Below are positions 1 to 64,000 of a stretch of 64,000 bases of DNA, piece after piece; the stretch's first letter is position 1; the number at the start of each line of letters is the position of its first letter. The notes below the pieces were generated by a model. That model was not told the origin of the DNA. It saw nothing but the letters and a program-made list of their open reading frames with translations, and made no database searches. A program made the position numbers and the translations under genes. The stretch spans positions 1,674,001 to 1,738,000 of the forward strand of contig NZ_LN849456.1 in assembly GCF_900070355.1 (NCBI RefSeq), given 5' to 3'. This DNA comes from Devriesea agamarum. GTDB taxonomy: Bacteria; Actinomycetota; Actinomycetes; Actinomycetales; Dermabacteraceae.

Positions 1-2
1 GG

Positions 3-395
3 GAACAGGCCGCACAAATGATTCTCAAGGAAGCGGTGGCGAACGGCGTGTTTTCTATCGCCTCGTTCCACGACTTTGGTGGCACACCGTCGCGCGCACG
101 GCTGCACGCGGTGTTTTCGAGGATGCATACCTTGGGTGTAGATGCATGGAAAGTGGCAGTGACCCCGGGCGATGCGAATGACGTGCTGCGCATGCTCACG
201 GTGTGCCGCGAGGTGACCGTGCAGAATCCGAAAGTTCCGGTGATCGCGATTTCGATGGGCTCGCTAGGTGTGGTGACCCGCATTGCCGGGCATGTGTTCG
301 GCAGTGCCGCCACATTTGCCGCATTGGGTGATGCCGCGAGCGCCCCGGGGCAGCTGGACGCGGATCGTCTCTGTGAGGCATTGGATTTGTTCTGA
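3..395 (+). CDS. aroD: 3-dehydroquinate dehydratase type I, 3' part (AroD)
   Basis: Only the C-terminal ~130 residues are in the window; the reading frame is open from the left edge. The enzyme converts 3-dehydroquinate to 3-dehydroshikimate in the shikimate pathway through a Schiff-base lysine. What is visible is the end of the type I barrel: a WKVAVTP strand matching the KIA/KVA segment that carries the catalytic Lys, then VIAISMGSLGVVTRIAG, a FGSAATFA segment and SAPGQ, the family's C-terminal signature that closes over substrate carboxylate. The gene ends 134 bases before the convergent groEL gene, with a strong hairpin between them. The start and N-terminal half cannot be judged. Confidence in the family is high from the C-terminal motif string. 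Confidence 0.9.
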   Translation, partial: EQAAQMILKEAVANGVFSIASFHDFGGTPSRARLHAVFSRMHTLGVDAWKVAVTPGDANDVLRMLTVCREVTVQNPKVPVIAISMGSLGVVTRIAGHVFGSAATFAALGDAASAPGQLDADRLCEALDLF

Positions 396-462
396 CCAGC
401 CCTTAGCGGAAGCGCGCCACACCACCATTCACAACAACCGCGCCCTACCAAATCTCCATATG

Positions 463-500
463 GCAATGCCCCGGCCACCATAGGGTGACCGGGGCATTGC
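463..500. terminator. Bidirectional hairpin terminator between aroD and groEL
   Basis: Arms 463-479 (GCAATGCCCCGGCCACC) and 484-500 pair with one C-A mismatch around a 4-base loop. It sits between convergent aroD and groEL and could end transcription from both sides. There is no clear T-run. Confidence 0.75.
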
Positions 501-528
501 GCCTACGGGCGTGAAGCGCCGGGGCCGA

Positions 529-2142
<1,614 letters not shown>

Positions 2143-2439
2143 TCAGCCCTGGACGATCGCGAGGATGTCGCGGGAGCCGAGGATCAGCAGCTCTTCGTTG
2201 CCGTACTTCACCTCGGTGCCGCCGTACTTGCTGAAGATGACCTTGTCGCCGACCTTGACGTCCATGGGGACGCGCTCGCCCTTGTCGTCGAAACGTCCGT
2301 CACCGACGGCGATGACCTCGCCCTCCTGCGGCTTCTCCTTGGCAGTGTCCGGGATAACCAGGCCGGAGGCCGTGGTGCGCTCCGCCTCCAGCGGGCGAAC
2401 AACGACGCGGTCCTCGAGGGGCTTGATGGAGACCGACAT
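2143..2439 (-). CDS. groES: Co-chaperonin GroES (10 kDa)
   Basis: Heptameric lid of the GroEL chamber. The chosen ATG gives [20 protein letters not shown] and 98 residues, the family's usual size; a longer open frame upstream was rejected because the family begins here and a GGAGAGG ribosome site lies just before. Visible motifs include the mobile loop [19 protein letters not shown] and the barrel strand [18 protein letters not shown]. It is the first gene of the groES-groEL operon. The leader of nearly 200 bases contains a promoter wrapped by two CIRCE operators. Confidence 0.97.
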
Positions 2440-2582
2440 GCGACCTCTCCTTCGTGACTCGGTGAAACGATGTCTTGATGTCTTTGTGTCTTGTAGACAA
2501 AAGAGGTGGACGAAACGGGTGCTTCGTCGAGGAGTCCTTACGTGGTCGTCGTCGCGGTGCCAACCCCGAAGACTCCGGGTCG

Positions 2583-2609
2583 TTGGCACTCTCACCGTGA
2601 GACTGCCAA
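2583..2609. promoter_or_regulatory. CIRCE operator, proximal copy
   Basis: TTGGCACTC, 9-base spacer, GACTGCCAA. The canonical heat-shock element bound by HrcA is TTAGCACTC-N9-GAGTGCTAA, so the left arm has one change and the right arm two. It lies just downstream of the predicted groES transcription start. Confidence 0.8.
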
Positions 2610-2617
2610 CGCAATCC

Positions 2618-2646
2618 AATCTAAAGCCAGATTGGCACTCGCGCAA
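2618..2646 (-). promoter_or_regulatory. Predicted sigma-70-type promoter of groES-groEL
   Basis: On the minus strand, TTGCGC (2646-2641) and TAGATT (2623-2618) are separated by 17 bases. The -35 box falls inside the spacer of the distal CIRCE and the start site would fall next to the proximal CIRCE, a layout that would allow direct repression by HrcA. Confidence 0.55.
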
Positions 2647-2658
2647 GGTGAGTGCTAA
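2632..2658. promoter_or_regulatory. CIRCE operator, distal copy
   Basis: TTGGCACTC, 9-base spacer, GAGTGCTAA. The right arm is a perfect match to the canonical CIRCE and the left arm has one change. It overlaps the predicted -35 box. The remaining sequence to 2906 shows no further gene or site that I can support. Confidence 0.92.
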
Positions 2659-2906
2659 CTATCCCCGCTTCAACCGCTACCCAATCGCTACCCGATTGCT
2701 CGCGACTGATGCGCCACAGATCACGACTGGAGGGCAATACGTCCCGCTGTGACGCACCTCCCCCCAAAAAATCTCACGATATGGAATGTCGCGTCTTATT
2801 CACGAGCGCATACCGGTCACGAAACCATAGCGTTAATACCGAGACGCACCGGCGATCCCGGGCCTCACCAGCACTAACCGACCATCACTAGGAGTGACCC
2901 TTCATC

Positions 2907-3089
2907 ATGATGCTCAAGACCAACAAGAAGCATGCGAACCGCCGGGAGCTGCGCCTGCTCGACGTTCTGCGCCGCCGTTCCAGCCGTCCCGTTGCTGGCC
3001 CGACCGACGGACAAACCGGCACCACGTACTCGCACCTCCTGAACGCGCGCTCCGGCCAACCCATCGGAAGCTTTTCCATCCCCCGCTGA
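2907..3089 (+). CDS. Small basic hypothetical protein (60 aa)
   Basis: Unrecognised. It begins MMLKTNKKHANRRELRLLDVLRRR, strongly basic, and ends with GQPIGSFSIPR; no membrane segment or known motif is visible. An AGGAG lies at 2890-2894, 12 bases before the first ATG, which is longer than usual spacing. It stands alone between the groE control region and the convergent molybdopterin operon. It could be a real small protein or a chance frame in GC-rich DNA. Confidence 0.35.
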   Translation: MMLKTNKKHANRRELRLLDVLRRRSSRPVAGPTDGQTGTTYSHLLNARSGQPIGSFSIPR

Positions 3090-3136
3090 GGCCACCTAAG
3101 CCGTTTCAGTCCGTACCCCAAGCCAACTCAGACGAC

Positions 3137-3180
3137 CTACAAGCCCACTCAAACGGACTAACAGCCATGCGGGCTTGTAG
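3137..3180. terminator. Stem-loop between the small ORF and moaE
   Basis: CTACAAGCCC (3137-3146) and GGGCTTGTAG (3171-3180) are a perfect 10-base inverted repeat with a 24-base loop. It sits downstream of the minus-strand moa operon and of the plus-strand small ORF. The long loop and absent T-run make termination uncertain. Confidence 0.35.
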
Positions 3181-3283
3181 CACTGACTAGCTGCATCCAA
3201 CCAAAGCTGCCGACCGACGCCCCGCCAAGAACGTCCGAGCCGTCCAGACACCTCCTACACGACAGCTCGTACGAGACACCTCC

Positions 3284-3916
3284 TTATTCGAGAGCACCAA
3301 CCCATTCGCTTGAGCCATCCGTAAACGCCTGCTCCTTCCATATGGGCAGGCGTTTTTTCACGGTATCAACGAGGTCATCGCATGCAATAAACGCCAGTTT
3401 GCGATGGGCGGCAGCCACCGCGCAGGCGAGCGCCGTCTCCCCCACACTCAGCGTGCCCACCCGGTGCGCCAGTGCCAAGATCACTCCTGGGTAGCGTGTA
3501 GCTACCTCCCGGGCCACCTCTTCGATGACCTCCTGGGCGCTCGGGTGCGCGCTATAGACCAGACGCACCACACCGCGTCCCTCATCGTGGTCGCGCACAG
3601 CACCGTCGAAGGTGACCACGGCACCGCACCGCGGATCAATCACCATACTCGCCATCCGCATGGTGGAAATCTCGTCGGTGGTGACCTGTGTGTACCGGAT
3701 TCTCTCCGCGATATCTCCGAACGCAGGATCACCCGGATGCCCAAGCACTGCCACATCCGTCATCTGTGTACCACTGCGGTCGGCGTGATTCTTCTCGGCC
3801 GTAGCATCTTGATCTGTATCGCGGTCGTGCTCGGCCACACCATTCTCCCGCCCGGCAAGGCCTTTATTCTCCCGCCCGACATGGCCTTTCTCGCTCACAT
3901 GGTCGTGCTGGGTCAT
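3284..3916 (-). CDS. moaE: Molybdopterin synthase large subunit MoaE, with N-terminal extension
   Basis: Large catalytic subunit that, with thiocarboxylated MoaD, converts cyclic pyranopterin monophosphate to molybdopterin. The conserved part begins near residue 65 and contains CGAVVTFDGAVRDHDEG, LALAHRVGTLSVGETALAC and IPIWKEQ-like LPIWKEQAFTDGSSEWVG, the family's active-site and C-terminal signatures. The first ~51 residues are an extra hydrophilic stretch rich in His, Asp, Glu and Gly, with an imperfect internal repeat (GHVGRENKG / AGRENG). An internal ATG at 3763 would give a normal-length MoaE, but I see no good ribosome site there, while the ATG at 3916 shares a base with the mogA stop (TGATG), pointing to translational coupling. 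Last gene of moeA-moaC-mogA-moaE. Confidence 0.9.
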   Translation of the reverse strand: MTQHDHVSEKGHVGRENKGLAGRENGVAEHDRDTDQDATAEKNHADRSGTQMTDVAVLGHPGDPAFGDIAERIRYTQVTTDEISTMRMASMVIDPRCGAVVTFDGAVRDHDEGRGVVRLVYSAHPSAQEVIEEVAREVATRYPGVILALAHRVGTLSVGETALACAVAAAHRKLAFIACDDLVDTVKKRLPIWKEQAFTDGSSEWVGALE

Positions 3917-4407
3917 CAGTGCCCTCCCCCTCGGAACTGGTCGTACACATGCGCCAGAATCGGCTCCAGCACACTGATTCCATCGCGGACACCGCCTCGC
4001 GACCCGGGCAGGTTCACCACCAGGGTGCGCCCCGCAGTACCAGCAATGCCTCGGCTCAAAATAGCAGCCGGAGTCTTACTCGCCCCGAGGGCTCGAATAG
4101 CCTCGGGGATTCCGGGAAGCTGCCTGTCTAGAAACGGCAGGGTCTGTTCCGGGGTGACATCAGAGGGTGAGATCCCCGTTCCGCCGGAGGTGATGAGCAG
4201 ATCGACCTGTTCATCCAGGCCCGTCTTCACCGCCTCGCCGACGGCGGGACCATCTGGAACCACCACGGGCGCAGGCACACGGTAGCCGAGTTCGCTGAGC
4301 CACGCCGTGAGAATGGGACCGGTTCGGTCCTCGTATGTACCATCGGCGGCACGGGTCGACGCAATCACGACCAGCGCCCGACGGCTATCTCCGCCCTCGA
4401 CATTCAC
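3916..4407 (-). CDS. mogA: Molybdopterin adenylyltransferase (MogA/MoaB family)
   Basis: Adenylates molybdopterin before MoeA inserts molybdate. The 163-residue protein shows the MoCF-binding fold: an [21 protein letters not shown] start, the [20 protein letters not shown] loop (near residues 70-90), and [16 protein letters not shown] near residue 135. The name could be mogA or moaB; in actinobacteria both labels are used for this position. The start overlaps the moaC stop by 4 bases and the stop overlaps the moaE start, so all four genes are likely translated from one message. Confidence 0.9.
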
Positions 4408-4937
4408 GACGTCTCCTCCAGCGACCAGTCCCCGCTTTTGCCCCCGGACTTGGCAAGCACCTCGATATCGGTGATCCGCGCGTGCTTATCGACGGCCTTA
4501 ATCATGTCGTAGAGGGTGAGCGCCGCCGTGCTGACCGCTGTCAGCGCTTCCATTTCCACACCGGTGCGCGAGCTGGTGCGCACAGTCGCTCGAATCTCCA
4601 CCTGGTCACCGTCCGGGGCGAAGTCCACCGTGATGGCGCCAAGTGGCAGTGGATGGCACAGCGGAATCAGATCGCTAGTGCGCTTGGCCCCCAAAATCCC
4701 TGCGATCCGAGCGACCGGCAGAGCCTCCCCCTTAGGCAAGTCGCCGTCAGCGATCCTCTGCACAACATCCGTCCTGGTCAGGAGTCGGGCCCGGGCTGTG
4801 GCTTGGCGCGAGGTCACGGCTTTGGCGGTCACATCGACCATGTGCGCCGACCCATCGCCCCGGACGTGACTCAAACCTCCGCTGCCCGCCGGTTTAGTCA
4901 CGGGCGTCTCATCTGGACGCGGAATTGTTGACGTCAT
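4404..4937 (-). CDS. moaC: Cyclic pyranopterin monophosphate synthase MoaC
   Basis: Converts the MoaA product (3',8-cyclo-7,8-dihydro-GTP) to cyclic pyranopterin monophosphate. The 177-residue protein carries the family motifs: [18 protein letters not shown], then [24 protein letters not shown] (the LCHPLPL His region), [20 protein letters not shown] and [10 protein letters not shown], followed by the C-terminal KSGGKSGDW signature. It overlaps moeA upstream and mogA downstream by 4 bases each. Its partner MoaA is encoded divergently at 6647. Confidence 0.95.
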
Positions 4938-6304
4938 CCCAGAATCCTTACATCGACCTCGTCGCCGTCGCGCAGAATAGTCACGTCGGCGGGAACCCGG
5001 ATTAAACAGTTTGAATCAGCAAAAGCACCGAGCAAGTGCGATGAGGGGCCTCCGACCAGGGACACCCCATCCCCAGCGACCCGGGCACGCCGCCACTGCA
5101 CCAAACCCTCCGGTGAGGTCACCGTCCCCTCGGGAAGTCGCAGCGGTAGCCGGGCAAGAACCCGGCCAGAAGTTCCGCCGCGCAGGGCCGGTCGGACGAA
5201 CAGTTCGACGCTGAGCAGGGCCGAGACCGGGTTACCCGGAAGAGCGATCCACGGAATCTGAGCTGCCCCGAGCGTCACCGTGCCGAGCCCCTGGGGACCG
5301 CCCGGTTGCATTCCGACCCGGGTGAAGGTGAGGTCGATAGCAGGCTTACCCGGGAGCTGTGCCGCTTGCTTCACCACTTCAAACGCCCCGGCGCTCACGC
5401 CACCCGAGCTCACCACCAGGTCAATCATGCCGGTGTAGGTGCCGATCAGTTCGCGCAAAGCCATCGGGTCATCGCTGACCACTTCGCTTGCGATCACTTC
5501 GGCGCCCATATCTTCCAGCATTGCCCTGATCCCGGTGGTGTTCGCATCGAACGCCAAACCGTCAGTGCGCAGAGCACCCGGGGCGACGAGTTCGGTGCCG
5601 GTGGACAGCACGAGCACTCGCCGTGGCCTGACCACTTCGACTTCGCTGATCCCGCAGGAGGCCAGCAGAGCTAACCGAGAGGGGGTGAGCCGGTCCCCGG
5701 CAGCGACCAAGTTCGCACCCGCGTGTGTGTCTGAACCGCGACGGCGAACATAGAGGCCTGCCAGCGGTTTATTCATCATCTCGACGGGGATGCGCAGCTC
5801 CACCCGGTCAGCTGCCTCGTGTGAAAACCGTCCGAGTGCTGAGCATTCGACGGGAATGACGCAGTCGGCACCGTGCGGCATGGCGGCACCGGTCATAATG
5901 GGCGCGGCGTGCCCGGGGGGAAGATCGACAGGCGGTGCCCCAGCTGGGGTCATGCTCGCCAGCGGAAGATCAATCCGATAGGCCGTGGCGTCAGAGGTCA
6001 GCACCCCGCGCGCACTCGACGAATCTTGGGTCACCATGCCGTTGTCGAGCAGCGTCGGCAGATCCTCCGCGCGCACCGCGTAGCCGTCCATGGCGGAGTT
6101 ATCCACACCAGGCACGTCGACCGACGAGGTGATTTCATCCCACGCGCAGCGACCGAGCGCTGCGCTCAGGGGCAGAGTCAATGGCTCTCGTGAGGATGCG
6201 AGCAGGGCCCGCACTCGATCCGCATAGGTGTCGATATCCTCTCGTGCGGTGTCCGCTGGCACGCCTTGGCGCGCAGACGAATGGCGCGCAGTCGAGTGGT
6301 GCAT
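4934..6304 (-). CDS. moeA: Molybdopterin molybdenumtransferase MoeA (copy 1)
   Basis: Inserts molybdate into adenylated molybdopterin. Motifs typical of a functional MoeA are present: [16 protein letters not shown] near residue 70, an [18 protein letters not shown] segment, [24 protein letters not shown], and [12 protein letters not shown] near residue 365. The first ~18 residues ([16 protein letters not shown]) are an unconserved His/Ser/Arg-rich tail, so a start further in is possible. First gene of the minus-strand moeA-moaC-mogA-moaE operon, divergent from moaA. A second, more divergent MoeA is encoded at 29602-30945. Confidence 0.93.
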
Positions 6305-6646
6305 AGTTAAACCTCACAGACGTCGGGGAACCGAGCGGCGGATGAGCGGGTAACACTTCCCATCATGGCACTTTCGTCGCGCCATGATCATCACAGCAAG
6401 TGGTGCCGTTACCGCCTCCATGAGCAGCGGCGTGGTGCTCCCGTTGCCTGACATGACGGCTATCCAGGTGATCAGTGCCTTGATCGTCACAGTGAGTAAG
6501 GAACAGATCAGACCTTTTCACTGCCCATCAGGATCGACGTGAGGATGCTCATCTCTCCGCGACCGCGCGCCTCGCTATGCTGGGGAGGCATCGCACAACG
6601 AGGGCGAGCCGACAGCAACCACCATGAAGAACCGTGAGGAGGTCGG
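6305..6646. other. Intergenic region between divergent moeA and moaA
   Basis: Control region for both molybdopterin transcription units. It holds one clear inverted repeat (6362-6388, listed separately) close to moeA. A strong GAGGAGGT ribosome site for moaA ends a few bases before 6647. I do not see a convincing -35/-10 pair or a Moco riboswitch fold. Confidence 0.6.
6362..6388. promoter_or_regulatory. Inverted repeat upstream of moeA (possible operator)
   Basis: ATCATGGC (6362-6369) and GCCATGAT (6381-6388) are perfect 8-base inverted arms around an 11-base spacer, about 60 bases before the moeA start. The geometry fits a dimeric repressor site, but I cannot name the regulator. Confidence 0.4.
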
Positions 6647-7783
6647 ATGCCCCGCAAGCGTGTCGAGCTGGGAATGCCGCGCATGTCGCGCAGCGTTGAC
6701 CCGGTCACTATACCCGGACGGTCTTTGCCGCATGACGGCACTGGCGATGAGCGCACCCGCCCTGCGTCATCGGGTCTTGTCGATACGTATGGGCGCACCG
6801 CTACCGATCTGCGGGTTTCGCTGACGGACTTCTGCAATTTGCGTTGCACTTACTGCATGCCAGCTCAGGGGTTAGATTTTCTGCGCAAAAACCAGTTGAT
6901 GAGCACTGATGAAATCGTTCGGCTCGTCGATATTGCGGTTCATCATCTCGGCGTTCAGCAGGTGCGGTTTACCGGCGGGGAACCGCTCACTCGACCTGAA
7001 CTACCCGAGATCCTCTCGGCGGTTGCGTCGCTATCGCCGCGTCCTGATCTATCGCTGACCACAAATGCGATTGGTTTGGATACCCGCGCCGAGGCGCTGC
7101 GCCAGGCGGGGCTCAACCGGGTCAATGTGTCGCTGGATTCCGTGGTGTCCGAAACTTTCGAGCGTCTGACCCGCCGTCCGCTGCTGCACCGGGTTCTGGA
7201 TGGGATCGACGGGGCGCTGGCTGCGGGGCTTACGCCGCTGAAGGTGAATGCGGTCCTCATGCCGGGAATCAACGATCATGAAGCCGCTGATCTTCTGGCG
7301 TGGTGCCTCGACCGCGGTCTGCAACTGCGCTTTATTGAGCAGATGCCTTTAGACGCGGGGCATACTTGGCAGCGGCGTCAGATTGTGACGGCGTCCGATG
7401 TGCTGGACCTGCTGTCGCAGCGTTTTACCCTCACTGCCCATTCAGCTCCACGCAATGGCTCACCCGCGGAACTGTTCGATGTCCGGCAGGCAGGTAGCTC
7501 GACGAGTGATCCGGTGCTGGGGCAGGTTGGCGTGATTGCCTCTGTGACCCGTCCGTTCTGCGGCGATTGCCGACGCACCCGGCTCACTGCCGAAGGCCGC
7601 GTGCGCACCTGCTTGTTTGCGCGCGAGGAAACAGATCTGCTTACCTCGCTGCGGTCCGGGGCTAGCGACACGGAGATCGCTGATCTGTGGCGCCTCGCTC
7701 ACTGGGGCAAACAGGCTGGTCACGGTATGAATCGTGAGGACTTCGTGCAGCCTGAGCGGCCAATGAGCGCAATTGGCGGGTAA
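6647..7783 (+). CDS. moaA: GTP 3',8-cyclase MoaA
   Basis: Radical-SAM enzyme that carries out the first step of molybdopterin synthesis, cyclising GTP. The N-terminal [4Fe-4S] motif is CNLRCTYC (near residue 66), followed by FTGGEPLTRPEL, the SAM-contact segment. The C-terminal second cluster ligands appear as CGDC and a further Cys in GRVRTC, and the protein ends in GG, the double glycine that MoaA proteins insert into the active site. The first ~50 residues are an unconserved extension, but the GAGGAGGT site directly before 6647 supports this start. moaD follows 77 bases later on the same strand; the moeA operon is divergent. Confidence 0.96.
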   Translation: MPRKRVELGMPRMSRSVDPVTIPGRSLPHDGTGDERTRPASSGLVDTYGRTATDLRVSLTDFCNLRCTYCMPAQGLDFLRKNQLMSTDEIVRLVDIAVHHLGVQQVRFTGGEPLTRPELPEILSAVASLSPRPDLSLTTNAIGLDTRAEALRQAGLNRVNVSLDSVVSETFERLTRRPLLHRVLDGIDGALAAGLTPLKVNAVLMPGINDHEAADLLAWCLDRGLQLRFIEQMPLDAGHTWQRRQIVTASDVLDLLSQRFTLTAHSAPRNGSPAELFDVRQAGSSTSDPVLGQVGVIASVTRPFCGDCRRTRLTAEGRVRTCLFAREETDLLTSLRSGASDTEIADLWRLAHWGKQAGHGMNREDFVQPERPMSAIGG

Positions 7784-7860
7784 CCCGCCGTGCACCGCAT
7801 CCCTCTTCGTACCGCACCCGCCGTCATGGCGTCCGTCGAGACAGACCCAAGGAGCCTCCC

Positions 7861-8118
7861 ATGCCCGCTGTAAACCTCCGCTTTTTCGCTGCCGCCGCCG
7901 CGACGATGCGCACCGACGAACTATCCGTTGACGCCTGCACACTCGGCGACGCCTTATCGGCGGCCAAGGCTCACGGCGAGGCGAACGGTGACTCCACCGC
8001 CGCCACGGTGATTGACCGGTCTAGCTACCTGCTTAACCGCGTCTCGTGCGCTGACCTGACCACTGGACTCTCCAACGGGGACCAGATCGACGTTTTGCCG
8101 CCTTTTGCGGGTGGGTGA
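7861..8118 (+). CDS. moaD: Molybdopterin synthase small subunit MoaD
   Basis: Ubiquitin-like sulfur carrier. The 85-residue protein starts MPAVNLRFFAAAAATM and ends in DVLPPFAGG, whose terminal Gly-Gly is adenylated by MoeB-type E1 protein and converted to thiocarboxylate. A GGAGCC ribosome site precedes the ATG. Its partner large subunit MoaE lies at 3284-3916 and the likely activating enzyme at 19162-20340, so the full synthase pathway is inside this window. Confidence 0.95.
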   Translation: MPAVNLRFFAAAAATMRTDELSVDACTLGDALSAAKAHGEANGDSTAATVIDRSSYLLNRVSCADLTTGLSNGDQIDVLPPFAGG

Positions 8119-8222
8119 GTGCGCCCACGCGCGAGGTTGGCATGGGTTGGCATCACTTCGCTAGGCCCCATGTCGATCAAGCCCCGCATCACCGCACGAT
8201 CCGTCTGTCACCCCAGGACATA

Positions 8223-8260
8223 TTTGCCGATTCGGCAAACCTGATTGCCAATCCGGTTTC
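8223..8260. promoter_or_regulatory. Two operator-like sites spaced 21 bp before the DUF2938 gene
   Basis: 8223-8239 is a perfect palindrome, TTTGCCGA-T-TCGGCAAA. 8244-8259 repeats its left part as TTGCCAATCCGG. The TTGCC starts are 21 bases apart, two helical turns. The convergent XRE-cupin regulator at 8802-9380 is the obvious candidate to bind here; that is inference. Confidence 0.5.
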
Positions 8261-8305
8261 CTCCTAGCGACGGTAGGTTCCCACTACCAAAACTAGGAGC
8301 ACAGC

Positions 8306-8839
8306 ATGCGACTTTCACAGGGTCAGATCTGCCAGGCGATCATCGTGGGGGTCGGAGCGACCGCCGTTATGGACGCAACGGCTGAGGTACTTCGACGCAC
8401 CCGCGGGACTCGTTCCCTGGACTATGCACTGGTAGGGCGATGGCTCGGCCACATGAAGCGCGGCCAATTCCGCCACGACTCCATCAGCGCAGCGCAACCC
8501 GTCCCCCACGAACGCGCCCTCGGATGGAGTGCCCACTACGGGATTGGCGCGAGTTTCGCGGTGACCATGGCCGCAATCAAACCTCAGCTGCTCGACCGGC
8601 CCAAGCTGCTTCCAGCAGTCACGATGGGTCTCGCCACACTAGCGGCACCGTGGTTCCTCATGCAGCCAGCCTTCGGATTCGGTGTGGCCGCCTCGAAGAC
8701 ACCAAACCCCGCCCAAGCTCGTCTCGGGAGCATCCGCGCACACGGAGCCTACGGAGTAGGACTGTGGCTGTCCGGAATCGCGTGCACGCGGGCTCACCGC
8801 CTCATCTCGACCCCATCCCCTCACCGTCGGGCCCTATGA
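8306..8839 (+). CDS. DUF2938 family membrane protein
   Basis: Predicted inner-membrane protein of unknown function, 177 residues. Hydrophobic segments lie near residues 8-25, 70-90, 95-120 and 140-160. The family signature is visible in the second half: WFLMQPAFGFGVAASKTPNPAQARLGSIRAHGAYGVGLW. An AGGAG lies just before the ATG. Its 3' end overlaps the convergent XRE-cupin gene by 38 bases; I believe these two families are often adjacent, which suggests the regulator controls this gene. Confidence 0.8.
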   Translation: MRLSQGQICQAIIVGVGATAVMDATAEVLRRTRGTRSLDYALVGRWLGHMKRGQFRHDSISAAQPVPHERALGWSAHYGIGASFAVTMAAIKPQLLDRPKLLPAVTMGLATLAAPWFLMQPAFGFGVAASKTPNPAQARLGSIRAHGAYGVGLWLSGIACTRAHRLISTPSPHRRAL

Positions 8840-9380
8840 GGTGCATTCGCTGGCCTTGCAAACCGAGCAGACTTAAGACTTCCACGGGAGCGGAGCCAGT
8901 GCTTCCAAACCAGTGCGGGGTGCGGGTGTCGAATTCCGCCGCTTGCCCAGGACTCAGAACCTGGTCATAGTCGCCGACAATCAGTCTGAGGTCCCCAGAC
9001 AGCACATACAGCCACTCATAGCCTTCATGACGGCACAGGTGTGGCGTGTTCCTCGTCGTCGGAAAAACCATCTTCACGGCCTGCTGAGGCCCGGGCACAT
9101 GGGTTAGAGGGATGACCGTTATTCCGTTGCGCCGCACCGGGCGTGGGTGCACCCGAGGATCTCCAACTGCGGGTGCACCCACAAGATCATCTAGCGGCAC
9201 TCCATAGACCCGAGATAACGGCAGGAGTAGCTCCAGGGTTGGCTTGCGCCCACCAGATTCCAGCCGCGACAGCGTCGAGACTGAGATCCCCGTGGTCCGG
9301 GCGAGCTCGTCCAAGGTGATGCCGCGCGCGTGCCGAACGCTGCGCAGACGCCGCCCAACTTCTCCGATCAGATCACCCAA
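8802..9380 (-). CDS. XRE-family transcriptional regulator with C-terminal cupin domain
   Basis: The N-terminal helix-turn-helix (residues ~8-62) reads GRRLRSVRHARGITLDELARTTGIS followed by STLSRLESGGRKPTLELLLPLSRVYGV, a classic XRE domain. Residues ~95-185 form a small cupin: HLCRHEGYEWLYVLSGDLRL, then LSPGQAAEFDTRTPHWFGS, where His and Glu residues could bind a metal or small ligand. Such proteins usually sense a metabolite and repress a nearby gene. It runs convergently into the DUF2938 gene, whose promoter region carries two palindromic sites. Ligand unknown. Confidence 0.88.
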   Translation of the reverse strand: MGDLIGEVGRRLRSVRHARGITLDELARTTGISVSTLSRLESGGRKPTLELLLPLSRVYGVPLDDLVGAPAVGDPRVHPRPVRRNGITVIPLTHVPGPQQAVKMVFPTTRNTPHLCRHEGYEWLYVLSGDLRLIVGDYDQVLSPGQAAEFDTRTPHWFGSTGSAPVEVLSLLGLQGQRMHLIGPDGEGMGSR

Positions 9381-9727
9381 AACTCTCCTCCGTCACCCAT
9401 CCACAGGCATGATGCCTATCACTTAGCTGCCCCTAAGTCGGCTAACAAACCTCCCACAGCGCGGTCCTAAGCCCGACATGGCCCACAGCCGGGACCTTAG
9501 ACCTCAATAAATCCCCTGGTCGAAGCTAAAAAAAGCTAGCTTATACCACAGTCAAGTCCCTCCCCGTCTTTCAGCTCGCTTTAATAAACCCGGGTGGACC
9601 CTGAAAAGATCACCGTGTCCGGTCGCAGAACCCCTCCTCCGGACTGTCGCGGTCCCGCGACATCGATCGTTTTCTACACCGGACGCACCCCGAGTGCGTC
9701 CAACTCATGAGAGCCCCGGAGGATCAC
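9381..9727. other. Intergenic region upstream of narK
   Basis: Separates the XRE regulator (minus) from narK (plus). An imperfect stem can form between GGTCCTAAG near 9460 and CTTAGACC near 9500, and a run AAGCTAAAAAAAGCTAGCTT lies near 9525-9545. I looked for an FNR/Crp-type TTGAT-N4-ATCAA site and did not find one. No promoter boxes are convincing. Confidence 0.5.
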
Positions 9728-11062
9728 GTGTCCACCACGTCCACCCGCCCGCGACGCCACGTCATAGAGTCCTGGAACCCTGAGGACCCCAAGAAGTGGA
9801 GCGCCAAGACCGCCTGGATAACCCTGGCCGTCTCCACCTACTCCATGACCATCGCGTTTTGCGTGTGGTTCCTGGTCAGCGCTATTGCACCGAAGCTGAA
9901 CGACATCGGCTTCCACTTCGATAAGGGCCAGCTGTACTGGCTCGCAGCCATGCCAGGCCTATCAGCAGGTCTGATCCGGCTGTGTTACATGTTTTTGCCC
10001 CCGATCATCGGCACCCGCAAACTGATCGGGTTCTCGTCCCTGCTCTACATCATCCCGATGGTGGGCTGGTTCTTCGCGGTGCAGAACTCGCACACCTCGT
10101 ACGTCACTCTGCTGATCTTGGCCTTTATCTGCGGTATCGGCGGCGGTTCCTTTTCCGGCTACATGCCCTCGACCGGCTACTTCTTCCCCAAGCGCCTGCA
10201 GGGAACCGCGCTGGGTATCCAAGCCGGCATCGGTAACCTCGGCATGTCGATCATCCAGTTGGCCAGCCCCCTGCTGATGGGTGTCGGCCTGTTCGGTATC
10301 ACCTTCATTCCAGCGCAAAAACTCAACGATGGCGGCCAGCTGTGGGTTCACAACGCGGCCATCTTCTTCGTTCCGTGGACCATCATCGCTGCGATCTTCG
10401 CCTTCACCCTGCTAAAAGACGTTCCGGTGAAAGCGAACCTGCGTCAACAGATGCACATTTTCAGCAATGTGAACACTTGGCTGATGACCATCCTGTACGT
10501 GATGACCTTCGGCCTGTTTGCCGGGTTCTCAGCCCAGTTCGCCCTGCTGATCAACAACAGCTTCGGCAAAGCCAGCGACTTCGCCGGACACTTCGATCAT
10601 CTGCCCGCAGGCGCCACCTACGCCTTCCTCGGCCCGCTCATTGGTTCGCTGGTACGCGTCATCTGGGGACCGCTGTGCGATAAGTTCGGCGGCGCGATCT
10701 GGACCTTCGTCTCCGCAGTCGGTATGGCCATCACACTGTTCATCTGCGCCGCGTTCCTCGCGCCCACCAGCCCCTCCCAGTTCCCGTTCTTCCTGTGGGG
10801 CATGCTCGCCATGTTCTTCTTCTCGGGAATTGGCAACGCTGGCACCTTCAAACAGATGCCGATGATCATGCCTAAAATCCAGGCCAGCGGAGCCATCGGA
10901 TTCACCGCCGCCATCGCGTCCTTTGGCCCGTTCTTCGTCGGTATCGCGCTCAGCGGCCTCGGCCCAGTCACCTGGTTCGTGATCTGCGGTATCTACTGCG
11001 TGATCTGCGCGATCATCTGCTGGATCCAGTACGCCAGGCCCAAAGCACCCTTCCCGGGCTGA
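9728..11062 (+). CDS. narK: Nitrate/nitrite transporter NarK (MFS)
   Basis: Major facilitator protein that moves nitrate in and/or nitrite out across the membrane. About 12 hydrophobic segments are visible. The nitrate signature glycine-rich stretch occurs as FICGIGGGSFSGYMPSTGYFFPK with AGIGNLGMSIIQ in the fifth helix region, and a second in GIGNAGTFKQMP. I place the start at the GTG at 9728, behind GGAGGA, giving 444 residues; an in-frame ATG at 9707 would add 7 residues but has no ribosome site. It precedes narGHJI on the same strand, as in many actinobacteria. Confidence 0.93.
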   Translation: MSTTSTRPRRHVIESWNPEDPKKWSAKTAWITLAVSTYSMTIAFCVWFLVSAIAPKLNDIGFHFDKGQLYWLAAMPGLSAGLIRLCYMFLPPIIGTRKLIGFSSLLYIIPMVGWFFAVQNSHTSYVTLLILAFICGIGGGSFSGYMPSTGYFFPKRLQGTALGIQAGIGNLGMSIIQLASPLLMGVGLFGITFIPAQKLNDGGQLWVHNAAIFFVPWTIIAAIFAFTLLKDVPVKANLRQQMHIFSNVNTWLMTILYVMTFGLFAGFSAQFALLINNSFGKASDFAGHFDHLPAGATYAFLGPLIGSLVRVIWGPLCDKFGGAIWTFVSAVGMAITLFICAAFLAPTSPSQFPFFLWGMLAMFFFSGIGNAGTFKQMPMIMPKIQASGAIGFTAAIASFGPFFVGIALSGLGPVTWFVICGIYCVICAIICWIQYARPKAPFPG

Positions 11063-11191
11063 TCCGCCTGTGCGGGCGCGAGCCAGTGCTGAGCCAGGAC
11101 ACCACCCAGTCCCTCATCCACCGATAGCACGGTTCGCGCCCATCATCTTCCTCTCGTCACTCGCCGCCATCCATTCGAGGAGTCACCTTCG

Positions 11192-14100
11192 ATGAGCGAC
11201 CCCACTCACACCACCTCGCAGACCTCCGGCTCAGCTCTGCTGCGCTTCGGTTCCTGGCTGCGCCGCGGCAAAGCCTCACCCGATGCTCGCCAGATCTTCC
11301 TCGACGGCGGACGCGATGCCGACACCTTCTACCGCGACCGGTGGAGTTACGACAAGGTCGTACGATCCACTCACGGGGTGAACTGCACCGGTTCCTGTTC
11401 GTGGCGGGTGTATGTCAAGGACGGTTTGATTACTTGGGAATCCCAGGAGATCGACTATCCGTCGACCGGCCCCGACCTGCCCGAGTATGAACCTCGCGGA
11501 TGCCCGCGCGGCGCGGCGTTCTCGTGGTACGAGTATTCCCCGACCCGGATCCGTTTCCCGTACGTACGCAGCGTGCTGCTGGAAATGTATCGCTCAGCCC
11601 GCAGCCAGGGCATGGATCCGGTGGAAGCCTGGGCATCTATCGTCGAGGACCCGACTAAAGCCCGCCGTTACAAAAAAGCCCGTGGAAAAGGCGGGATGGT
11701 GCGTTGTACCTGGGATGAGGCGATGGAAATCGTCGCCGCCGCCAATGTGCACACCATCAAGACCTACGGTCCGGACCGCGTCGCCGGGTTCTCGGTGCTG
11801 CCCGCCACTTCGCTGGTGTCCTTCGGTTCGGGGTCGCGCTATCTACAGCTGATCGGTGGTGTGAACCTGTCGTTCTACGACTGGTATGCGGACCTCCCAC
11901 CCGCTTCCCCCCAGGTGTTCGGCGATCAGACCGATGTCCCCGAAGCCGGTGACTGGTTCAACTCCCAGTACCTCATCATGTGGGGATCCAATATTCCGGT
12001 CACCCGCACCCCTGATGCACACTTTATGACCGAGGCGCGCTACCACGGTCAGAAAGTGGTTACGGTCTCCCCTGACTTCGCCGACAACACCAAGTTCGGT
12101 GACGAGTGGCTGCGGGTTAACCCGGGCACGGATGGGGCTCTGGCGCTGGCCATGGGGCACGTGATTCTCTCCGAGTTCCATGTGGACCGCCAAACCCCAC
12201 GGTTCCTCGACTATATGAAGCGCTACACGGACTCGTGCTTCCTCATCTCCTTGGAGGAGAGCGACGAGGGCCTGATCCCCGGCCACTTCCTGACCGCTAA
12301 AGACCTGGGCGGACAGCTCGCAGAGACCGAGAATGCCGACTACCGTCTGCTGGTAATGGACCAGTCCGGGGAGGTCAAAGATCCAGGCGGCACCCTCGCG
12401 GACCGTTATGGGGAAGCCGGGAAGGGCCGCTGGAACCTCACCCTGGATGGGGTCGATCCGCTGATTAGCCTGTTCTCTGAGACCGCAGAGACTGCTGAGG
12501 TGTGCCTGCCCCGCTTCGATTTGCCCGGGGAGAAAACTCCCGAGGGTCCGGTCGGTGCCGGGGTGCTGCGCCGAGGTGTGCCGGTGCGCAGGGTGGCAGG
12601 CAAGTTGGTGACCACCGTGTATGACTTGCTGCTTGCCCAGTACGGGGTGGCGCGAAGCAACCTGCCTGGGTCGTGGCCGACGGGCTACGAGGACTCCACC
12701 CAGGTCGGAACCCCTGCGTGGGCGGAGGAACTGACCGGTGTGCCCGCCAACGCGATTGCGAGGATTGGCCGGGAATTCGCGATGAATGCGGAAGAAACCG
12801 GTGGTCGCTCCATGGTGGTGATGGGTGCGGGGATCAACCACTACTACCATGCCGATACGATTTACCGCACGATTCTTGCTCTGACCAGTATGTGCGGGAC
12901 CCAGGGCGTGAATGGCGGTGGCTGGGCTCATTATGTTGGACAGGAGAAAGTTCGCCCGACCACCGGATGGGCGCAGTTCTCGTTTGCTTTGGACTGGCAG
13001 CGCCCGGCCCGACAGATGATCGCGACTGGTTTTTGGTATCTCATCACCGATCAGTGGCGCTACGACGCCACCATGGCCGACCGGCTCGCCTCCCCGCTGT
13101 CCGGGGACACCTTTAAGAACATGACCGCTGCGGATACCTTGGTGGAGGCAGCTCAACGAGGATGGATGCCCGCATATCCGACCTTTAATCGGTCCAGTTT
13201 GCAGCTGGCTGACGAGGCGGAAGCCGCGGGAATGGAGGTTCCCGCCTACATCGCGCAGGAACTCACCGCCGGTCGACTCGGATTCGCCTGCGAGGATCCC
13301 GATGGCCCGACCAACCATGCCCGGGTGCTGTTTAACTGGCGCACCAACTTGATGGGCTCCTCAGCCAAAGGCACCGAGTTTTTCCTGCGTCACATGCTCG
13401 GGGTGGATTCCGATGCCTCGGCACCGGAACTTGAGGAACCGATGCGCCCGCGTTCGATCCGGTGGCACGACAAAGCCCCCGAGGGCAAGCTCGACCTCAT
13501 GGTGACTGCCGACTTCCGCAACACCTCGACCACCATCGTTTCGGATGTTGTGTTGCCTGCGGCCACCTGGTACGAAAAGTACGACCTGTCCAGCACTGAT
13601 ATGCATCCATTTGTGCATTCCTTCAACGCGGCGATTGATCCGCCGTGGGAAGCTCGCACCGACTTCGCGCTCTTCCAGGATCTCGCCGGTCGGGTTTCGC
13701 AGCTGGCAGCAAGGCATTTGGGTACTCGCAAAGATGTAGTCGCAGCCCCGCTGATGCACGACACTCCCGACGAGTTGCACGGTGCCGGTGGCGCGGTGCC
13801 TCCGCGCGAGGTCTGCGGCTGGGTTCCGGGCGTCACCATGCCGAAACTCTCCGTCATTGAACGCGATTACACGGCAATCAGGGAGAAGTACGACGCGATT
13901 GGGCCGCTGCTAGAAAAGGTCGGCATGGCCACCAAGGGTGTGCATTTCGATCCCACTCCCGAGGTCCAAGCGCATGGTAAAAAGCACGGTCTGCTCCCCA
14001 CTCCGATCGGCCCCCGCCCAGCAATCGACACCGACATCAAAGCGGCAGAGATGATCCTGTCGATGTCAGGAACGACCAACGGGCGCCTGGCGTACACCGG

Positions 14101-14908
14101 GTTTAAGAACCTCGATGCGCGCACCGGCACCCAGACCGCCGATCTGGCCGAGGGATCACTCGATAAGCGCATTAGCTTTGCCGATGTGCAGTCACAGCCT
14201 CAATCCGTGGTGACCTCACCGGAATGGTCGGGCTCGGAGCACGGAGGTCGCCGGTACACCTCATTCGCAATTAACGTCGAACGCAATAAGCCGTGGCACA
14301 CCCTGTCGGGCCGTATGCACTATTTCATCGACCACGACTGGTTCCGCGCCATGGGCGAATCGATGCCGGTGTTCCGTCCCCCGTTGGATCTGCATCATCT
14401 CTACGGTGAAGCCGCTCCCGGAATGCGCAGCCGAAGCGGGGATGGTGCCGCTGAGGTCGCGGTGCGGTATTTAACGCCGCACAACAAGTGGGCTATTCAC
14501 TCCCAGTATTTCGACAACGAGCTGATGCTCACCCTAGGCCGCGGCGGTCAGGTGGTGTGGATGTCACCCGCCGACGCCGAGAAGATCGGTGTCAAAGACA
14601 ACGAGTGGATTGAGGCCCGCAACCGCAACGGCGTGGTCACTGCTCGCGCGGTGGTCTCGCACCGTATCCCCGAGGGCACCGTGTTCTTGCACCACGCGTC
14701 TGAGCGGACCATGAACACGCCGCTGAATGCGTCGACCGGGCGCCGTGGCGGCACGCATAACTCGCTCACCCGGATCATTTTGAAGCCGTCGCATATGGCT
14801 GGTGGCTACGGTCACCTGACCTACGCCTACAACTACATCGGCCCCACGGGCAACCAACGCGACGAGGTCACCGTGATCCGTCGCACCACCCAGGAGGTGC
14901 AGTTCTGA
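11192..14908 (+). CDS. narG: Respiratory nitrate reductase alpha subunit NarG
   Basis: Catalytic Mo-bisMGD subunit that reduces nitrate to nitrite, 1238 residues as expected. The FS0 cluster ligands appear near residue 60: HGVNCTGSCSWRVY, with His as one ligand, and the last Cys in EPRGCPRGAAFSWY. The Mo-coordinating Asp region is visible in INHYYHADTIYRT and the wider molybdopterin-binding domain around QYLIMWGSNIPVTRTPDAHF. No twin-arginine signal is obvious, consistent with cytosolic orientation. GAGGAG precedes the ATG. The stop shares one base with narH. Needs molybdenum cofactor, whose genes flank this locus. Confidence 0.97.
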   Translation: MSDPTHTTSQTSGSALLRFGSWLRRGKASPDARQIFLDGGRDADTFYRDRWSYDKVVRSTHGVNCTGSCSWRVYVKDGLITWESQEIDYPSTGPDLPEYEPRGCPRGAAFSWYEYSPTRIRFPYVRSVLLEMYRSARSQGMDPVEAWASIVEDPTKARRYKKARGKGGMVRCTWDEAMEIVAAANVHTIKTYGPDRVAGFSVLPATSLVSFGSGSRYLQLIGGVNLSFYDWYADLPPASPQVFGDQTDVPEAGDWFNSQYLIMWGSNIPVTRTPDAHFMTEARYHGQKVVTVSPDFADNTKFGDEWLRVNPGTDGALALAMGHVILSEFHVDRQTPRFLDYMKRYTDSCFLISLEESDEGLIPGHFLTAKDLGGQLAETENADYRLLVMDQSGEVKDPGGTLADRYGEAGKGRWNLTLDGVDPLISLFSETAETAEVCLPRFDLPGEKTPEGPVGAGVLRRGVPVRRVAGKLVTTVYDLLLAQYGVARSNLPGSWPTGYEDSTQVGTPAWAEELTGVPANAIARIGREFAMNAEETGGRSMVVMGAGINHYYHADTIYRTILALTSMCGTQGVNGGGWAHYVGQEKVRPTTGWAQFSFALDWQRPARQMIATGFWYLITDQWRYDATMADRLASPLSGDTFKNMTAADTLVEAAQRGWMPAYPTFNRSSLQLADEAEAAGMEVPAYIAQELTAGRLGFACEDPDGPTNHARVLFNWRTNLMGSSAKGTEFFLRHMLGVDSDASAPELEEPMRPRSIRWHDKAPEGKLDLMVTADFRNTSTTIVSDVVLPAATWYEKYDLSSTDMHPFVHSFNAAIDPPWEARTDFALFQDLAGRVSQLAARHLGTRKDVVAAPLMHDTPDELHGAGGAVPPREVCGWVPGVTMPKLSVIERDYTAIREKYDAIGPLLEKVGMATKGVHFDPTPEVQAHGKKHGLLPTPIGPRPAIDTDIKAAEMILSMSGTTNGRLAYTGFKNLDARTGTQTADLAEGSLDKRISFADVQSQPQSVVTSPEWSGSEHGGRRYTSFAINVERNKPWHTLSGRMHYFIDHDWFRAMGESMPVFRPPLDLHHLYGEAAPGMRSRSGDGAAEVAVRYLTPHNKWAIHSQYFDNELMLTLGRGGQVVWMSPADAEKIGVKDNEWIEARNRNGVVTARAVVSHRIPEGTVFLHHASERTMNTPLNASTGRRGGTHNSLTRIILKPSHMAGGYGHLTYAYNYIGPTGNQRDEVTVIRRTTQEVQF

Positions 14909-16437
14909 TGCGTGTCATGGCACAGATCGCCATGGTGATGAATCTCGATAAGTGTATCGGGTGTCATACCTGTTCGGTGACCTGCAAGCAGGCGTGGACC
15001 AACCGCGAGGGCACCGAGTACGTCTGGTTCAACAATGTGGAGACGCGCCCGGGCGTGGGCTATCCCCGCACCTGGGAGGACCAGGATCGGTGGAAGGGCG
15101 GCTGGGAACGCGATCAGCGGGGTCGTTTAAAGCCTCGCCAGGGCGGGCGGCTGCGGACGCTGGAGAAGATCTTCGCGAACCCGGATATGCCTGAGCTAAA
15201 GGACTACTACGAGCCGTGGACGTACGAATACGACAAACTGTTGCAGGCCCCGGCCGGGCAACAGAATCTTCCGGTGGCCCGGGCGGTCTCGAAGATCACG
15301 GGCGAGCATCAGGACACGCTGTCCTGGGGCCCTAACTGGGACGATAACCTCGGCGGTTCCATGGAGACGCTGGATAGCGACCCGGTGCTCAAGCAGATGA
15401 ATCTCTCGGTCACCAAGTCCATCGAGAGCTCGTTCATGTTCTACCTGCCGCGCATTTGTGAACACTGCTTGAATCCGACCTGCGTGTCCTCCTGCCCGTC
15501 GGGCGCGATGTATAAGCGCTCCGAGGACGGCATTGTACTGGTGGACCAGGATCGTTGCCGCGGCTGGCGCATGTGCGTGTCCGGTTGCCCGTACAAGAAG
15601 GTGTACTTCAACCATCACACGGGTAAGGCCGAGAAATGCACAATGTGCTACCCGCGTCTTGAAGTTGGGCAGCCGACAGTGTGCTCGGAGACCTGCGTGG
15701 GCCGTCTGCGCTATCTCGGTGTGCTGTTGTACGACGCCGACCGGGTCGGGGAGGCTGCCGCCACCGAAAATCCACAGGACCTGTATCGGGCTCAACGTGA
15801 CATTCTGCTGGACCCGCACGATCCCGAAATCGCTGGCCAGGCCCTTGCCAATGGGGTTCCGGCGTCCTGGATTGAAGCGGCCCGCCGCTCCCCGGTATGG
15901 GATCTGATCTCCCGGTACGAAGTGGCTCTGCCGCTGCACCCGGAATACCGCACGCTGCCGATGGTCTGGTACATCCCGCCGCTGTCTCCCGTCGTGGACG
16001 AGGTGACGGCCTCGGGCAACGACGGTGAGAACCACCGGATTTTGTTTACGGCGATCTCCCGGATGCGGATCCCGCTGGAATACCTGGCGGGGCTGTTCAC
16101 CGCGGGTGACACCAAGCCGGTGGAGTACTCACTGCGCCGTCTGGCTGCCATGCGCAGCTACATGCGCGATGACTTCAACGGCAAAACTCCCGACGAGGAA
16201 ATTGCCCGGGCTGTCGGCACCACCGGCGAGGACCTGAAAGCGATGTACCGGCTGCTGTCCATTGCGAAGTACGACGATCGTTTCGTCGTACCCACGACCC
16301 ATCCGGAGCTACCCCGGGGCATTTCCGAGCTGGAAGGGTGTCCGCTGAACAACCCGGGCGGGCCGGGCATGGATTCGATCGGGTCCTTCCACGGCATTGC
16401 CGAGGGCCGCAAGCGTCTCCCCCTGACGGTGGTCTGA
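14908..16437 (+). CDS. narH: Respiratory nitrate reductase beta subunit NarH
   Basis: Iron-sulfur electron conduit between NarI haems and NarG, 509 residues. Four ferredoxin-like Cys groups are visible: CIGCHTCSVTC at the N-terminus, CEHCLNPTCVSSCP near residue 183, CRGWRMCVSGCP near residue 213 and CTMC with a later CVG. The Trp in CRGWRMC replaces a cysteine, the known hallmark of the [3Fe-4S] centre in NarH. Overlaps narG by one base and is followed by narJ after one base, so the operon is tightly packed. Confidence 0.97.
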   Translation: MRVMAQIAMVMNLDKCIGCHTCSVTCKQAWTNREGTEYVWFNNVETRPGVGYPRTWEDQDRWKGGWERDQRGRLKPRQGGRLRTLEKIFANPDMPELKDYYEPWTYEYDKLLQAPAGQQNLPVARAVSKITGEHQDTLSWGPNWDDNLGGSMETLDSDPVLKQMNLSVTKSIESSFMFYLPRICEHCLNPTCVSSCPSGAMYKRSEDGIVLVDQDRCRGWRMCVSGCPYKKVYFNHHTGKAEKCTMCYPRLEVGQPTVCSETCVGRLRYLGVLLYDADRVGEAAATENPQDLYRAQRDILLDPHDPEIAGQALANGVPASWIEAARRSPVWDLISRYEVALPLHPEYRTLPMVWYIPPLSPVVDEVTASGNDGENHRILFTAISRMRIPLEYLAGLFTAGDTKPVEYSLRRLAAMRSYMRDDFNGKTPDEEIARAVGTTGEDLKAMYRLLSIAKYDDRFVVPTTHPELPRGISELEGCPLNNPGGPGMDSIGSFHGIAEGRKRLPLTVV

Positions 16438-16438
16438 G

Positions 16439-17275
16439 ATGGCAGCCACCTTCGTGGGCGCTCCTCGATTGCCGTTCGCTACCCAGGTGGAGTGCACCCC
16501 GGAGCAGAAAAGGGTGCTGTTCATGGCGCTTTCGCTGCTGCTGGATTATCCGGGAGAGGATGCCTTCCAGCACCTGGACGCGGTGGAGCAGGCGCTCGAT
16601 GAACTGCCCGAGCACTTGGCGCACAACATCAGCGCTTTTGCGTCGTCGGCACGTGACCTGGGGTTGTCCTGCTTGCAGTCCCATTACGTCGATACCTTCG
16701 ATCAGCGCCGACGGTGCGCCCTGTATCTGACCTATTACACCGATGGGGATACCCGCACCCGGGGTTCAGCGCTAGTGGCTTTCCGTGAGTTACTGGCCCG
16801 CTCGGGGTGGGAGATTCAGCGTGGTGAACTGCCCGATTATCTTCCGCTCGTGCTGGAGTTCTGCGCCCGAGAAAATTCTGAGGAGGCTGGCGAGCTGCTG
16901 CGAGCAAGCCGAGAGGGACTGGAGGTGATCCGGTCCGCACTGATGGGGTACAACTCGCCCTATCAGCACCTCCTCACCGCCCTGTGTGCAGCGTTACCGC
17001 CGCTGACCGAGGAGAAACTGCGCGCCTACCGTCGCCTCATCAGCCAGGGTCCACCCACTGAGCTGGTCGGGATCCAGGACGGCACTATGCCGCCCTTTGG
17101 TGCCAACCACGGGTCGATACCGGCCGCGCTCGCCGCAACCCAGCCGACGACTGGCCATCATGCTCCTGCCTCCGATGGCCGTGAGCAGCTGCAACCCCTG
17201 AGCAGCGAAAGCACCCTTCATCCGTCAGCGGTTGCGCCCGACTCCGCTACCCGCCCCGATTCGACCGAGGAGTGA
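16439..17275 (+). CDS. narJ: Nitrate reductase assembly chaperone NarJ
   Basis: Cytosolic chaperone that holds NarGH and helps insert the molybdenum cofactor before docking to NarI; not part of the final enzyme. The conserved region (residues ~25-190) has LLDYPGEDAF, the HYVDTFDQRRRCALYLTYY motif and GELPDYLPLVLEF. At 278 residues it is longer than many NarJ proteins because of a ~70-residue tail rich in Ala, Pro, Ser and Thr after residue 205, probably disordered. Sits between narH and narI; the ribosome site of narI lies over its last codons. Confidence 0.94.
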   Translation: MAATFVGAPRLPFATQVECTPEQKRVLFMALSLLLDYPGEDAFQHLDAVEQALDELPEHLAHNISAFASSARDLGLSCLQSHYVDTFDQRRRCALYLTYYTDGDTRTRGSALVAFRELLARSGWEIQRGELPDYLPLVLEFCARENSEEAGELLRASREGLEVIRSALMGYNSPYQHLLTALCAALPPLTEEKLRAYRRLISQGPPTELVGIQDGTMPPFGANHGSIPAALAATQPTTGHHAPASDGREQLQPLSSESTLHPSAVAPDSATRPDSTEE

Positions 17276-17279
17276 GGAC

Positions 17280-17996
17280 ATGAACGCCCTCGACATCATC
17301 CTGTGGATCGTCCTTCCGTACCTGTCCATCGTGATTTTGATCGCCGGATTGATCTGGCGCTATCGCACGGACCAATTCGGGTGGACCAGCCGATCCAGCC
17401 AGATTTATGAGCGCCGTATCCTGCGCTGGTCTTCTCCCCTGTTCCATATCGGGATGCTGTTTGTGTTTATCGGGCACCTGATGGGCCTGGCGATTCCCGA
17501 GTCCTGGACGTCTGCTATCGGGATCTCCGAGTACGCCTACCACTTGATCGCCACGATTCCCGGCACTATTGCTGCCCTCATGGTGATCGTCGGGCTCGCC
17601 GGTTTGATCTGGCGGCGGATTGTCAATAAGTCCGTGCGCCTGGCGACCTCCCCGATGGACAAGGTTATGTACGTCCTGCTGTCGATTCCGATTCTGCTCG
17701 GTGGTGCCGCAACCGTTATTCACCAAATCTTCGGTGGCGGGTACGATTATCGTCAGACAATCAGTCCGTGGTTCAGGTCCATCGCGCTCCTGCATCCCGA
17801 TCCACAGCTCATGTTGTCGGTTCCGCTGGTCTACCAGTTGCACATTATCGCCGGCATGCTACTTCTGTGCCTATGGCCGTTTACTCGGCTCGTGCACGTG
17901 GTGTCTGCACCGGTGGGATATGTGAGCAGGCCGCATGTGGTCTACCGCTCACGGCGCCCCGCAACCTCGACCACACCCCGTCGTCGAGGCTGGTGA
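17280..17996 (+). CDS. narI: Respiratory nitrate reductase gamma subunit NarI
   Basis: Membrane b-type cytochrome that oxidises menaquinol and passes electrons to NarH. The 238-residue protein has five hydrophobic segments and candidate haem-ligand histidines in LFHIGMLFVFIGHLMG, EYAYHLIATIPG and QLHIIAGMLLL. I chose the ATG at 17280 because GAGGAGTGAGG lies just before it and the family starts MNALDIILW-like; the open frame extends upstream only as overlap with narJ. The tail after the last helix is Arg-rich. Last gene of narKGHJI. Confidence 0.95.
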   Translation: MNALDIILWIVLPYLSIVILIAGLIWRYRTDQFGWTSRSSQIYERRILRWSSPLFHIGMLFVFIGHLMGLAIPESWTSAIGISEYAYHLIATIPGTIAALMVIVGLAGLIWRRIVNKSVRLATSPMDKVMYVLLSIPILLGGAATVIHQIFGGGYDYRQTISPWFRSIALLHPDPQLMLSVPLVYQLHIIAGMLLLCLWPFTRLVHVVSAPVGYVSRPHVVYRSRRPATSTTPRRRGW

Positions 17997-18073
17997 TAGG
18001 CGCCGGCACCGCTCGACCCGCTTGTCGCCCCTCCCCCGAAAGGACGCAGGCATGCACCACACGAGGAGATGTT

Positions 18074-19039
18074 GTGTCCGATCACACCGCACGGCTGGAC
18101 TTGAGCGCGCTGCTGCGCACCATGAGCACGCTGACCCCTGCTCAGCAAACCGTTTTAAATACGATTGATTCCTTTGATGCACCGGTGACGGTGGCTGAGC
18201 TGGCGGCCAAGCTCGGGCTGCACGCCAATTCGGTGCGGGAGTCCATTGATGCACTGTGCGCGCTCGGGGTGGCCCGGCGCGAGCGTCTTCCGGTAAAGGG
18301 CCGGGGTCGTCCGGCGTGGGGGTATACGGCGCTGGTTCCCAGCCAGCCTGATTTCCCGATTCTGCTGATGCGGCTGTTTGTGGACGCCACCGTGCAGTTT
18401 TTGCACGAGAACTCATCTCAGCCCACCCAGGATGCCACCCGCATTGGCAAGCTGTGGGCTCAGCAGCTGGTCCGTGCCGGAACCATTCCCGACCACTCCG
18501 GCAGCATCCCCGGGGTCGGGGCCGGGGGTACACACGGAGCGTCCGCCACTGCGGCCGCAAATGACGCGTCACTCCCGTCCGGCGGGGGTTCCTCTTCCGG
18601 CGGGGCCTTCTCTTACGGAAGCGACCCGAGCAAGACTTTCCGGTCCCGGGTCGCAAAGCTGCGTCATCTGCTCGCCGCGATGGGTTTTGGCGCTACCATG
18701 CCCGAGGACTCTAATCTGCGGATTGACCTGCACTCATGCCCGTTTATCGATAATGGCACCGTGGACCCGTTGGTGTGCGCTATCCATGCCGGGCTGATGC
18801 AAGGGATTCTCGACAACACGTCACAGGGTCGAATCGGCGCCGACCTTGAACGCGGCCAGGCGGATGGCAGTCACGACGGCACCTGCGCTGTCACGCTGGT
18901 TCCGACCGGTCATCACGGCCCACCCGTTCAGACTCTGGCGACCGCGGTACCGAGTGCCCCTGCGGCTGCGGCGGCCACTGTGGTGTCCGGCAGCCGTCGT
19001 CGCGCTGAGTCTGCTAGCCGACAGGTGCTCACACAATAG
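18074..19039 (+). CDS. Winged-helix regulator with C-terminal Cys motif (SufR/ArsR-like)
   Basis: Residues ~15-85 form a winged helix: LTPAQQTVLNTIDSFDAPVT, VAELAAKLGLHANSVRESIDAL and a wing with VKGRGRPAWGYTAL. The second half has HSCPFIDNGTVDPLVCAIHAGLMQGIL, resembling the C-terminal effector region of SufR-type and related regulators where Cys residues bind an Fe-S cluster or metal; a third Cys follows in GTCAV. Between the halves is a Gly/Ser/Ala-rich stretch (residues ~140-185) that looks like an inserted linker. Start is GTG 18074 behind GAGGAG. It lies 77 bases after narI, so it may control the nitrate genes in response to redox or oxygen; that role is inference. Confidence 0.75.
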   Translation: MSDHTARLDLSALLRTMSTLTPAQQTVLNTIDSFDAPVTVAELAAKLGLHANSVRESIDALCALGVARRERLPVKGRGRPAWGYTALVPSQPDFPILLMRLFVDATVQFLHENSSQPTQDATRIGKLWAQQLVRAGTIPDHSGSIPGVGAGGTHGASATAAANDASLPSGGGSSSGGAFSYGSDPSKTFRSRVAKLRHLLAAMGFGATMPEDSNLRIDLHSCPFIDNGTVDPLVCAIHAGLMQGILDNTSQGRIGADLERGQADGSHDGTCAVTLVPTGHHGPPVQTLATAVPSAPAAAAATVVSGSRRRAESASRQVLTQ

Positions 19040-19044
19040 TCGCC

Positions 19045-19093
<49 letters not shown>

Positions 19094-19110
19094 CCGTAGT
19101 TGGCGTCAGC

Positions 19111-19167
19111 TCCATAGCTGTTGTCAACGTCCAAAGCTGTTATCGATGCCCGAAGCTGTTATCAATG
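19111..19167. repeat. Three imperfect 19-bp tandem repeats
   Basis: Units 19111-19129, 19130-19148 and 19149-19167 share the core AGCTGTTRTCRAYG. They follow the CCCATG array and overlap the last codons of the minus-strand moeB-like gene by a few bases. They have no spacers, so this is not a CRISPR array. Confidence 0.8.
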
Positions 19168-20340
19168 CCCAAGCATGCTCTGGGCAGCCGAGTACCCGCC
19201 ATTCATAGTGAGCGCATTGAACCCGGCCTCAGCCAGGCGTGACCGGGCAGCTGCCGACCGAATCCCCCCTTGGCAGTACAAAACAGCGCCGCTCAGGCCC
19301 GTCGCAATGCGGTAGCGTTCACGCAAAAGGCGGTCGGCCGCATGCGGATCATCGAGCAGACGATCCATCGGAATGTGCACCGCCCCGGGCAGCATCCCAA
19401 AAGCTACTTCGTCATCGTTGCGAATATCAACCAGGGCCCGGCCAGAATCCACGAGCGCGGCGACATCTGCGATACCAACCCCACCATCTGCCCGCGGAAC
19501 CCCGCAAAAATCCTGGTAATCGACCAGTTCGGTGACGGCAGCCCGGTTCGGGTTGCGCGCAATATCCAGGTGCGTCCAGCGCGCGCCTAACGCGTCGTAC
19601 AGGGCGATACGCTCGAGCAACACGTCTCCGATCCCGGTCAGGATTTTTACCGCTTCATTTGCCATCGCGGATCCGATCTGGCCGCACAGCATGCCGAGCA
19701 CTCCGGCTTCCGCACAGTTTTGTACGCTGCCCGGTGGCGGCGGAGTGGGGTGCACATCGCGGTAGGTGACACCGCGGCCACCCGCGTTCCAGAACACCGC
19801 GAGCTGGCCGTCGAACGCGAGGATCGATCCCCAGACTAGGGGGAGGTCAAGAATCTCGCAGGCATCCGAGACCAGATAGCGGGTGGGGAAATTGTCGGTC
19901 CCGTCGATCACAACATCGTGGCCCGCAAGGATGTCCAAGGCGTTGCTGGAATCGAGCACCTGGGGAATGCAGCTCACCGTAACCAAGGGGTTGATGGCCG
20001 CGATCCGTGCAGCAGCGGAGTCAACTTTCAAGGTGCCGAGGGTGTCGTGGCCGTGGATGATTTGGCGTTGAAGATTCGTGTCATCGACCTTGTCTGCGTC
20101 AATCACCGTCAGGTGCCCGACACCTGCGGCTGCCAAATAGAGCAACACGGGTGAGCCGAGTCCTCCCGCGCCGACAACGGCGACGCGGGAGTTCTTCAGC
20201 CGACGCTGACCGAGGTCACCGAATACCGGCAACGTCAGGTGCCTGGCGTAGCGGCGACGTTCTTCATCGCTCAGTTCCGCGGCGGGGGTCACCGGCTCGG
20301 GCCGGGACATGAGGCGAGGCTGTTCATCCAATGCGGGCAT
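19162..20340 (-). CDS. moeZ: MoeB/ThiF-type adenylyltransferase fused to rhodanese (MoeZ-like)
   Basis: E1-like enzyme that adenylates the C-terminal Gly-Gly of MoaD-type sulfur carriers and transfers sulfur through its rhodanese domain. Residues ~25-265 are the ThiF fold: VAVVGAGGLGSPVLLYLAAAGVG (nucleotide-binding loop), an NLQRQIIHG-type segment, VIDGTDNFPTRYLVSDAC and NCAEAGVLG with the conserved Cys. Residues ~295-390 are rhodanese with the active-site loop CQGGIRS. I start at ATG 20340 with GGGAGA upstream; a GTG 18 bases earlier is possible. It stands alone next to the nitrate region and presumably serves MoaD at 7861. Confidence 0.92.
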   Translation of the reverse strand: MPALDEQPRLMSRPEPVTPAAELSDEERRRYARHLTLPVFGDLGQRRLKNSRVAVVGAGGLGSPVLLYLAAAGVGHLTVIDADKVDDTNLQRQIIHGHDTLGTLKVDSAAARIAAINPLVTVSCIPQVLDSSNALDILAGHDVVIDGTDNFPTRYLVSDACEILDLPLVWGSILAFDGQLAVFWNAGGRGVTYRDVHPTPPPPGSVQNCAEAGVLGMLCGQIGSAMANEAVKILTGIGDVLLERIALYDALGARWTHLDIARNPNRAAVTELVDYQDFCGVPRADGGVGIADVAALVDSGRALVDIRNDDEVAFGMLPGAVHIPMDRLLDDPHAADRLLRERYRIATGLSGAVLYCQGGIRSAAARSRLAEAGFNALTMNGGYSAAQSMLGH

Positions 20341-20455
20341 GTATCCATTCTCCCGCACCGCGCGAGTCCTTTGCTGGACCGAATAGCCCTGACAGAGCTA
20401 GTTCTAAACAGCCTCACCTGAGTCGGCAGAATAGTTTTACCGGCCGATCACCAGC

Positions 20456-22177
20456 TCAGCTCTTTAACTTGGGTGAGCCCTTGGTATAGCCGACCATGGT
20501 CCAATCCAGGCTCTGGAACCCGCGCGGCCCGTAGTTTGCGAGCGTTTCATCCAAGACGGTGAAGTTGTAGGCCTGCCAGAGTGGCAGGGTGCCCGCCAGG
20601 GTCCACAGTTTGGAATCGAGCTCGTTTTCCAAGTCGATTCGCTTTTTCTCATCCGTCTCTTGGGCGGCCTGATTCAGTAGCTTGTCGACCTCGGGGTCGC
20701 TGACTTTGCCGAAGTTCTGCTCTCCGTTCGTGCGCCAGATCGCATCACTTCCGGAGAAGAAGGGGGTACCCAGCCAATAGAACATAGCCAGGTCAAAATC
20801 CCCGGGGATTACATATTTCGAGAACAGGTCACTCGGCGGCACTTTCTGAATCTTCAAGGTGATACCAGCATCTTGAAGATTCTTGCGCACCACCGGAATA
20901 ATGGCTTCATTCTCTTTGGCAACAGCCGCGTAGACATAAGAGATTTCCAACGGCTTGCCGTCCTTCACAGCCTTGCCGTTTTGCATCGTGTAACCGGCCT
21001 CTTGAAGGTGCTTCTTGGCAGACTCCAGATCATACTTGCCGTACTCAGCTGAGTTATCTTTATATCCGTCCTGATTGGTCATAATCATGTGGTTACCCAG
21101 CACGGAGGTTTCCTTCGGATACGGCATGGTTGAGTTCACCGAAAGGAATGCTTCCTTGCGGTTAATCGCGTTGAACACCGCGCGCCGCACATGAACGTCG
21201 GCCAGCGGGCGACCCTCCGCGCCATTGAGCGTAAAGTGAGCCCAGTTGGGTCCTGCAGCTTTACGCAAGGTAATCCCGTTCTTGCCGACCATCCCTTTCA
21301 CCACAGAATAGACCGCGGGGATGTTCGCGCCGACCACATCGAGCTGACCATTTTTAAATGCCGTGGCCGCCGCGGACATATCCTCAACCGTGGTCCACAG
21401 GACCTGCTTAAGGAAGGGTTTATCTCCCGCCCAGTTCTCATCCGGAACCAGGGTGACGGTCTTATTACCCGGATCGATTTTGTCGATTTTGAAGGGACCG
21501 CCGGTGACCTTCGGCCCATCAGCCCAGCCAGTATTAAATGCCTCCGCTGAGGCCGCGAGGGAGTCGGGCATCAGTCCCAGAAGCCTTTTCCAGTCAGCAT
21601 AGGGCTCTTTAAAAGTGATCACCGCGGTGTGATCGTTTTTGCCCTGCTCAATCTTTTCGACCTTGTCATACCCCTCAGACGAGGCAACCTGATAACCAGG
21701 CTTGGAGCCATTCATCACCGTGAACACGTTCTCGATCGACTTATAGTCGATTGGGGTGCCGTCTGACCATTTAAAACCGGGTTTCAGTTCAGCCTCGACG
21801 GTGAACGGATTATCCTTCACCTTTTCAATGCGCAGTGTGGTTTGCGGATCCTTGGTAACTTCACCTTTGGCATCCGAGACAATCATGCCCGGTATCACCA
21901 TGTCCATAATGCTATTGGTCTCACCGTCGTTGCCGTCAGCGGAAAAGGCGTTCCAGTTCGCCGGAAACGCTCCAAGAGCTAGGCGCAGGGATCCACCCTC
22001 GCCAATCTCGTCTCGCTTCTTGGGATTCATATCGTTCTGCTTGGCGGCGATTTTCTCACCGGTGCGGCCCGCTCCACCTTTGTCACCGTCGGCACCGTCC
22101 CCAGCTTTGGAGCACCCTGCTAGAGCCACTGCGGACAGAGCGGAGGCACCGAAGAGAGTGCGTCGCGTGAGTTTCAT
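20456..22177 (-). CDS. ABC transporter substrate-binding lipoprotein, family 5 (copy 2)
   Basis: Extracellular solute receptor of a peptide/nickel/opine-type importer, 573 residues. The start at 22177 gives a lipoprotein signal MKLTRRTLFGASALSAVALAGC with lipobox LAGC near residue 22 and is preceded by AAGGAG; the longer open frame upstream is not conserved. Family features include LRLALGAFPANWN, FKWSDGTPIDYKSIENVF and DVHVRRAVFNAINR. It is a close paralogue of the gene at 22593, with near-identical signal peptides and long shared segments, so the pair arose by tandem duplication. A strong terminator separates them, so this copy may be transcribed separately or at lower level. Confidence 0.92.
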   Translation of the reverse strand: MKLTRRTLFGASALSAVALAGCSKAGDGADGDKGGAGRTGEKIAAKQNDMNPKKRDEIGEGGSLRLALGAFPANWNAFSADGNDGETNSIMDMVIPGMIVSDAKGEVTKDPQTTLRIEKVKDNPFTVEAELKPGFKWSDGTPIDYKSIENVFTVMNGSKPGYQVASSEGYDKVEKIEQGKNDHTAVITFKEPYADWKRLLGLMPDSLAASAEAFNTGWADGPKVTGGPFKIDKIDPGNKTVTLVPDENWAGDKPFLKQVLWTTVEDMSAAATAFKNGQLDVVGANIPAVYSVVKGMVGKNGITLRKAAGPNWAHFTLNGAEGRPLADVHVRRAVFNAINRKEAFLSVNSTMPYPKETSVLGNHMIMTNQDGYKDNSAEYGKYDLESAKKHLQEAGYTMQNGKAVKDGKPLEISYVYAAVAKENEAIIPVVRKNLQDAGITLKIQKVPPSDLFSKYVIPGDFDLAMFYWLGTPFFSGSDAIWRTNGEQNFGKVSDPEVDKLLNQAAQETDEKKRIDLENELDSKLWTLAGTLPLWQAYNFTVLDETLANYGPRGFQSLDWTMVGYTKGSPKLKS

Positions 22178-22592
22178 ACCTGCTCCTTCATCCTTTTCGG
22201 GGCGGAAGCACCCCGCTGCATTGCGAGAGGCGGCCAGCCAGACGGTCCATGGTTCATCGTGCTCCTCTGCGATACGCGATTCCCACTCACGCTGCGCCAA
22301 CCGCCTTTTAGTCCCACCGAGCACATACGTGGGCCATGCATGATTCGGGCGCAGTTGTGATAGCGAAGCTATCCCCTCATTGTTTCCAATCAGCCGCATC
22401 CGATCAGCACCGCTCAATGCGCGTTACTCGATCTGCACTAAGCATCCCATTTACCGTGAAGGGACTCAACGTCTTACGGCAACAAATACGTTGCAATCAA
22501 GAGGAAAGGGGCTGAGTACTTACGCACTCAGCCCCTTAATAGCTCTGCGGGCCATACCTCGTCACATGGATAAGGTGTACCGCATTAAGCGA
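22178..22592. other. Spacer between the two paralogous binding-protein genes
   Basis: Contains the terminator at 22506-22537 and a tight hairpin GATAGC-GAA-GCTATC at 22359-22373. The frame of the downstream gene stays open for 80 codons upstream of its lipoprotein start, but the translation shows no recognised domain. A promoter for the second copy would have to lie here; I cannot define it. Confidence 0.6.
22506..22537 (-). terminator. Hairpin terminator between tandem binding-protein genes
   Basis: AAGGGGCTGAGT (22506-22517) and ACTCAGCCCCTT (22526-22537) form a perfect 12-base stem with an 8-base loop, about 56 bases after the stop of the copy at 22593. It probably limits read-through from the five-gene operon into the second paralogue. 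Confidence 0.85.
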
Positions 22593-24317
22593 TCAGCTCT
22601 TCAGCTTGGGCGATCCCTTGGCGTAGCCGATCTTGGTCCAGTCCAACATCTCAAAACCGCGCGCCCCGAAGTTCGCGAGGGTTTCATCCTGGGTGTAGAA
22701 GTCGAAGGACTGCCACAGCGGAAGTGTGCCGGCGAGTTCCCAGAGCTTGGTATCGATCTCGTTCGCTTCGCTAATCCGCTTGCTGTCGTCGGTTTCCTTC
22801 GCTGCCTTATCGAGCAGCTTATCGACCTCGGCGTCTCCGACCTTGCCGTAATTCTGCTGACCGGTGGAGCGCCAGATGGCATCCCCGGAGGAGAAGAACG
22901 GATTTCCGACCCAGCCGTACAGCGACAAATCGAAGTTCCCGGGGATCACGTACTTTGAGAATAGGTCCGTCGGCGGCACCTTCTGCACCCGCATGGTAAT
23001 GCCGATTTCCTGCAGATTCTTTTGCACAATCGGCACCACGGCCTCATTGGTCTTGGAGCCGTCGTTGTAGACGTAGGTGATCTCCAGCGGCTTGCCATCC
23101 TTCACGGCTTTGCCGTTTTCAATCTTGTACCCGGCCTCTTCCAGATGCTTTTTAGCCGCTTCGGGATCAAACTTGCCGTAATCGCCAGAGTTATCCTTGT
23201 ACCCTTCCTGATTCGTCATCAGCATGTGGTTATTGAGCTGAGGATTATCTTTCGGGTATGGCATGGTTGCGTTCACTGAGAGGAAGGTGTCCTTGCGGTT
23301 AATCGCATTGAACACCGCCCGGCGCACATGGACGTCTTCCAAAGGCCGCCCTTTAGCACCGTTCAGCGTAATGTGCGTCCAGCTCGGACCGGCGGCCTTG
23401 CGCAGCGCAATCCCATTCTTGCCCACCATGTCCTTGACCACGGAATACATGGCCGGAACCGTGTTGTTGAGGGCGTCGAGCTGGCCGTTTTTAAACGAGG
23501 TGGCCGCCGCGGCCGGATCCTCAATTGTGGTCCACAAAATCTGCTTGAGGAACGGCTTATCGCCACTCCAGTTCTCATCCGGAACCAGGGTGACGGTCTT
23601 ATTTCCCGGATCGAGCTTGCCAAGCTTATAGGGGCCCGCGGTCACCTTCGGTGCATCGATCCAACCGGTGTTGAAAGCTTCCGCGGAAGCCGCCAACGAA
23701 TCAGGCATAACGGCGGGCAGACCCATCCAGTCAGACCAGGGTTCCTTAAACGTCACCACGGCAGTGAGGTTGTTTTTACCCTGCTCGATCTTCTCCACCT
23801 TGTCATATCCCTCCGAAGAGGCGATCTGGTAGGCGGGCTTAGAGCCGTTCATAATCGTGAATACGTTCTCAATCGACTTGTAGTCAATCAGGGTCCCATC
23901 CGACCACTTCAGATCCGGCCTGAGCTCGATTTCAATGGTCAAGGGCTCATCCTTAACCTTTTCCATCCGCTTCAAGTAATTCAGATTGGGTCCAATATTC
24001 CCCTTGGCGTCGGCCGTCCACAGTTCCACCGGGAAGATGGCGCGCATGATCTCGCTGGTATTTTTTTCATTGCCATCCGAGCAATACGGATTCCAGTTCG
24101 GCGGATAGGCATTATTGGTCAGCCGCAGCGAGCCGCCCTCACCGATCTCATCGCGCTTCTTCGGGTTGATGTCGTTCTTATCAGCCGCGATCTGCTCGCC
24201 AGTGCCTCCAGCTTTGCCGCCGCCACCATTGGAGCCGTCCTCAGCCTTGCTGCAACCGGCCAGCGCTACCGCAGACAGCGCGGATGCGCCGAAGAGGGTG
24301 CGTCGTGTGAGCTTCAT
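22593..24317 (-). CDS. ABC transporter substrate-binding lipoprotein, family 5 (copy 1)
   Basis: 574-residue receptor with signal MKLTRRTLFGASALSAVALAGC and lipobox LAGC, then a Gly-rich linker and a family 5 binding fold (LKWSDGTLIDYKSIENVF, DVHVRRAVFNAINRKD, IVQKNLQEIGITMRVQKVPP). AAGGAG precedes the ATG at 24317. It follows the fused ATPase gene by 34 bases, so it belongs to the permease-permease-ATPase operon. The ligand is unknown; peptides are the usual guess for this family. Differences from copy 2 are concentrated in the first third and around the hinge, which could give different ligand range. Confidence 0.93.
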   Translation of the reverse strand: MKLTRRTLFGASALSAVALAGCSKAEDGSNGGGGKAGGTGEQIAADKNDINPKKRDEIGEGGSLRLTNNAYPPNWNPYCSDGNEKNTSEIMRAIFPVELWTADAKGNIGPNLNYLKRMEKVKDEPLTIEIELRPDLKWSDGTLIDYKSIENVFTIMNGSKPAYQIASSEGYDKVEKIEQGKNNLTAVVTFKEPWSDWMGLPAVMPDSLAASAEAFNTGWIDAPKVTAGPYKLGKLDPGNKTVTLVPDENWSGDKPFLKQILWTTIEDPAAAATSFKNGQLDALNNTVPAMYSVVKDMVGKNGIALRKAAGPSWTHITLNGAKGRPLEDVHVRRAVFNAINRKDTFLSVNATMPYPKDNPQLNNHMLMTNQEGYKDNSGDYGKFDPEAAKKHLEEAGYKIENGKAVKDGKPLEITYVYNDGSKTNEAVVPIVQKNLQEIGITMRVQKVPPTDLFSKYVIPGNFDLSLYGWVGNPFFSSGDAIWRSTGQQNYGKVGDAEVDKLLDKAAKETDDSKRISEANEIDTKLWELAGTLPLWQSFDFYTQDETLANFGARGFEMLDWTKIGYAKGSPKLKS

Positions 24318-24351
24318 ACCTGCTCCTTAATCGATCCTGGGGCGCAATGCC

Positions 24352-26451
24352 CTATGACACCTGAAGAGACGCCGCCCGCTCCACAAAGTGGCACGCCGCG
24401 GCATGATCGCCTCCTGCTCCCACCAGAGGAGGAACCTCCCGGGAGCAACGTCGTTTTTCGTCCTCACCGAGGAGATCCCGATACACGGGGCATCGCCCGG
24501 CAAAGCGGCAGCCGTCTGGGATCTGGTCCGGAGAGGGGATATCTCCGGTGAGCACCACACGGCGCCGCGTCCGCTCAGTCGCAGGATCCGGAATCGGAAC
24601 CGCCGACAGCAGAGCCTTCGTGTACGGGTGGCGGGGATTGTCGAATACCGACGAAGTCTCGCCGATTTCCACAATCTTGCCGAGGTACATCACTGCAATT
24701 CTGTCAGAGATGTGACTCACCACAGAGAGGTCATGAGACACGAATAGGTAACTAATTCCTAACCTATTCTTCAGATCGTCGAGCAGATTGATCACACCGG
24801 CCTGAATCGACACATCCAGCGCGGATACCGGTTCATCGAGCACAATCAGCTTGGGGTCACACGCAAGTGCCCGGGCGATGCCCACCCGCTGGCGCTGACC
24901 GCCGGAAAACTCGGTGGGATAGCGCGAGGCCTGCTCTGGGAGAAGACCGACCGTCTGCAAGAGCCAGTCAATCTTTTCGGACATTTTCTCCTGGCTGTAG
25001 CCCTGCACCTTCATGGGCTCGCGCAGAATATCGCCGATGGGCATCCGAGGATCCAACGAGGCCATCGGATCTTGGAACACGATCGACACATCTGAACGCA
25101 GCGTGGCCCGCTGTTTACGAGTGAGCAACGAGGTGTCCTGCCCACCGATGCGGATCGTGCCCTTCTGCGGAGCCCGCAGCTGCATGATCTCCATAATGGT
25201 GGTGCTCTTACCGCAGCCGGACTCACCGACCAACGCCAACGCTTCCCCGCGACGAATATCGAGGTCGATATCGTCAACAGCCCGAACCTCTCCGAGCTTG
25301 CGGCGCACCAGCGCACCCTTAATCACCGGGTACACCCTGCGCAGACCCTCGATCTCAAGCACCGGATCGCGCTCCTCACGGGGCGAGGTGACCGACGGTT
25401 TAGCAATCTGTGGCCGCGGGAAAATCTCCTTATTCTGGGCCAAAAGATCGCTGTGATGGCAGGCAGCGAAGTGAACGCACTCGTGATCGCCCTCGCCGAT
25501 GACCACCGGCTTCGTTCCTGGTGCCTGCTCAAACCGCGGTTCGTCCCGGTGGCAGACGTCCGTGGCGATCGGGCAGCGCGGCGCAAACGGGCACCCCGCC
25601 GGAATATCCACCAGCGAGGGTGGATTTCCCTTCACCGAAATCAGTGGATCTTTAGAGTCAGCATCGGCACGCGGAACCGAGGACAGCAGGCCCAGCGTGT
25701 ACGGCATACGCGGTGAGCTAAACACATCGTCAATCTGACCAGCCTCCACGGCTTTGCCCGCATACATCACCAGGATGCGGTCAGCGAATCCTGCGACCAC
25801 CCCCAGGTCGTGAGTGATCAGGATGCTAGCCGCACCGGTCAGCTCCTGGGCGGTTTTCATCAGCTCCATCACCTGCGCCTGAATGGTCACATCCAGGGCA
25901 GTAGTGGGCTCGTCGGCGATAATCAGCTCCGGGTCGTTAGCGATAGACATCGCGATCATCGCGCGCTGCCGCATGCCTCCGGAGTACTCATGCGGATACG
26001 ACTCGGCACGGCGCTTCGGATTGGGAATGCCAACCGCTTCCAGCAGTTCAACGGCACGCTTTTTCGCCTGGACCTTGCTACCACCGCGGTGAATCATCAC
26101 CACTTCGGCGATCTGATCCCCAACCTTGTACACGGGGGTGAGTGCCGACAGCGGATCCTGGAAAATCATCGAGATGCTCTTGCCGCGCAACTTCGACAGC
26201 GCGCTGTCGCTCATGCTGAGCATCTGGTGGCCTTGAAATTCAATGCTGCCGCTCACGTCCGCGCTCTGGGGAAGCAGGCCCATCACCGCGAGCGAGCTCA
26301 CGGACTTACCGGAACCGGACTCGCCCACAATGGCCAGGGCCTCACCCTTAGCCACGTCGTAGGAGAGGCCGCGCACCGCGTGCACCAGCCCGGCCTCAGA
26401 GCGGAAGCCGACGGTGAGGTCCTTGACGGAGAGAATGGGTTCAGAAGTCAT
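24352..26451 (-). CDS. Fused double ABC ATPase (DppD-DppF type)
   Basis: One 699-residue chain holds both nucleotide-binding domains of a peptide-type importer. Domain 1 (~1-330): Walker A GESGSGKS, signature SGGMRQR, Walker [14 protein letters not shown]-loop THD. Domain 2 (~370-690): Walker [10 protein letters not shown], signature SGGQRQR, Walker [14 protein letters not shown]-loop SHD. Each ends in the oligopeptide C-terminal module: [14 protein letters not shown] in the first and [10 protein letters not shown] with later Cys residues in the second; such Cys groups coordinate a [4Fe-4S] cluster in characterised Opp/Dpp ATPases. It lies 9 bases downstream of the second permease gene. Confidence 0.95.
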
Positions 26452-26460
26452 CGAATTACC

Positions 26461-27450
26461 TCAGATACGGCTGGATCCGCTGGTCGGGTCGAGGGCGTCG
26501 CGCAGCGCCTCGCCCATGAGATTGATGGAGATGACGAGCGCCGCGAGCACCGCAGCCGCCGGAATCCACGTGTACGGAGCGGCGATGTTGTAGTCCTGCA
26601 ACACGGTTCCAAGCGAAACCATCGGGTACTGAATACCAAATCCGATGAACGACAGGCCAGTTTCGCCGAGGATCGCGCCACCCACCCCAAGCGTGGTGTC
26701 GATAATGATCCAGCTCGCAATATTGGGGATGATGTGCCGCATCACGTTGACGACGGGGTTGACCCCCATGAAGCGTGCCGCCTCCACGTAGTCGGTGCGC
26801 ACCAGCTGCTGGGTCATCGAACGCAGAACACGAGCGGTGAGCATCCAGGAGAACACGGCCAGCAGCGGGATCATCATCAACCAGCTCGCCCGCTGCAAAA
26901 CCGGGCTGAACAGCATCAGCAGCAGCAGCGAGGGGATAATCAGGAACAGATTGATGCCGTTGACCATCGTGCCGTCGATGAAGGCGCCCAGTTTGCCTTT
27001 GTGCCCGATATAACCGGCGATGGTGCCGACGGTGACGGCAATGATCGTGGTCAGGATGGCCGTGCCGATGCCGATTACCAGAGAGACCCGGAGCCCGGCC
27101 ATTGTGCGGGCGAAAATATCCAGGCCGTTTTCGTTGACGCCAAACCAGTGGTACTGCGACGGACCGGTCAGCGAGTTACTCAAATCGAGGTCGAATGGCT
27201 TGTACTGGTAGAACATCGGGGCGAACACGGCTGCGATCACCAGCAGCCCAAAAATGCTCATGCCGATCCAGGCACTCGGGTTGCGAAGGAATCGACGGCG
27301 CAGCAATTCACCGCGCCCCATAGCCCGAACCCGTTCGGTCTCGGCAATGGCAGGAGTCTCGGCGTCTTTGAGTAGATCCTCTTCTAATAGATCGCTTTCG
27401 ACCCTGGCCTCACGGTCAATGTTGGGGATGTCGCTGGGATTAACGCTCAT
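26461..27450 (-). CDS. ABC transporter permease, DppC type
   Basis: Membrane subunit of the peptide-type importer, 329 residues. It starts with a hydrophilic ~45-residue N-terminus, then a first helix near WIGMSIFGLLVIAAVFAP, the periplasmic segment HWFGVNENGLDIFARTMAGLRVSLVIG (the DppC/OppC hallmark HxFGTDxxGRD-like), and a cytoplasmic coupling loop DYVEAARFMGVNPVVNVMRHIIPN. Ends DALDPTSGSSRI, like family members ending in DPR. Ten bases separate it from the DppB-type gene. Confidence 0.93.
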   Translation of the reverse strand: MSVNPSDIPNIDREARVESDLLEEDLLKDAETPAIAETERVRAMGRGELLRRRFLRNPSAWIGMSIFGLLVIAAVFAPMFYQYKPFDLDLSNSLTGPSQYHWFGVNENGLDIFARTMAGLRVSLVIGIGTAILTTIIAVTVGTIAGYIGHKGKLGAFIDGTMVNGINLFLIIPSLLLLMLFSPVLQRASWLMMIPLLAVFSWMLTARVLRSMTQQLVRTDYVEAARFMGVNPVVNVMRHIIPNIASWIIIDTTLGVGGAILGETGLSFIGFGIQYPMVSLGTVLQDYNIAAPYTWIPAAAVLAALVISINLMGEALRDALDPTSGSSRI

Positions 27451-27459
27451 GATGCTTGG

Positions 27460-28452
27460 TCACCGGATCCTCGGGTCGAGAACACCCTGGAGGAAATCGG
27501 CCAGGGTCGCGGACAGGAGGGTCAAGATCGCCGAATACAGCACAACACCTGCCGTGCCGTTCACATCGGCCATCCCGAGCGCTGATATGGCGAAGGCGCC
27601 AATGCCTTGCCAGTTGAACATGCGCTCAACGAATAGGGAGCCGGTAAAGGCCGCACCCACGGCGAACGCAAAGTACTGTCCCATCGGGATCAGAGCCATG
27701 CGCAGGCCGTGGCGGGTCATGGCTTTGCGGCGGGATAGACCTTTCGCCCGGGCGGTGCGCAAGTAATCGCTGCCGAGCACATCGAGTGTGGTGACCTTCA
27801 TGTACCGCGAGTACGAGGCCAGTCCGAACAGGGCCAGCACAATCGTTGGCATCACCAGCGCCTTGATTTGATATTCGATCGACGCCCAAGACCCGGCGGG
27901 AAGCAAGGGGTTAACGGGGTTAATGGCGGGCAGACCGTAGCCGGTGACATCCTGGATGAACTGGTTGACCTGCTGCACGATCAGGATCACCACGACGGTG
28001 GGCAGCGAAAGGATCGCGAAGGATCCGAGGGTGGCCACTTTGTCGCCCCAAGAGCGGCGGCGAACCGCGCTCAGCATACCGACCAGGATGCCCAGCACCA
28101 CACCGATGATGGTTCCGAGCACCACCAGGCGCAGGCTGATCGGCACGCGGGTCAGCAGCACCTCGGTCACCGGGACCATGGCCTTATTGGTGCCGGTGGT
28201 GACCCCGAGATCGCCGCGCACCAGACCGCCGAGCCAGGTGACGTAGCGTTCAAACAGGGGAACATCGGGGTTGACGTTGCGGGCGTTCAAATACGCCTGG
28301 GCCGTCTCGAAGGGAACTGGCTTAGTCGCCATCGGCGGGTAAAGCACTTCTTCGGGATGCATCAAGCTTGCGGCAAGCAGGTAGGTAAAGCTCGTCGCGA
28401 TAAATGCGAGCAACACGTAGGTAATGAATCGCGTCGCGATGAACTTAGCCAC
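27460..28452 (-). CDS. ABC transporter permease, DppB type
   Basis: First gene of the five-gene importer operon, 330 residues, GTG start at 28452. N-terminal helix FITYVLLAFIATSFTYLLAAS, then the external region with GLVRGDLGVTTGTNKAMVPVTEVLLTRVPISLRLV and the coupling loop DYLRTARAKGLSRRKAMTRHGLRMALIP, all typical of DppB. It ends GVLDPRIR, the usual C-terminus. The nearest purine-rich sequence (GGAAGG) is about 15 bases before the start, so translation initiation may be weak or the start slightly different. Confidence 0.92.
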   Translation of the reverse strand: MAKFIATRFITYVLLAFIATSFTYLLAASLMHPEEVLYPPMATKPVPFETAQAYLNARNVNPDVPLFERYVTWLGGLVRGDLGVTTGTNKAMVPVTEVLLTRVPISLRLVVLGTIIGVVLGILVGMLSAVRRRSWGDKVATLGSFAILSLPTVVVILIVQQVNQFIQDVTGYGLPAINPVNPLLPAGSWASIEYQIKALVMPTIVLALFGLASYSRYMKVTTLDVLGSDYLRTARAKGLSRRKAMTRHGLRMALIPMGQYFAFAVGAAFTGSLFVERMFNWQGIGAFAISALGMADVNGTAGVVLYSAILTLLSATLADFLQGVLDPRIR

Positions 28453-28564
28453 GGCAGTACCAGCCTTCCATCAGCCACTACTTCCTCTCGTGCACCGGGG
28501 TTCAGACAAAGTGTTGTCGTCCCGGAAGCTTAACTAGGGTCAGGCTCGTCAGCGCGCCTGTACG

Positions 28565-28996
28565 GTGCGGTTCCCGACAACGCGGGGACATCTTCCTCAA
28601 AAATATCTTGATTCCGAAGTGTGGTCAGAGTATCCCGACGTTGCCAGGAGCGCACATCAGGAAAGCACCTACTATCAAATCGTGACCTTCTTCCATCTCC
28701 TGTTGGTGGCCCTAGGCGTCGTAGTGGCGCTAGTGGCGGCTGACATCTTCGGGCACCGCGGCTGGGACCGTTGGCCGTTAGTGCTGGCGGCTCTGATTCT
28801 GGTGGTGACCTCGGGTTATCTGTACAGCGCCGAGCTGCTAGCCTTCACATTCGGCGCATCCCTGGCCATTTCGTGCGTCACAGTGGTCTCCTGGGGTCGA
28901 AGCTTTGCCCGCACTCGCCAGAGGTACAAGGAAGCCCGGGAGGCTCGTAGGCGGGAGGAGCAGCGGCGCAAGAATATCGTTGAGGGGCGGGACTGA
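28565..28996 (+). CDS. Hypothetical membrane protein (up to 143 aa)
   Basis: Unrecognised. Three hydrophobic segments can be seen: FFHLLLVALGVVVALVAAD, WPLVLAALILVVTSGYLY and LLAFTFGASLAISCVTVVSW, followed by a highly charged Arg/Glu/Lys C-terminus (ARTRQRYKEAREARRREEQRR) that may form a cytoplasmic helix. The GTG at 28565 lacks a ribosome site; TTG at 28605 or GTG at 28681 are alternatives. Divergent from the ABC importer operon. Confidence 0.6.
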   Translation: MRFPTTRGHLPQKYLDSEVWSEYPDVARSAHQESTYYQIVTFFHLLLVALGVVVALVAADIFGHRGWDRWPLVLAALILVVTSGYLYSAELLAFTFGASLAISCVTVVSWGRSFARTRQRYKEAREARRREEQRRKNIVEGRD

Positions 28997-29108
28997 CGCC
29001 GCGGCCCCGACGGCCTAGCCGCCACTGTGACAGCATGGGCGTCGAGTCCGACGTCAAAGCCGGTAGACCTGGACACAAAGCAGAGGAAACCGGCGAAATC
29101 GCGCGAGA

Positions 29109-29387
29109 TTACTCGGAGTTGCGGAGTCCGTCGCGCATCGCGCGGGCAGCCATATCGCAGGCCTCCACCAGCGAGCTGGCGCGACCTGACCCGTATAAAA
29201 CCCCTGCGAATAGGGTGGCGACGGGTGCAGCGGGACGCACCACCTCGGCAGCTGAGGCTCCGGCGAGCGCGAGCACCGCGTCTAAAACCTCGCCGTCCAC
29301 GGGGTCGGCGACACCTAGATCATTGCCGACGCGCTTGGCCCAGGCGTGCAGGGTGTCCATGGTATTCGGGTCATCGTGACGTGTCAT
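29109..29387 (-). CDS. DUF6457 domain protein
   Basis: A 92-residue helical protein of unknown function, starting MTRHDDPNTMDTLHAWAKRVGNDLG. The conserved pattern LDAVLALAGASAAEVVRPAAPVATLFAGVLYG matches DUF6457, a small family I associate with molybdopterin genes in actinobacteria; here it follows the second moeA. The open frame continues 32 codons upstream but conservation starts at 29387. Ribosome site weak (GGTGA). Confidence 0.7.
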   Translation of the reverse strand: MTRHDDPNTMDTLHAWAKRVGNDLGVADPVDGEVLDAVLALAGASAAEVVRPAAPVATLFAGVLYGSGRASSLVEACDMAARAMRDGLRNSE

Positions 29388-29601
29388 ACATTCACCGTAA
29401 CCCACCGGCACAGCCTGTGCATACCGAAGATCCTGAAAACTGCCGACATCCTCTGATAGATAGGCGCTCCACACCTGCCACACTCACCGCAGTCGTAGTG
29501 AGAGCCACACAACGACTCATATCAACACGAGCCCGAACAAGCCAGGGCCCAAACAAGCTGAATACCGAGCTGCTCAGACCCCGGATCAGCAGGAGTTTGA
29601 A

Positions 29602-30945
29602 TCAGATCCCCAACAGAGCGACGTTGACGAGATCGCCGGGAAGAATCTGCGTGCGCCCTTCGGTAAGGCCCCAGCCTGCCAGTACCACGGCGTTGGCTCG
29701 GGCATACGGAGCGAGCCTGCGCCCGGGGGTGAGGGCCACGCCGGTGGATTCGAGATTGGCTGCCACGCACATCAGACCGTGGCGACGCAATCGCAACCCG
29801 TCGGCGCCGTCACCTCCGGAGCGTGTATCCACGCCGTCCAGGCCACCGCTCCCCGCGGGCACCAGCGGCATGGCGGTAATCACTGGAGGTTCCCGCAGAA
29901 CTATCCGTCCAAACAGGTGCATTCCCAGTAACGCTCCGACCGGAGTTCCAGGGCAGTGCACAACCGGCGTTGAGCCAATCACCCCGCATCCCTGCGGCGC
30001 ACCAGGACGCATGTGAAGGTGGGCAAAGCGCGAACTGTTGCGCCCGTCCGGGCCAAGAGCCGCTTTAACCACGTCATAGGAGCCAGCGCCGATTCCGCCG
30101 GTGGTGATCATGAGGTCCACCTCGTCGGCAAGCGCGTCGAGGAGGTCGAGCAGTGCGCGAGGATGGTCTCCGGACACATGCCGGGTGACGTCGTGCCCCA
30201 GCTGCGCGAGTGCGGCAGACAGCATTCGGGTGTTAGATTCGCGCACTTCGCCATAGCGCAGGGACCCCTCATCATCGCGGTGACTGCTATCGGCCGGATG
30301 GGGTTCGGCCCGCACGAGTTCATCACCGGTGGCGACTACGGCGATGCGCTGGGGCGCGAGTACCTTCAAACGTTCCATTCCTAGTGCGGCGGCCACTCCC
30401 ATGAAGCCGGGGCCCACGAGGGTTGCAGGTCCAGCCAAACGGCTTCCCCGGGCGATTTCTTCACCGACAGCCCGCACATGATGGTGCGGGACCGTCACGG
30501 CGTCACCTGAGATCCGCACGGTGGCGGGCAGGGGATCTCCCGGGTTACTGTCGGTTTGTTCGACGGGGACGACGAGATCTGCTCCGGCGGGCAGCGGCGC
30601 CCCGGTCATAATGCGGGCGGCCATGCCGGGGGCTAGCGGTGCGGGCTCCCCCGGTCCGGCGGGAATATCGTTGGCGACTGAGATCAGCACGTCGTCTCCA
30701 CGGGTGCCATCCAGTCTGCGCAGTCGCAGCAGATCGGCTGAACGCAGGGCAAATCCGTCCATGGCTGAGCAGGGCACATCTGGCAGCGGACTCGGCGCAA
30801 TAAACGGTTCGGCGAGTCTTCGACCGAGGGCATCGCCTAGGGGGACCTCAAGAACGCGCCGGGGCAGGGGCGGTAACGACGAGACCACCTGGCGCCACTG
30901 GTCGAAGGACAGTTCGTCGTCCGGGTGCCGCGCGGTCGTGTTCAC
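29602..30945 (-). CDS. MoeA-family protein, divergent second copy
   Basis: 447 residues with the MoeA domain order: VPCSAMDGFALRSADLLRL near residue 60, RIMTGAPLPAGADLVVPVEQ, VVATGDELVRA, MITTGGIGAGSYDVVKAAL, and a C-terminal domain IV. The motif that reads ALPGNPVSA in copy 1 (4934-6304) here reads CPGTPVGAL, so the conserved Asn and Ser are changed. Either a different metal-cofactor role or reduced function is possible. Start is GTG 30945, five bases after a perfect AGGAGG; the ATG at 30975 would place that site inside the gene. DUF6457 follows, the GntR gene precedes on the same strand. Confidence 0.85.
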   Translation of the reverse strand: MNTTARHPDDELSFDQWRQVVSSLPPLPRRVLEVPLGDALGRRLAEPFIAPSPLPDVPCSAMDGFALRSADLLRLRRLDGTRGDDVLISVANDIPAGPGEPAPLAPGMAARIMTGAPLPAGADLVVPVEQTDSNPGDPLPATVRISGDAVTVPHHHVRAVGEEIARGSRLAGPATLVGPGFMGVAAALGMERLKVLAPQRIAVVATGDELVRAEPHPADSSHRDDEGSLRYGEVRESNTRMLSAALAQLGHDVTRHVSGDHPRALLDLLDALADEVDLMITTGGIGAGSYDVVKAALGPDGRNSSRFAHLHMRPGAPQGCGVIGSTPVVHCPGTPVGALLGMHLFGRIVLREPPVITAMPLVPAGSGGLDGVDTRSGGDGADGLRLRRHGLMCVAANLESTGVALTPGRRLAPYARANAVVLAGWGLTEGRTQILPGDLVNVALLGI

Positions 30946-31032
30946 CAGATCCTCCTCCGTATTGCTGGTGCCCAACCGCCGGATGGGACCGGGCCGTCAC
31001 CACGATACGCAGGTTATTAAGGGACCTAGCCG

Positions 31033-31797
31033 TTATGACGATGTCGGAGTATGACGGACGGTCGGGGCCTTCGTATCGGATGATGACGCGGGATTGTTTG
31101 AGGTGGTGCCCGCGCGTTCAATAGCGCGGCGCAGCGGCGCGTAGTGGTTTTTCACCGCGGTGCGGTAGGCCGAAACATCCCCGATTTCGAGCGCATCCAG
31201 CATGCCTCCGTGCGCGGCTGCGGTGTCGTGAATGTCATCGGGCTGCGGGATGCCGAGCTGGGGCACGGTGACGGTGTGCACTTCCCAGAGGGCGGCCACT
31301 AGTTGCTGCACGAGCCGGTTGCTGCTGCCGCTGAGTAGCGCGGTGTGGAAGGCGATGTCGGTGTCTGGGAACGAGTGCCCGTTGGCTGCCTGCTCGCGCA
31401 TGGTGTCCACCAGGCCTCTGAGATGCGGGTCGGGGCGGCCTCGATGCAAAGCGACTAGTTCATCGGAAAGGGCGAGGTCGATCCCTTCGCGCAGATCCAC
31501 GACTTCCAGCAGGGTGGCGCAGGTGCCGTCGGGGTTCATGAGACTGCGGAATGCAAGCGCATCAATAAAGGGAGACAGCGAGAGCTGCCCGACGGTTGTG
31601 CCGCGACCGTGGCGCACTTCGACGATGTCCAACGAGGCGAGGGTGCGGATCGCCTCGCGCACGGACGAGCGGGACACGCCCAAGGTTGCGCAGAGCTCTG
31701 CCTCGGTTGGGATGGGGTCACCTGGGCGCAGACCATTGCGCAAAATGAGGTCCTTAATGGCCTCGACCGTTGAGAACGCTGCTTTGCGTCTATCCAC
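31033..31797 (-). CDS. nanR: GntR (FadR-type) repressor, probable NanR
   Basis: N-terminal winged helix (residues ~5-75): VEAIKDLILRNGLRPGDPIPTEAELCATLGVSRSSVREAIRTLASLDIVEVRHGRGT, the GntR signature. The rest is a FadR-type all-helical FCD domain with metal-ligand candidates in PDTDIAFHTALL and AAHGGMLDALEIGD, where Asp and His residues usually bind Zn and the effector. Start is GTG 31797 behind AGGAG; ATG 31812 is possible. It is divergent from the sialic-acid-type importer, and the same palindrome lies before that importer, nanA and nanE, so it probably represses them and is released by a sialic acid or amino-sugar phosphate. Regulation is inference. Confidence 0.85.
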   Translation of the reverse strand: MDRRKAAFSTVEAIKDLILRNGLRPGDPIPTEAELCATLGVSRSSVREAIRTLASLDIVEVRHGRGTTVGQLSLSPFIDALAFRSLMNPDGTCATLLEVVDLREGIDLALSDELVALHRGRPDPHLRGLVDTMREQAANGHSFPDTDIAFHTALLSGSSNRLVQQLVAALWEVHTVTVPQLGIPQPDDIHDTAAAHGGMLDALEIGDVSAYRTAVKNHYAPLRRAIERAGTTSNNPASSSDTKAPTVRHTPTSS

Positions 31798-31910
31798 GTC
31801 ACTACTCCTCATCAAACGTCGTGTTGCCAGCCATCGCCGGGGCCGCGACGATCTCGTGCAGCGAGCCAAGTTACATTGTGGTCACAGAATCGCAAGGCTC
31901 ACGCCCCGAC

Positions 31911-31940
31911 TTGACCAGCCCGACCCACCGCGCCTATGGT
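31911..31940 (+). promoter_or_regulatory. Predicted promoter of the sialic-acid-type ABC importer
   Basis: TTGACC (31911-31916) and TATGGT (31935-31940) are 18 bases apart. The operator at 31954-31972 lies just downstream of the expected start, fitting a roadblock or occlusion type of repression. Confidence 0.5.
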
Positions 31941-31953
31941 CATTATAAGCATG

Positions 31954-31972
31954 TCAGACATCGGACGTCTGA
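31954..31972. promoter_or_regulatory. Probable NanR operator, importer promoter (double site)
   Basis: TCAGACATCGGACGTCTGA contains two overlapping copies of the palindrome TCAGA-NN-TCTGA (31954-31965 and 31961-31972), each with one changed base. Related single sites lie at 41213-41224 and 47619-47630. Confidence 0.65.
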
Positions 31973-31997
31973 TAAACCGTCGCAAAGGAGCCTTGAC

Positions 31998-33617
31998 ATG
32001 ACGGCCTCGCCCCACCTCCCTCGCTCCCGCCGAGACTTCTTCAAGCTCACCGCCACCATTGGTGCAGCCGCAGGCATCACGGCAGGCATCGCAGCGTGCG
32101 CACCGAAAGGTGACACCAGCACCGGCCAAAGCGCCGCCCCCGCAGGCGACGCCAAAAAAGACGGCACCATCTCCGCCGCCATCTCCTACGAGCTCGGCAC
32201 CAATGGGTACGACCCCATGACCACCACCGCCGCACTCACAGTCGCCGCCAACTGGCACACCCTCGAAGGCCTTACCGAACTCGACCCAGCCTCGCGTGAG
32301 GTCTACGCGGCACTCGCCAAAGAGCTACCCACCAGCACCGGCACCACCCACGATATCGTCCTGCGCGACGGCGCCGTCTTCCACGACGGTTCCAAAGTCA
32401 CCGCCGACGACGTCGTCTTCTCCTTCCAGCGAGTCCTCGACCCAGCCAACAACTCGCTGTACGCCAACTTCATCCCCTTCATCGACAAGATCGAAAAGAA
32501 GAACGACTCCACGGTCACCATCACCACCAAGTACCCGACCGGTGTGTTCGCCGAACGCCTGGCCGTCGTCAAAATCGTGCCCAAGGCCGCCGTCGAAAAA
32601 GACCCCAAGGCCTTCGACGCCAATCCCGTCGGCTCCGGCCCATGGAAGATGACCGACAACAGCGCCACTTCCAAGAAGGTTATGTTCGAGCGCAACGACG
32701 CCTACAACGGCCCCAAGCCCGCCAAGGCCAAGAAAATGGAATGGCAGGTCATCCCCGATGCCGCCACCCGCACCAACGCAATCCAGTCCAAGACCGTGCA
32801 GGCCATCGACTCGGTCCCCTACCTGTCCATCGACCAACTCAAGGCCAACTCCAAAGTCGAGTCCGTCCCCGGGTTCGGCCTGCTGTTCGCCATGTTCAAC
32901 CAGTCGCCAAACAACCCGTTCGCCGACCTCAAGAACCGTCAGGCGTTTATGTACGCCATCGACATGAAGAAGGTCATCGACACCGGTCTGCTCGGACAGG
33001 CTGAGGCCGCCACCTGCTTCCTTCAGAAGGATCACCCCTTCTACAAGCAAGCCTCCACCGTCTACACCCACAAGCCCGACGAAGCCAAAAAACTCTTCGG
33101 AGAAACCGGGCTGAAGAGCTTCCGGATGCTGTGCACCGACCACGACTGGGTCGCCAAGTGCACCCCGATCATCCAAGACTCCCTCAAGTCCGCTGGTATC
33201 GACGTGAAGTTCGAGCAGAAGAAATCAGCTGACGTCTACAACACCATCGACAGCAAGCCAGAGTCCTACGACGTCGTGATCGCCCCCGGCGACCCCTCGG
33301 TGTTCGGTAACGACCCCGACCTGCTCATGCGCTGGTGGTACTCAGGTGACACCTGGACCGACAGCCGCATGCACTGGAAGGGCAGCGACTCCTACAAAGA
33401 GGTGCAGAAACTGCTGGCAGAAGGCCTGCAGGCCACTGACAAGACGGTGCAAAAGGCCACCTGGGGCAAGCTGTTCGACACCCTGTCGGACAACGTCCCG
33501 CTCTACCCGCTCTTCCACCGCAAGTCCCCCACTGCTTGGGACTCCTCGACCTTGGTCGACTTCAAGCCGATCTCCCTGACCGGCCTCAGCTTCGTGGGAG
33601 TCGGCACCACCAAGTAG
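31998..33617 (+). CDS. ABC transporter substrate-binding protein, family 5 (sialic-acid-type, SatA/SiaE-like)
   Basis: 539-residue receptor. The N-terminus has a twin-arginine-like signal (SRRDFFKLTATIGAAAGITAGIAAC) ending in lipobox IAAC, suggesting a Tat-exported lipoprotein. Family 5 features: LRDGAVFHDGSKVTADDVVFSFQRVLDP and DLKNRQAFMYAIDMKKVI. ATG 31998 follows AAGGAG with 7-base spacing. The gene heads a four-gene importer with the same layout as sialic acid ABC importers of family 5 known in Haemophilus ducreyi (SatABCD) and Corynebacterium glutamicum (SiaEFGI). nanA and nanE share its operator motif, so sialic acid is the best substrate guess. Confidence 0.85.
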   Translation: MTASPHLPRSRRDFFKLTATIGAAAGITAGIAACAPKGDTSTGQSAAPAGDAKKDGTISAAISYELGTNGYDPMTTTAALTVAANWHTLEGLTELDPASREVYAALAKELPTSTGTTHDIVLRDGAVFHDGSKVTADDVVFSFQRVLDPANNSLYANFIPFIDKIEKKNDSTVTITTKYPTGVFAERLAVVKIVPKAAVEKDPKAFDANPVGSGPWKMTDNSATSKKVMFERNDAYNGPKPAKAKKMEWQVIPDAATRTNAIQSKTVQAIDSVPYLSIDQLKANSKVESVPGFGLLFAMFNQSPNNPFADLKNRQAFMYAIDMKKVIDTGLLGQAEAATCFLQKDHPFYKQASTVYTHKPDEAKKLFGETGLKSFRMLCTDHDWVAKCTPIIQDSLKSAGIDVKFEQKKSADVYNTIDSKPESYDVVIAPGDPSVFGNDPDLLMRWWYSGDTWTDSRMHWKGSDSYKEVQKLLAEGLQATDKTVQKATWGKLFDTLSDNVPLYPLFHRKSPTAWDSSTLVDFKPISLTGLSFVGVGTTK

Positions 33618-33693
33618 TCCCCTCGGCCAACTCCCGCTCGTCGCCAGACCCTTACCTCGGCACGGTCGGGAGTGCCAACCACTGATAAATGTC

Positions 33694-33731
33694 GGTGGCA
33701 TCCGCGATGCGCCACCCCAGCGGATGCCACC
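33694..33731 (+). promoter_or_regulatory. Stem-loop between binding-protein and permease genes
   Basis: GGTGGCATCCGC (33694-33705) and GCGGATGCCACC (33720-33731) form a perfect 12-base stem with a 14-base loop in the 166-base gap. There is no T-run. Such structures often stabilise the upstream message or partly stop transcription so that receptor exceeds permease. Confidence 0.65.
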
Positions 33732-33783
33732 CTCACCTTGTCACCGACCGTCCGCGACACGACAGCCGGAAGGAGCCTGTTCC

Positions 33784-34749
33784 GTGTCCAACCTTCTGCG
33801 CCTGATCGGCAGACGCCTTATCGCCTTCCCGATCATGGTCCTCGGGGTCACATTCCTCGTGTTCTTCGTTATGTCGTTCTCACCCGCCGACCCGGCGCGG
33901 CTGGCTCTGGGTGAGTCCGCATCCCAACAGGCTCTAGAGGCCTACCGGACAAGCCATGGCCTGAACGACCCCATCTTCGTGCGCTACGGCAACTTCCTAT
34001 GGGGCATGATCCACGGTGACCTTGGGACGACCAGCGGCAACACCCCCGTCACCGAGGTCATCGCCAAAGCGTTCCCCATCACCCTGCAGCTCACCTTCCT
34101 CGGCCTGCTGATCGCCGTGGTGATCTCGCTGGTCCTCGGTGTGCTCGCGGCTCTGTACCGAGACCGGTGGGTGGACCAGCTGGTGCGCGTTATCTCCATC
34201 GCGTCACTGGCCACCCCGTCGTTCTGGCTCGCGATCCTGCTGATCCAATGGCTGGGCACCGTTCCCGGCGGCTGGGGCATGTTCCCCGCCGTCATCAGCT
34301 CATGGACCTCAATCTTCACCGACCCGTACACCTGGGCCAACAACATCATGCTGCCCGCGTTCGCGCTCGGCGTCCCCGTGGCCGGAGCATTGACCCGCGT
34401 GGTACGCACCGCCATGGTCGAAGAACTCGACAAGGACTACGTACGCACCGCCATCGGCTCAGGTATCCCCTACCACATCGTGGTCGCTCGCAACGTGCTG
34501 CGCAACGCGCTGATTACCCCGATTACCGTGCTCGGCCTGCGCGTCGGCTATCTGATGGGTGGCGCGGTCATCATCGAAATCATCTTCAACATCCAGGCCA
34601 TGGGCCAGTTGATCCTCGACGGCGTCACCCGAAACGACGTCTTCCTCGTCCAGGGCGTGACCCTGACGGTCGCCATCGCGTTCATCATCGTCAACATCGC
34701 CGTGGACGTCCTCTACGTCCTAGTGAACCCGCGGATCAGGAGCATCTGA
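33784..34749 (+). CDS. ABC transporter permease, DppB type (sialic-acid-type importer)
   Basis: 321 residues, GTG start at 33784 behind AAGGAG; an upstream in-frame ATG would add an unconserved tail. First helix LIAFPIMVLGVTFLVFFVMS, the external FLWGMIHGDLGTTSGNTPVTEVIAKAFPITLQL segment, the coupling loop DYVRTAIGSGIPYHIVVARNVLRNALITP and a C-terminus NPRIRSI are typical. It ends one base before the next gene. Confidence 0.93.
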   Translation: MSNLLRLIGRRLIAFPIMVLGVTFLVFFVMSFSPADPARLALGESASQQALEAYRTSHGLNDPIFVRYGNFLWGMIHGDLGTTSGNTPVTEVIAKAFPITLQLTFLGLLIAVVISLVLGVLAALYRDRWVDQLVRVISIASLATPSFWLAILLIQWLGTVPGGWGMFPAVISSWTSIFTDPYTWANNIMLPAFALGVPVAGALTRVVRTAMVEELDKDYVRTAIGSGIPYHIVVARNVLRNALITPITVLGLRVGYLMGGAVIIEIIFNIQAMGQLILDGVTRNDVFLVQGVTLTVAIAFIIVNIAVDVLYVLVNPRIRSI

Positions 34750-34750
34750 T

Positions 34751-36991
34751 ATGCGTCGCAACCTCACTCAACGCCTCAGCTCCGTCCAAGGCGCACGCCT
34801 GGGCGCACTGCGCAAACTCCCGATCACCTCAAAAATCGCGATCGGCTTCCTCACGATCCTCGTGATCGCCGCGATCTTTGCGCCGCTCATCGCCCCGTTT
34901 AATCCACTCGCAACCGGCCTCCCCCAGGCAGCTCAATCCGGCACCGGAGACCTGATTCGACCCACCGTCCCCCCGGATGGCACCTTCTGGTTCGGTACCG
35001 ATAGCACCGGGCGCGACGTCTTCTCCCGCGTTCTGTACGGTGCACGCTCCTCGCTGATTATCGGCCTGTGCGCCACCGGTTTCGCGCTGTGCGCCGCCGC
35101 CATCCTCGGCTCCATCGCCGCCACCGCCCACAAATGGGCCTCGGAAGTGCTGATGCGCATCCTGGACATCGTCATGTCCTTCCCCGGCATCGCACTGGCC
35201 GCGGTGTTCGTCGCCGTGTTCGGCACCTCCCTGCCGGTTCTGATCTTCGCCATCGGGTTCTTATACATCCCGCAACTGTCGCGCGTCGTGCGCGCCAACG
35301 TGCTGTCCCAGTTCGGCGAAGACTATGTGGCCGCCTCCAAGGTTATGGGCGCTTCCACCACTTGGATCCTGATTAAGCATGTGGCCCGCAACTGCATGGC
35401 ACCGATCATGGTGTTCGCGACGGTGCTGGTCGCCGACGCCATCGTGTTTGAAGCGTCGCTGTCATTCATCAACGCCGGCGTGCAGCCGCCCGACCCCTCG
35501 TGGGGCAACATCCTCGCCGAAGGTAAGCAGGTTCTGCTCGCCGGCTCCTGGTGGCCAACCTTCTTCCCCGGCCTGATGATTCTGATCACGGTGCTCAGCC
35601 TGAACATTCTGTCCGAAGGCCTCACCGACGCCCTAGCTAGCCCCCCGGTCCGCCGCGGCGTAGACGTCGAAGCTGATGAGCAGGCACTGCGCGAAGCCCA
35701 GGGCCTGGACGCAGTCACCGCCGATGCGGCACACCCGGCAGCCGAGCTGGACCAAGCGGTCGCCTCACCGACCCAGATGATCGCCCCCGCGCACGCCGAC
35801 CGGCATCGCGACGAAGAGATCCTCACCCAGCTGACAGAGGAACGCTCCGGAAAGCACCGGGCCGACGAACCCAAGCAGTCTGAAGCCAGCCTCAAAGTCA
35901 AAGTTCTCGGGGCCACCGACAACGCCACCTCGCGCCGGCTACTCAAAGAGTCGCTCGATACGCTCAACCGCACCGAGTCGGCTCGCACAGATCGTCTGAT
36001 CTACACCGACACCAGCGCGAAACCGCTGCTGGACGTCAAGAACCTCAGAATTGCGTTCCCCGACGCCCACGGCGACGTCGATATTGTCGACGACATCTCC
36101 TTCACCGTCCGGCCCGGCGAGACAATGGGCCTGGTGGGCGAATCCGGGTGCGGTAAATCCATCACCTCCATGGCGATCATGGGTCTGCTGCCGCGCACCG
36201 CGCGGATCACCGGTGAAATCCTGTTCGACGGCAAGAACCTGCTGGAGATGACTCCCAAGCAGCGCAATGCCCTGCGCGGACACGATATGGCCATGATCTA
36301 CCAGGACGCGCTCAGCTCGCTCAACCCGTCCATGCTGATCCGAGCCCAAATGAAGCAGCTGACCTCCCGCGGCGGCACCCGCACCGCCGAGGACCTGCTG
36401 GAACTGGTGGGCCTGGACCCCAAGCGCATGCTGAACTCCTACCCGCATGAGCTCTCAGGCGGTCAGCGCCAGCGCGTGCTGATTGCTATGGCGCTCACGC
36501 GCGACCCGCAGCTGGTCATCGCCGATGAACCCACCACGGCCCTCGACGTGACCGTGCAAAAGCAGGTGGTGGATCTTCTGAACTCGCTGCGTGAACAGCT
36601 CGGATTCGCCATGGTGTTCGTCAGCCACGACCTCGCGCTAGTCGCGCAACTCGCCCACCGCATCACCGTGATGTATGCGGGTCAGGTCGTCGAGCAGGGC
36701 AGCACCAGGGAGCTGCTGACCGATCCCCGGCACGAATACACTCGCGGCCTCCTCGGTTCGGTGCTCTCGATCGAAGCCGGTGCCGAACGCCTGCACCAGG
36801 TGCCAGGTACCGTCCCCTCGCCTCGCGAGTTCGTCAGCGGCGACCGTTTTGCCCCCCGGTCCGCGAACCCCACGGTTGGTTTAACGACGCGTCCGCATAT
36901 GCAGCTGATCCACGGCACGACGCATAGCTACGCCACCACCGACAGTGACCGCCAATCCGAGGCCACGGAGCAGACAGGAGATCCGCGATGA
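34751..36991 (+). CDS. Fused ABC permease (DppC type) and ATPase (DppD type)
   Basis: 746 residues joining two transporter parts. Residues ~1-300 are the permease: helix IAIGFLTILVIAAIFAPLIAP, FWFGTDSTGRDVFSRVLYGARSSLIIG and the coupling loop DYVAASKVMGASTTWILIKHVARN. A charged linker (~300-410) follows. Residues ~418-700 are the ATPase: Walker A GESGCGKS, signature SGGQRQR, Walker [14 protein letters not shown]-loop SHD. The C-terminal module that in this family carries four Cys for a [4Fe-4S] cluster is present but reads SGDRFAPRSANPT with no Cys. The same permease-ATPase fusion is, to my knowledge, found in the corynebacterial sialic acid importer. Confidence 0.93.
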   Translation: MRRNLTQRLSSVQGARLGALRKLPITSKIAIGFLTILVIAAIFAPLIAPFNPLATGLPQAAQSGTGDLIRPTVPPDGTFWFGTDSTGRDVFSRVLYGARSSLIIGLCATGFALCAAAILGSIAATAHKWASEVLMRILDIVMSFPGIALAAVFVAVFGTSLPVLIFAIGFLYIPQLSRVVRANVLSQFGEDYVAASKVMGASTTWILIKHVARNCMAPIMVFATVLVADAIVFEASLSFINAGVQPPDPSWGNILAEGKQVLLAGSWWPTFFPGLMILITVLSLNILSEGLTDALASPPVRRGVDVEADEQALREAQGLDAVTADAAHPAAELDQAVASPTQMIAPAHADRHRDEEILTQLTEERSGKHRADEPKQSEASLKVKVLGATDNATSRRLLKESLDTLNRTESARTDRLIYTDTSAKPLLDVKNLRIAFPDAHGDVDIVDDISFTVRPGETMGLVGESGCGKSITSMAIMGLLPRTARITGEILFDGKNLLEMTPKQRNALRGHDMAMIYQDALSSLNPSMLIRAQMKQLTSRGGTRTAEDLLELVGLDPKRMLNSYPHELSGGQRQRVLIAMALTRDPQLVIADEPTTALDVTVQKQVVDLLNSLREQLGFAMVFVSHDLALVAQLAHRITVMYAGQVVEQGSTRELLTDPRHEYTRGLLGSVLSIEAGAERLHQVPGTVPSPREFVSGDRFAPRSANPTVGLTTRPHMQLIHGTTHSYATTDSDRQSEATEQTGDPR

Positions 36992-37806
36992 GCACGGCCG
37001 CAAAGAAACCGGTGAACAGCGCAGATACCCCGGTCATCGAGCTGAAAGACATCCATGTGGTGCACCGGCTGCGCACCGGCAAGCTGTTTCGCCCGGACCG
37101 TATCCGGGCCGTGGACGGCGTGTCCTTTACGGTGCGCCGAGGCGAAGTGGTCGGCATCGTCGGCGAATCCGGGTGCGGTAAATCCACCCTCGCCCGCGTC
37201 ATGGTGGGCTTGCAGCGCCCCACATCGGGAACCCTGCTATTTCGCGGGCGCGCCGTCGGCCATGGCCGGGCGGCCCGCCGCGAACTGGGGCGTGCGGTCT
37301 CGGTGGTCTTCCAGGACCCGGCAACCGCGCTCAACCCCCGCATGATCGTGCGCGACACCCTGCTGGATCCCCTGCGTGTGCACGGCATCGGCTCCCATGC
37401 CGACCGCATGAACGCGGTGCGGGACCTGGTTCAGATGGTGGGTCTGCCACTGTCGGCTTTGGACGTGCTCCCCCGGCAAATTTCGGGTGGTCAGCGTCAG
37501 CGCGTCGCGATTGCCCGCGCGCTTGCGCTCGGCCCCGACGTGATCGTGGCGGATGAGCCGACCAGCGCCCTGGACGTGTCCGTGCGCGCTCAGGTGCTCA
37601 ACTTGCTCATGGACCTCAAGGAACAGCTCGGACTCGGGCTGGTGTTTATCTCCCACGACATGAACACCGTGCGCTACGTGTCTGACCGGATCACGGTGAT
37701 GAACAAGGGCCGGATTGTCGAGCAAGGACCAGCGGAAGATGTGTTCGCTAACCCTACGGATGCCTACACCCGCACGCTGCTCGCAGCCACCCCGTCACTG
37801 CTGTAA
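36988..37806 (+). CDS. ABC ATPase, DppF type (sialic-acid-type importer)
   Basis: 272-residue second ATPase. Walker [10 protein letters not shown] near residue 60, signature SGGQRQR near residue 165, Walker B VIVADEPTSALD, H-loop SHD. N-terminal KLFRPDRIRAVDGVSFTVRRGE is typical of DppF/OppF. The start overlaps the fused gene by 4 bases (ATGA). Last gene of the importer operon; strong hairpins follow. Confidence 0.94.
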   Translation: MSTAAKKPVNSADTPVIELKDIHVVHRLRTGKLFRPDRIRAVDGVSFTVRRGEVVGIVGESGCGKSTLARVMVGLQRPTSGTLLFRGRAVGHGRAARRELGRAVSVVFQDPATALNPRMIVRDTLLDPLRVHGIGSHADRMNAVRDLVQMVGLPLSALDVLPRQISGGQRQRVAIARALALGPDVIVADEPTSALDVSVRAQVLNLLMDLKEQLGLGLVFISHDMNTVRYVSDRITVMNKGRIVEQGPAEDVFANPTDAYTRTLLAATPSLL

Positions 37807-37818
37807 AAACCTTTAAAA

Positions 37819-37909
37819 GGCCTGTCCTAGCCCAAAGGCCTGTCCCGGCCCTGGTCCAGGGCAGGCCTTTGGGCTAGCACAGGCCCGGCGGTTAGGGCTA
37901 GGACAGGCC
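37819..37909. repeat. Nested inverted repeats with two alternative pairings
   Basis: The 5' arm at 37819-37842 can pair with 37862-37884 (a nearly perfect ~23-base stem), or its first 15 bases, GGCCTGTCCTAGCCC, can pair perfectly with 37895-37909. The two partners exclude each other. It lies right after the importer operon and may be a complex terminator or a protein-binding element. Confidence 0.7.
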
Positions 37910-37914
37910 CGGTG

Positions 37915-37944
37915 AGGCCGCGGCGTACGGATACGCCGCGGCCT
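37915..37944 (+). terminator. Rho-independent-like hairpin after the importer operon
   Basis: AGGCCGCGGCGTA and TACGCCGCGGCCT form a perfect 13-base stem with a 4-base loop, followed by TT. It lies between the plus-strand importer operon and the minus-strand DUF427 remnant and could serve both. Confidence 0.8.
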
Positions 37945-37952
37945 TTGCATGC

Positions 37953-38264
37953 TCAGACCCCTTCGGTGACCACGATCCCGGAATCGAATTCAAATGCGAT
38001 GCGATTGCGAATACCCCAGGCCGGAATCGGGAAGGGATTGGTCCACGCGGCATCGATGAGAAACTGTCCGTTCACGTTCACGTGCCGGTACAGCGCGATA
38101 CCTCAGCCCAAATATGCCGTGAAAGTTTGGCTTTTGGTCAACTCAACCAAGACATCTTCCGGCGGGAAGAAGTAGTCATCACCCAGACGGACCGCCTGGA
38201 CGGGACGGGCAATTACGACATCGCCATTGTGGGCGGTAGCAGCTCTCTTTTTCGTAGCGTTCAC
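37953..38264 (-). pseudogene. DUF427 gene, broken by an in-frame stop (copy C)
   Basis: Third copy of a tandem DUF427 set. It reads VNATKKRAATAHNGDVVIAR, then a YFFPPEDVLVEL-type motif, and meets TGA at 38103-38105. After that stop the same frame continues with GIALYRHVNVNG, DAAWTNPFPIPAWGIRNRIAF and SGIVVTEGV, clearly the rest of the domain. The family's CPWKG motif (intact in copy A) is lost here and the stop occupies its Lys position. The homologous start is GTG 38264, with a poorer ribosome site than copies A and B. Confidence 0.85.
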
Positions 38265-38481
38265 CCTAAAACATGGCGACTTCACATAGGTCGCGATACC
38301 GCGAATCGGAGGCTGTCTATCGCCGGGTTTCCGGGCGCGAAATGCCGGTTAGTCCTGGGCGCCCGAGGTCTTGATCATGCGTCAACACTCAAGGCCCCGG
38401 CCATTCGTCGATTGACCCCGCCTCATACCCGACGAAGTCCTTGAGGTGACTGCGGTGTGACCCCCATGATGTTCTTAAGGT

Positions 38482-38811
38482 TTAATGCGGCGCAGCACCG
38501 TCCGGCATGAGTCCCGGGACCACCACGATTCCCGAATCAGGTCGAAACGCGACGCGATTGCGCATGTCCCAGCCCAGCGGGAGAGGAAGCGGAGTGGTCC
38601 ATGCGCCATTGCGGAGATACCGGTCGTTGATGTTTACGTGAAGGTAAAACGCGATACAAAGGCCCATGGCGAAGGTGAAATCCTTACTGGGGACAAGCTC
38701 AACGAAGATGTCTTTCCGAGGAAAGTAAAATTCGCGCTGCATCAAGACCGCCCGCGTCGTGCGAGCTATGACGATATCGCCATACAAAGCGGTTGCGGAT
38801 CTTTTCGCCAC
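38482..38811 (-). CDS. DUF427 family protein, diverged copy B
   Basis: 109 residues from GTG 38811, which follows GGGAGAAACG, the same ribosome-site sequence as copy A. It keeps the fold pattern ALYGDIVIARTTRAV, EFYFPRKDIFVEL, AWTTPLPLPLGWDMRNRVAF and SGIVVVPG, but the motif TLCPWKGIARY of copy A reads TFAMGLCIAFY, losing the conserved Cys-Pro and Lys. The frame is still open. Function of the family is unknown to me; this copy is either adapted or decaying. The longer open frame upstream is unconserved. Confidence 0.65.
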   Translation of the reverse strand: MAKRSATALYGDIVIARTTRAVLMQREFYFPRKDIFVELVPSKDFTFAMGLCIAFYLHVNINDRYLRNGAWTTPLPLPLGWDMRNRVAFRPDSGIVVVPGLMPDGAAPH

Positions 38812-38996
38812 GGCGTTTCTCCCAGTCGTCGAGCCGCGAAAACACGTTGCCCACAGACTAAAACAAAGCGGACGATCCGACTTGGGGCCATCCGATGTCC
38901 GCCTCATCTTCGGCACGGCGGCACACGCGGCAATCCGAGCTAATTTCGCCGCATACGCCCTCATCGCCAGCCGACCAGCTCGGGAGACCGTAATCC

Positions 38997-39317
38997 TTAA
39001 CGCACCTTCGGTAGTGATTCCGCGGTGACCACGATCCCCAAGGATGGCTCAAACGCAATCCGCCGTCGAATACCCCATGCCAGCGGTAGGGGCAACGGAT
39101 AGGTCCAGGCGGCATTGTGGAGAGTGTGACCCTCCACGACGACATGCCGGTACCGCGCAATCCCCTTCCACGGACACAGCGTGGTCAGGGCACTCGGAGC
39201 GAGGTCGGCGTCAACGTCCTCCAGTGGAAAGTAATAGTTTCCTTCGACACGCACAGCCTGTGTGGTGCGGGCGATCACGACATCGCCGTACCGAGCGATA
39301 GCAGATCTCTTTTTCAT
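38997..39317 (-). CDS. DUF427 domain protein, intact copy A
   Basis: 106 residues with every family motif: YGDVVIARTTQAVRVEGNYYFPLEDVDADLA, TTLCPWKGIARYRHV (residues ~45-58), NAAWTYPLPLPLAWGIRRRIAFEP. ATG 39317 follows GGGGAGAAACG. DUF427 proteins are small beta-rich proteins of unsettled function. First of three tandem copies on the minus strand, with decay increasing downstream (B diverged, C stopped). Confidence 0.82.
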   Translation of the reverse strand: MKKRSAIARYGDVVIARTTQAVRVEGNYYFPLEDVDADLAPSALTTLCPWKGIARYRHVVVEGHTLHNAAWTYPLPLPLAWGIRRRIAFEPSLGIVVTAESLPKVR

Positions 39318-39492
39318 CCCGTTTCTCCCCTTTGGCAAGCACGTCTAGCGGTGTCGCGTCGCAAACCACCACCGGGCACAGCGTAGATAAGTAGGCTGAA
39401 CGATATGTGCGTATGACACCTGAGACCGAGGACGTTTACTCGGTCTTCCTGAACGGATTGGCACATCGAGTGGCGGACGTCAGAGAGAAACA

Positions 39493-39837
39493 ATGATTAC
39501 ATCACCCATATCGCCGCCGGTTCTGGAACTCAGATCAATCTCTAAAACCTATCCAGACACGTCCCAAGGCAACGGGGCCACAACCGTTGAGGTCTTGCAG
39601 GAGGTGAGCCTCAACCTCAACGCCGGGGAAACACTATGGCTGCGCGGGCCGTCTGGATCCGGGAAATCCACGGTTTTGCGCATCGCCGGGCTCGACCACG
39701 ACAATGCACAGCGTGTCCTCGACCAGGTAGAACGGGTCCGCGCCGCAGGGTGCGGGGTTTTGATCGCTAGCCATGACCCTGCAACCGAACGTGTAGCCCA
39801 GCGCGTGCTCAGCCTTCAGGGAGGTCATCGTGACTGA
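39493..39837 (+). CDS. ABC ATPase with internal deletion (MacB/LolD type remnant)
   Basis: 114 residues, about half the usual length. Residues 1-66 are a normal start of a MacB-type ATPase: LELRSISKTYPD, a beta region, and Walker A GPSGSGKST at 52-60, then VLRIAGL. The chain jumps directly to DHDNAQRVLDQVERVRAAGCGVLIASHDP, which in full-length relatives follows Walker B; the H-loop SHD is at 93-95. The Q-loop, the LSGGQ signature and Walker B are all missing, with the frame preserved. It should not be able to hydrolyse ATP. Its stop overlaps the start of the FtsX-type permease by 8 bases, so the pair was once a transporter. Confidence 0.75.
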   Translation: MITSPISPPVLELRSISKTYPDTSQGNGATTVEVLQEVSLNLNAGETLWLRGPSGSGKSTVLRIAGLDHDNAQRVLDQVERVRAAGCGVLIASHDPATERVAQRVLSLQGGHRD

Positions 39838-41056
39838 CGGAACCCGGGTTCTTCTCCGCTCAGACCTACGAGCGATGATAACTACCCATCGCCCCCTCTT
39901 TACTCTTCTCCTTGCCGCCATCGCGCTTCTTTTGGCGACTCAGACGGTGGTCGGGGCCGGTCTTGCGCATTACGCTCATCAGGCGCGGACGACCTCGGCG
40001 CTGAACCTGATTGAAGTCTCCGCAGCGGCCCCGTCGGCGCAGCGCGACCTATCGGCACCAAATCGCGCACTCATCGCTAAAACTCCGGGCGTCACGCACG
40101 TGTATCCGTGGTATCAGGTCAGCCTGTCACTGCACGAGAGCAGCGATTGGCCCGATCCGATGACCAATCCCGGTGAGATTTCAGGCTCTCCCATCATTCC
40201 TGGACTGATGCCTCCGCTGGTTGCCGGGGATCTTCCGCCGCAGGGACTGGCTGACGACCAGATCCTGCTCCCCAAAAACGTTCCCGGTGGAAATACGCTG
40301 AAGCTCCTCCACAAGAAAGTATCGATTGAATTCACCGCCGATAGCGGCATCGTCGGAGTCGGACAGCCGGGCACTCGCGAGTTCACGGTGGTTGGCATCG
40401 TGGATAATAGTGTCCCGGGTAAGAGCGGCCCTCAGCCCGCGTTCCTATCCGATGGCGCACTGTCCAGCCTGCTTCATGCCAGTGCGGGAAAACCCAGTCT
40501 GGACAGCGTTCTGACCACGATGTACGTCCAGACTGCTGACGCCGATCAGGTCGCTTCGGTGCAGAAAGCGCTTTCCGAGAAAGGTTTTGCCGTCTCTAGC
40601 CTGCGCGATCAGATGCCAGACCTGGGCGGTCTGTTCACAGTCCTAGGTTTGGCGTCGTGGGTGCTCACCGCTGCGGCAGCCGTTTTATGCATGGCGATCG
40701 GCGCCTCGGCGGGAACCACGTGGGTTCGGCAGCGACGGCGCGAGATCGGCATCTTAAAAGCCCTCGGGTATAGCAATGGGCGGATTGGAAGAATCATTGC
40801 GGCGGAATTGTTTCTGGCCGGAGTTTTGACGGCGGTGATCGGCATCCTGGTGGGCATCGTGCTCTCGCTCATCGCGACGACGGCGGTCTCCTACGCTGAT
40901 ATTTCTCTTCTGCCGGTGGCTCCGTGGGGTTTGCCGTCGTGGCAGAGCGTAATCATCGTGCTGGTGGCTACCCCATTTTTCCTGACCCTGGGTGGTCTGC
41001 GGCATGTGATCGCGTCGGCTCGTCTGGAGCCTGATGAGGCGCTGCGGGATATGTAG
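39830..41056 (+). CDS. FtsX-like ABC permease (MacB type)
   Basis: 408 residues, GTG start at 39830 with GGGAGG before it. An N-terminal helix (LFTLLLAAIALLLATQTVVGAG) is followed by a ~220-residue external region and three C-terminal helices: GLASWVLTAAAAVLCMAIGAS, LFLAGVLTAVIGILVGIVLSL and SVIIVLVATPFFLTLGG. The cytosolic segment RRREIGILKALGYSNGRIGRIIAAE is the FtsX/MacB signature. The cognate ATPase directly upstream is internally deleted, so this permease may be orphaned or borrow another ATPase. Confidence 0.85.
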   Translation: MTDGTRVLLRSDLRAMITTHRPLFTLLLAAIALLLATQTVVGAGLAHYAHQARTTSALNLIEVSAAAPSAQRDLSAPNRALIAKTPGVTHVYPWYQVSLSLHESSDWPDPMTNPGEISGSPIIPGLMPPLVAGDLPPQGLADDQILLPKNVPGGNTLKLLHKKVSIEFTADSGIVGVGQPGTREFTVVGIVDNSVPGKSGPQPAFLSDGALSSLLHASAGKPSLDSVLTTMYVQTADADQVASVQKALSEKGFAVSSLRDQMPDLGGLFTVLGLASWVLTAAAAVLCMAIGASAGTTWVRQRRREIGILKALGYSNGRIGRIIAAELFLAGVLTAVIGILVGIVLSLIATTAVSYADISLLPVAPWGLPSWQSVIIVLVATPFFLTLGGLRHVIASARLEPDEALRDM

Positions 41057-41172
41057 CCTCGGCGCCCCAGGGGGTGGCCTGCCTGCGCAGCTCGCTGCCC
41101 TGGCGACTCCGCAGTCCCGCCGAGTCCGCCGCCCTGCCTACTCTCATGTGACACTGCGCCGGCGCAGGGAAA

Positions 41173-41202
41173 TTGACATCCTTCGAGGAGTTCGGCTACC
41201 GT
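41173..41202 (+). promoter_or_regulatory. Predicted promoter of nanA
   Basis: A consensus TTGACA (41173-41178) and TACCGT (41197-41202) are 18 bases apart; the operator at 41213 begins 16 bases after the start of the -10 box. Confidence 0.5.
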
Positions 41203-41212
41203 CATTAGGACA

Positions 41213-41224
41213 TCAGATGTCTGA
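41213..41224. promoter_or_regulatory. Probable NanR operator, nanA promoter
   Basis: TCAGATGTCTGA is a palindrome with perfect outer arms TCAGA and TCTGA. It matches the sites at the importer and nanE promoters and lies at the same offset from the -10 box as at nanE. Confidence 0.65.
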
Positions 41225-41339
41225 CAACACTTTCACCTAGGTGGCGCGCCCTGAGAAACACCTGTCCCTCACCGACGAGCCCGTTTCTCGACATCATGTC
41301 CACGCCCATCCGCACCCCCGCACCCGAAAGGCGCACCTC

Positions 41340-42260
41340 ATGAGCACCAACGCACTACGCGGCGTCGTCCCGCCGCTGCTCACCCCGCTGACCGCCGACG
41401 GCGAACTCGATCGCCCCTCACTTGAACGCCTCATCGCCCGCCACATCGAAGGCGGCGTCGATGGCCTTTTCGTCCTCGGATCCAGCGGCGAAGTCGCCTA
41501 CTTTGACGACGCCATGCGCAACCGAGTACTCGAAAACGTCCTCGGAATCGTCTCCGGCCAGGTCCCCGTGATCGTCGGCGTCATCGACACCCAGACCTCC
41601 CGCGTTATCGAGCACGTGCGCGCCGCCGCCGCTCAGGGCGTAGACGGATACGTCGCCACCGCCCCCTTCTACTCGATCACCGGCCCCGAAGAGATCGAAA
41701 ACCACTTCCGCGCCGTCGCAGCAGCCTGCGATAAGCCGCTCTATGCCTACGACATTCCGGTGTGCGTCCACACCAAGCTCAGCCCGACCCTGCTGACCCA
41801 GCTCGGATCCGAAGGTCTTTTGGCAGGCGTCAAAGACTCCTCCGGCGACGACGTCACCTTCCGCCGCCTGGCTGCCATGAACCGCGCCGCCGGCTCCCCG
41901 CTATCGCTGCTCACCGGCCACGAAGTCGTCGTCGACGGCGCCTACCTGGCAGGAGCCGACGGATCCGTCCCCGGCCTGGGCAACGTTGACCCCGCCGGAT
42001 ACGTCCGCATGGACCGCGCCGCCCGCGCCAACGACTGGGAGACAGTGCGCCGCGAACAGGACCGCCTCGCCGCCCTGTTCGAGATCGTCTTCACCCCGGC
42101 CGACAAGACTGGCCCCGCTGCCGGAGTCGGCGCCTTCAAGACCGCCCTGCGCGAACTCGGGGTGATCTCGACCAACGCGATGTCCTCGCCAATGACCGCG
42201 ATTGAGGGCCCCGCCGTCGAGCGCATCCGCCAGATCCTGGACGAAGCCGGGCTGCTGTGA
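41340..42260 (+). CDS. nanA: N-acetylneuraminate lyase / DHDPS-family aldolase
   Basis: 306-residue TIM-barrel class I aldolase. Family landmarks: GVVPPLLTPLTADGELD at the start, FVLGSSGEVAYF (substrate carboxylate loop), YVATAPFYSITG with the Tyr acid-base, YDIPVCVHTKL, and GVKDSSGDD with the Schiff-base Lys. The sequence alone leaves the substrate open within the lyase/synthase family; the neighbours nanK and nanE and the shared operator support cleavage of N-acetylneuraminate to pyruvate and N-acetylmannosamine. ATG 41340 was chosen because conservation starts there; the frame is open upstream. Confidence 0.87.
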   Translation: MSTNALRGVVPPLLTPLTADGELDRPSLERLIARHIEGGVDGLFVLGSSGEVAYFDDAMRNRVLENVLGIVSGQVPVIVGVIDTQTSRVIEHVRAAAAQGVDGYVATAPFYSITGPEEIENHFRAVAAACDKPLYAYDIPVCVHTKLSPTLLTQLGSEGLLAGVKDSSGDDVTFRRLAAMNRAAGSPLSLLTGHEVVVDGAYLAGADGSVPGLGNVDPAGYVRMDRAARANDWETVRREQDRLAALFEIVFTPADKTGPAAGVGAFKTALRELGVISTNAMSSPMTAIEGPAVERIRQILDEAGLL

Positions 42261-43227
42261 ACAGCGGGGGCGGAGCGCAGCTTGTTCTGACGCTGGATTT
42301 AGGCGGAACCAAAACCACAGCCGCGATTATCGCGGTGAGGTCGCAGCGTTCCGACACTCACCCGAGCGCGCAGCTTCTCGTCTCGCGCACCGCCCCCACC
42401 CCGCCCGCCTCGGAGCCCAGACGGTTCTCAAATCCGCCCTGGACCTCGCCGACGGCGTACTGCGCGAGTTCTCTAACTCGTCCCCCACTCCACAACAACC
42501 CGTCGCCGTCGGGATTGCGTCAGCAGGCGTCATCGACCCGGTGCGCGGAATCGTCACCCACGCCACCGACGCCCTGCCCGGCTGGCCCGGCACCGACCTC
42601 GCCGGAGCATTCTCCGCACGATTCGGCATCCCCGCCGCAGCCCTGAATGACGTGCATGCGCACGGGCTCGGGGAAGCCCGGTTCGGCGCTGGCCGCGGCA
42701 CTCAAGACATGCTGTTGGTCGCTGTCGGCACCGGAATCGGCGGGTGCATCGTCGCCGGCGAGCGCCTGGTGATCGGCAACCATCACGCCGCCGCCCACGT
42801 GGGGCATATCCCGGTTCCCGAAGCCAACGACGTACTGTGCTCCTGCGGCCGCACCGGACACCTCGAAGGTCTCGCCTCTGGGCCCGGCATTCACGCGGCC
42901 TATCAGCGGGCAGGTGGACAGGCCGCCGACACCCGCGAGATCGCCGCCCGTGCCGCCCAGGGTGAAGAGCTCGCCCGCACCACCATCACCATCAGTGCTT
43001 TTGCTACTGGTCGCGCTATCGGCGGCCTGCTAAATGTGCTCGACCCCGACCTGGTTGTGCTCACCGGAGGAGTGGCGGGCATCGGCCCGCTCTGGCGCAC
43101 CGCCGTCACCGAGGGCATCACCTACGACGCCATGGATGTGGTTGCTCACACGCCGATCTGCGATGCCACCGCCGGGGTGGAAGCCGCTCTGCTCGGCGCC
43201 GCAGCCTGGGCACTTGATCGGCTCTAG
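42257..43227 (+). pseudogene. nanK: N-acetylmannosamine kinase NanK (ROK), frameshifted
   Basis: The ROK N-terminus starts at GTG 42257, overlapping the nanA stop: QLVLTLDLGGTKTTAAIIA (ATP site) then LLVSRTAPTPP. The rest of the kinase lies in another frame from about 42415: TVLKSALDLADGVLREF, VAVGIASAGVID, AVGTGIGGCIVAGERL, the zinc region AHVGHIPVPEANDVLCSCGRTGHLEG and LDPDLVVLTGGVAGI. One base is missing between these parts, within the C-rich stretch 42388-42413. The third Cys of the usual CxCGxxGCxE motif is His here. It may be a true mutation, a slippage site or a sequencing indel. The product would phosphorylate N-acetylmannosamine before NanE. Confidence 0.85.
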
Positions 43228-43236
43228 AGCACGCGA

Positions 43237-43725
43237 CTAGAGGGCGCGGAGTAACGAATACTTCGCGCCGTCGTGTGTGCGTGCAAGCAGACCGGAATCC
43301 ACCCCATCTCGGCGCACAACCGCAACGTCCGGCGTGAACATAGCGACCGCGGCATTCAACTCCGCTTCACTCATCGCGCGCTGCGCACCGACCCGCGCGA
43401 AGACTTCCCGAATAATCTCCTGGGAGGCCTCAACGCGCTCTTTCTCGCTCGACGGAAGCTGCTCCCGGCGACCCACCCGAATAATGAGGTCATCCTCTAA
43501 AAGACCTTTTAAACGGTCGGCTGTTGTCCGTAGCAGCGCGATATCGACGTGACCGTCCTGAAGCCAGTCATACCGAGGACCAGACACTGATTCTTGATTA
43601 TTAGAGTCCTGAGCGGTCAACTGGCGACACAACTGGTCCCGCAGTTTCGGTGTCGCCAAAGCGGAGACAATCATGCGTGCCCGCTTCACAGCATCAGCGT
43701 CATCGGAATTCAACGCGGTACCCAT
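43237..43725 (-). CDS. DUF2087 domain protein
   Basis: 162 residues. The C-terminal ~75 residues show the DUF2087 pattern: EIIREVFARVGAQRAMSEAELNAAVAMFTPDVAVVRRDGVDSGLLARTHDGAKYSLL, a winged-helix-like fold often found in regulators and next to HTH domains. The N-terminal half (MIVSALATPKLRDQLCRQL) resembles a helical transcription-factor arm but is not diagnostic. It stands between nanK and the PTS genes on the opposite strand. Role unknown. Confidence 0.72.
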   Translation of the reverse strand: MGTALNSDDADAVKRARMIVSALATPKLRDQLCRQLTAQDSNNQESVSGPRYDWLQDGHVDIALLRTTADRLKGLLEDDLIIRVGRREQLPSSEKERVEASQEIIREVFARVGAQRAMSEAELNAAVAMFTPDVAVVRRDGVDSGLLARTHDGAKYSLLRAL

Positions 43726-43849
43726 GTATGTTCCTCACATCGTCGTCTATATATCGTCTAGATCGTCGCAATATGCGCCCTGCACAGATAGTACCCGTCA
43801 CCAACACCGCGCTATTTAGCCCCAAATATCTCAGGCCTTCAGCACGGGC

Positions 43850-43878
43850 TTGCCAGGCTGGGTCAGTGGTCCTAGTAT
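43850..43878 (+). promoter_or_regulatory. Predicted promoter of the PTS genes
   Basis: TTGCCA (43850-43855) and TAGTAT (43873-43878) with a 17-base spacer. The transcript would start near 43885 and give an ~84-base leader holding a hairpin (CACCCA-CTGC-TGGGTG near 43890-43905) and the RAT element. Confidence 0.6.
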
Positions 43879-43914
43879 TTCTCCAGCCGCACCCACTGCT
43901 GGGTGTGCTTAGCA

Positions 43915-43942
43915 GGATTGTGACTCATGTGAGGCAAGACCT
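43915..43942 (+). promoter_or_regulatory. RAT element (target of BglG/LicT-type antiterminator)
   Basis: Begins GGATTGTGACT and ends AGGCAAGACC, matching the ribonucleic antiterminator consensus (GGATTGTTACTG...GGCAAAACC) closely at both conserved halves. It lies in the leader of EIICB, and a matching antiterminator is encoded at 46534. I do not see a clear competing terminator with a T-run, so the off-state structure is unresolved. Confidence 0.75.
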
Positions 43943-43968
43943 GATACTTCTCCCACCCCGGAGATCTC

Positions 43969-45696
43969 ATGTCCTCACCCACCCCGACCGCCCCTGGCAC
44001 ACGCAGTTTGCGATCTCGCCTCGGAGCTCCGTTTAAGAACTTGCAGAAGGTCGGCAAAGCATTCATGCTGCCGATCGCAATCCTCCCCGCCGCGGGCCTC
44101 CTGCTCGGTATCGGCGGAGCCCTGTCAAACCCGAATACGGTTGCTGCCTATCCGATCGTGGATAACAAGATCCTCCAGGCGATCTTCACCGTGATGTCCG
44201 ACGCCGGTAACGTCGTCTTTTCCAATTTGGCCCTGCTGCTGAGCATCGGCCTGTGTATCGGTTTGGCTAAGCGCGATAAAGGCACCGCGGCACTTGCGGG
44301 CATCGTCGGATACCTGGTGATGACCGGCACCACCGCGTCACTGCTAAAAATCTTCGACCCCAAAGGCGACCCCATCGACACCGGGATCGTCGGCGCCCTG
44401 GTAATCGGCGCGTTGGCAGTTATGCTGCACAACCGGTACCACAACATCCAGTTACCCCAGGTGCTCGGCTTCTTCGGGGGTTCCCGGTTCGTCCCGATCA
44501 TCGTGTCGCTGGTTGCCATTCCGATCGGTGCCCTGTTCTTCCTCATCTGGCCGCCGATCCAGCACGCCCTGATTGCCAGCGGCGAAAGCATCGCGCAGCT
44601 CGGCCCGTTCGGCACCTTCCTGTACGGCTTCCTGCTGCGCCTATCTGGCGCGGTCGGACTGCATCACATGATCTACCCAATGTTCTGGTACACCCCGCTT
44701 GGTGGCACCGAAGTGGTGGCCGGGCACACGGTCTCCGGGGCACAAAAGATTTTCTTCGCCCAGCTCGCCGACCCCAACCACCACGGCCTATTCACCGAAG
44801 GCACCAAATATTTCGCGGGTCGTTTCGTCACCATGATGTTCGGTCTGCCCGGCGCCTGCCTGGCGATGTACCACTGCGTCCCCAAGGGCAAGCGCAAGGT
44901 CTACGGCGGGTTATTCCTGGGCGTGGCCCTCACCTCGTTCGTCACCGGCATCACCGAGCCGATCGAGTACATGTTCCTGTTTGTTGCGCCGCTGCTGTAC
45001 GTGGTGCATGCGCTGCTGGACGGCCTGTCCTTCCTGCTCGCGGACGTGCTACAAATCCGCATCGGCAACACGTTCTCCGGCGGCGTCATCGACTACATGC
45101 TGTTCGGCGTGCTGCAAGGCGAGGACAAGACGAACTGGCTATATGTGTTGCCGGTTGGCGCCTTCTGGTTCGCGCTGTACTACGTGATCTTCCGGTTCGC
45201 GATTACCCGGTTCAACCTGGCAACGCCGGGCCACAGCGATGACGCCGACGTTGTTGAGACCGGTGCCGCAGGAACCTCCAGCACCGCGTCGCACTCGGCG
45301 GGCTCAGCGGGGGCGTCCTCGGCATCGTCATCTACAGCCGCTGGACCAGCCGGTTCATCAGGTGTCGCAACGGCAGCTCATGCGGCCACCGCCATCGCCG
45401 ATACTCCCGCTTCCGCCGGGTCGAGCGCACCGGCCTCGGGACCGGATGCGCTGCGCGCCACCGCAATCCAGATCATTGATGCATTCGGCGGAGCGGATAA
45501 CCTCGAAGACGTGGATGCGTGTATCACCCGTCTGCGGGTATCCGTGGTCGATCCGGCCAAGGTCGATAAACAACGGCTGCGTAACCTGGGCGCCATCGAC
45601 GTGTTCGAGGTCGCCGGTGGCGTGCAGGCCGTGTATGGAGGAAAGGCTGTGCTGTACAAGTCCGTGATTAACGAAATCATCGGGCACGACGACTAA
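43969..45696 (+). CDS. PTS glucose / N-acetylglucosamine-type EIICB
   Basis: 575-residue sugar-phosphotransferase permease. The EIIC part (~25-420) has KVGKAFMLPIAILPAAGLLLGIG, the GITEPIEYMFLFVAP loop that binds sugar, and many membrane segments. A Ser/Ala/Thr/Gly-rich linker (~425-495) leads to EIIB, where the phosphorylated Cys lies in DVDACITRLRVSV. No EIIA domain is attached; it is encoded next door at 45869. Glucose and GlcNAc permeases cannot be told apart here; the amino-sugar neighbours make GlcNAc attractive. GGAGAT precedes the ATG. Expression is likely controlled by antitermination at the RAT site. Confidence 0.9.
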   Translation: MSSPTPTAPGTRSLRSRLGAPFKNLQKVGKAFMLPIAILPAAGLLLGIGGALSNPNTVAAYPIVDNKILQAIFTVMSDAGNVVFSNLALLLSIGLCIGLAKRDKGTAALAGIVGYLVMTGTTASLLKIFDPKGDPIDTGIVGALVIGALAVMLHNRYHNIQLPQVLGFFGGSRFVPIIVSLVAIPIGALFFLIWPPIQHALIASGESIAQLGPFGTFLYGFLLRLSGAVGLHHMIYPMFWYTPLGGTEVVAGHTVSGAQKIFFAQLADPNHHGLFTEGTKYFAGRFVTMMFGLPGACLAMYHCVPKGKRKVYGGLFLGVALTSFVTGITEPIEYMFLFVAPLLYVVHALLDGLSFLLADVLQIRIGNTFSGGVIDYMLFGVLQGEDKTNWLYVLPVGAFWFALYYVIFRFAITRFNLATPGHSDDADVVETGAAGTSSTASHSAGSAGASSASSSTAAGPAGSSGVATAAHAATAIADTPASAGSSAPASGPDALRATAIQIIDAFGGADNLEDVDACITRLRVSVVDPAKVDKQRLRNLGAIDVFEVAGGVQAVYGGKAVLYKSVINEIIGHDD

Positions 45697-45702
45697 TCGT
45701 CC

Positions 45703-45740
45703 GCGCGCGCGGTCGCCCATGCTCCGCGTTCCGCGCGCGC
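45703..45740. promoter_or_regulatory. Stem-loop between EIICB and EIIA genes
   Basis: GCGCGCGCGG (45703-45712) and CCGCGCGCGC (45731-45740) make a 10-base stem with an 18-base loop, 6 bases after the EIICB stop. No T-run; may reduce read-through or protect the upstream message. Confidence 0.5.
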
Positions 45741-45776
45741 TACCGGCGTAGCCCGGAAGCCATCTCAGCCCGATGC

Positions 45777-45797
45777 GCGATACGCGATACGCGATAC
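45777..45797. repeat. 7-bp tandem repeat (GCGATAC)x3
   Basis: Three perfect copies of GCGATAC in the gap before the EIIA gene, immediately followed by an 18-bp repeat set. Confidence 0.85.
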
Positions 45798-45804
45798 GCG
45801 CCAG

Positions 45805-45858
45805 GTTTGCTCACTGCCCAAGGTTCGCCCACTATTCAAGGTTCACCCACTACCCGAG
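45805..45858 (+). repeat. Three imperfect 18-bp tandem repeats before EIIA
   Basis: Units 45805-45822, 45823-45840 and 45841-45858 follow GTTYRCYCACTRYYCRAG. Read in the EIIA frame they would encode RFAHCP, RFAHYS, RFTHYP, with several differences at third codon positions. They sit 10 bases before the chosen GTG. Confidence 0.8.
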
Positions 45859-45868
45859 AGGATTCTCC

Positions 45869-46528
45869 GTGTTCGGTATCTTCCGCCGGAAGTCATCCCC
45901 GTCATCGTCCGCTGAGACAGCGGCTGCTACCACCCATGCCGCGGCGGCTTCGGACGCCACACCGGCTCCGGCCACCACAACGGATTCGGACGTCGCGGCT
46001 ACCTCGCAGGCCGCACCAGCCGCAGGCGCCACGGCTGTCTCCCAGGCGAAGACCGCTTCACACAGCGACGAAAACTCCGGCTGTGAGATCTATGCCCCCG
46101 CACCGGGCAAGGTCCTTTCCCTCGGGGAGGTTCCCGATCCGGTGTTTTCGCGCGGGCTGGTCGGTCCGGGGTTTGCGCTGGTCCCCAGTGCGAGCCCCAT
46201 GTGTGCGCCGGTCGAGGGCACCATCACCTTGATCCCCGACACCCTGCACGCTTTCGGTATCACCACCGACTGCGGTCTGGAGTTGCTGGTGCATGTCGGT
46301 ATCGACAGTGTGGGCCTCAAAGGGCAGGGGTTCACCGCGTTGCGCGCGGTGGGCGAAAGGGTCAAGGCAGGTGATCCCGTGCTGGAGATTGATCTGGATC
46401 TGTTGCGCGAGCAGTTGCCGTCAGTCGCCACGCCGGTGGTGATCACGAACCTCGGCGATGCCCGGCTAGATGGCCCCTCGCTGGATGCGGGTGAGGGCGA
46501 GCCCGTCCTGAGAGTGACCCGAGGCTGA
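45869..46528 (+). CDS. PTS glucose-family EIIA (Crr-type)
   Basis: 219 residues. The catalytic domain (~75-215) has IYAPAPGKVLSLGEVPDPVFSRGLVGPGFAL, a CAPVEGTIT loop and LLVHVGIDSVGLKGQGF, whose His accepts phosphate from HPr and passes it to EIIB. The first ~70 residues are Ala/Thr/Ser-rich and probably a flexible tail, perhaps the relic of a linker that once joined it to EIICB. Start is GTG 45869 with GAGAGGA before it; the frame is open back to ATG 45773, through the 18-bp repeats, so a longer protein cannot be excluded. The antiterminator gene follows after 5 bases. Confidence 0.9.
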   Translation: MFGIFRRKSSPSSSAETAAATTHAAAASDATPAPATTTDSDVAATSQAAPAAGATAVSQAKTASHSDENSGCEIYAPAPGKVLSLGEVPDPVFSRGLVGPGFALVPSASPMCAPVEGTITLIPDTLHAFGITTDCGLELLVHVGIDSVGLKGQGFTALRAVGERVKAGDPVLEIDLDLLREQLPSVATPVVITNLGDARLDGPSLDAGEGEPVLRVTRG

Positions 46529-46533
46529 TCTCC

Positions 46534-47466
46534 ATGCGGAATGGCGCATCACCAGCTCCTGATCATCCAGGACACCGCGGACGGTTGGTCGCTCACCGAG
46601 TGCACAACAACAACGTGGTGCTCGCGACAGATCGCGCGGGGCGCACGGTGCTGGTGACGGGCCCGGGGGTCGGTTTCGGGGTCCGCCGCGGAACACCGCT
46701 GGATCCGGCCCGGGTTGAGCTGGTCTACGTGCCCGAAACTAAAGAGCACGCCGGGCGTCTTGCGGGCGCTCTGGCGGAGCTCGACCCCTCGATTCTGACT
46801 GCGGCGCAGACCATCGTGCATCATGCTGAGTCCTCGCTCAACCTCTCCCGACCTGAGGCTCTGCTGCTGCCAATTGCCGACCACCTGGCCTACGCGATCC
46901 GGCGGGTTCGCGAGGGCATGGTGATTGAAATGCCGCTGGTGTGGGAAGTGCGGGCGCTGTATCCGCGGGAGCTCGCCGCCGGCCAGGCTGCGCTCGGCAT
47001 TGTTCGGGACACGCTCGGGGTGCCTCTGCCGGATGACGAAGCGGCGGCTTTTGCCCTGCATTTTGTCAGCGCTCAATTCGGCGCGCACCCCATTGACCGC
47101 ACCGTTCTCATGACTAAGACGCTGGGGACCATTTTCGATGTGCTCGATGAGTGGCGCGGGCAGCCGTTGGACCGCACCGGGCAAGCGGCGACCCGGTTTG
47201 TGACCCACATTCGCTACCTGTTTGTGCGCCTCAGCGAGGGGCGCGCCCCTCACGATGCCCCGCAGCTGGTGCAGGAAGCACTGATGTCTGCGCTTCCTGA
47301 GGCGATGCGGTTGGCCCGGAAGGTGGCCGACATTCTCGAAAGTGCGTGGCAGCAGCCCGTGGGCGCCGACGAAACCGCGTATATCGGTCTGCATATTTAC
47401 CGGTTGTTGGCCGATGCCGGAGAAGGCACATCGCCTGCCGGAGAGGGCGCACCGCCGGCCGGATAA
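46534..47466 (+). CDS. BglG/LicT-family transcriptional antiterminator
   Basis: 310 residues. Residues ~22-75 are the RNA-binding CAT domain: VHNNNVVLATDRAGRTVLVTGPGVGFGVRRGTPLDP. Two PRD domains follow (~85-190 and ~195-300), with the phosphorylatable His residues in ADHLAYAIRRVREG, FALHFVSAQ, VTHIRYLFVRL and YIGLHIYRLL. EII phosphorylates PRD1 to switch such proteins off; HPr activates via PRD2. The last residues repeat EG(T/A)(S/P)PAG. It should bind the RAT at 43915 and let transcription enter its own operon when the sugar is present. Confidence 0.9.
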   Translation: MRNGASPAPDHPGHRGRLVAHRVHNNNVVLATDRAGRTVLVTGPGVGFGVRRGTPLDPARVELVYVPETKEHAGRLAGALAELDPSILTAAQTIVHHAESSLNLSRPEALLLPIADHLAYAIRRVREGMVIEMPLVWEVRALYPRELAAGQAALGIVRDTLGVPLPDDEAAAFALHFVSAQFGAHPIDRTVLMTKTLGTIFDVLDEWRGQPLDRTGQAATRFVTHIRYLFVRLSEGRAPHDAPQLVQEALMSALPEAMRLARKVADILESAWQQPVGADETAYIGLHIYRLLADAGEGTSPAGEGAPPAG

Positions 47467-47618
47467 GGCGCTACTTCGGCTAGGGGAACGCGGGTCTGGT
47501 CGAAGCGAGCACTAGCCCGTAGGGTCCAGGGTTGGCCCACTCGCGCGACCGGGCGGGTGAGCAGCCATGCAGCTCTTCCCGCCACGGCGCCGTCCTCGGC
47601 GGTAGGATATTTAACAGA

Positions 47619-47630
47619 TAAGACGTCTGA
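47619..47630. promoter_or_regulatory. Probable NanR operator, nanE promoter
   Basis: TAAGACGTCTGA, the shared palindrome with one change in the left arm. A possible -10 TAGGAT lies at 47603-47608, the same offset as at nanA. No clear -35 is seen. Confidence 0.6.
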
Positions 47631-47663
47631 TGTTGGTCCCGACGGGCCGCGAAAGGATCACCC

Positions 47664-48341
47664 ATGGACTCCCGACTGCTTCCGCTGCGCAACACCCTAA
47701 TCGTCTCCTGCCAGGCCTACCCCGGCGAACCCATGCGAGATCCCCGCACCATGGCACAGATCGCCGCAGCCGTGGAACAGGGCGGCGCATCAGCCGTCCG
47801 CGCCCAGGGACTCGAAGACATTCGGCAAGTCAAAGCCGCCGTGTCCGTGCCCGTCATCGGGATCTGGAAAGACGGCAAGGAGGGCGTTTTCATCACCCCG
47901 ACCCTCGACCACGCCCGTCAAGTAATCGCCGCAGGCGCCGACATCCTCGCCCTCGACGGAACCCTGCGCCCCCGCCCGGATGGACTCAGCTTCGCTGAAA
48001 CCGTGCGCCGTGTGCGTGAGGACAGCGATGTGCTCATCATGGCCGACTGCGACAGCCTCGAATCGGGCCTGGCGGCAGCCGAGGCAGGCGCGGACATTAT
48101 CGGAACCACCCTGGCCGGATACACCGATGCCCGCCCCAAGACAGATGGGCCTGACCTGGAGCTGCTCTCTGAGCTCGTGCACCGTCTGCCCGAGCACGCA
48201 GTGGTCGCCGAAGGTCGCATCCACACCACTGAGCACGCCCGCGCCGCCCGAGACACCGGTGCGTTTGCGGTGGTCGTCGGCACCGCCATCACCCACCCGA
48301 CCACGATTACGACCTGGTTCCGCACCGCCGTCACGGGCTAA
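47664..48341 (+). CDS. nanE: N-acetylmannosamine-6-phosphate 2-epimerase NanE
   Basis: 225-residue TIM barrel that turns ManNAc-6-phosphate into GlcNAc-6-phosphate. Family markers: LIVSCQAYPGEPMRDPRTMAQIAAAVEQGGASAVRAQGLEDI at the N-terminus, VIGIWKDGKEGVFITPT with the catalytic Lys region, ADILALDGTLRPRP, LIMADCDSLESG and the phosphate loop VVVGTAITHPTTIT. AAAGGA lies before the ATG. It has its own operator-bearing promoter and is separated from nanA-nanK by the PTS genes. Genes for GlcNAc-6-P deacetylase and glucosamine-6-P deaminase are not in this window. Confidence 0.94.
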   Translation: MDSRLLPLRNTLIVSCQAYPGEPMRDPRTMAQIAAAVEQGGASAVRAQGLEDIRQVKAAVSVPVIGIWKDGKEGVFITPTLDHARQVIAAGADILALDGTLRPRPDGLSFAETVRRVREDSDVLIMADCDSLESGLAAAEAGADIIGTTLAGYTDARPKTDGPDLELLSELVHRLPEHAVVAEGRIHTTEHARAARDTGAFAVVVGTAITHPTTITTWFRTAVTG

Positions 48342-48666
48342 GGCCAACGTCACCGGCTAGGCGCTCACTTGTCCTTAGATAGGTCGGGTGCCCTAGCCGC
48401 AACATAAACACCAGGTATCGCGTGCTAGCCCAGCAGGAGTCGTCGCGTTTTAGCCCGCCGCTGCCTACGATAGTCACCCGCTATAGAAGCGTCCGCTCGA
48501 CGGCTTGGGCCTGCGAGGGCACCTCCGACACACCCCACGTGAACCGTCGGCATCTCCCATATATCCCCTCCGAAATACCCCTTGCCGATCCCCGATCCGC
48601 ATAGCAGTAGCGCCCGCAGCACGAAACCAACCTGAAGAGGGTCACCACAGGTGTGATGATAGGGCT
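48342..48666. other. Intergenic region between nanE and the oxidoreductase
   Basis: No gene, hairpin or operator copy that I can support. Short open frames on both strands lack ribosome sites and conserved features. Confidence 0.5.
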
Positions 48667-49662
48667 ATGCGCGCGATCACACTCCACGAATTCGGCAGCC
48701 CCAAGGTCCTCACCCTGGAAGAGCTTCCCGACCCAGAACCCAGCCCCGGTGAAGTCCGCATTCGTGTGCTGGCCGCAGGCTTAAATCCCCTGGATTACAA
48801 AATGCGCGACGGAAGTTCAGGGATGTGCTCGCGGATGAGCTTGCCCACCGGTCTGGGCCGAGAACTGTGCGGCGTCGTCGAAGCCCTCGGCGACGGAGTA
48901 CCCGATACGCCGCTCCCCTCCGCTGACGGATCGGTCCCAGATACGGCAACATTGATCGGCTCCACCGTGTTCGGGATGCGACGTCCCTCGGATACCCGCG
49001 GCTGTTACGCAGATGAAGCGGTGATCGCCCTCGACGAGTTGGCAGCTGTTCCCGCTGGTGGGGACCCGCTCACGTATGGCGGTCTTGCTCTGGCCGGGCT
49101 AACCGCACTCACCGCGGTGGAGGATCAAGCACGCATTCGCGAGGGTGAGACCGTTCTGGTGCACGGAGGCTCCGGAGGGGTCGGCCAGATCATTGTCGCT
49201 TTAGCGCGTGCCGCCGGTGCGCGCGTGCTCGCCACCTGTAGCGCGGCAAATATCGACCGGGTACGCTCGCTCGGGGCTGAGCCCTTCGACTACACGGGCA
49301 CCGGACAGGATGCCTGGCCAGCTGCCGTACTGCGCGCCACCGATGGCAATGGGATCAATGCGGTGATCGACACCCATTACTTCAGTACCTTCGTGCCCAG
49401 CCTGGATGTACTCGCACCCGCCGGACGCATCGTGGTGCTCCCAACACTGGCCGACACCACCCCAGCAACTGCCCGAGGCATTGAGGTGCACGTTCCCTCC
49501 GTCGCTCCCCACCGGGCACGGCTGCAACGGCTCACCGAGCTTGTCACCGACGGCACCCTGTCCGTCGAGGTCAGCGAGGTTTTCCCCCTCGACGAGGTGG
49601 CACGGGCCCATGCATTGCTGGAAACCGGCCATACCCGCGGCAAGATCATCCTGCGACCCTGA
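48667..49662 (+). CDS. Zinc-free quinone oxidoreductase-like MDR protein
   Basis: 331-residue NADPH-dependent member of the medium-chain reductase family. GroES-like domain with VLTLEELPDPEPSPGEVRIRVLAAGLNPLDYKMRDG; no zinc-ligand cysteines, as in quinone oxidoreductases. Rossmann motif VLVHGGSGGVGQIIVALARAAGARV near residue 165, and C-terminal FPLDEVARAHALLETGHTRGKIIL. Substrate unknown; quinones and enones are typical. It stands alone directly upstream of the RiPP-like cluster and its base composition matches the host chromosome, so it marks the left border of the insert. Confidence 0.88.
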   Translation: MRAITLHEFGSPKVLTLEELPDPEPSPGEVRIRVLAAGLNPLDYKMRDGSSGMCSRMSLPTGLGRELCGVVEALGDGVPDTPLPSADGSVPDTATLIGSTVFGMRRPSDTRGCYADEAVIALDELAAVPAGGDPLTYGGLALAGLTALTAVEDQARIREGETVLVHGGSGGVGQIIVALARAAGARVLATCSAANIDRVRSLGAEPFDYTGTGQDAWPAAVLRATDGNGINAVIDTHYFSTFVPSLDVLAPAGRIVVLPTLADTTPATARGIEVHVPSVAPHRARLQRLTELVTDGTLSVEVSEVFPLDEVARAHALLETGHTRGKIILRP

Positions 49663-49966
49663 GGACCAGTTCCACGGTGGCTAGAGGCAAATCGACAGAC
49701 CAATGGCCAACATACCCAGTAGTCAAATTCGCCCCTTTTGACGCATTACCTGAGTGCGACCTTACGGCGCGAGCAGACAGGTAACTCACCCCTATCTTCC
49801 ACTGCAACCGTCAGACCATAACCATATACACCTCAAATTCAACTAGCTTCCGAGGTGGACTCAGAGGGAAACATCCAGGTTCCCTACAAGCAAGATCTGT
49901 GATACAGTCCACATGGTGTGATGGCCAACACATAATCGAGATAACTCTAGCCGCTAGGAGAGCATC
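49663..49966. other. Leader region of the RiPP-like cluster
   Basis: AT-richer than the upstream gene, marking the start of the insert. A possible extended -10 (TGTGATACA near 49898-49906) has only a poor -35 match. No terminator or inverted repeat was found. The AGGAG at 49956-49960 belongs to the precursor gene. Confidence 0.45.
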
Positions 49967-50107
49967 ATGGGATCAACACGTAGCGAACTTAAGAAGGCGA
50001 CCGCTCAGCTTGCCGAAGACGAGACCTTCGACTTTGACTTCTTTCTAGAAGAAACAGATCAAACCGAATCGGAACGTGCCGCGCACAGTTCCGTAACGAA
50101 GGCTTAA
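49967..50107 (+). CDS. Putative RiPP precursor peptide (46 aa)
   Basis: Encodes a 46-residue acidic peptide: a start MGSTRSELKKATAQLAEDE, then an aromatic/acidic block FDFDFFLEE (residues 21-29), then a short Ser/Thr-rich end, TDQTESERAAHSSVTKA. ATG 49967 follows AGGAG with 6-base spacing, and the YcaO gene starts one base after its stop. Size, position before a YcaO and an HExxH enzyme, and a leader-like acidic first half fit a ribosomally made, modified peptide. I infer leader roughly 1-29 and core roughly 30-46. The peptide has no Cys, so thiazoles or lanthionines are excluded; Ser, Thr, Asp and His are the candidate modification sites. Confidence 0.72.
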   Translation: MGSTRSELKKATAQLAEDETFDFDFFLEETDQTESERAAHSSVTKA

Positions 50108-50108
50108 G

Positions 50109-51377
50109 TTGGACAGCTTTAGCCTCAGAGCGGCGTCTCGGTCCAAACTGAGACGCCGCTCACAACTTGAGCGGTCACGGCATTTATCGCAAGCAATAGC
50201 CGAGGGTTACGCCGCACTTGCTAGCGAAGGACTACAAATTAAGTTACAAGAAGTTGACCATAGCCCCGAAAGTGGGTTACGCATAGTCCAAGCCAAAGCA
50301 AAACAACAACGCTCAGCAATCGTGGTGTACGCGGTGGGTAAAGGCATTGATCGACAGAGTGAAGCAAGCGCCATTTTTGAAACAATCGAGCATGCAGCCG
50401 CTACAGGAGTTATCGGGACAACGCGAGCGCAGCCTACGGAAGTTACCGAGGGGGAAATTATTACCGATACTTTATCTAGGTATGCATTAAAAAATAATAT
50501 CGCTCGTTACACAAAATTTTATAAACTAACAAACAAATATGATCTTTCAACAATTTCCGGATATTACCCAACAAGCGCATGCGACCTAAGCTCAACTCCA
50601 ATTACGTCCGCCGAGGAAACTTTATCTAATTACTGTTCTTCGACTGGCTACGCCGCAGGGAGCAACATTCGCGACGCTATCCTTCACGCTCTAAATGAAG
50701 TAATCGAAAGAGACGCTATCGGTACCCGATTAATTAATTTCATAATCAAAAAAGAGAATCCACAATATCACAAAACTTTCGATGATGAGACACTTAATCA
50801 CCAGTCAAAATCAATTTCAAAACAGATAGGTCGTCAACTACGCTTCGTACAACTACCAAGCTTAGCTGGTACAACGATAGCCGCGTATGCTAGTTCCACA
50901 CCGTATAGCAAAACCGCCATAGTTGGCTGTGGGAGTAGTTGGTCTGCCGCATACGCTGCCGAGCGGGCAATCGCAGAGGCGCAACAAGAGCATTGGGCAA
51001 ATTCCCAGGAATTTGGCATTGAACACGATGGAGGGGTCACATCGGAAGTGGCACTCGCACGTTACCCCGTTCTTCTTCATGCCAAGCGAACACGTAATAT
51101 GTTCTACGACGCTACCCAGTCAACCTCAGATTTATCAACAAAAACGCGAGATAAAAATACTAATAGTCGATCACTCGTAGCAGAACTAAACAATCGTGGA
51201 TATGAAGCATACGGGAGAGTGGTTTGGATGGCGAAGACTGGCGGAGCGGCAGTTTGCCAGGTCATAATCGCTGGCGCCGAGCGATTCAATATGATTAAAT
51301 TCGGGATTCCCATACAGGCAACTGGGCGACTTGTAGATAAAGAAACTATTAAACACCTAATTAAGAAAGGAATATGA
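50109..51377 (+). CDS. YcaO-family peptide-modifying enzyme
   Basis: 422 residues; TTG start one base after the precursor stop. YcaO enzymes activate backbone amides with ATP to make azolines, amidines or thioamides. The three ATP/Mg regions are visible: GKGIDRQSEASAIFETIEH (78-96), GYAAGSNIRDAILHALNEVIERDA (180-203) and GCGSSWSAAYAAERAIAEAQQE (273-294). The chain does not end in the Pro-x-Pro-x-Pro motif of azoline-forming cyclodehydratases, and no E1-like, ocin-ThiF or TfuA partner is encoded nearby, so it is either stand-alone or works with the 88-residue protein downstream. Visibly AT-rich, unlike the host. Confidence 0.88.
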   Translation: MDSFSLRAASRSKLRRRSQLERSRHLSQAIAEGYAALASEGLQIKLQEVDHSPESGLRIVQAKAKQQRSAIVVYAVGKGIDRQSEASAIFETIEHAAATGVIGTTRAQPTEVTEGEIITDTLSRYALKNNIARYTKFYKLTNKYDLSTISGYYPTSACDLSSTPITSAEETLSNYCSSTGYAAGSNIRDAILHALNEVIERDAIGTRLINFIIKKENPQYHKTFDDETLNHQSKSISKQIGRQLRFVQLPSLAGTTIAAYASSTPYSKTAIVGCGSSWSAAYAAERAIAEAQQEHWANSQEFGIEHDGGVTSEVALARYPVLLHAKRTRNMFYDATQSTSDLSTKTRDKNTNSRSLVAELNNRGYEAYGRVVWMAKTGGAAVCQVIIAGAERFNMIKFGIPIQATGRLVDKETIKHLIKKGI

Positions 51378-52342
51378 TGTTTACAGAAAATAAAACCACT
51401 ATCAGCAAGGCTATTAAATCTTTGGTAGGTGGCCGATACGGAGATTCCAAAATCATCGACACAGTGTCTCGCACTTGGTATGAAAGCTTTGGAGCGCCCA
51501 TGGAGCTTTACGACACAGATGTCCTCCACCCCGGCGCCGAATCTTTACTGGAAACTCGAGCTTTGAATTCGACAGCTGTTTTATGGGATTCCCAGCATGT
51601 CTTTCAACCGCTTAAAACACTTAAGGGCGACCCAAAGTCACTCAGCGCAACTGATCATCCAGCTGATCACGAGGTCGACGTTGAGGTCTCATCCAGGACT
51701 GCCGAACCCATTGTCCCATTATCTTGGGAAATAGAGCACAAAATTAAACAGTCCTTCCAAGATCTCCTAGCCTATGGTGGAGCCATGGGGCAAGACGCAA
51801 TCAAGTACCTTAAACGGCTACGCCTTGTGAGTGGAAAAACTGTTGTAGGCGGCACTTTTACTGACCTTGTAGGTTTATCATACTTTGACGTTTCGACATT
51901 TAGCGACTCTGAAGAAGGATCAGAGTCCCTCCTTCACGAGTGCCTCCATTCCAAAGCGCAACGTATCACAAGAGGATTTGACCGCCCATTTCTTGACGAT
52001 CAGGCCCCGGAAACGCTAGAGATTCCATGGTGGCGAACTAATAAATCAAGGGTTTTCTGGAACACGTCTCGAGCTTTTGATGCGTTCCATGTTTATTCGC
52101 ACATTTCATTACTTGCGGCAGCTCGCTATACAAAAACACAATCATCCAAGACCCTTCGCCGTTGTCAGATCGCCGCATTCCGGTCAGCATATCTATATAG
52201 CATTCTTAAATCCGCTTCAGACGCAGATCTAGACGAAGAGCGTCGTCTGATGGCGGTTTGGATTAAAGAAATTACTCTGCCCCCTTTTGGTTTAACTAAA
52301 GAAGCTGCTGATCTTATTGATTCACCATTAGGAGTGAAGTAG
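51374..52342 (+). CDS. HExxH-type putative peptide beta-hydroxylase
   Basis: 322 residues, overlapping the YcaO stop by 4 bases (ATGA). The motif SLLHECLHSKAQRI gives HECLH at residues 188-192, and downstream IPWWR (217-221), then RAFDAFHVYSHISLLAA with His 239 and His 243. This arrangement (HExxH, Pro-Trp-Arg, then a His in a helix) fits the HEXXH-motif peptide-modification family, annotated as 2-oxoglutarate-dependent peptide beta-hydroxylases in NCBI naming, rather than a zinc protease. It would hydroxylate a side chain of the precursor, for example Asp or His. AAAGGA precedes the start. No signal peptide, so cytosolic. AT-rich like its neighbours. Confidence 0.75.
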   Translation: MMFTENKTTISKAIKSLVGGRYGDSKIIDTVSRTWYESFGAPMELYDTDVLHPGAESLLETRALNSTAVLWDSQHVFQPLKTLKGDPKSLSATDHPADHEVDVEVSSRTAEPIVPLSWEIEHKIKQSFQDLLAYGGAMGQDAIKYLKRLRLVSGKTVVGGTFTDLVGLSYFDVSTFSDSEEGSESLLHECLHSKAQRITRGFDRPFLDDQAPETLEIPWWRTNKSRVFWNTSRAFDAFHVYSHISLLAAARYTKTQSSKTLRRCQIAAFRSAYLYSILKSASDADLDEERRLMAVWIKEITLPPFGLTKEAADLIDSPLGVK

Positions 52343-52343
52343 T

Positions 52344-52610
52344 TTGGATCCTCGCGACAAATATGAAATCGGGGATGAGACTTCCGTCGCAATCAACAGA
52401 TATCAATTACTGAAGACGATAGAAGTTTGTCGAGCAGCAATTGACCCCCAGAAGTTGGAATCATATTTTGCCCTAAAGGCGCTACTGTTACTGGAGGTAG
52501 AAAGTGCAGTTCAACTTGATGGTCGACAAGACTATGATTCTCTTAAAAAGAATTTAATAGAATCACTGAAAGTTGCACCATGGCCGAAATCGAGACGCAG
52601 TGCCGATTAA
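52344..52610 (+). CDS. Unrecognised 88-residue protein of the RiPP-like cluster
   Basis: TTG start with AGGAG nine bases upstream, one base after the hydroxylase stop. The sequence is mostly helical by eye (NRYQLLKTIEVCRAAIDPQKLESYFALKALLLLEVESAVQ), with no membrane segment and no PqqD-like pattern that I can identify. Its place between the modification enzyme and exporter suggests a scaffold, leader-recognition, or immunity role; I cannot choose. Its end overlaps the exporter start. Confidence 0.7.
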   Translation: MDPRDKYEIGDETSVAINRYQLLKTIEVCRAAIDPQKLESYFALKALLLLEVESAVQLDGRQDYDSLKKNLIESLKVAPWPKSRRSAD

Positions 52611-53877
52611 TACGTCCATAGTTCGACGCGCCCAGCTCCTGATGGTTACCGGGCTACTCTCTTCATATATCGGGTCCCAAATAATTGAAGGAGCAGTCTC
52701 CGGTTTCATTACTTTGGGGCTCTTCCCGGTGATGTGGGTTCCTATTTACCGCACCGTCACTGATTTCCAGGATGCCCTCGCGTCAGGCATCTCAAAGCTG
52801 ATCGAAGGCCGGGATCCTGGTCGCGTTCTGGTTACGTGCGAGGGCGTCGATATTTGCGTCACCGCGGTCACCATGGTGGCGCTGCTCTTATCGCCAGAAA
52901 GTATCCGCACACCGATCCTGGTCATATACCTTCTCGCTGTTTCTTTTCTTCCGCTCATCGTCGATCTCGCCGAGGAGTTCTATCTCAACGACATCGGCCA
53001 AGTGGATGCCTCGCTGGTTATCCGCGCGAACACACTCATCGTGGTCGGGACCGCAGTGAGCGGATTGGTCATAGGTCAACCAGTCGGCGCTCTGATCAGC
53101 CCGGCGGGTATCGTCCTCATTCTCGGTCTGAATCTGGTGGCGTCCCTGCTCGCCATCTACTTCAGGACCAGATCAGCGAGGATTTTCAGTCCGCCCCATA
53201 CGGTTGACGATACGGACGCCGACCAAGCGTTGAACGCTCGCTCAATTATTCGATTCTTTATTCCGTCGAGCCTGAGCATCCTCACTAGATTCGGCTACCT
53301 GTCACCCTTCTTTTCGTTTGTCGTGTCATTTAGCCCGGCCCTCATTGGGACCTATATTCTCCTGTGGGCAGTTGGCAGCGGCCCTCACGCCACCAAGTCG
53401 CTCGGCGGACTGCTCTTTGTCGTGGGTGTAATCGCCGCGGCGAGCCCATATCTGATCGGACGCCTCATGCGTCGATATCGCGAGTCGGTACGCATTATTT
53501 TGCGCTATCTCCTGTGGGGAGTGCTGGCCGGATACTGTTGCAGTCTGGCTGGGATTTTGTATTCCGACAGCGCGCGTACCAAGTCGATCATCGTAATCAC
53601 TGGATTTCTTATCGCTACCGTCTGTGTAACCGGAGTTCGCTTCGCTATTTCGACGTCGCGGCAATCCGCGCTAAAACAATCGGACTTTCGCGCCGTCGTC
53701 GGCTGGTCTTACTCCATGACCGCACTCGGAGGCATAGCGGGCTCGTGGGTCGGGCTATGGCTCGGGGTGGCGCGTAACCCGACAATCGCCTTGGCTCTCG
53801 CAGCCGCGACGATGCTTTGTGTGGCGATCTGGGCGACACTGTGCCGCGCCCCGACAGCGGCCAGCGCGAACGCCTAA
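52600..53877 (+). CDS. MFS-type exporter of the RiPP-like cluster
   Basis: About 425 residues with roughly 12 hydrophobic segments (for example GLLSSYIGSQIIEGAVSGFITLGLFPVMWV, ILVIYLLAVSFLPLIVDLA, SLGGLLFVVGVIAAASP) and cytosolic Arg-rich loops such as GRLMRRYRESVR. This fits the major facilitator fold, and the cluster position suggests export of the modified peptide. GTG 52600 is preferred (GAGA before it); TTG 52573 would lengthen the protein by 9 residues. Its base composition is noticeably GC-richer than the preceding three genes. No ABC exporter or leader protease is present, so leader removal must occur elsewhere. Confidence 0.75.
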   Translation: MPINTSIVRRAQLLMVTGLLSSYIGSQIIEGAVSGFITLGLFPVMWVPIYRTVTDFQDALASGISKLIEGRDPGRVLVTCEGVDICVTAVTMVALLLSPESIRTPILVIYLLAVSFLPLIVDLAEEFYLNDIGQVDASLVIRANTLIVVGTAVSGLVIGQPVGALISPAGIVLILGLNLVASLLAIYFRTRSARIFSPPHTVDDTDADQALNARSIIRFFIPSSLSILTRFGYLSPFFSFVVSFSPALIGTYILLWAVGSGPHATKSLGGLLFVVGVIAAASPYLIGRLMRRYRESVRIILRYLLWGVLAGYCCSLAGILYSDSARTKSIIVITGFLIATVCVTGVRFAISTSRQSALKQSDFRAVVGWSYSMTALGGIAGSWVGLWLGVARNPTIALALAAATMLCVAIWATLCRAPTAASANA

Positions 53878-53894
53878 AAACAAGCCGGCAAAAA

Positions 53895-53988
53895 CACCTA
53901 GCTTCGTACACCCGTCGTCGCGCACATCCTGCCTACACAAGCACCTAGCTTCACGCACCCGTGGTCGCACATATCCTGCCCGCACAGC
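53895..53988. repeat. Two imperfect 47-bp direct repeats
   Basis: Units 53895-53941 and 53942-53988 both start CACCTAGCTTC and share most positions through CATCCTGCC/TATCCTGCC. They fill the gap after the exporter and mark the right edge of the insert. Confidence 0.8.
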
Positions 53989-54000
53989 CCGGCCATTAGG

Positions 54001-55305
54001 ATGAACCCCATGGAACAAGCGGACGGAAGCGGCACCAACAGCAGCGGTGAGGATGCGTTCCGACGCTCGCTCGCCCTCGTGCTTGAACCCGAGGGCTGGG
54101 CACTGTTGAATTCACTTCCCCCCTACGATCCAGACCATGCGCTATCGCTCGGCGAGCGCTTGCGTGCACAAGGATATGAGGCCGACCTGGTATCCGCAGT
54201 GCTCACGCAATCCCGGCTGCGGGCAAAAGCCGCCGACAAATTCGGGGAGTTCGCTTCCTCGATGCTGCTGACCCCAGACGGTCTCGAACAGTCCACCCGG
54301 CTTCCCGTCGCCGTGCATCATGCTCGCCGTTTCGTGCAGGCTGGGCTCAGTTCAGTAGCCGATCTCGGGTGCGGACTCGGCGGTGACGCGATGGCCAGCG
54401 CAGGCCTTGGCCTGGATGTTGTGGCTGTTGACCGCGACCCGGTGATCGCGTCCCTCGCTCGGATTAATCTGATGCATCTTCCCAATGCCCGGGTGGACAT
54501 TGGCAGCGCCGAAGATCACGATCCGGCCAGCACTGATGCCGTGTGGTTAGATCCCGCACGCCGCACCGAACGCGGACGCATTTTCGATCCAGAAGCCTGC
54601 TCCCCGCCGCTGTCCTTTGTCGTCGACCTTGCGCACCGCTTGGAGGTTGCTGGGAAAGGCGCCGCCGTCGGTGCGAAGCTCGGGCCCGGTATCGCCCATG
54701 ACGCGCTGCCTGCCGAAGCGGAAACAGAGTGGATATCGTGGCATGGCCAGGTCCTGGAGGCGACCGTGTGGTTCGGCATTCTGGCGCGAGACTCCGTGAA
54801 GCGGTCGGCCCTGGTGATCAACGCGCAGGGAACCCACCTGCTCACTGATCGCAGCGTGCCCGCGACACGTGCAGGCACCGCACAACCGGACTTGCTGGAG
54901 GTTGACGATCTCGGCGATTACCTCTTCGAGCCCGACGGCGCGGTAATCCGGGCGGGCCTCATTGCCCAGGCCGCCTCCCCCATGCAGGCACGTCTCATTG
55001 ACCCCACAATTGCCTATCTCACCGCTGATCAGCCATTCACCTCCCCCTTCGTCACCGGATATCGCGTCCGCGAGGCGATGCCATTCGGTGTGAAACGGCT
55101 GAAGTCGTATCTGCGTGAACACGGTATCGGACGCCTCACGATCAAAAAGCGAGGCACCGCAGTAGAACCTGATCAGCTACGTCGGCAACTGAGACCGCGC
55201 ACTTTCGGCGATGGCGAAGCCACCCTGGTGCTGACCCGGCTGCGCGGCGAACAGTCTGTCATCGTGTGCGATCCCATCGCCCCCGAGAAGGCGTCAAAGA
55301 ACTGA
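54001..55305 (+). CDS. THUMP-like domain class I SAM-dependent methyltransferase
   Basis: 434 residues. Rossmann methyltransferase core (~95-230) with VADLGCGLGGDAMASAGLGLDVVAVDRD (SAM-binding motif I), DAVWLDPARRTERGRIFDPE and a downstream GPGIAHDALP. The C-terminal ~90 residues (LKSYLREHGIGRLTIKKRGTAVEPDQLRRQLRPRTFGDGEATLVLTRL) form the THUMP-like module. The substrate is probably an RNA, by family name, but is not established. GC-rich host-like composition. An ATG 9 bases in is an alternative start. The following operon starts 4 bases after its stop. Confidence 0.88.
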   Translation: MNPMEQADGSGTNSSGEDAFRRSLALVLEPEGWALLNSLPPYDPDHALSLGERLRAQGYEADLVSAVLTQSRLRAKAADKFGEFASSMLLTPDGLEQSTRLPVAVHHARRFVQAGLSSVADLGCGLGGDAMASAGLGLDVVAVDRDPVIASLARINLMHLPNARVDIGSAEDHDPASTDAVWLDPARRTERGRIFDPEACSPPLSFVVDLAHRLEVAGKGAAVGAKLGPGIAHDALPAEAETEWISWHGQVLEATVWFGILARDSVKRSALVINAQGTHLLTDRSVPATRAGTAQPDLLEVDDLGDYLFEPDGAVIRAGLIAQAASPMQARLIDPTIAYLTADQPFTSPFVTGYRVREAMPFGVKRLKSYLREHGIGRLTIKKRGTAVEPDQLRRQLRPRTFGDGEATLVLTRLRGEQSVIVCDPIAPEKASKN

Positions 55306-55308
55306 CCG

Positions 55309-56196
55309 ATGTCCGCATCTGCCCCGCCCCTCCTGCGCGGTTCCGTCTCCTCTCCTCCCCGGCGGATCGCACCGGCGCGGTGGCTGATTGCGTCTGCGGC
55401 CAGTGCAGTTGTGCTCACCTTGGTGGGGCTCGCGGTGCGCACCGGGCGCGGACCACTAGGCCATCGGGTACCGGTTGACTACTCGCTGACGCCTCCATCC
55501 CTGCGCAGGATGCCAACCTTCACCACACATCCGTCGTTACCCAGCGGCTCCACCGCCCACGAGGTCACCGTCATCCCTCATGACGCACCCTGGTTCACCA
55601 CGCTCATTATTGGAACGCTGTGGGTCGCTGCGGTGTTCGGCGCCATCATCGTGATCTGGCTGGTGCTGTGGGTTGTTCGCACTCGCCGTCACACCCGGGA
55701 GGTGGCCGATGATTTTGCTGGTGATACCGGTTTGCTGTCAGTTCACGAGGCCCGCGCCAGTATCGAGCGTTCGCGTGCGGCACTGACCTCGCAGCCTGAT
55801 CCGCAGCTCGGGATCGTCGCGGCGTGGCGGCACCTGGAAGGTCTCGCTGCTGGATCGGGGGTGCGCCGGGCCAGCCACCAGACCGCCGGAGACTATGTGG
55901 TGTGCGTGCTCGGATCCTTACCGGTGCACGCGGATTCCCTGCAGGAATTCGCCGACCTGTATCGCACGGCCCGGTTTAGCCCGCACACGCTCAACCCCGC
56001 TGCCCAGGACCGCGCATTAGCCCTGTTGACCAGGCTGTCTGCGGATCTTGGCGAGCCTGCCGAGGCCTCTACCGGCACCCCAACCGGCGCCCTGGCCGCT
56101 ACTCAAGCAGGGCCAACAAACCCATCAGGTCCAGCAGCCGCCTCCCAAGACGAAACGACCGCTCCCCCTGCGGAAACCACGGAGAGCCGACCGTGA
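55309..56196 (+). CDS. DUF4129 domain membrane protein
   Basis: 295 residues. Two membrane segments: WLIASAASAVVLTLVGLAV near 25 and TLIIGTLWVAAVFGAIIVIWLVLWVV near 100. The DUF4129 region (~140-245) has the pattern WRHLEGLAAGSGVRRASHQTAGDYV and LYRTARFSPHTL. DUF4129 proteins are usually encoded with MoxR ATPases and DUF58 proteins, as here. The last ~45 residues are low-complexity Pro/Ala/Thr. Starts 4 bases after the methyltransferase and overlaps the next gene by 4 bases. Confidence 0.85.
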   Translation: MSASAPPLLRGSVSSPPRRIAPARWLIASAASAVVLTLVGLAVRTGRGPLGHRVPVDYSLTPPSLRRMPTFTTHPSLPSGSTAHEVTVIPHDAPWFTTLIIGTLWVAAVFGAIIVIWLVLWVVRTRRHTREVADDFAGDTGLLSVHEARASIERSRAALTSQPDPQLGIVAAWRHLEGLAAGSGVRRASHQTAGDYVVCVLGSLPVHADSLQEFADLYRTARFSPHTLNPAAQDRALALLTRLSADLGEPAEASTGTPTGALAATQAGPTNPSGPAAASQDETTAPPAETTESRP

Positions 56197-56816
56197 ACAC
56201 CACGGTGACCCGAGAGCGAGATCAGCACAACCGAGCGTCAACTCGGCGGCTCAGGCGGCTCGCCCTAGAGACCGTTCTGATGGTGATTGGCGCCATGGCT
56301 GTGATGGTGCTGGTGCGCCTGGGCGGATATGCCATCGAGCCTGCCCCGCTGATTGCGTTAGCGCTCAGTGTCGCCGTCGGCCGCTGGCTCGTGCGAAACG
56401 GCACCCAGCGGGCAGCACCTGCCGGATGGGATCAGGTCGATCTGGACGTTGATTCCAGGCTCGAAGCATCCAAAGACGTGCGGGTTCGCCGCATTGAGGA
56501 CATCCTGTCGAGTTCCCGCAACCTTCGCAGGCATGCCAGTGACGACGTCGAACAGCTCCTATTGAGCATCACCCGGGAAACCCTGCATCGTCGCCGCGGC
56601 CTCAGCCTTCCGCTCGGGAATGACACACCCCAAGATGCACCGCCGTATGCCCCCGCCCCTGCACGTCACATCAGCGACCATCTCACCGTTCACCGCACCG
56701 GGCTATCCCCCGGGTTCCTCGCATATCTAGGGGCGGCAGCCGATCCTCACCGTTCCGCTCCACGCCTCGACCGACGCACCCTGCACCAATATCTTCAGGA
56801 GATTGACTCGCTATGA
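56193..56816 (+). CDS. Hypothetical membrane protein in the MoxR-DUF58 operon
   Basis: 207 residues, not recognised by name. Two adjacent hydrophobic segments (LETVLMVIGAMAVMVLVRLGGYA and PLIALALSVAVGRWLV) are followed by a basic, probably cytosolic region (DSRLEASKDVRVRRIEDILSSSRNLRRHASDD). Overlaps both neighbours by 4 bases (ATGA), so it is co-translated with the DUF4129 and MoxR genes. Likely a small partner of this membrane-associated system. Confidence 0.75.
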   Translation: MNTTVTRERDQHNRASTRRLRRLALETVLMVIGAMAVMVLVRLGGYAIEPAPLIALALSVAVGRWLVRNGTQRAAPAGWDQVDLDVDSRLEASKDVRVRRIEDILSSSRNLRRHASDDVEQLLLSITRETLHRRRGLSLPLGNDTPQDAPPYAPAPARHISDHLTVHRTGLSPGFLAYLGAAADPHRSAPRLDRRTLHQYLQEIDSL

Positions 56817-57847
56817 CACAGCATCACGATGAGGCCACGCCGCCCATCACCGCGCAGGAGGCCAGTCAGCTCGCTCAAGATGTTCTCTTCCAGGTTCGTC
56901 GCGCAGTAGTGGGCGCCGACGCGGCGTTAGAGATGGTGCTCGCAGGCATCCTCGCCGGAGGCCATGTACTGCTGGAGGACCTTCCGGGGTTGGGGAAAAC
57001 CCTAGCGGCCAGATCGTTTGCACAAGCCCTGGGGCTACCGTTTACTCGCGCTCAATTCACCCCCGACCTGCTTCCGGCAGATCTCACCGGAAGCTATGTC
57101 TACGAGCAAGCACGCGGAGAGTTCATCTTCCGCAAGGGTCCTGTATTTACGGGCCTGCTGCTGGCGGACGAAATCAACCGCACCCCTCCGAAAACTCAAT
57201 CCGCGCTCTTGGAGGCGATGCAGGAACGTCAAGTGACGGTTGAGGGCACGACGATGCCGTTGCCCTCGCCTTTTCATGTTCTGGCCACATCGAACCCGGT
57301 GGAACATGAAGGCACCTATCCGCTGCCGGAAGCCCAGCTGGATCGATTTTTGCTGCGGCTTTCATTTGGTTACCCGACTCCCGACCAGGAATGGGATGTC
57401 CTGGCCCGGAGAATCCAGCGTCGTCAGGAGGAGCAGAGCGTGGATCAGGTGCTCAGCCCAGGGCGACTGCTTGCGCTGCAACAAGCCTGCGAAGATGTTC
57501 ACGTCGCCGAAGACGTCGGTCGATACGCGGTCGCGATTGTGAGCGAAACCCGGCGCCACCAGCAGGTTCTCATCGGCGCTTCCCCGAGAGGGTCCCTGGC
57601 GCTGCTCACATGCGCCCGGGCTCTGGCGGTGATCCGCGGACGGGATTTCGTTGTACCGGAAGACATCGTGGCGCTCGCCCATCCGGCGCTGGAGCATCGG
57701 ATCACCGTCCGCCCTGAACTGTGGCTTCAAGATGTGACCGCCCGAGACATCATCGGGTCGGTTGTGCACAGCGTGCCGGTGCCGGACGCCCCAGCCCAGG
57801 ACGACCCAGCCGAGGACGACCCCGTTCCGGGCACTCCGCAACGGTAA
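56813..57847 (+). CDS. MoxR-family AAA+ ATPase
   Basis: 344-residue AAA+ chaperone-like ATPase. Walker A is LEDLPGLGKTLAAR (near 58-70), Walker B LLLADEINRTPPKTQSALLEAM with the MoxR hallmark, sensor region FHVLATSNPVEHEGTYPLPEAQLDRF, and a C-terminal lid with ASPRGSLALLTCARALAVIRGRDFVVPEDI. MoxR proteins act with DUF58 and vWA partners in assembly or metal insertion. The tail repeats DDP-type acidic/Pro units. The stop shares one base with the DUF58 start. Confidence 0.95.
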   Translation: MTQHHDEATPPITAQEASQLAQDVLFQVRRAVVGADAALEMVLAGILAGGHVLLEDLPGLGKTLAARSFAQALGLPFTRAQFTPDLLPADLTGSYVYEQARGEFIFRKGPVFTGLLLADEINRTPPKTQSALLEAMQERQVTVEGTTMPLPSPFHVLATSNPVEHEGTYPLPEAQLDRFLLRLSFGYPTPDQEWDVLARRIQRRQEEQSVDQVLSPGRLLALQQACEDVHVAEDVGRYAVAIVSETRRHQQVLIGASPRGSLALLTCARALAVIRGRDFVVPEDIVALAHPALEHRITVRPELWLQDVTARDIIGSVVHSVPVPDAPAQDDPAEDDPVPGTPQR

Positions 57848-59415
57848 TGCCTACTCGTCGGCGTCTGGTTCCCACCACCGCATTCATGAGGGCGGTGGCG
57901 GTCGCCGCATGTTCATTTCTCCTGGCTATTGGCACGCATCGGATCGAACCCGCCGTGCTGGGCGTGCCATTTTTGATCTATGCGGCGTGGGCGTGGGCGC
58001 GTCATAGGCCGGTCGATAACGCGCTGCCGCCGCCGGACGTGCTCTCATCGTCGCGATCTGTGCGGGAGGGTGACACGGTCAGGCTCGCTCTGCGCGATGA
58101 CGGTTTAGGTTTGATACATACCGTGCATTGGCCGGTGGTCGCCTCGGCGCATGCCCAGCCGCGTTGGGCATGCGCCGTCGATATCAGCCATCCCCACCGG
58201 GTGAGGCCGTCCGCACCGGCAGAGCACGCCGCTAAGGTTCCATCCCATGAGGCGAAGGCTCCGTCCCTTGAGGCGAAGGCTCCGTCCCCCAAATCCACCG
58301 TGGCACCCATCACCTTCACCATGCGTCGTTGGGGACGCTACGACATCGGGCCGGGCCGGATCCTGCTAGCCGATCCGCTCGCCTCCCACCGGTGGACTGG
58401 AACATTGCCCGCCGTCGAATTCACGGTGATCCCCATCTCCCCCATTCTCGATGCATCGACACAGGTCACACGGCCTATCGGTATGACTGGCAGACACACC
58501 TCCTCTGCTCGAGGAGACGGGTCAGCCCTGGCCGATGTGCGCCCCTTCCAGCATGGCGACCGGCTGCGTCGCATTAACTGGCGGGTCACCTCCCGCACCG
58601 GGACGCTGCACACCAATTCCACCCTGACCGACCGCGACACCGATGTCCTCATCGTCGCCGACACACTGGCTGATCTGCGACCGGCTGGGCCCGGGGTGCG
58701 CGTCACGGCGCTAGAGGCCGAAGAATCCAGCCTGGATATGACCGTGCGCGCCGCAGCCGCTATCGCACACCACTATCTCGGGGTCGGTGACCGCGTCGCG
58801 TTGCACGATCTGGGGCATCGCATTGGACATATTCCCCGCGGATCTGGTCCCCGGCACGTGCGCAGGGTGTTCGATTCCCTGTCCCGGGCACGTCGGGAAC
58901 TGGTCACCCGCGACCGTTTTCAACCGCTGCTTTCTCTGCGCGGCGGAACACTCGTGTTCGTCTGCTCTCCCCTTCTGCTTCCCCCGGTCGTCAACGAGAT
59001 TGTTCGCCTGGTTCATCTGGGAGGGGAGGTCGTGGTGATCGACACCCTTCCCAGTTCACTGGGATCGCTGCACCACCTGGGCCGGGATGGGAACCAGTCT
59101 TTGGACCGACCACCTGGACCCTCGTTAATCCAGATCTCCGGTGTGACGGCGGGGCAGACTCTCACCCAGTCTCTGGACCGGGCTCTCGATTCATCGCCGG
59201 ACGCCCCTTTGCGACCCAACCGAGGACCGCTGTCTGATCCCCATTTCTGGCAAGAAGCGTGGGTTCTTCGGCGTTTAGAACGCGAGCAAACCGTGGATCA
59301 TTTACGTCGGCTCGGCGTTCCAGTCACCCCGTGGACCGGCCCCTCAGCACTTACGCAGGTCCTCCAGGCCATGTCGCGAGCCAGGTCCGCGCCGCGGCTT
59401 CGGAGGTCTCGATGA
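57847..59415 (+). CDS. DUF58 domain protein
   Basis: 522 residues from ATG 57847 (the open frame begins earlier only inside moxR). Two N-terminal membrane segments (AVAVAACSFLLAIGT, VLGVPFLIYAAWAWAR) are followed by a beta-rich region and the DUF58 core ADVRPFQHGDRLRRINWRVTSRTGTLHTN near 250, plus a vWA-like LIVADTLADLRP. Between ~125 and 150 is a short low-complexity repeat, (K)(A)PS-EAKAPS, from a 21-base tandem duplication. Works with the adjacent MoxR ATPase in a membrane complex of unknown exact role. Confidence 0.9.
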   Translation: MPTRRRLVPTTAFMRAVAVAACSFLLAIGTHRIEPAVLGVPFLIYAAWAWARHRPVDNALPPPDVLSSSRSVREGDTVRLALRDDGLGLIHTVHWPVVASAHAQPRWACAVDISHPHRVRPSAPAEHAAKVPSHEAKAPSLEAKAPSPKSTVAPITFTMRRWGRYDIGPGRILLADPLASHRWTGTLPAVEFTVIPISPILDASTQVTRPIGMTGRHTSSARGDGSALADVRPFQHGDRLRRINWRVTSRTGTLHTNSTLTDRDTDVLIVADTLADLRPAGPGVRVTALEAEESSLDMTVRAAAAIAHHYLGVGDRVALHDLGHRIGHIPRGSGPRHVRRVFDSLSRARRELVTRDRFQPLLSLRGGTLVFVCSPLLLPPVVNEIVRLVHLGGEVVVIDTLPSSLGSLHHLGRDGNQSLDRPPGPSLIQISGVTAGQTLTQSLDRALDSSPDAPLRPNRGPLSDPHFWQEAWVLRRLEREQTVDHLRRLGVPVTPWTGPSALTQVLQAMSRARSAPRLRRSR

Positions 59416-59990
59416 TGCGCCAGCTGGGTATTCAGCTCACCGATCTGGTCGACCGCGCACGAGCGCTGAGCATCGGCCAGTTTTTCCTGCGGCTCACCGG
59501 CCTCATCGGAGGTGAACTCAGTCTGATCCTGGCTTCTTTATGGACACCTGGCGGCATGACCGCCCCCGTCGTCTGGAGCACTATCGCTATGGTGATTGGC
59601 ACCGTCGGCTGTGTGTTCTCGACCCTCAGACCCGACTCGACGGCGACGCTCGCCGTCGCTCTGATATGCCTGGTGAGCATCTCCTTCTCCCCGGGATCAG
59701 GTGATCTGCTGTCTGTAATCCGTCTGATCCTGATCGGACTTTTTCTTCTCATCACCCATATGAGCTGGGCTTATGCTGCGCTCGGTCCGGGTTACGCACG
59801 GGTTTCGCCGCGGCTTGTGCGCATCGGCGCCTTCCATACCGTCGTGATTGCGTTCATCTCGGTCCCGGCTGCGGCCTGGTTATGGTTCATGCCCGCTGCG
59901 GGTGGCCCCACCGTCGGAAAAGCGTTACTGCTGAGCGGTACCGTCGCGGTTCTCGGGGTTACGGTGGCGGTTTTACATCGGAGACATTGA
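59412..59990 (+). CDS. Hypothetical membrane protein, end of MoxR operon
   Basis: 192 residues with about five hydrophobic segments: GELSLILASLWTPG, VVWSTIAMVIGTVGCVFST, TLAVALICLVSISF, VIRLILIGLFLLITHMSWAYAAL and VVIAFISVPAAAWLWFMP. It overlaps the DUF58 stop by 4 bases, so it belongs to the DUF4129-MoxR-DUF58 operon. Unrecognised by family name. The ATG at 59412 is chosen because the upstream frame lies in DUF58 sequence. Confidence 0.75.
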   Translation: MMRQLGIQLTDLVDRARALSIGQFFLRLTGLIGGELSLILASLWTPGGMTAPVVWSTIAMVIGTVGCVFSTLRPDSTATLAVALICLVSISFSPGSGDLLSVIRLILIGLFLLITHMSWAYAALGPGYARVSPRLVRIGAFHTVVIAFISVPAAAWLWFMPAAGGPTVGKALLLSGTVAVLGVTVAVLHRRH

Positions 59991-60071
59991 GTCGGAAACA
60001 TTGGGGCTGGTGCGGGCCAACCTCCCTCCCACCTCACGCTTCGCCTTGACCTCGGGGCTACGGTTAGGGGT

Positions 60072-60803
60072 ATGTGGCAGCTGATGGACATGGTAAACAG
60101 GCATAAAAAGCGGATGGTCACGCGGGAAGAGGCACTACCTGGACGAAGCGCCTACAGCTACTCGCTCGCTCGGCGTCATGCGGTGCTCGGCACCGACATG
60201 CTCGGGCCCTGCTCTGCATCCGAGTATCCACCGGTGATCGACCGAGACCGCAATGCGGACCTGCCATCGTGGCCCGCCGACGCCGAGTCGATCGTGTTAG
60301 CCGGTGGCTGTTTCTGGGGCGTTGAACGCATTCTGTGGCAGCTTCCCGCCGTGCATGTGACGGCCTGTGGCTATGCCGGCGGATGGACCTCGCACCCCAC
60401 CTACGACGAGGTGTGCAGCGCACAAACCGGCCACGCAGAGGCGGTGCTAGTCGTCTACACCCATGGCACATCGACACTTCGGAATCTTCTGGAACAGTTT
60501 TGGCAGCAGCACGATCCGACCACAGCCATGCGTCAGGGGAACGACATCGGCACCCAGTACCGCAGCGCCGTCTACTGGACCACGCCCGAGCAGGAAGAGC
60601 TGGTGCGCCAGGGTGCGAGGACATACCAGAGCGCACTGTCGGCGGCTGGGCGCGGACAGCTCACCACCGAACTCCTCCCCCTCCGCGAGGCCGGATGCGG
60701 GCAGTTTTTCTACGCAGAACCGGACCATCAGCAATATCTCGCCACACATCCAGACGGATACTGCAACCACGGTTTCAACGGGATCACCTGCCGGATTGCC
60801 TAA
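60072..60803 (+). CDS. msrA: Peptide methionine sulfoxide reductase MsrA
   Basis: Repairs S-methionine sulfoxide in proteins. The catalytic motif GGCFWGVERILW appears near residue 78, then GYAGGWTSHPTYDEVCS, GHAEAVLVVY and GNDIGTQYRSAVYW, all standard MsrA. The C-terminus has AEPDHQQYLATHPDGYC and a final Cys, the resolving region. At 243 residues it is longer than many MsrA proteins because of ~70 N-terminal residues with a conserved-looking ALPGRSAYSY segment seen in some actinobacterial forms. Stands alone between the MoxR operon and the DUF2079 gene. Confidence 0.95.
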   Translation: MWQLMDMVNRHKKRMVTREEALPGRSAYSYSLARRHAVLGTDMLGPCSASEYPPVIDRDRNADLPSWPADAESIVLAGGCFWGVERILWQLPAVHVTACGYAGGWTSHPTYDEVCSAQTGHAEAVLVVYTHGTSTLRNLLEQFWQQHDPTTAMRQGNDIGTQYRSAVYWTTPEQEELVRQGARTYQSALSAAGRGQLTTELLPLREAGCGQFFYAEPDHQQYLATHPDGYCNHGFNGITCRIA

Positions 60804-60931
60804 TCCGCCACGCTATCGGTCCCCGAGTTGCCCACGGTGAGCCTTGCGGCGTTAGCTTGGGTAGCCGCACGCTACGCAACCAGTGTCTCCAGTTGGCGGC
60901 ACATAGGCCGCTATAGAGGAGGATCCACCGG

Positions 60932-62398
60932 GTGAGCACTATCCAGGCCACACCTATCCAGCGCCCATTAGCTGGCCCCACCGGCACGGGGTCGCACTGT
61001 GCCTCACCTCGGCGGCTACACCAGCGTCGTCGTAAGCCTCTGACTGCCATCCACCCGGTAACACCGCGCACCCAGACCTTTATCGCGCTGGCTATCGCGG
61101 TTTGCGCCATCGTCGCCTACGGTCTGCTGTCGAGTTTGCAATGGCGCAACATTGTGGCGCCCTCCTGGGACCTAGGGATTTTCTCTCAGCTGGCGAAGGC
61201 ATATGCGCACTGGTCAGCGCCGATCGTACCCATTAAGGGCCCGGGCTTTAACCTGCTTGGAGATCACTTCCATCCGATCTTGATCCTGCTCGGCCCCATA
61301 TGGTCGGCGTGGCCATCGGGCTTAGCGCTGATGTGGACCCAAGCCGTTCTGTTCGGCATATCCTCAATTCCGATCACGCGTTTGGCGATTGAACGACTCG
61401 GTACGGGTTGGGGCACCGTCGTGGGTGTGGGCTACGCGTTCGTCTGGGGTCTTCAAGCGGCCCAGGCCGTACAGTTCCACGAAATTGTGTTCGCGGTGCT
61501 CTTCATAGCGTTCGGGCTCGTCGCCTACCTGCGGGGACGCTATCTCACCGCAGCACTATGGATCGCTCTGCTGGTGTTATGCAAAGAAGATCTCGGTCTC
61601 ACCGTTGCCGTCTTCGGGGCAGTGCTCGCCTGGCATCGCCCCCAGTTACGGCGACTCGGCGTGGGGGTTGCCGCCTGGGGCGTCGCTTGGTTCCTCTTAT
61701 CAACGTTCGTCATCCTGCCTGCGCTCAACACGGGCCACCGCTACGACTACACCGGCAACATCGGCTCACTGCTCGACATCTTCACCCCGGCTGACAAATG
61801 GGTGACTGTGATCATGCTGATCTGCACCGCCGGAGTGATTGGGCTTCGCTCACCACTCATGGCCTTGATGCTCCCGACATTGGCCTGGCGGTTTATTGGC
61901 ACGGTCGACTTCTACTGGGGGTGGACGTGGCATTACAACGCCGTGTTGATGCCAATCGCTGTCGCCGCGTTAATCGAGGTGGCACCCACGGTCGGCCGAC
62001 GGATTCGCAACATCGCCATCGCGGTTCTGCTTGCCATCACCGTGTCGTTGAGCGGGGCGCTCCCCTTGGCTTCGTTGCTGCGTCCGGCCTCATACACACC
62101 GTCCTGGCGGATCCCATTTGCCAATCAGGCAATAGCCGCTGTACCGGATGGTCAGACAGTGGCCTCTGATCTCACGCTCCTTTCGTATCTCGTTCCCGAT
62201 CATGAAGTGCGCTGGCTGCACGGACCAGGGGACGCCTGGGCACAGGACGCACCCGACTGCGCCGTATTGGACCAGTACTCGGGTGCTTGGCCCGATGGCC
62301 TGCCAGCTGACCCAGCCGCCTGGCTCGCAGAGCGCTTCGGCCACTCTTATCAGGTCAGGGAGGACGGCGGCGGTTTCGTCGTGCTGTGCCAACCCTGA
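60932..62398 (+). CDS. DUF2079 family membrane protein
   Basis: 488 residues; GTG 60932 follows GAGGAGGA. About ten membrane segments. Family features: SLQWRNIVAPSWDLGIFSQLAKAYAHW near 70 (a WDLGIF-type acidic motif typical of GT-C-like membrane enzymes), NLLGDHFHPILILLGPIW, QFHEIVFAVLFIAFGLVAY and CKEDLGLTVAVFG. DUF2079 proteins resemble membrane glycosyltransferases, but no substrate is known. An Arg/His-rich N-terminal tail precedes the first helix. Last recognisable gene; the sequence after it changes character. Confidence 0.85.
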   Translation: MSTIQATPIQRPLAGPTGTGSHCASPRRLHQRRRKPLTAIHPVTPRTQTFIALAIAVCAIVAYGLLSSLQWRNIVAPSWDLGIFSQLAKAYAHWSAPIVPIKGPGFNLLGDHFHPILILLGPIWSAWPSGLALMWTQAVLFGISSIPITRLAIERLGTGWGTVVGVGYAFVWGLQAAQAVQFHEIVFAVLFIAFGLVAYLRGRYLTAALWIALLVLCKEDLGLTVAVFGAVLAWHRPQLRRLGVGVAAWGVAWFLLSTFVILPALNTGHRYDYTGNIGSLLDIFTPADKWVTVIMLICTAGVIGLRSPLMALMLPTLAWRFIGTVDFYWGWTWHYNAVLMPIAVAALIEVAPTVGRRIRNIAIAVLLAITVSLSGALPLASLLRPASYTPSWRIPFANQAIAAVPDGQTVASDLTLLSYLVPDHEVRWLHGPGDAWAQDAPDCAVLDQYSGAWPDGLPADPAAWLAERFGHSYQVREDGGGFVVLCQP

Positions 62399-62785
62399 CG
62401 GGACGGACGGCGGCCCCACGGATCTCGTTAGCCAAAGAGCGTACGCACGCTAATTATGGCCAGTAGGGCTAGTAATGGTTGAGAACGGTCCAACGCGACG
62501 AGATACGTTATCGAACACCGTGACAAAATCATGAACTTCGCCGTGCAATCACTGAGTAAATCCAGTTAAAATGGATACGTAGGTCCGGAGCATTCCCAAG
62601 GAATCATCGCCGCAAAAAGCTTCTCTACCGATGACCATTCTCATTGCTGAATATTAGTTAGGCCCTTAGTCTTGGGCAGATTCCCTCGACCGGCTCGTAT
62701 TTATAGAGATTCGAGCTATCCCATAAATCTTCCGAGACTACTAACCTACGACTCGGAACACACGATCAGCACACTCAAACAATAG

Positions 62786-62905
62786 GCAGCCGCCATCAAA
62801 GCCACCGTTGACGAGGCGAGAGAAGACATCAACATCGATGCACGCAACGCTGCCAATGCGCCCGTCCACCTCACTCTTGCCCGCACCCGGAATCAGTCCG
62901 TCGAG
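62786..62905 (+). pseudogene. Possible coding relic (about 40 codons)
   Basis: After an in-frame TAG the frame reads AAIKATVDEAREDINIDARNAANAPVHLTLARTRNQSVEL, with codon usage like a real gene and GC-rich third positions, in contrast to its surroundings. No start codon or ribosome site. I cannot name the parent family. Confidence 0.3.
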
Positions 62906-63387
62906 TTATGCATATTAAGTACAACGTTAAGCATGAAGCCCCGACCCAGAGGGGCGCACTTGCCTCGATCTTCCCGATTCTATCCATGAGTTACCGATGT
63001 CGTCTTTCAATGTCCTAAATGCCGTCGATCCCCGGACGGACCACTGGCCTACATGGAAATGTTATGTATCGAAGCTCCGGCCAAGATCATCGCAAGTGCA
63101 GTAAGTCAACCCACCTGACAATGTCCCAATGCGAGCATTAAGCACCTGAACCAAGTCAGGCACCCAAAAGGAGACAAGCACCTTGAGCGGACGCACCACA
63201 TAGAACGCTATCTTGTCATTCGCAATTAATTTACAGGTTCAAGCCGTAAGCACATGTCATCGCGCAATACAACCGATCATAAGAATAGTCGAATAACATG
63301 TTCAAGGCTTACAGGACAAATGTTCACTATCGCATAAAAATATACACTATCGACCACCAGTAATACAGGCAATAGACCAGCTCGCCA

Positions 63388-63417
63388 AGCCGAGCCGAGC
63401 CGAGCCGAGCCGAGCCG
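63388..63417. repeat. Pentanucleotide tandem repeat (AGCCG)x6
   Basis: Six perfect copies of AGCCG in otherwise AT-rich non-coding DNA. Confidence 0.95.
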
Positions 63418-63618
63418 ATTAATAAAAACATGATTTTACATAAGATCCAAGTCAGAACTAACCGAAAGGGCATACAACAGCATTTACATCTTAAACCGAC
63501 AAGGATGCCCGAAGTGATGCCCTCGCACTCAGTATGCGATCAACCGAACAATGACCGACAAACCTTTAAAAGGATCGCCCACTCGAGAACGTCTCCACAT
63601 ACACCCAGCATATACGGA

Positions 63619-63647
63619 CTCTATTTCATATATATATAGAAATAGAG
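63619..63647. repeat. 29-bp palindrome
   Basis: CTCTATTTC and GAAATAGAG (9-base arms) surround an 11-base alternating AT core, giving a nearly complete palindrome that could extrude a cruciform, terminate transcription or bind a protein. Confidence 0.75.
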
Positions 63648-64000
63648 GCTACACAAAATGCAAAGTCAGGCCGAGGGCACATCAACCTGACATGATGCAT
63701 GTTCGGCAGGAAAATACGTGTTAATGTATCAGCTTTACACAGAATAGTGCGCGACATTGTTGAGTTATTTCCCTAAAGTCAATCTGATACCTTCTTGGCA
63801 GAACGAAACATCCGAGGTGTCAACATCTCTACAGGCACGCCCAGGGGACGCAACCAAGACGCGCCAAAGCGTGAGAGAAAGACGCGCGAGGGCTAGTGAA
63901 ATTAGGAATCTCGAAATCCGGCCCCACCCCCAGATGCGGCCCATGCGCAGTAGACGCCTTGCCCATTGACAGCGTTAACTAAAGTTAATTAATAGTCTTT

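Follow-up and report, generated by a model that had tools for sequence, protein, structure and literature searches.

Within a 64,000-nucleotide stretch of the genome of Devriesea agamarum (the window), we find a self-contained, horizontally acquired cassette whose new element is the pairing of a partnerless YcaO with a relative of the alpha-ketoglutarate-dependent HExxH (alpha-KG-HExxH) peptide hydroxylases. Judged from its predicted proteins, the cassette very probably specifies a RiPP with the YcaO and the HExxH protein as its two modifying enzymes, a confidence that does not extend to the exact chemistry. The genes lie head to tail on the forward strand between positions 49967 and 53877, in the order 46-aa ORF, YcaO, HExxH protein, 88-aa protein and MFS transporter. 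The initial annotation had described a compact RiPP-like cluster with a YcaO, an HExxH hydroxylase relative and a Cys-free precursor, and both the gene content and the recurrence in mycobacteria agree with it; its order and coordinates also stand, but its one-base gaps or 4-base overlaps do not hold at the last junction, where the overlap is of 38 or 8 bases. The five-gene set is a GC-poor insert between an alcohol dehydrogenase gene on one side and a THUMP-like gene on the other, two genes that lie next to each other in 8 of the 9 loci compared from relatives (those of the nine highest-scoring dehydrogenase matches with a locus returned, among 38 other relatives searched). Since the gene order recurs in mycobacteria and the insert is discrete, the arrangement is not a product of chance. 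No E1/Ocin-ThiF, TfuA, dehydrogenase or protease is recognised within the insert, promoter and terminator scans gave no signals above shuffles, and there is no tRNA in 40000-64000.

The order short ORF, YcaO, HExxH, MFS is found again in Mycolicibacterium iranicum H39 and on the Mycobacteroides chelonae plasmid pMchErm55, where the last three are annotated as a YcaO-like family protein, a hypothetical protein and an MFS transporter. The proteins of these two cassettes are identical to each other, and their identity to those of the window is about 30% for the YcaO, 25% for the HExxH protein and 29% for the MFS transporter, the last being the only plasmid match to the window transporter at E<=1e-10. 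A joined YcaO and HExxH query of genome contigs returned nine loci, with both enzymes only in L018; because the scan admits only sequences that match either of two short patterns exactly, it passes over diverged relatives. Nothing was returned by the HExxH protein alone against genome contigs, by HExxH or YcaO alignments against viral contigs, or by a DNA-level plasmid search. One further genome holds a decayed copy of the cassette, and a Nonomuraea locus (L014) was set aside, being without annotation. Only two independent intact lineages with the enzyme pair were thus found, and its presence on a mycobacterial plasmid marks it as a recurring unit.

The candidate precursor (49967-50107, forward strand; MGSTRSELKKATAQLAEDETFDFDFFLEETDQTESERAAHSSVTKA) starts with an ATG preceded by AGGAG, lacks Cys, carries an Asp24-Phe25-Phe26 element and has a C-terminus containing Ser and Thr (His40, Ser41, Ser42 and Thr44). 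At the same place, the M. chelonae plasmid has a similar 47-aa ORF. With the first Met held fixed in the shuffles, the local score of the two peptides is 38 against a shuffle mean of 19.6 (reached by 3 of 2000 shuffles in both of two runs) and the global score is 37 (1 of 2000 and 0 of 2000 in two runs); BLASTP between them gave no alignment. By these comparisons, the short ORFs of the window and of M. chelonae/M. iranicum are related beyond shuffles. A conserved short ORF beside the two enzyme genes, on which the initial annotation had staked its reading, is therefore present in the one independent lineage found, and a short precursor ORF next to modifying enzymes, conserved between species, is what characterises a RiPP cluster. 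Two other loci of the same YcaO clade, L019 and L072, also have a short ORF; in the stretches examined, neither an HExxH nor an MFS relative accompanies it. That of L019 has no detectable likeness to the window's (920 of 2000 local and 1610 of 2000 global shuffles as good), and that of L072 has a weak one (33 and 50 of 2000), counts that are optimistic because its GTG start was picked by eye after the resemblance had been noticed. AGGAG precedes the short ORF in three of the four loci. Just past the precursor stop, at the start of the YcaO gene, lies a 15-nt inverted repeat (50128-50161, forward strand; 93% complementary, 4-nt loop), where a 101-nt fold has a predicted energy of -47.4 kcal/mol (z -6.1, with 0 of 200 shuffles as stable). 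Having no U-run, it is not a classic terminator; as modelled, it is possibly an RNA hairpin that sets the ratio of peptide to enzyme.

The last two genes differ in how widely they are kept. The 88-aa protein (52344-52610, forward strand; TTG start after a 1-base gap, AGGAG 9 bases upstream) has a codon-position GC resembling that of its neighbours, matches nothing in Pfam or NCBIfam and nothing among plasmids at E<=1, and has no counterpart between the HExxH and MFS genes of M. chelonae. Although it adjoins the other genes as first described, its absence from the mycobacterial loci, which otherwise share the four-gene order and a related precursor, makes it accessory and not a core member, with immunity, chaperone or regulator as candidate roles. 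The MFS transporter runs on the forward strand from 52573 (TTG, 38-base overlap) or 52603 (GTG, 8-base overlap) to 53877 and matches NF037960 of NCBIfam at E=2e-107. From this similarity it is probably an exporter or self-protection protein, which would carry the product out of the cell and may also protect the producer.

The YcaO-domain protein (50109-51377, forward strand; 422 aa, TTG start 1 base after the precursor) matches Pfam PF02624 at E=4e-25 (89.2 bits against a cut-off of 25.7) and has the YcaO fold in an AF2 model (mean pLDDT 61.6). No second fused domain is recognised, and its motif stretches align with those of MJ1094 and TruD. In a tree it falls in a clade with the mycobacterial YcaOs L018 and L019 (support 98/98), and the same genome's own streptamidine-type YcaO is in a different clade. 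Cyclodehydratase YcaOs carry a Pro-rich PxPxP C-terminus; the window protein instead ends ...KHLIKKGI. With this element missing, and with none of the insert's five genes matching the E1/Ocin-ThiF family in Pfam or NCBIfam, as the initial annotation had said of a cyclodehydratase partner, an azol(in)e RiPP (TOMM/LAP) was rejected. A thiopeptide-like cluster does lie elsewhere in the genome, and since the negative covers the insert's five genes, a partner acting in trans is conceivable. The missing partner is by itself not new, because actinobacterial RiPPs made by partnerless YcaOs are already known from bottromycin and streptamidine (PMC8442711). These systems likewise have a standalone YcaO and an adjoining short precursor with no E1/Ocin-ThiF or TfuA, but the precursor family is another one, and the window adds the alpha-KG-HExxH relative and the MFS exporter; it has none of the Fec-type transporter, hydrolase and dehydrogenase genes found in the ami cluster (PMC8442711). 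What remains of the suggestion of an unnamed class with perhaps new chemistry is thus the enzyme pairing, and we found no description of a YcaO and an alpha-KG-HExxH enzyme in one pathway in the open-licence PubMed Central literature.

The YcaO would spend ATP on phosphorylating an amide of the backbone within the C-terminal core, which contains Ser and Thr, and the activated amide would most likely, if tentatively, be trapped by a Ser or Thr hydroxyl to give an oxazoline. A somewhat more doubtful course is that a peptide amine attacks the activated amide to give an amidine, with the HExxH protein as a tailoring step; amidines are the products of the bottromycin and streptamidine YcaOs (PMC8442711), and TfuA has no match anywhere in the genome. 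Against amidine formation, the window precursor has no match in NCBIfam, NF040714 included, and was therefore kept out of the streptamidine family; as a positive control, NF040714 does pick up the streptamidine-type precursor of the same genome, at 2.4e-18; the window core has a single Lys and the M. chelonae tail none; and no protease is recognised in the cassette for freeing an N-terminal amine. Trapping by water, which would make the YcaO a peptidase, is scarcely to be expected. MusD, the muscoride YcaO, is a precedent for ATP-dependent peptide cutting (PMC10885120), and it shares the YcaO fold but is a 784-residue chain of an azole-containing cyanobactin pathway.

The HExxH protein (51374-52342, forward strand; 322 aa, ATG start, 4-base overlap with the YcaO gene) has HECLH at residues 188-192, as first described, followed by Pro-Trp-Trp-Arg at 218-221, where Pro-Trp-Arg had been given, and by His243. 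His188, His192 and His243 are the putative metal ligands, the third of them inferred, with Glu189 and Pro218-Trp219 alongside. TIGR04267 matches it at E=1e-3 and 19.1 bits, below the curated cut-off of 40, and the M. chelonae protein at 28.8 bits. A profile-profile comparison relates it to five further HExxH proteins (99.0%, E=5.5e-18); L015, L016 and L049-L051 were taken in solely as distant family members, and the weak matches L006, L009/L012, L010/L013 and L027 (E about 5e-5 to 5e-4) were set aside as too distant. HExxH, Trp219 and His243 are invariant across the seven proteins compared, and the seven-protein profile finds the alpha-ketoglutarate peptide hydroxylase ChlH (8s5f) in the PDB at E=0.0016, with HExxH, Pro-Trp and the distal His aligned; a two-row profile gave no credible PDB match, and an AF2 model from the two-row alignment has a mean pLDDT of 34.5. 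With HExxH and the distal His in family sequence context but a score under the family model's cut-off, the best reading by homology is an alpha-KG-HExxH hydroxylase. Such enzymes, among them the peptide beta-hydroxylases ChlH, BpmH, PflC/PosC and PesO, share these motifs and a RiPP-type neighbourhood. HExxH is also the zincin motif, and a leader-removing peptidase would suit a cassette in which no other protease is recognised. A member of this superfamily, PflC, also cleaves peptides that lack their leader (PMC12636437), yet the peptidase role is rather unlikely given the alignment with ChlH and a sole curated match, though below cut-off, to a peptide beta-hydroxylase model. As a hydroxylase, the protein would use Fe(II), O2 and alpha-ketoglutarate for beta-hydroxylation of a core residue, with Asp31, His40, Gln32 or a Phe as candidates, and a protease encoded outside the cassette would remove the leader. 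Hydroxylation of RiPP precursors by alpha-KG-HExxH enzymes is described in PMC12636437 and PMC13060819, and in the available sections of these and PMC12257519 the known enzymes accompany radical SAM or MNIO enzymes, while the window's accompanies a YcaO.

The closest structural matches of the YcaO model, MjYcaO (6peu) and MkYcaO (6ci7), are archaeal YcaOs, which thioamidate McrA, and with a weak score to the McrA thioamidation model TIGR03266 (66.6 bits against 365) they offer some support for sulfur as the trap, giving a thioamide independently of TfuA. This is unlikely, as identity to the YcaO structures is 12-17% and the descriptions of bacterial thioamide RiPPs in PMC13174530 and PMC8442711 involve a YcaO together with TfuA. 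A TfuA thioamide cluster was likewise rejected, since a genome-wide search for PF07812 finds nothing at E<=0.001. A reading without a RiPP, in which the 46-aa ORF is a chance reading frame or encodes a small regulator and the enzymes modify a cellular protein, as some YcaOs do with McrA and, reportedly, with ribosomal protein uL16 (PMC13063428), is quite unlikely, for a second lineage keeps the short ORF in place and partly in sequence, the MFS transporter is co-conserved, and the locations are a plasmid and an insert.

With a partnerless YcaO and an alpha-KG-HExxH relative as its enzymes, the cassette unites two RiPP enzyme families in a very small set-up of two enzymes and one exporter, and it sits on mobile DNA that includes a plasmid of an opportunistic pathogen. 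In a very unlikely further reading, a single residue is the target of both enzymes. The HExxH protein would add a beta-hydroxyl to a residue without one of its own, for example Asp31 after the Phe-Phe element, and the YcaO would then close this hydroxyl onto the backbone amide before it. The resulting oxazoline would keep the side chain, in which case backbone heterocycles would no longer be confined to Ser, Thr and Cys. The defined 46-aa substrate and the known ends of the insert make the chemistry directly accessible by co-expression, and that chemistry would reveal how partnerless YcaOs act on Cys-free cores.

Reading of the sequence bears out the coordinates (49967-53877) and order of the five ORFs in the initial annotation, and the one-base gaps and four-base overlaps described there hold at the first three junctions but not at the last. 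The 46-amino acid candidate precursor ORF has an AGGAG 5' of its ATG start; the YcaO gene begins with TTG one base past the stop of that ORF, the HExxH gene overlaps the YcaO gene by four bases, the 88-amino acid ORF (TTG start, AGGAG nine bases before) follows after a one-base gap, and the MFS gene overlaps this ORF by 38 bases (TTG start) or 8 bases (GTG start). The YcaO was assigned by Pfam (4e-25) and the MFS protein by NCBIfam NF037960 (2e-107), the HExxH protein matches TIGR04267, the NCBIfam model of aKG-HExxH-type peptide beta-hydroxylases, weakly (19.1 bits; cut-off 40), and the precursor and 88-amino acid protein have no matches at E<=1 in Pfam or NCBIfam. None of the five proteins matches an E1/Ocin-ThiF, TfuA, dehydrogenase or protease family in these databases, the lack of a recognised E1/Ocin-ThiF agreeing with the missing cyclodehydratase partner claimed earlier, and TfuA has no match anywhere in the D. 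agamarum genome.

GC content falls from about 65% to 44-51% over the first four cassette genes; GC3 is 0.36-0.50 in the precursor, YcaO, HExxH and 88-amino acid genes, 0.66 in the MFS gene and 0.69-0.78 in three flanking genes. The left neighbor of the cassette is a zinc-type alcohol dehydrogenase and the right neighbor a THUMP-like methyltransferase. Searching for the dehydrogenase in 38 other relatives returned loci for nine, and a THUMP-like homologue directly adjoins it in eight of these (in the ninth, L031, none was found within the 1.5 kb flanks). Entry of the cassette thus separated two genes that are normally neighbors. Judged from sequence, the cassette is a bounded, acquired insert. 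At its right end, just past the MFS stop, lies a 47-nt repeat in two tandem copies that are 79% alike (53884-53977).

A tblastn search of 72,556 plasmid records with the HExxH protein gave a single match at E<=1e-3, the Mycobacteroides chelonae plasmid pMchErm55, which carries a 47-amino acid ORF, YcaO, HExxH protein and MFS gene in the same order as the window (identities of about 30%, 25% and 29% for YcaO, HExxH and MFS), although the MFS gene there directly follows the HExxH gene whereas the window has the 88-amino acid ORF in between. Mycolicibacterium iranicum H39 encodes the four pMchErm55 proteins in identical form on an 83-kb contig, and a further genome of the mycobacterial genus (L048) holds a decayed M. 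chelonae-type cassette interrupted by transposase-like genes, with an MFS protein 99% identical to that of M. chelonae; the 16 kb examined there yielded no YcaO. Strong matches to the HExxH protein (E<1e-100, counting that of the window itself) occur in 1/396 genomes of the phylum, 2/394 of the class and 1/297 of the order, and in 2/297 of the mycobacterial genus, one being the broken copy; at E<=0.001 the matches number two, four, two and five, respectively. The YcaO and HExxH pair is rare, with two independent intact lineages by our count.

The expectation that a conserved short ORF accompanies the pair is borne out in pMchErm55 and M. iranicum H39, where the ORF is similar in sequence to that of the window. 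The window and M. chelonae peptides share an MG-x-TR-x-E start, an Asp-Phe-Phe element and Ser/Thr-containing tails; their local score of 38 was reached by 3/2000 shuffles in each of two runs and their global score of 37 by 1/2000 and 0/2000, while BLASTP of this pair alone gave no alignment. The clade of the window's YcaO includes those of two further loci, L019 (from a Mycobacterium MAG) and L072 (same genus), whose upstream short ORFs contain Ala-Phe-(Leu/Phe)-Val-Pro. By local shuffles L072 resembles L019 (2/2000 as good) and M. chelonae (4/2000), and less so the window (33/2000); the L019 peptide shows no resemblance to that of the window (920/2000) or M. chelonae (653/2000). Neither an HExxH nor an MFS relative was detected in these two stretches; the L019 contig is 9.8 kb long and stops 1.6 kb past the YcaO. 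We infer that the pairing of YcaO with a peptide came first and that two lineages added the HExxH enzyme to it. All four clade peptides have Ser, Thr or Cys 4-9 residues past the first Phe of Phe-Phe (or Phe-Leu), which weakly suggests that an azoline fits slightly better than an amidine.

A tree of 13 YcaOs, in which the program warns of long branches, places the window's YcaO with those of L019 and of L018, a mycobacterial locus with both enzymes (support 98/98), and apart from the other three YcaOs of D. agamarum. An AF2 model from 8 rows has the YcaO fold (mean pLDDT 61.6, pTM 0.68), the M. jannaschii and M. kandleri YcaOs being the closest solved structures, and the profile alignment to MJ1094 and TruD takes in the GKG, E-x-x-E, HALNEViERD-like and RALxExxQ stretches, which we take to be the ATP/Mg region. 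A stable hairpin at the YcaO gene start (z -6.1) could limit how much enzyme is made compared with the peptide.

Residues invariant among seven aligned relatives of the HExxH protein include His188, Glu189, His192, Trp219, Arg233, Tyr241, His243 and Arg270. In profile-profile comparison a two-row profile matched five further HExxH proteins (99.0%, E=5.5e-18, 190 columns), four of which, scanned with TIGR04267, scored 17-39 bits, all below 40. This profile found nothing credible in the PDB; the best PDB match of a seven-row profile was ChlH (8s5f; E=0.0016), with HExxH, Pro-Trp and the distal His aligned. ChlH-type proteins are described as alpha-KG hydroxylases in PMC12636437.

Other RiPP-like loci were seen. 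The 2.96-Mb D. agamarum genome has four YcaOs. One belongs to a streptamidine-type cluster (L040, G000:C1:860000-876000), where a 32-amino acid precursor (L040:4872-4970; NF040714, 2.4e-18) adjoins the YcaO (7055-8488) near FecCD-like and ABC-transporter-like genes recognized by eye only; two lie in a thiopeptide-like cluster (L038/L039, G000:C1:2724000-2755000) with a nitroreductase, a lantibiotic dehydratase N-terminus and, by eye, ABC-transporter-like and clpP/clpX-like genes. A second partnerless-YcaO group (L017, L021-L024, L073, L075) has upstream short ORFs with an L-(T/S)-x-x-E-x-x-x-(L/I)-like stretch, again by eye, and on its Streptomyces sp. NBC_01707 plasmid a SagB-family dehydrogenase follows the YcaO. 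Glutamicibacter nicotianae plasmid pGnpA106 (L016:6952-10975) has in a row a 40-amino acid ORF, a 212-amino acid protein, a distant HExxH protein, a methyltransferase and an MFS gene, possibly another HExxH RiPP cassette, without YcaO; its peptide resembles the window's at a borderline level (51/2000 local and 39/2000 global shuffles). On a Streptomyces xanthophaeus plasmid (L015:7182-9068) a 67-amino acid ORF with a five-His run and three Asp lies upstream of a distant HExxH protein.

The gene content, families and recurrence of the cassette are established from sequence. As a mechanism we propose that the leader would be bound through the Phe-Phe element, the YcaO would activate a backbone amide, the HExxH enzyme would perform beta-hydroxylation, a protease from outside the cassette would cut off the leader and the MFS protein would export the product. 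According to PMC8442711, partnerless YcaOs are known to make amidine RiPPs in actinobacteria and the majority are uncharacterized, and alpha-KG-HExxH enzymes are known next to radical SAM and MNIO enzymes (PMC12636437, PMC12257519 and PMC13060819). Since each enzyme family is known separately, and, among the open-licence papers listed as mentioning both YcaO and HExxH, the relevant passages do not place the two in one cluster, the cassette appears to be a new variant combining the two.
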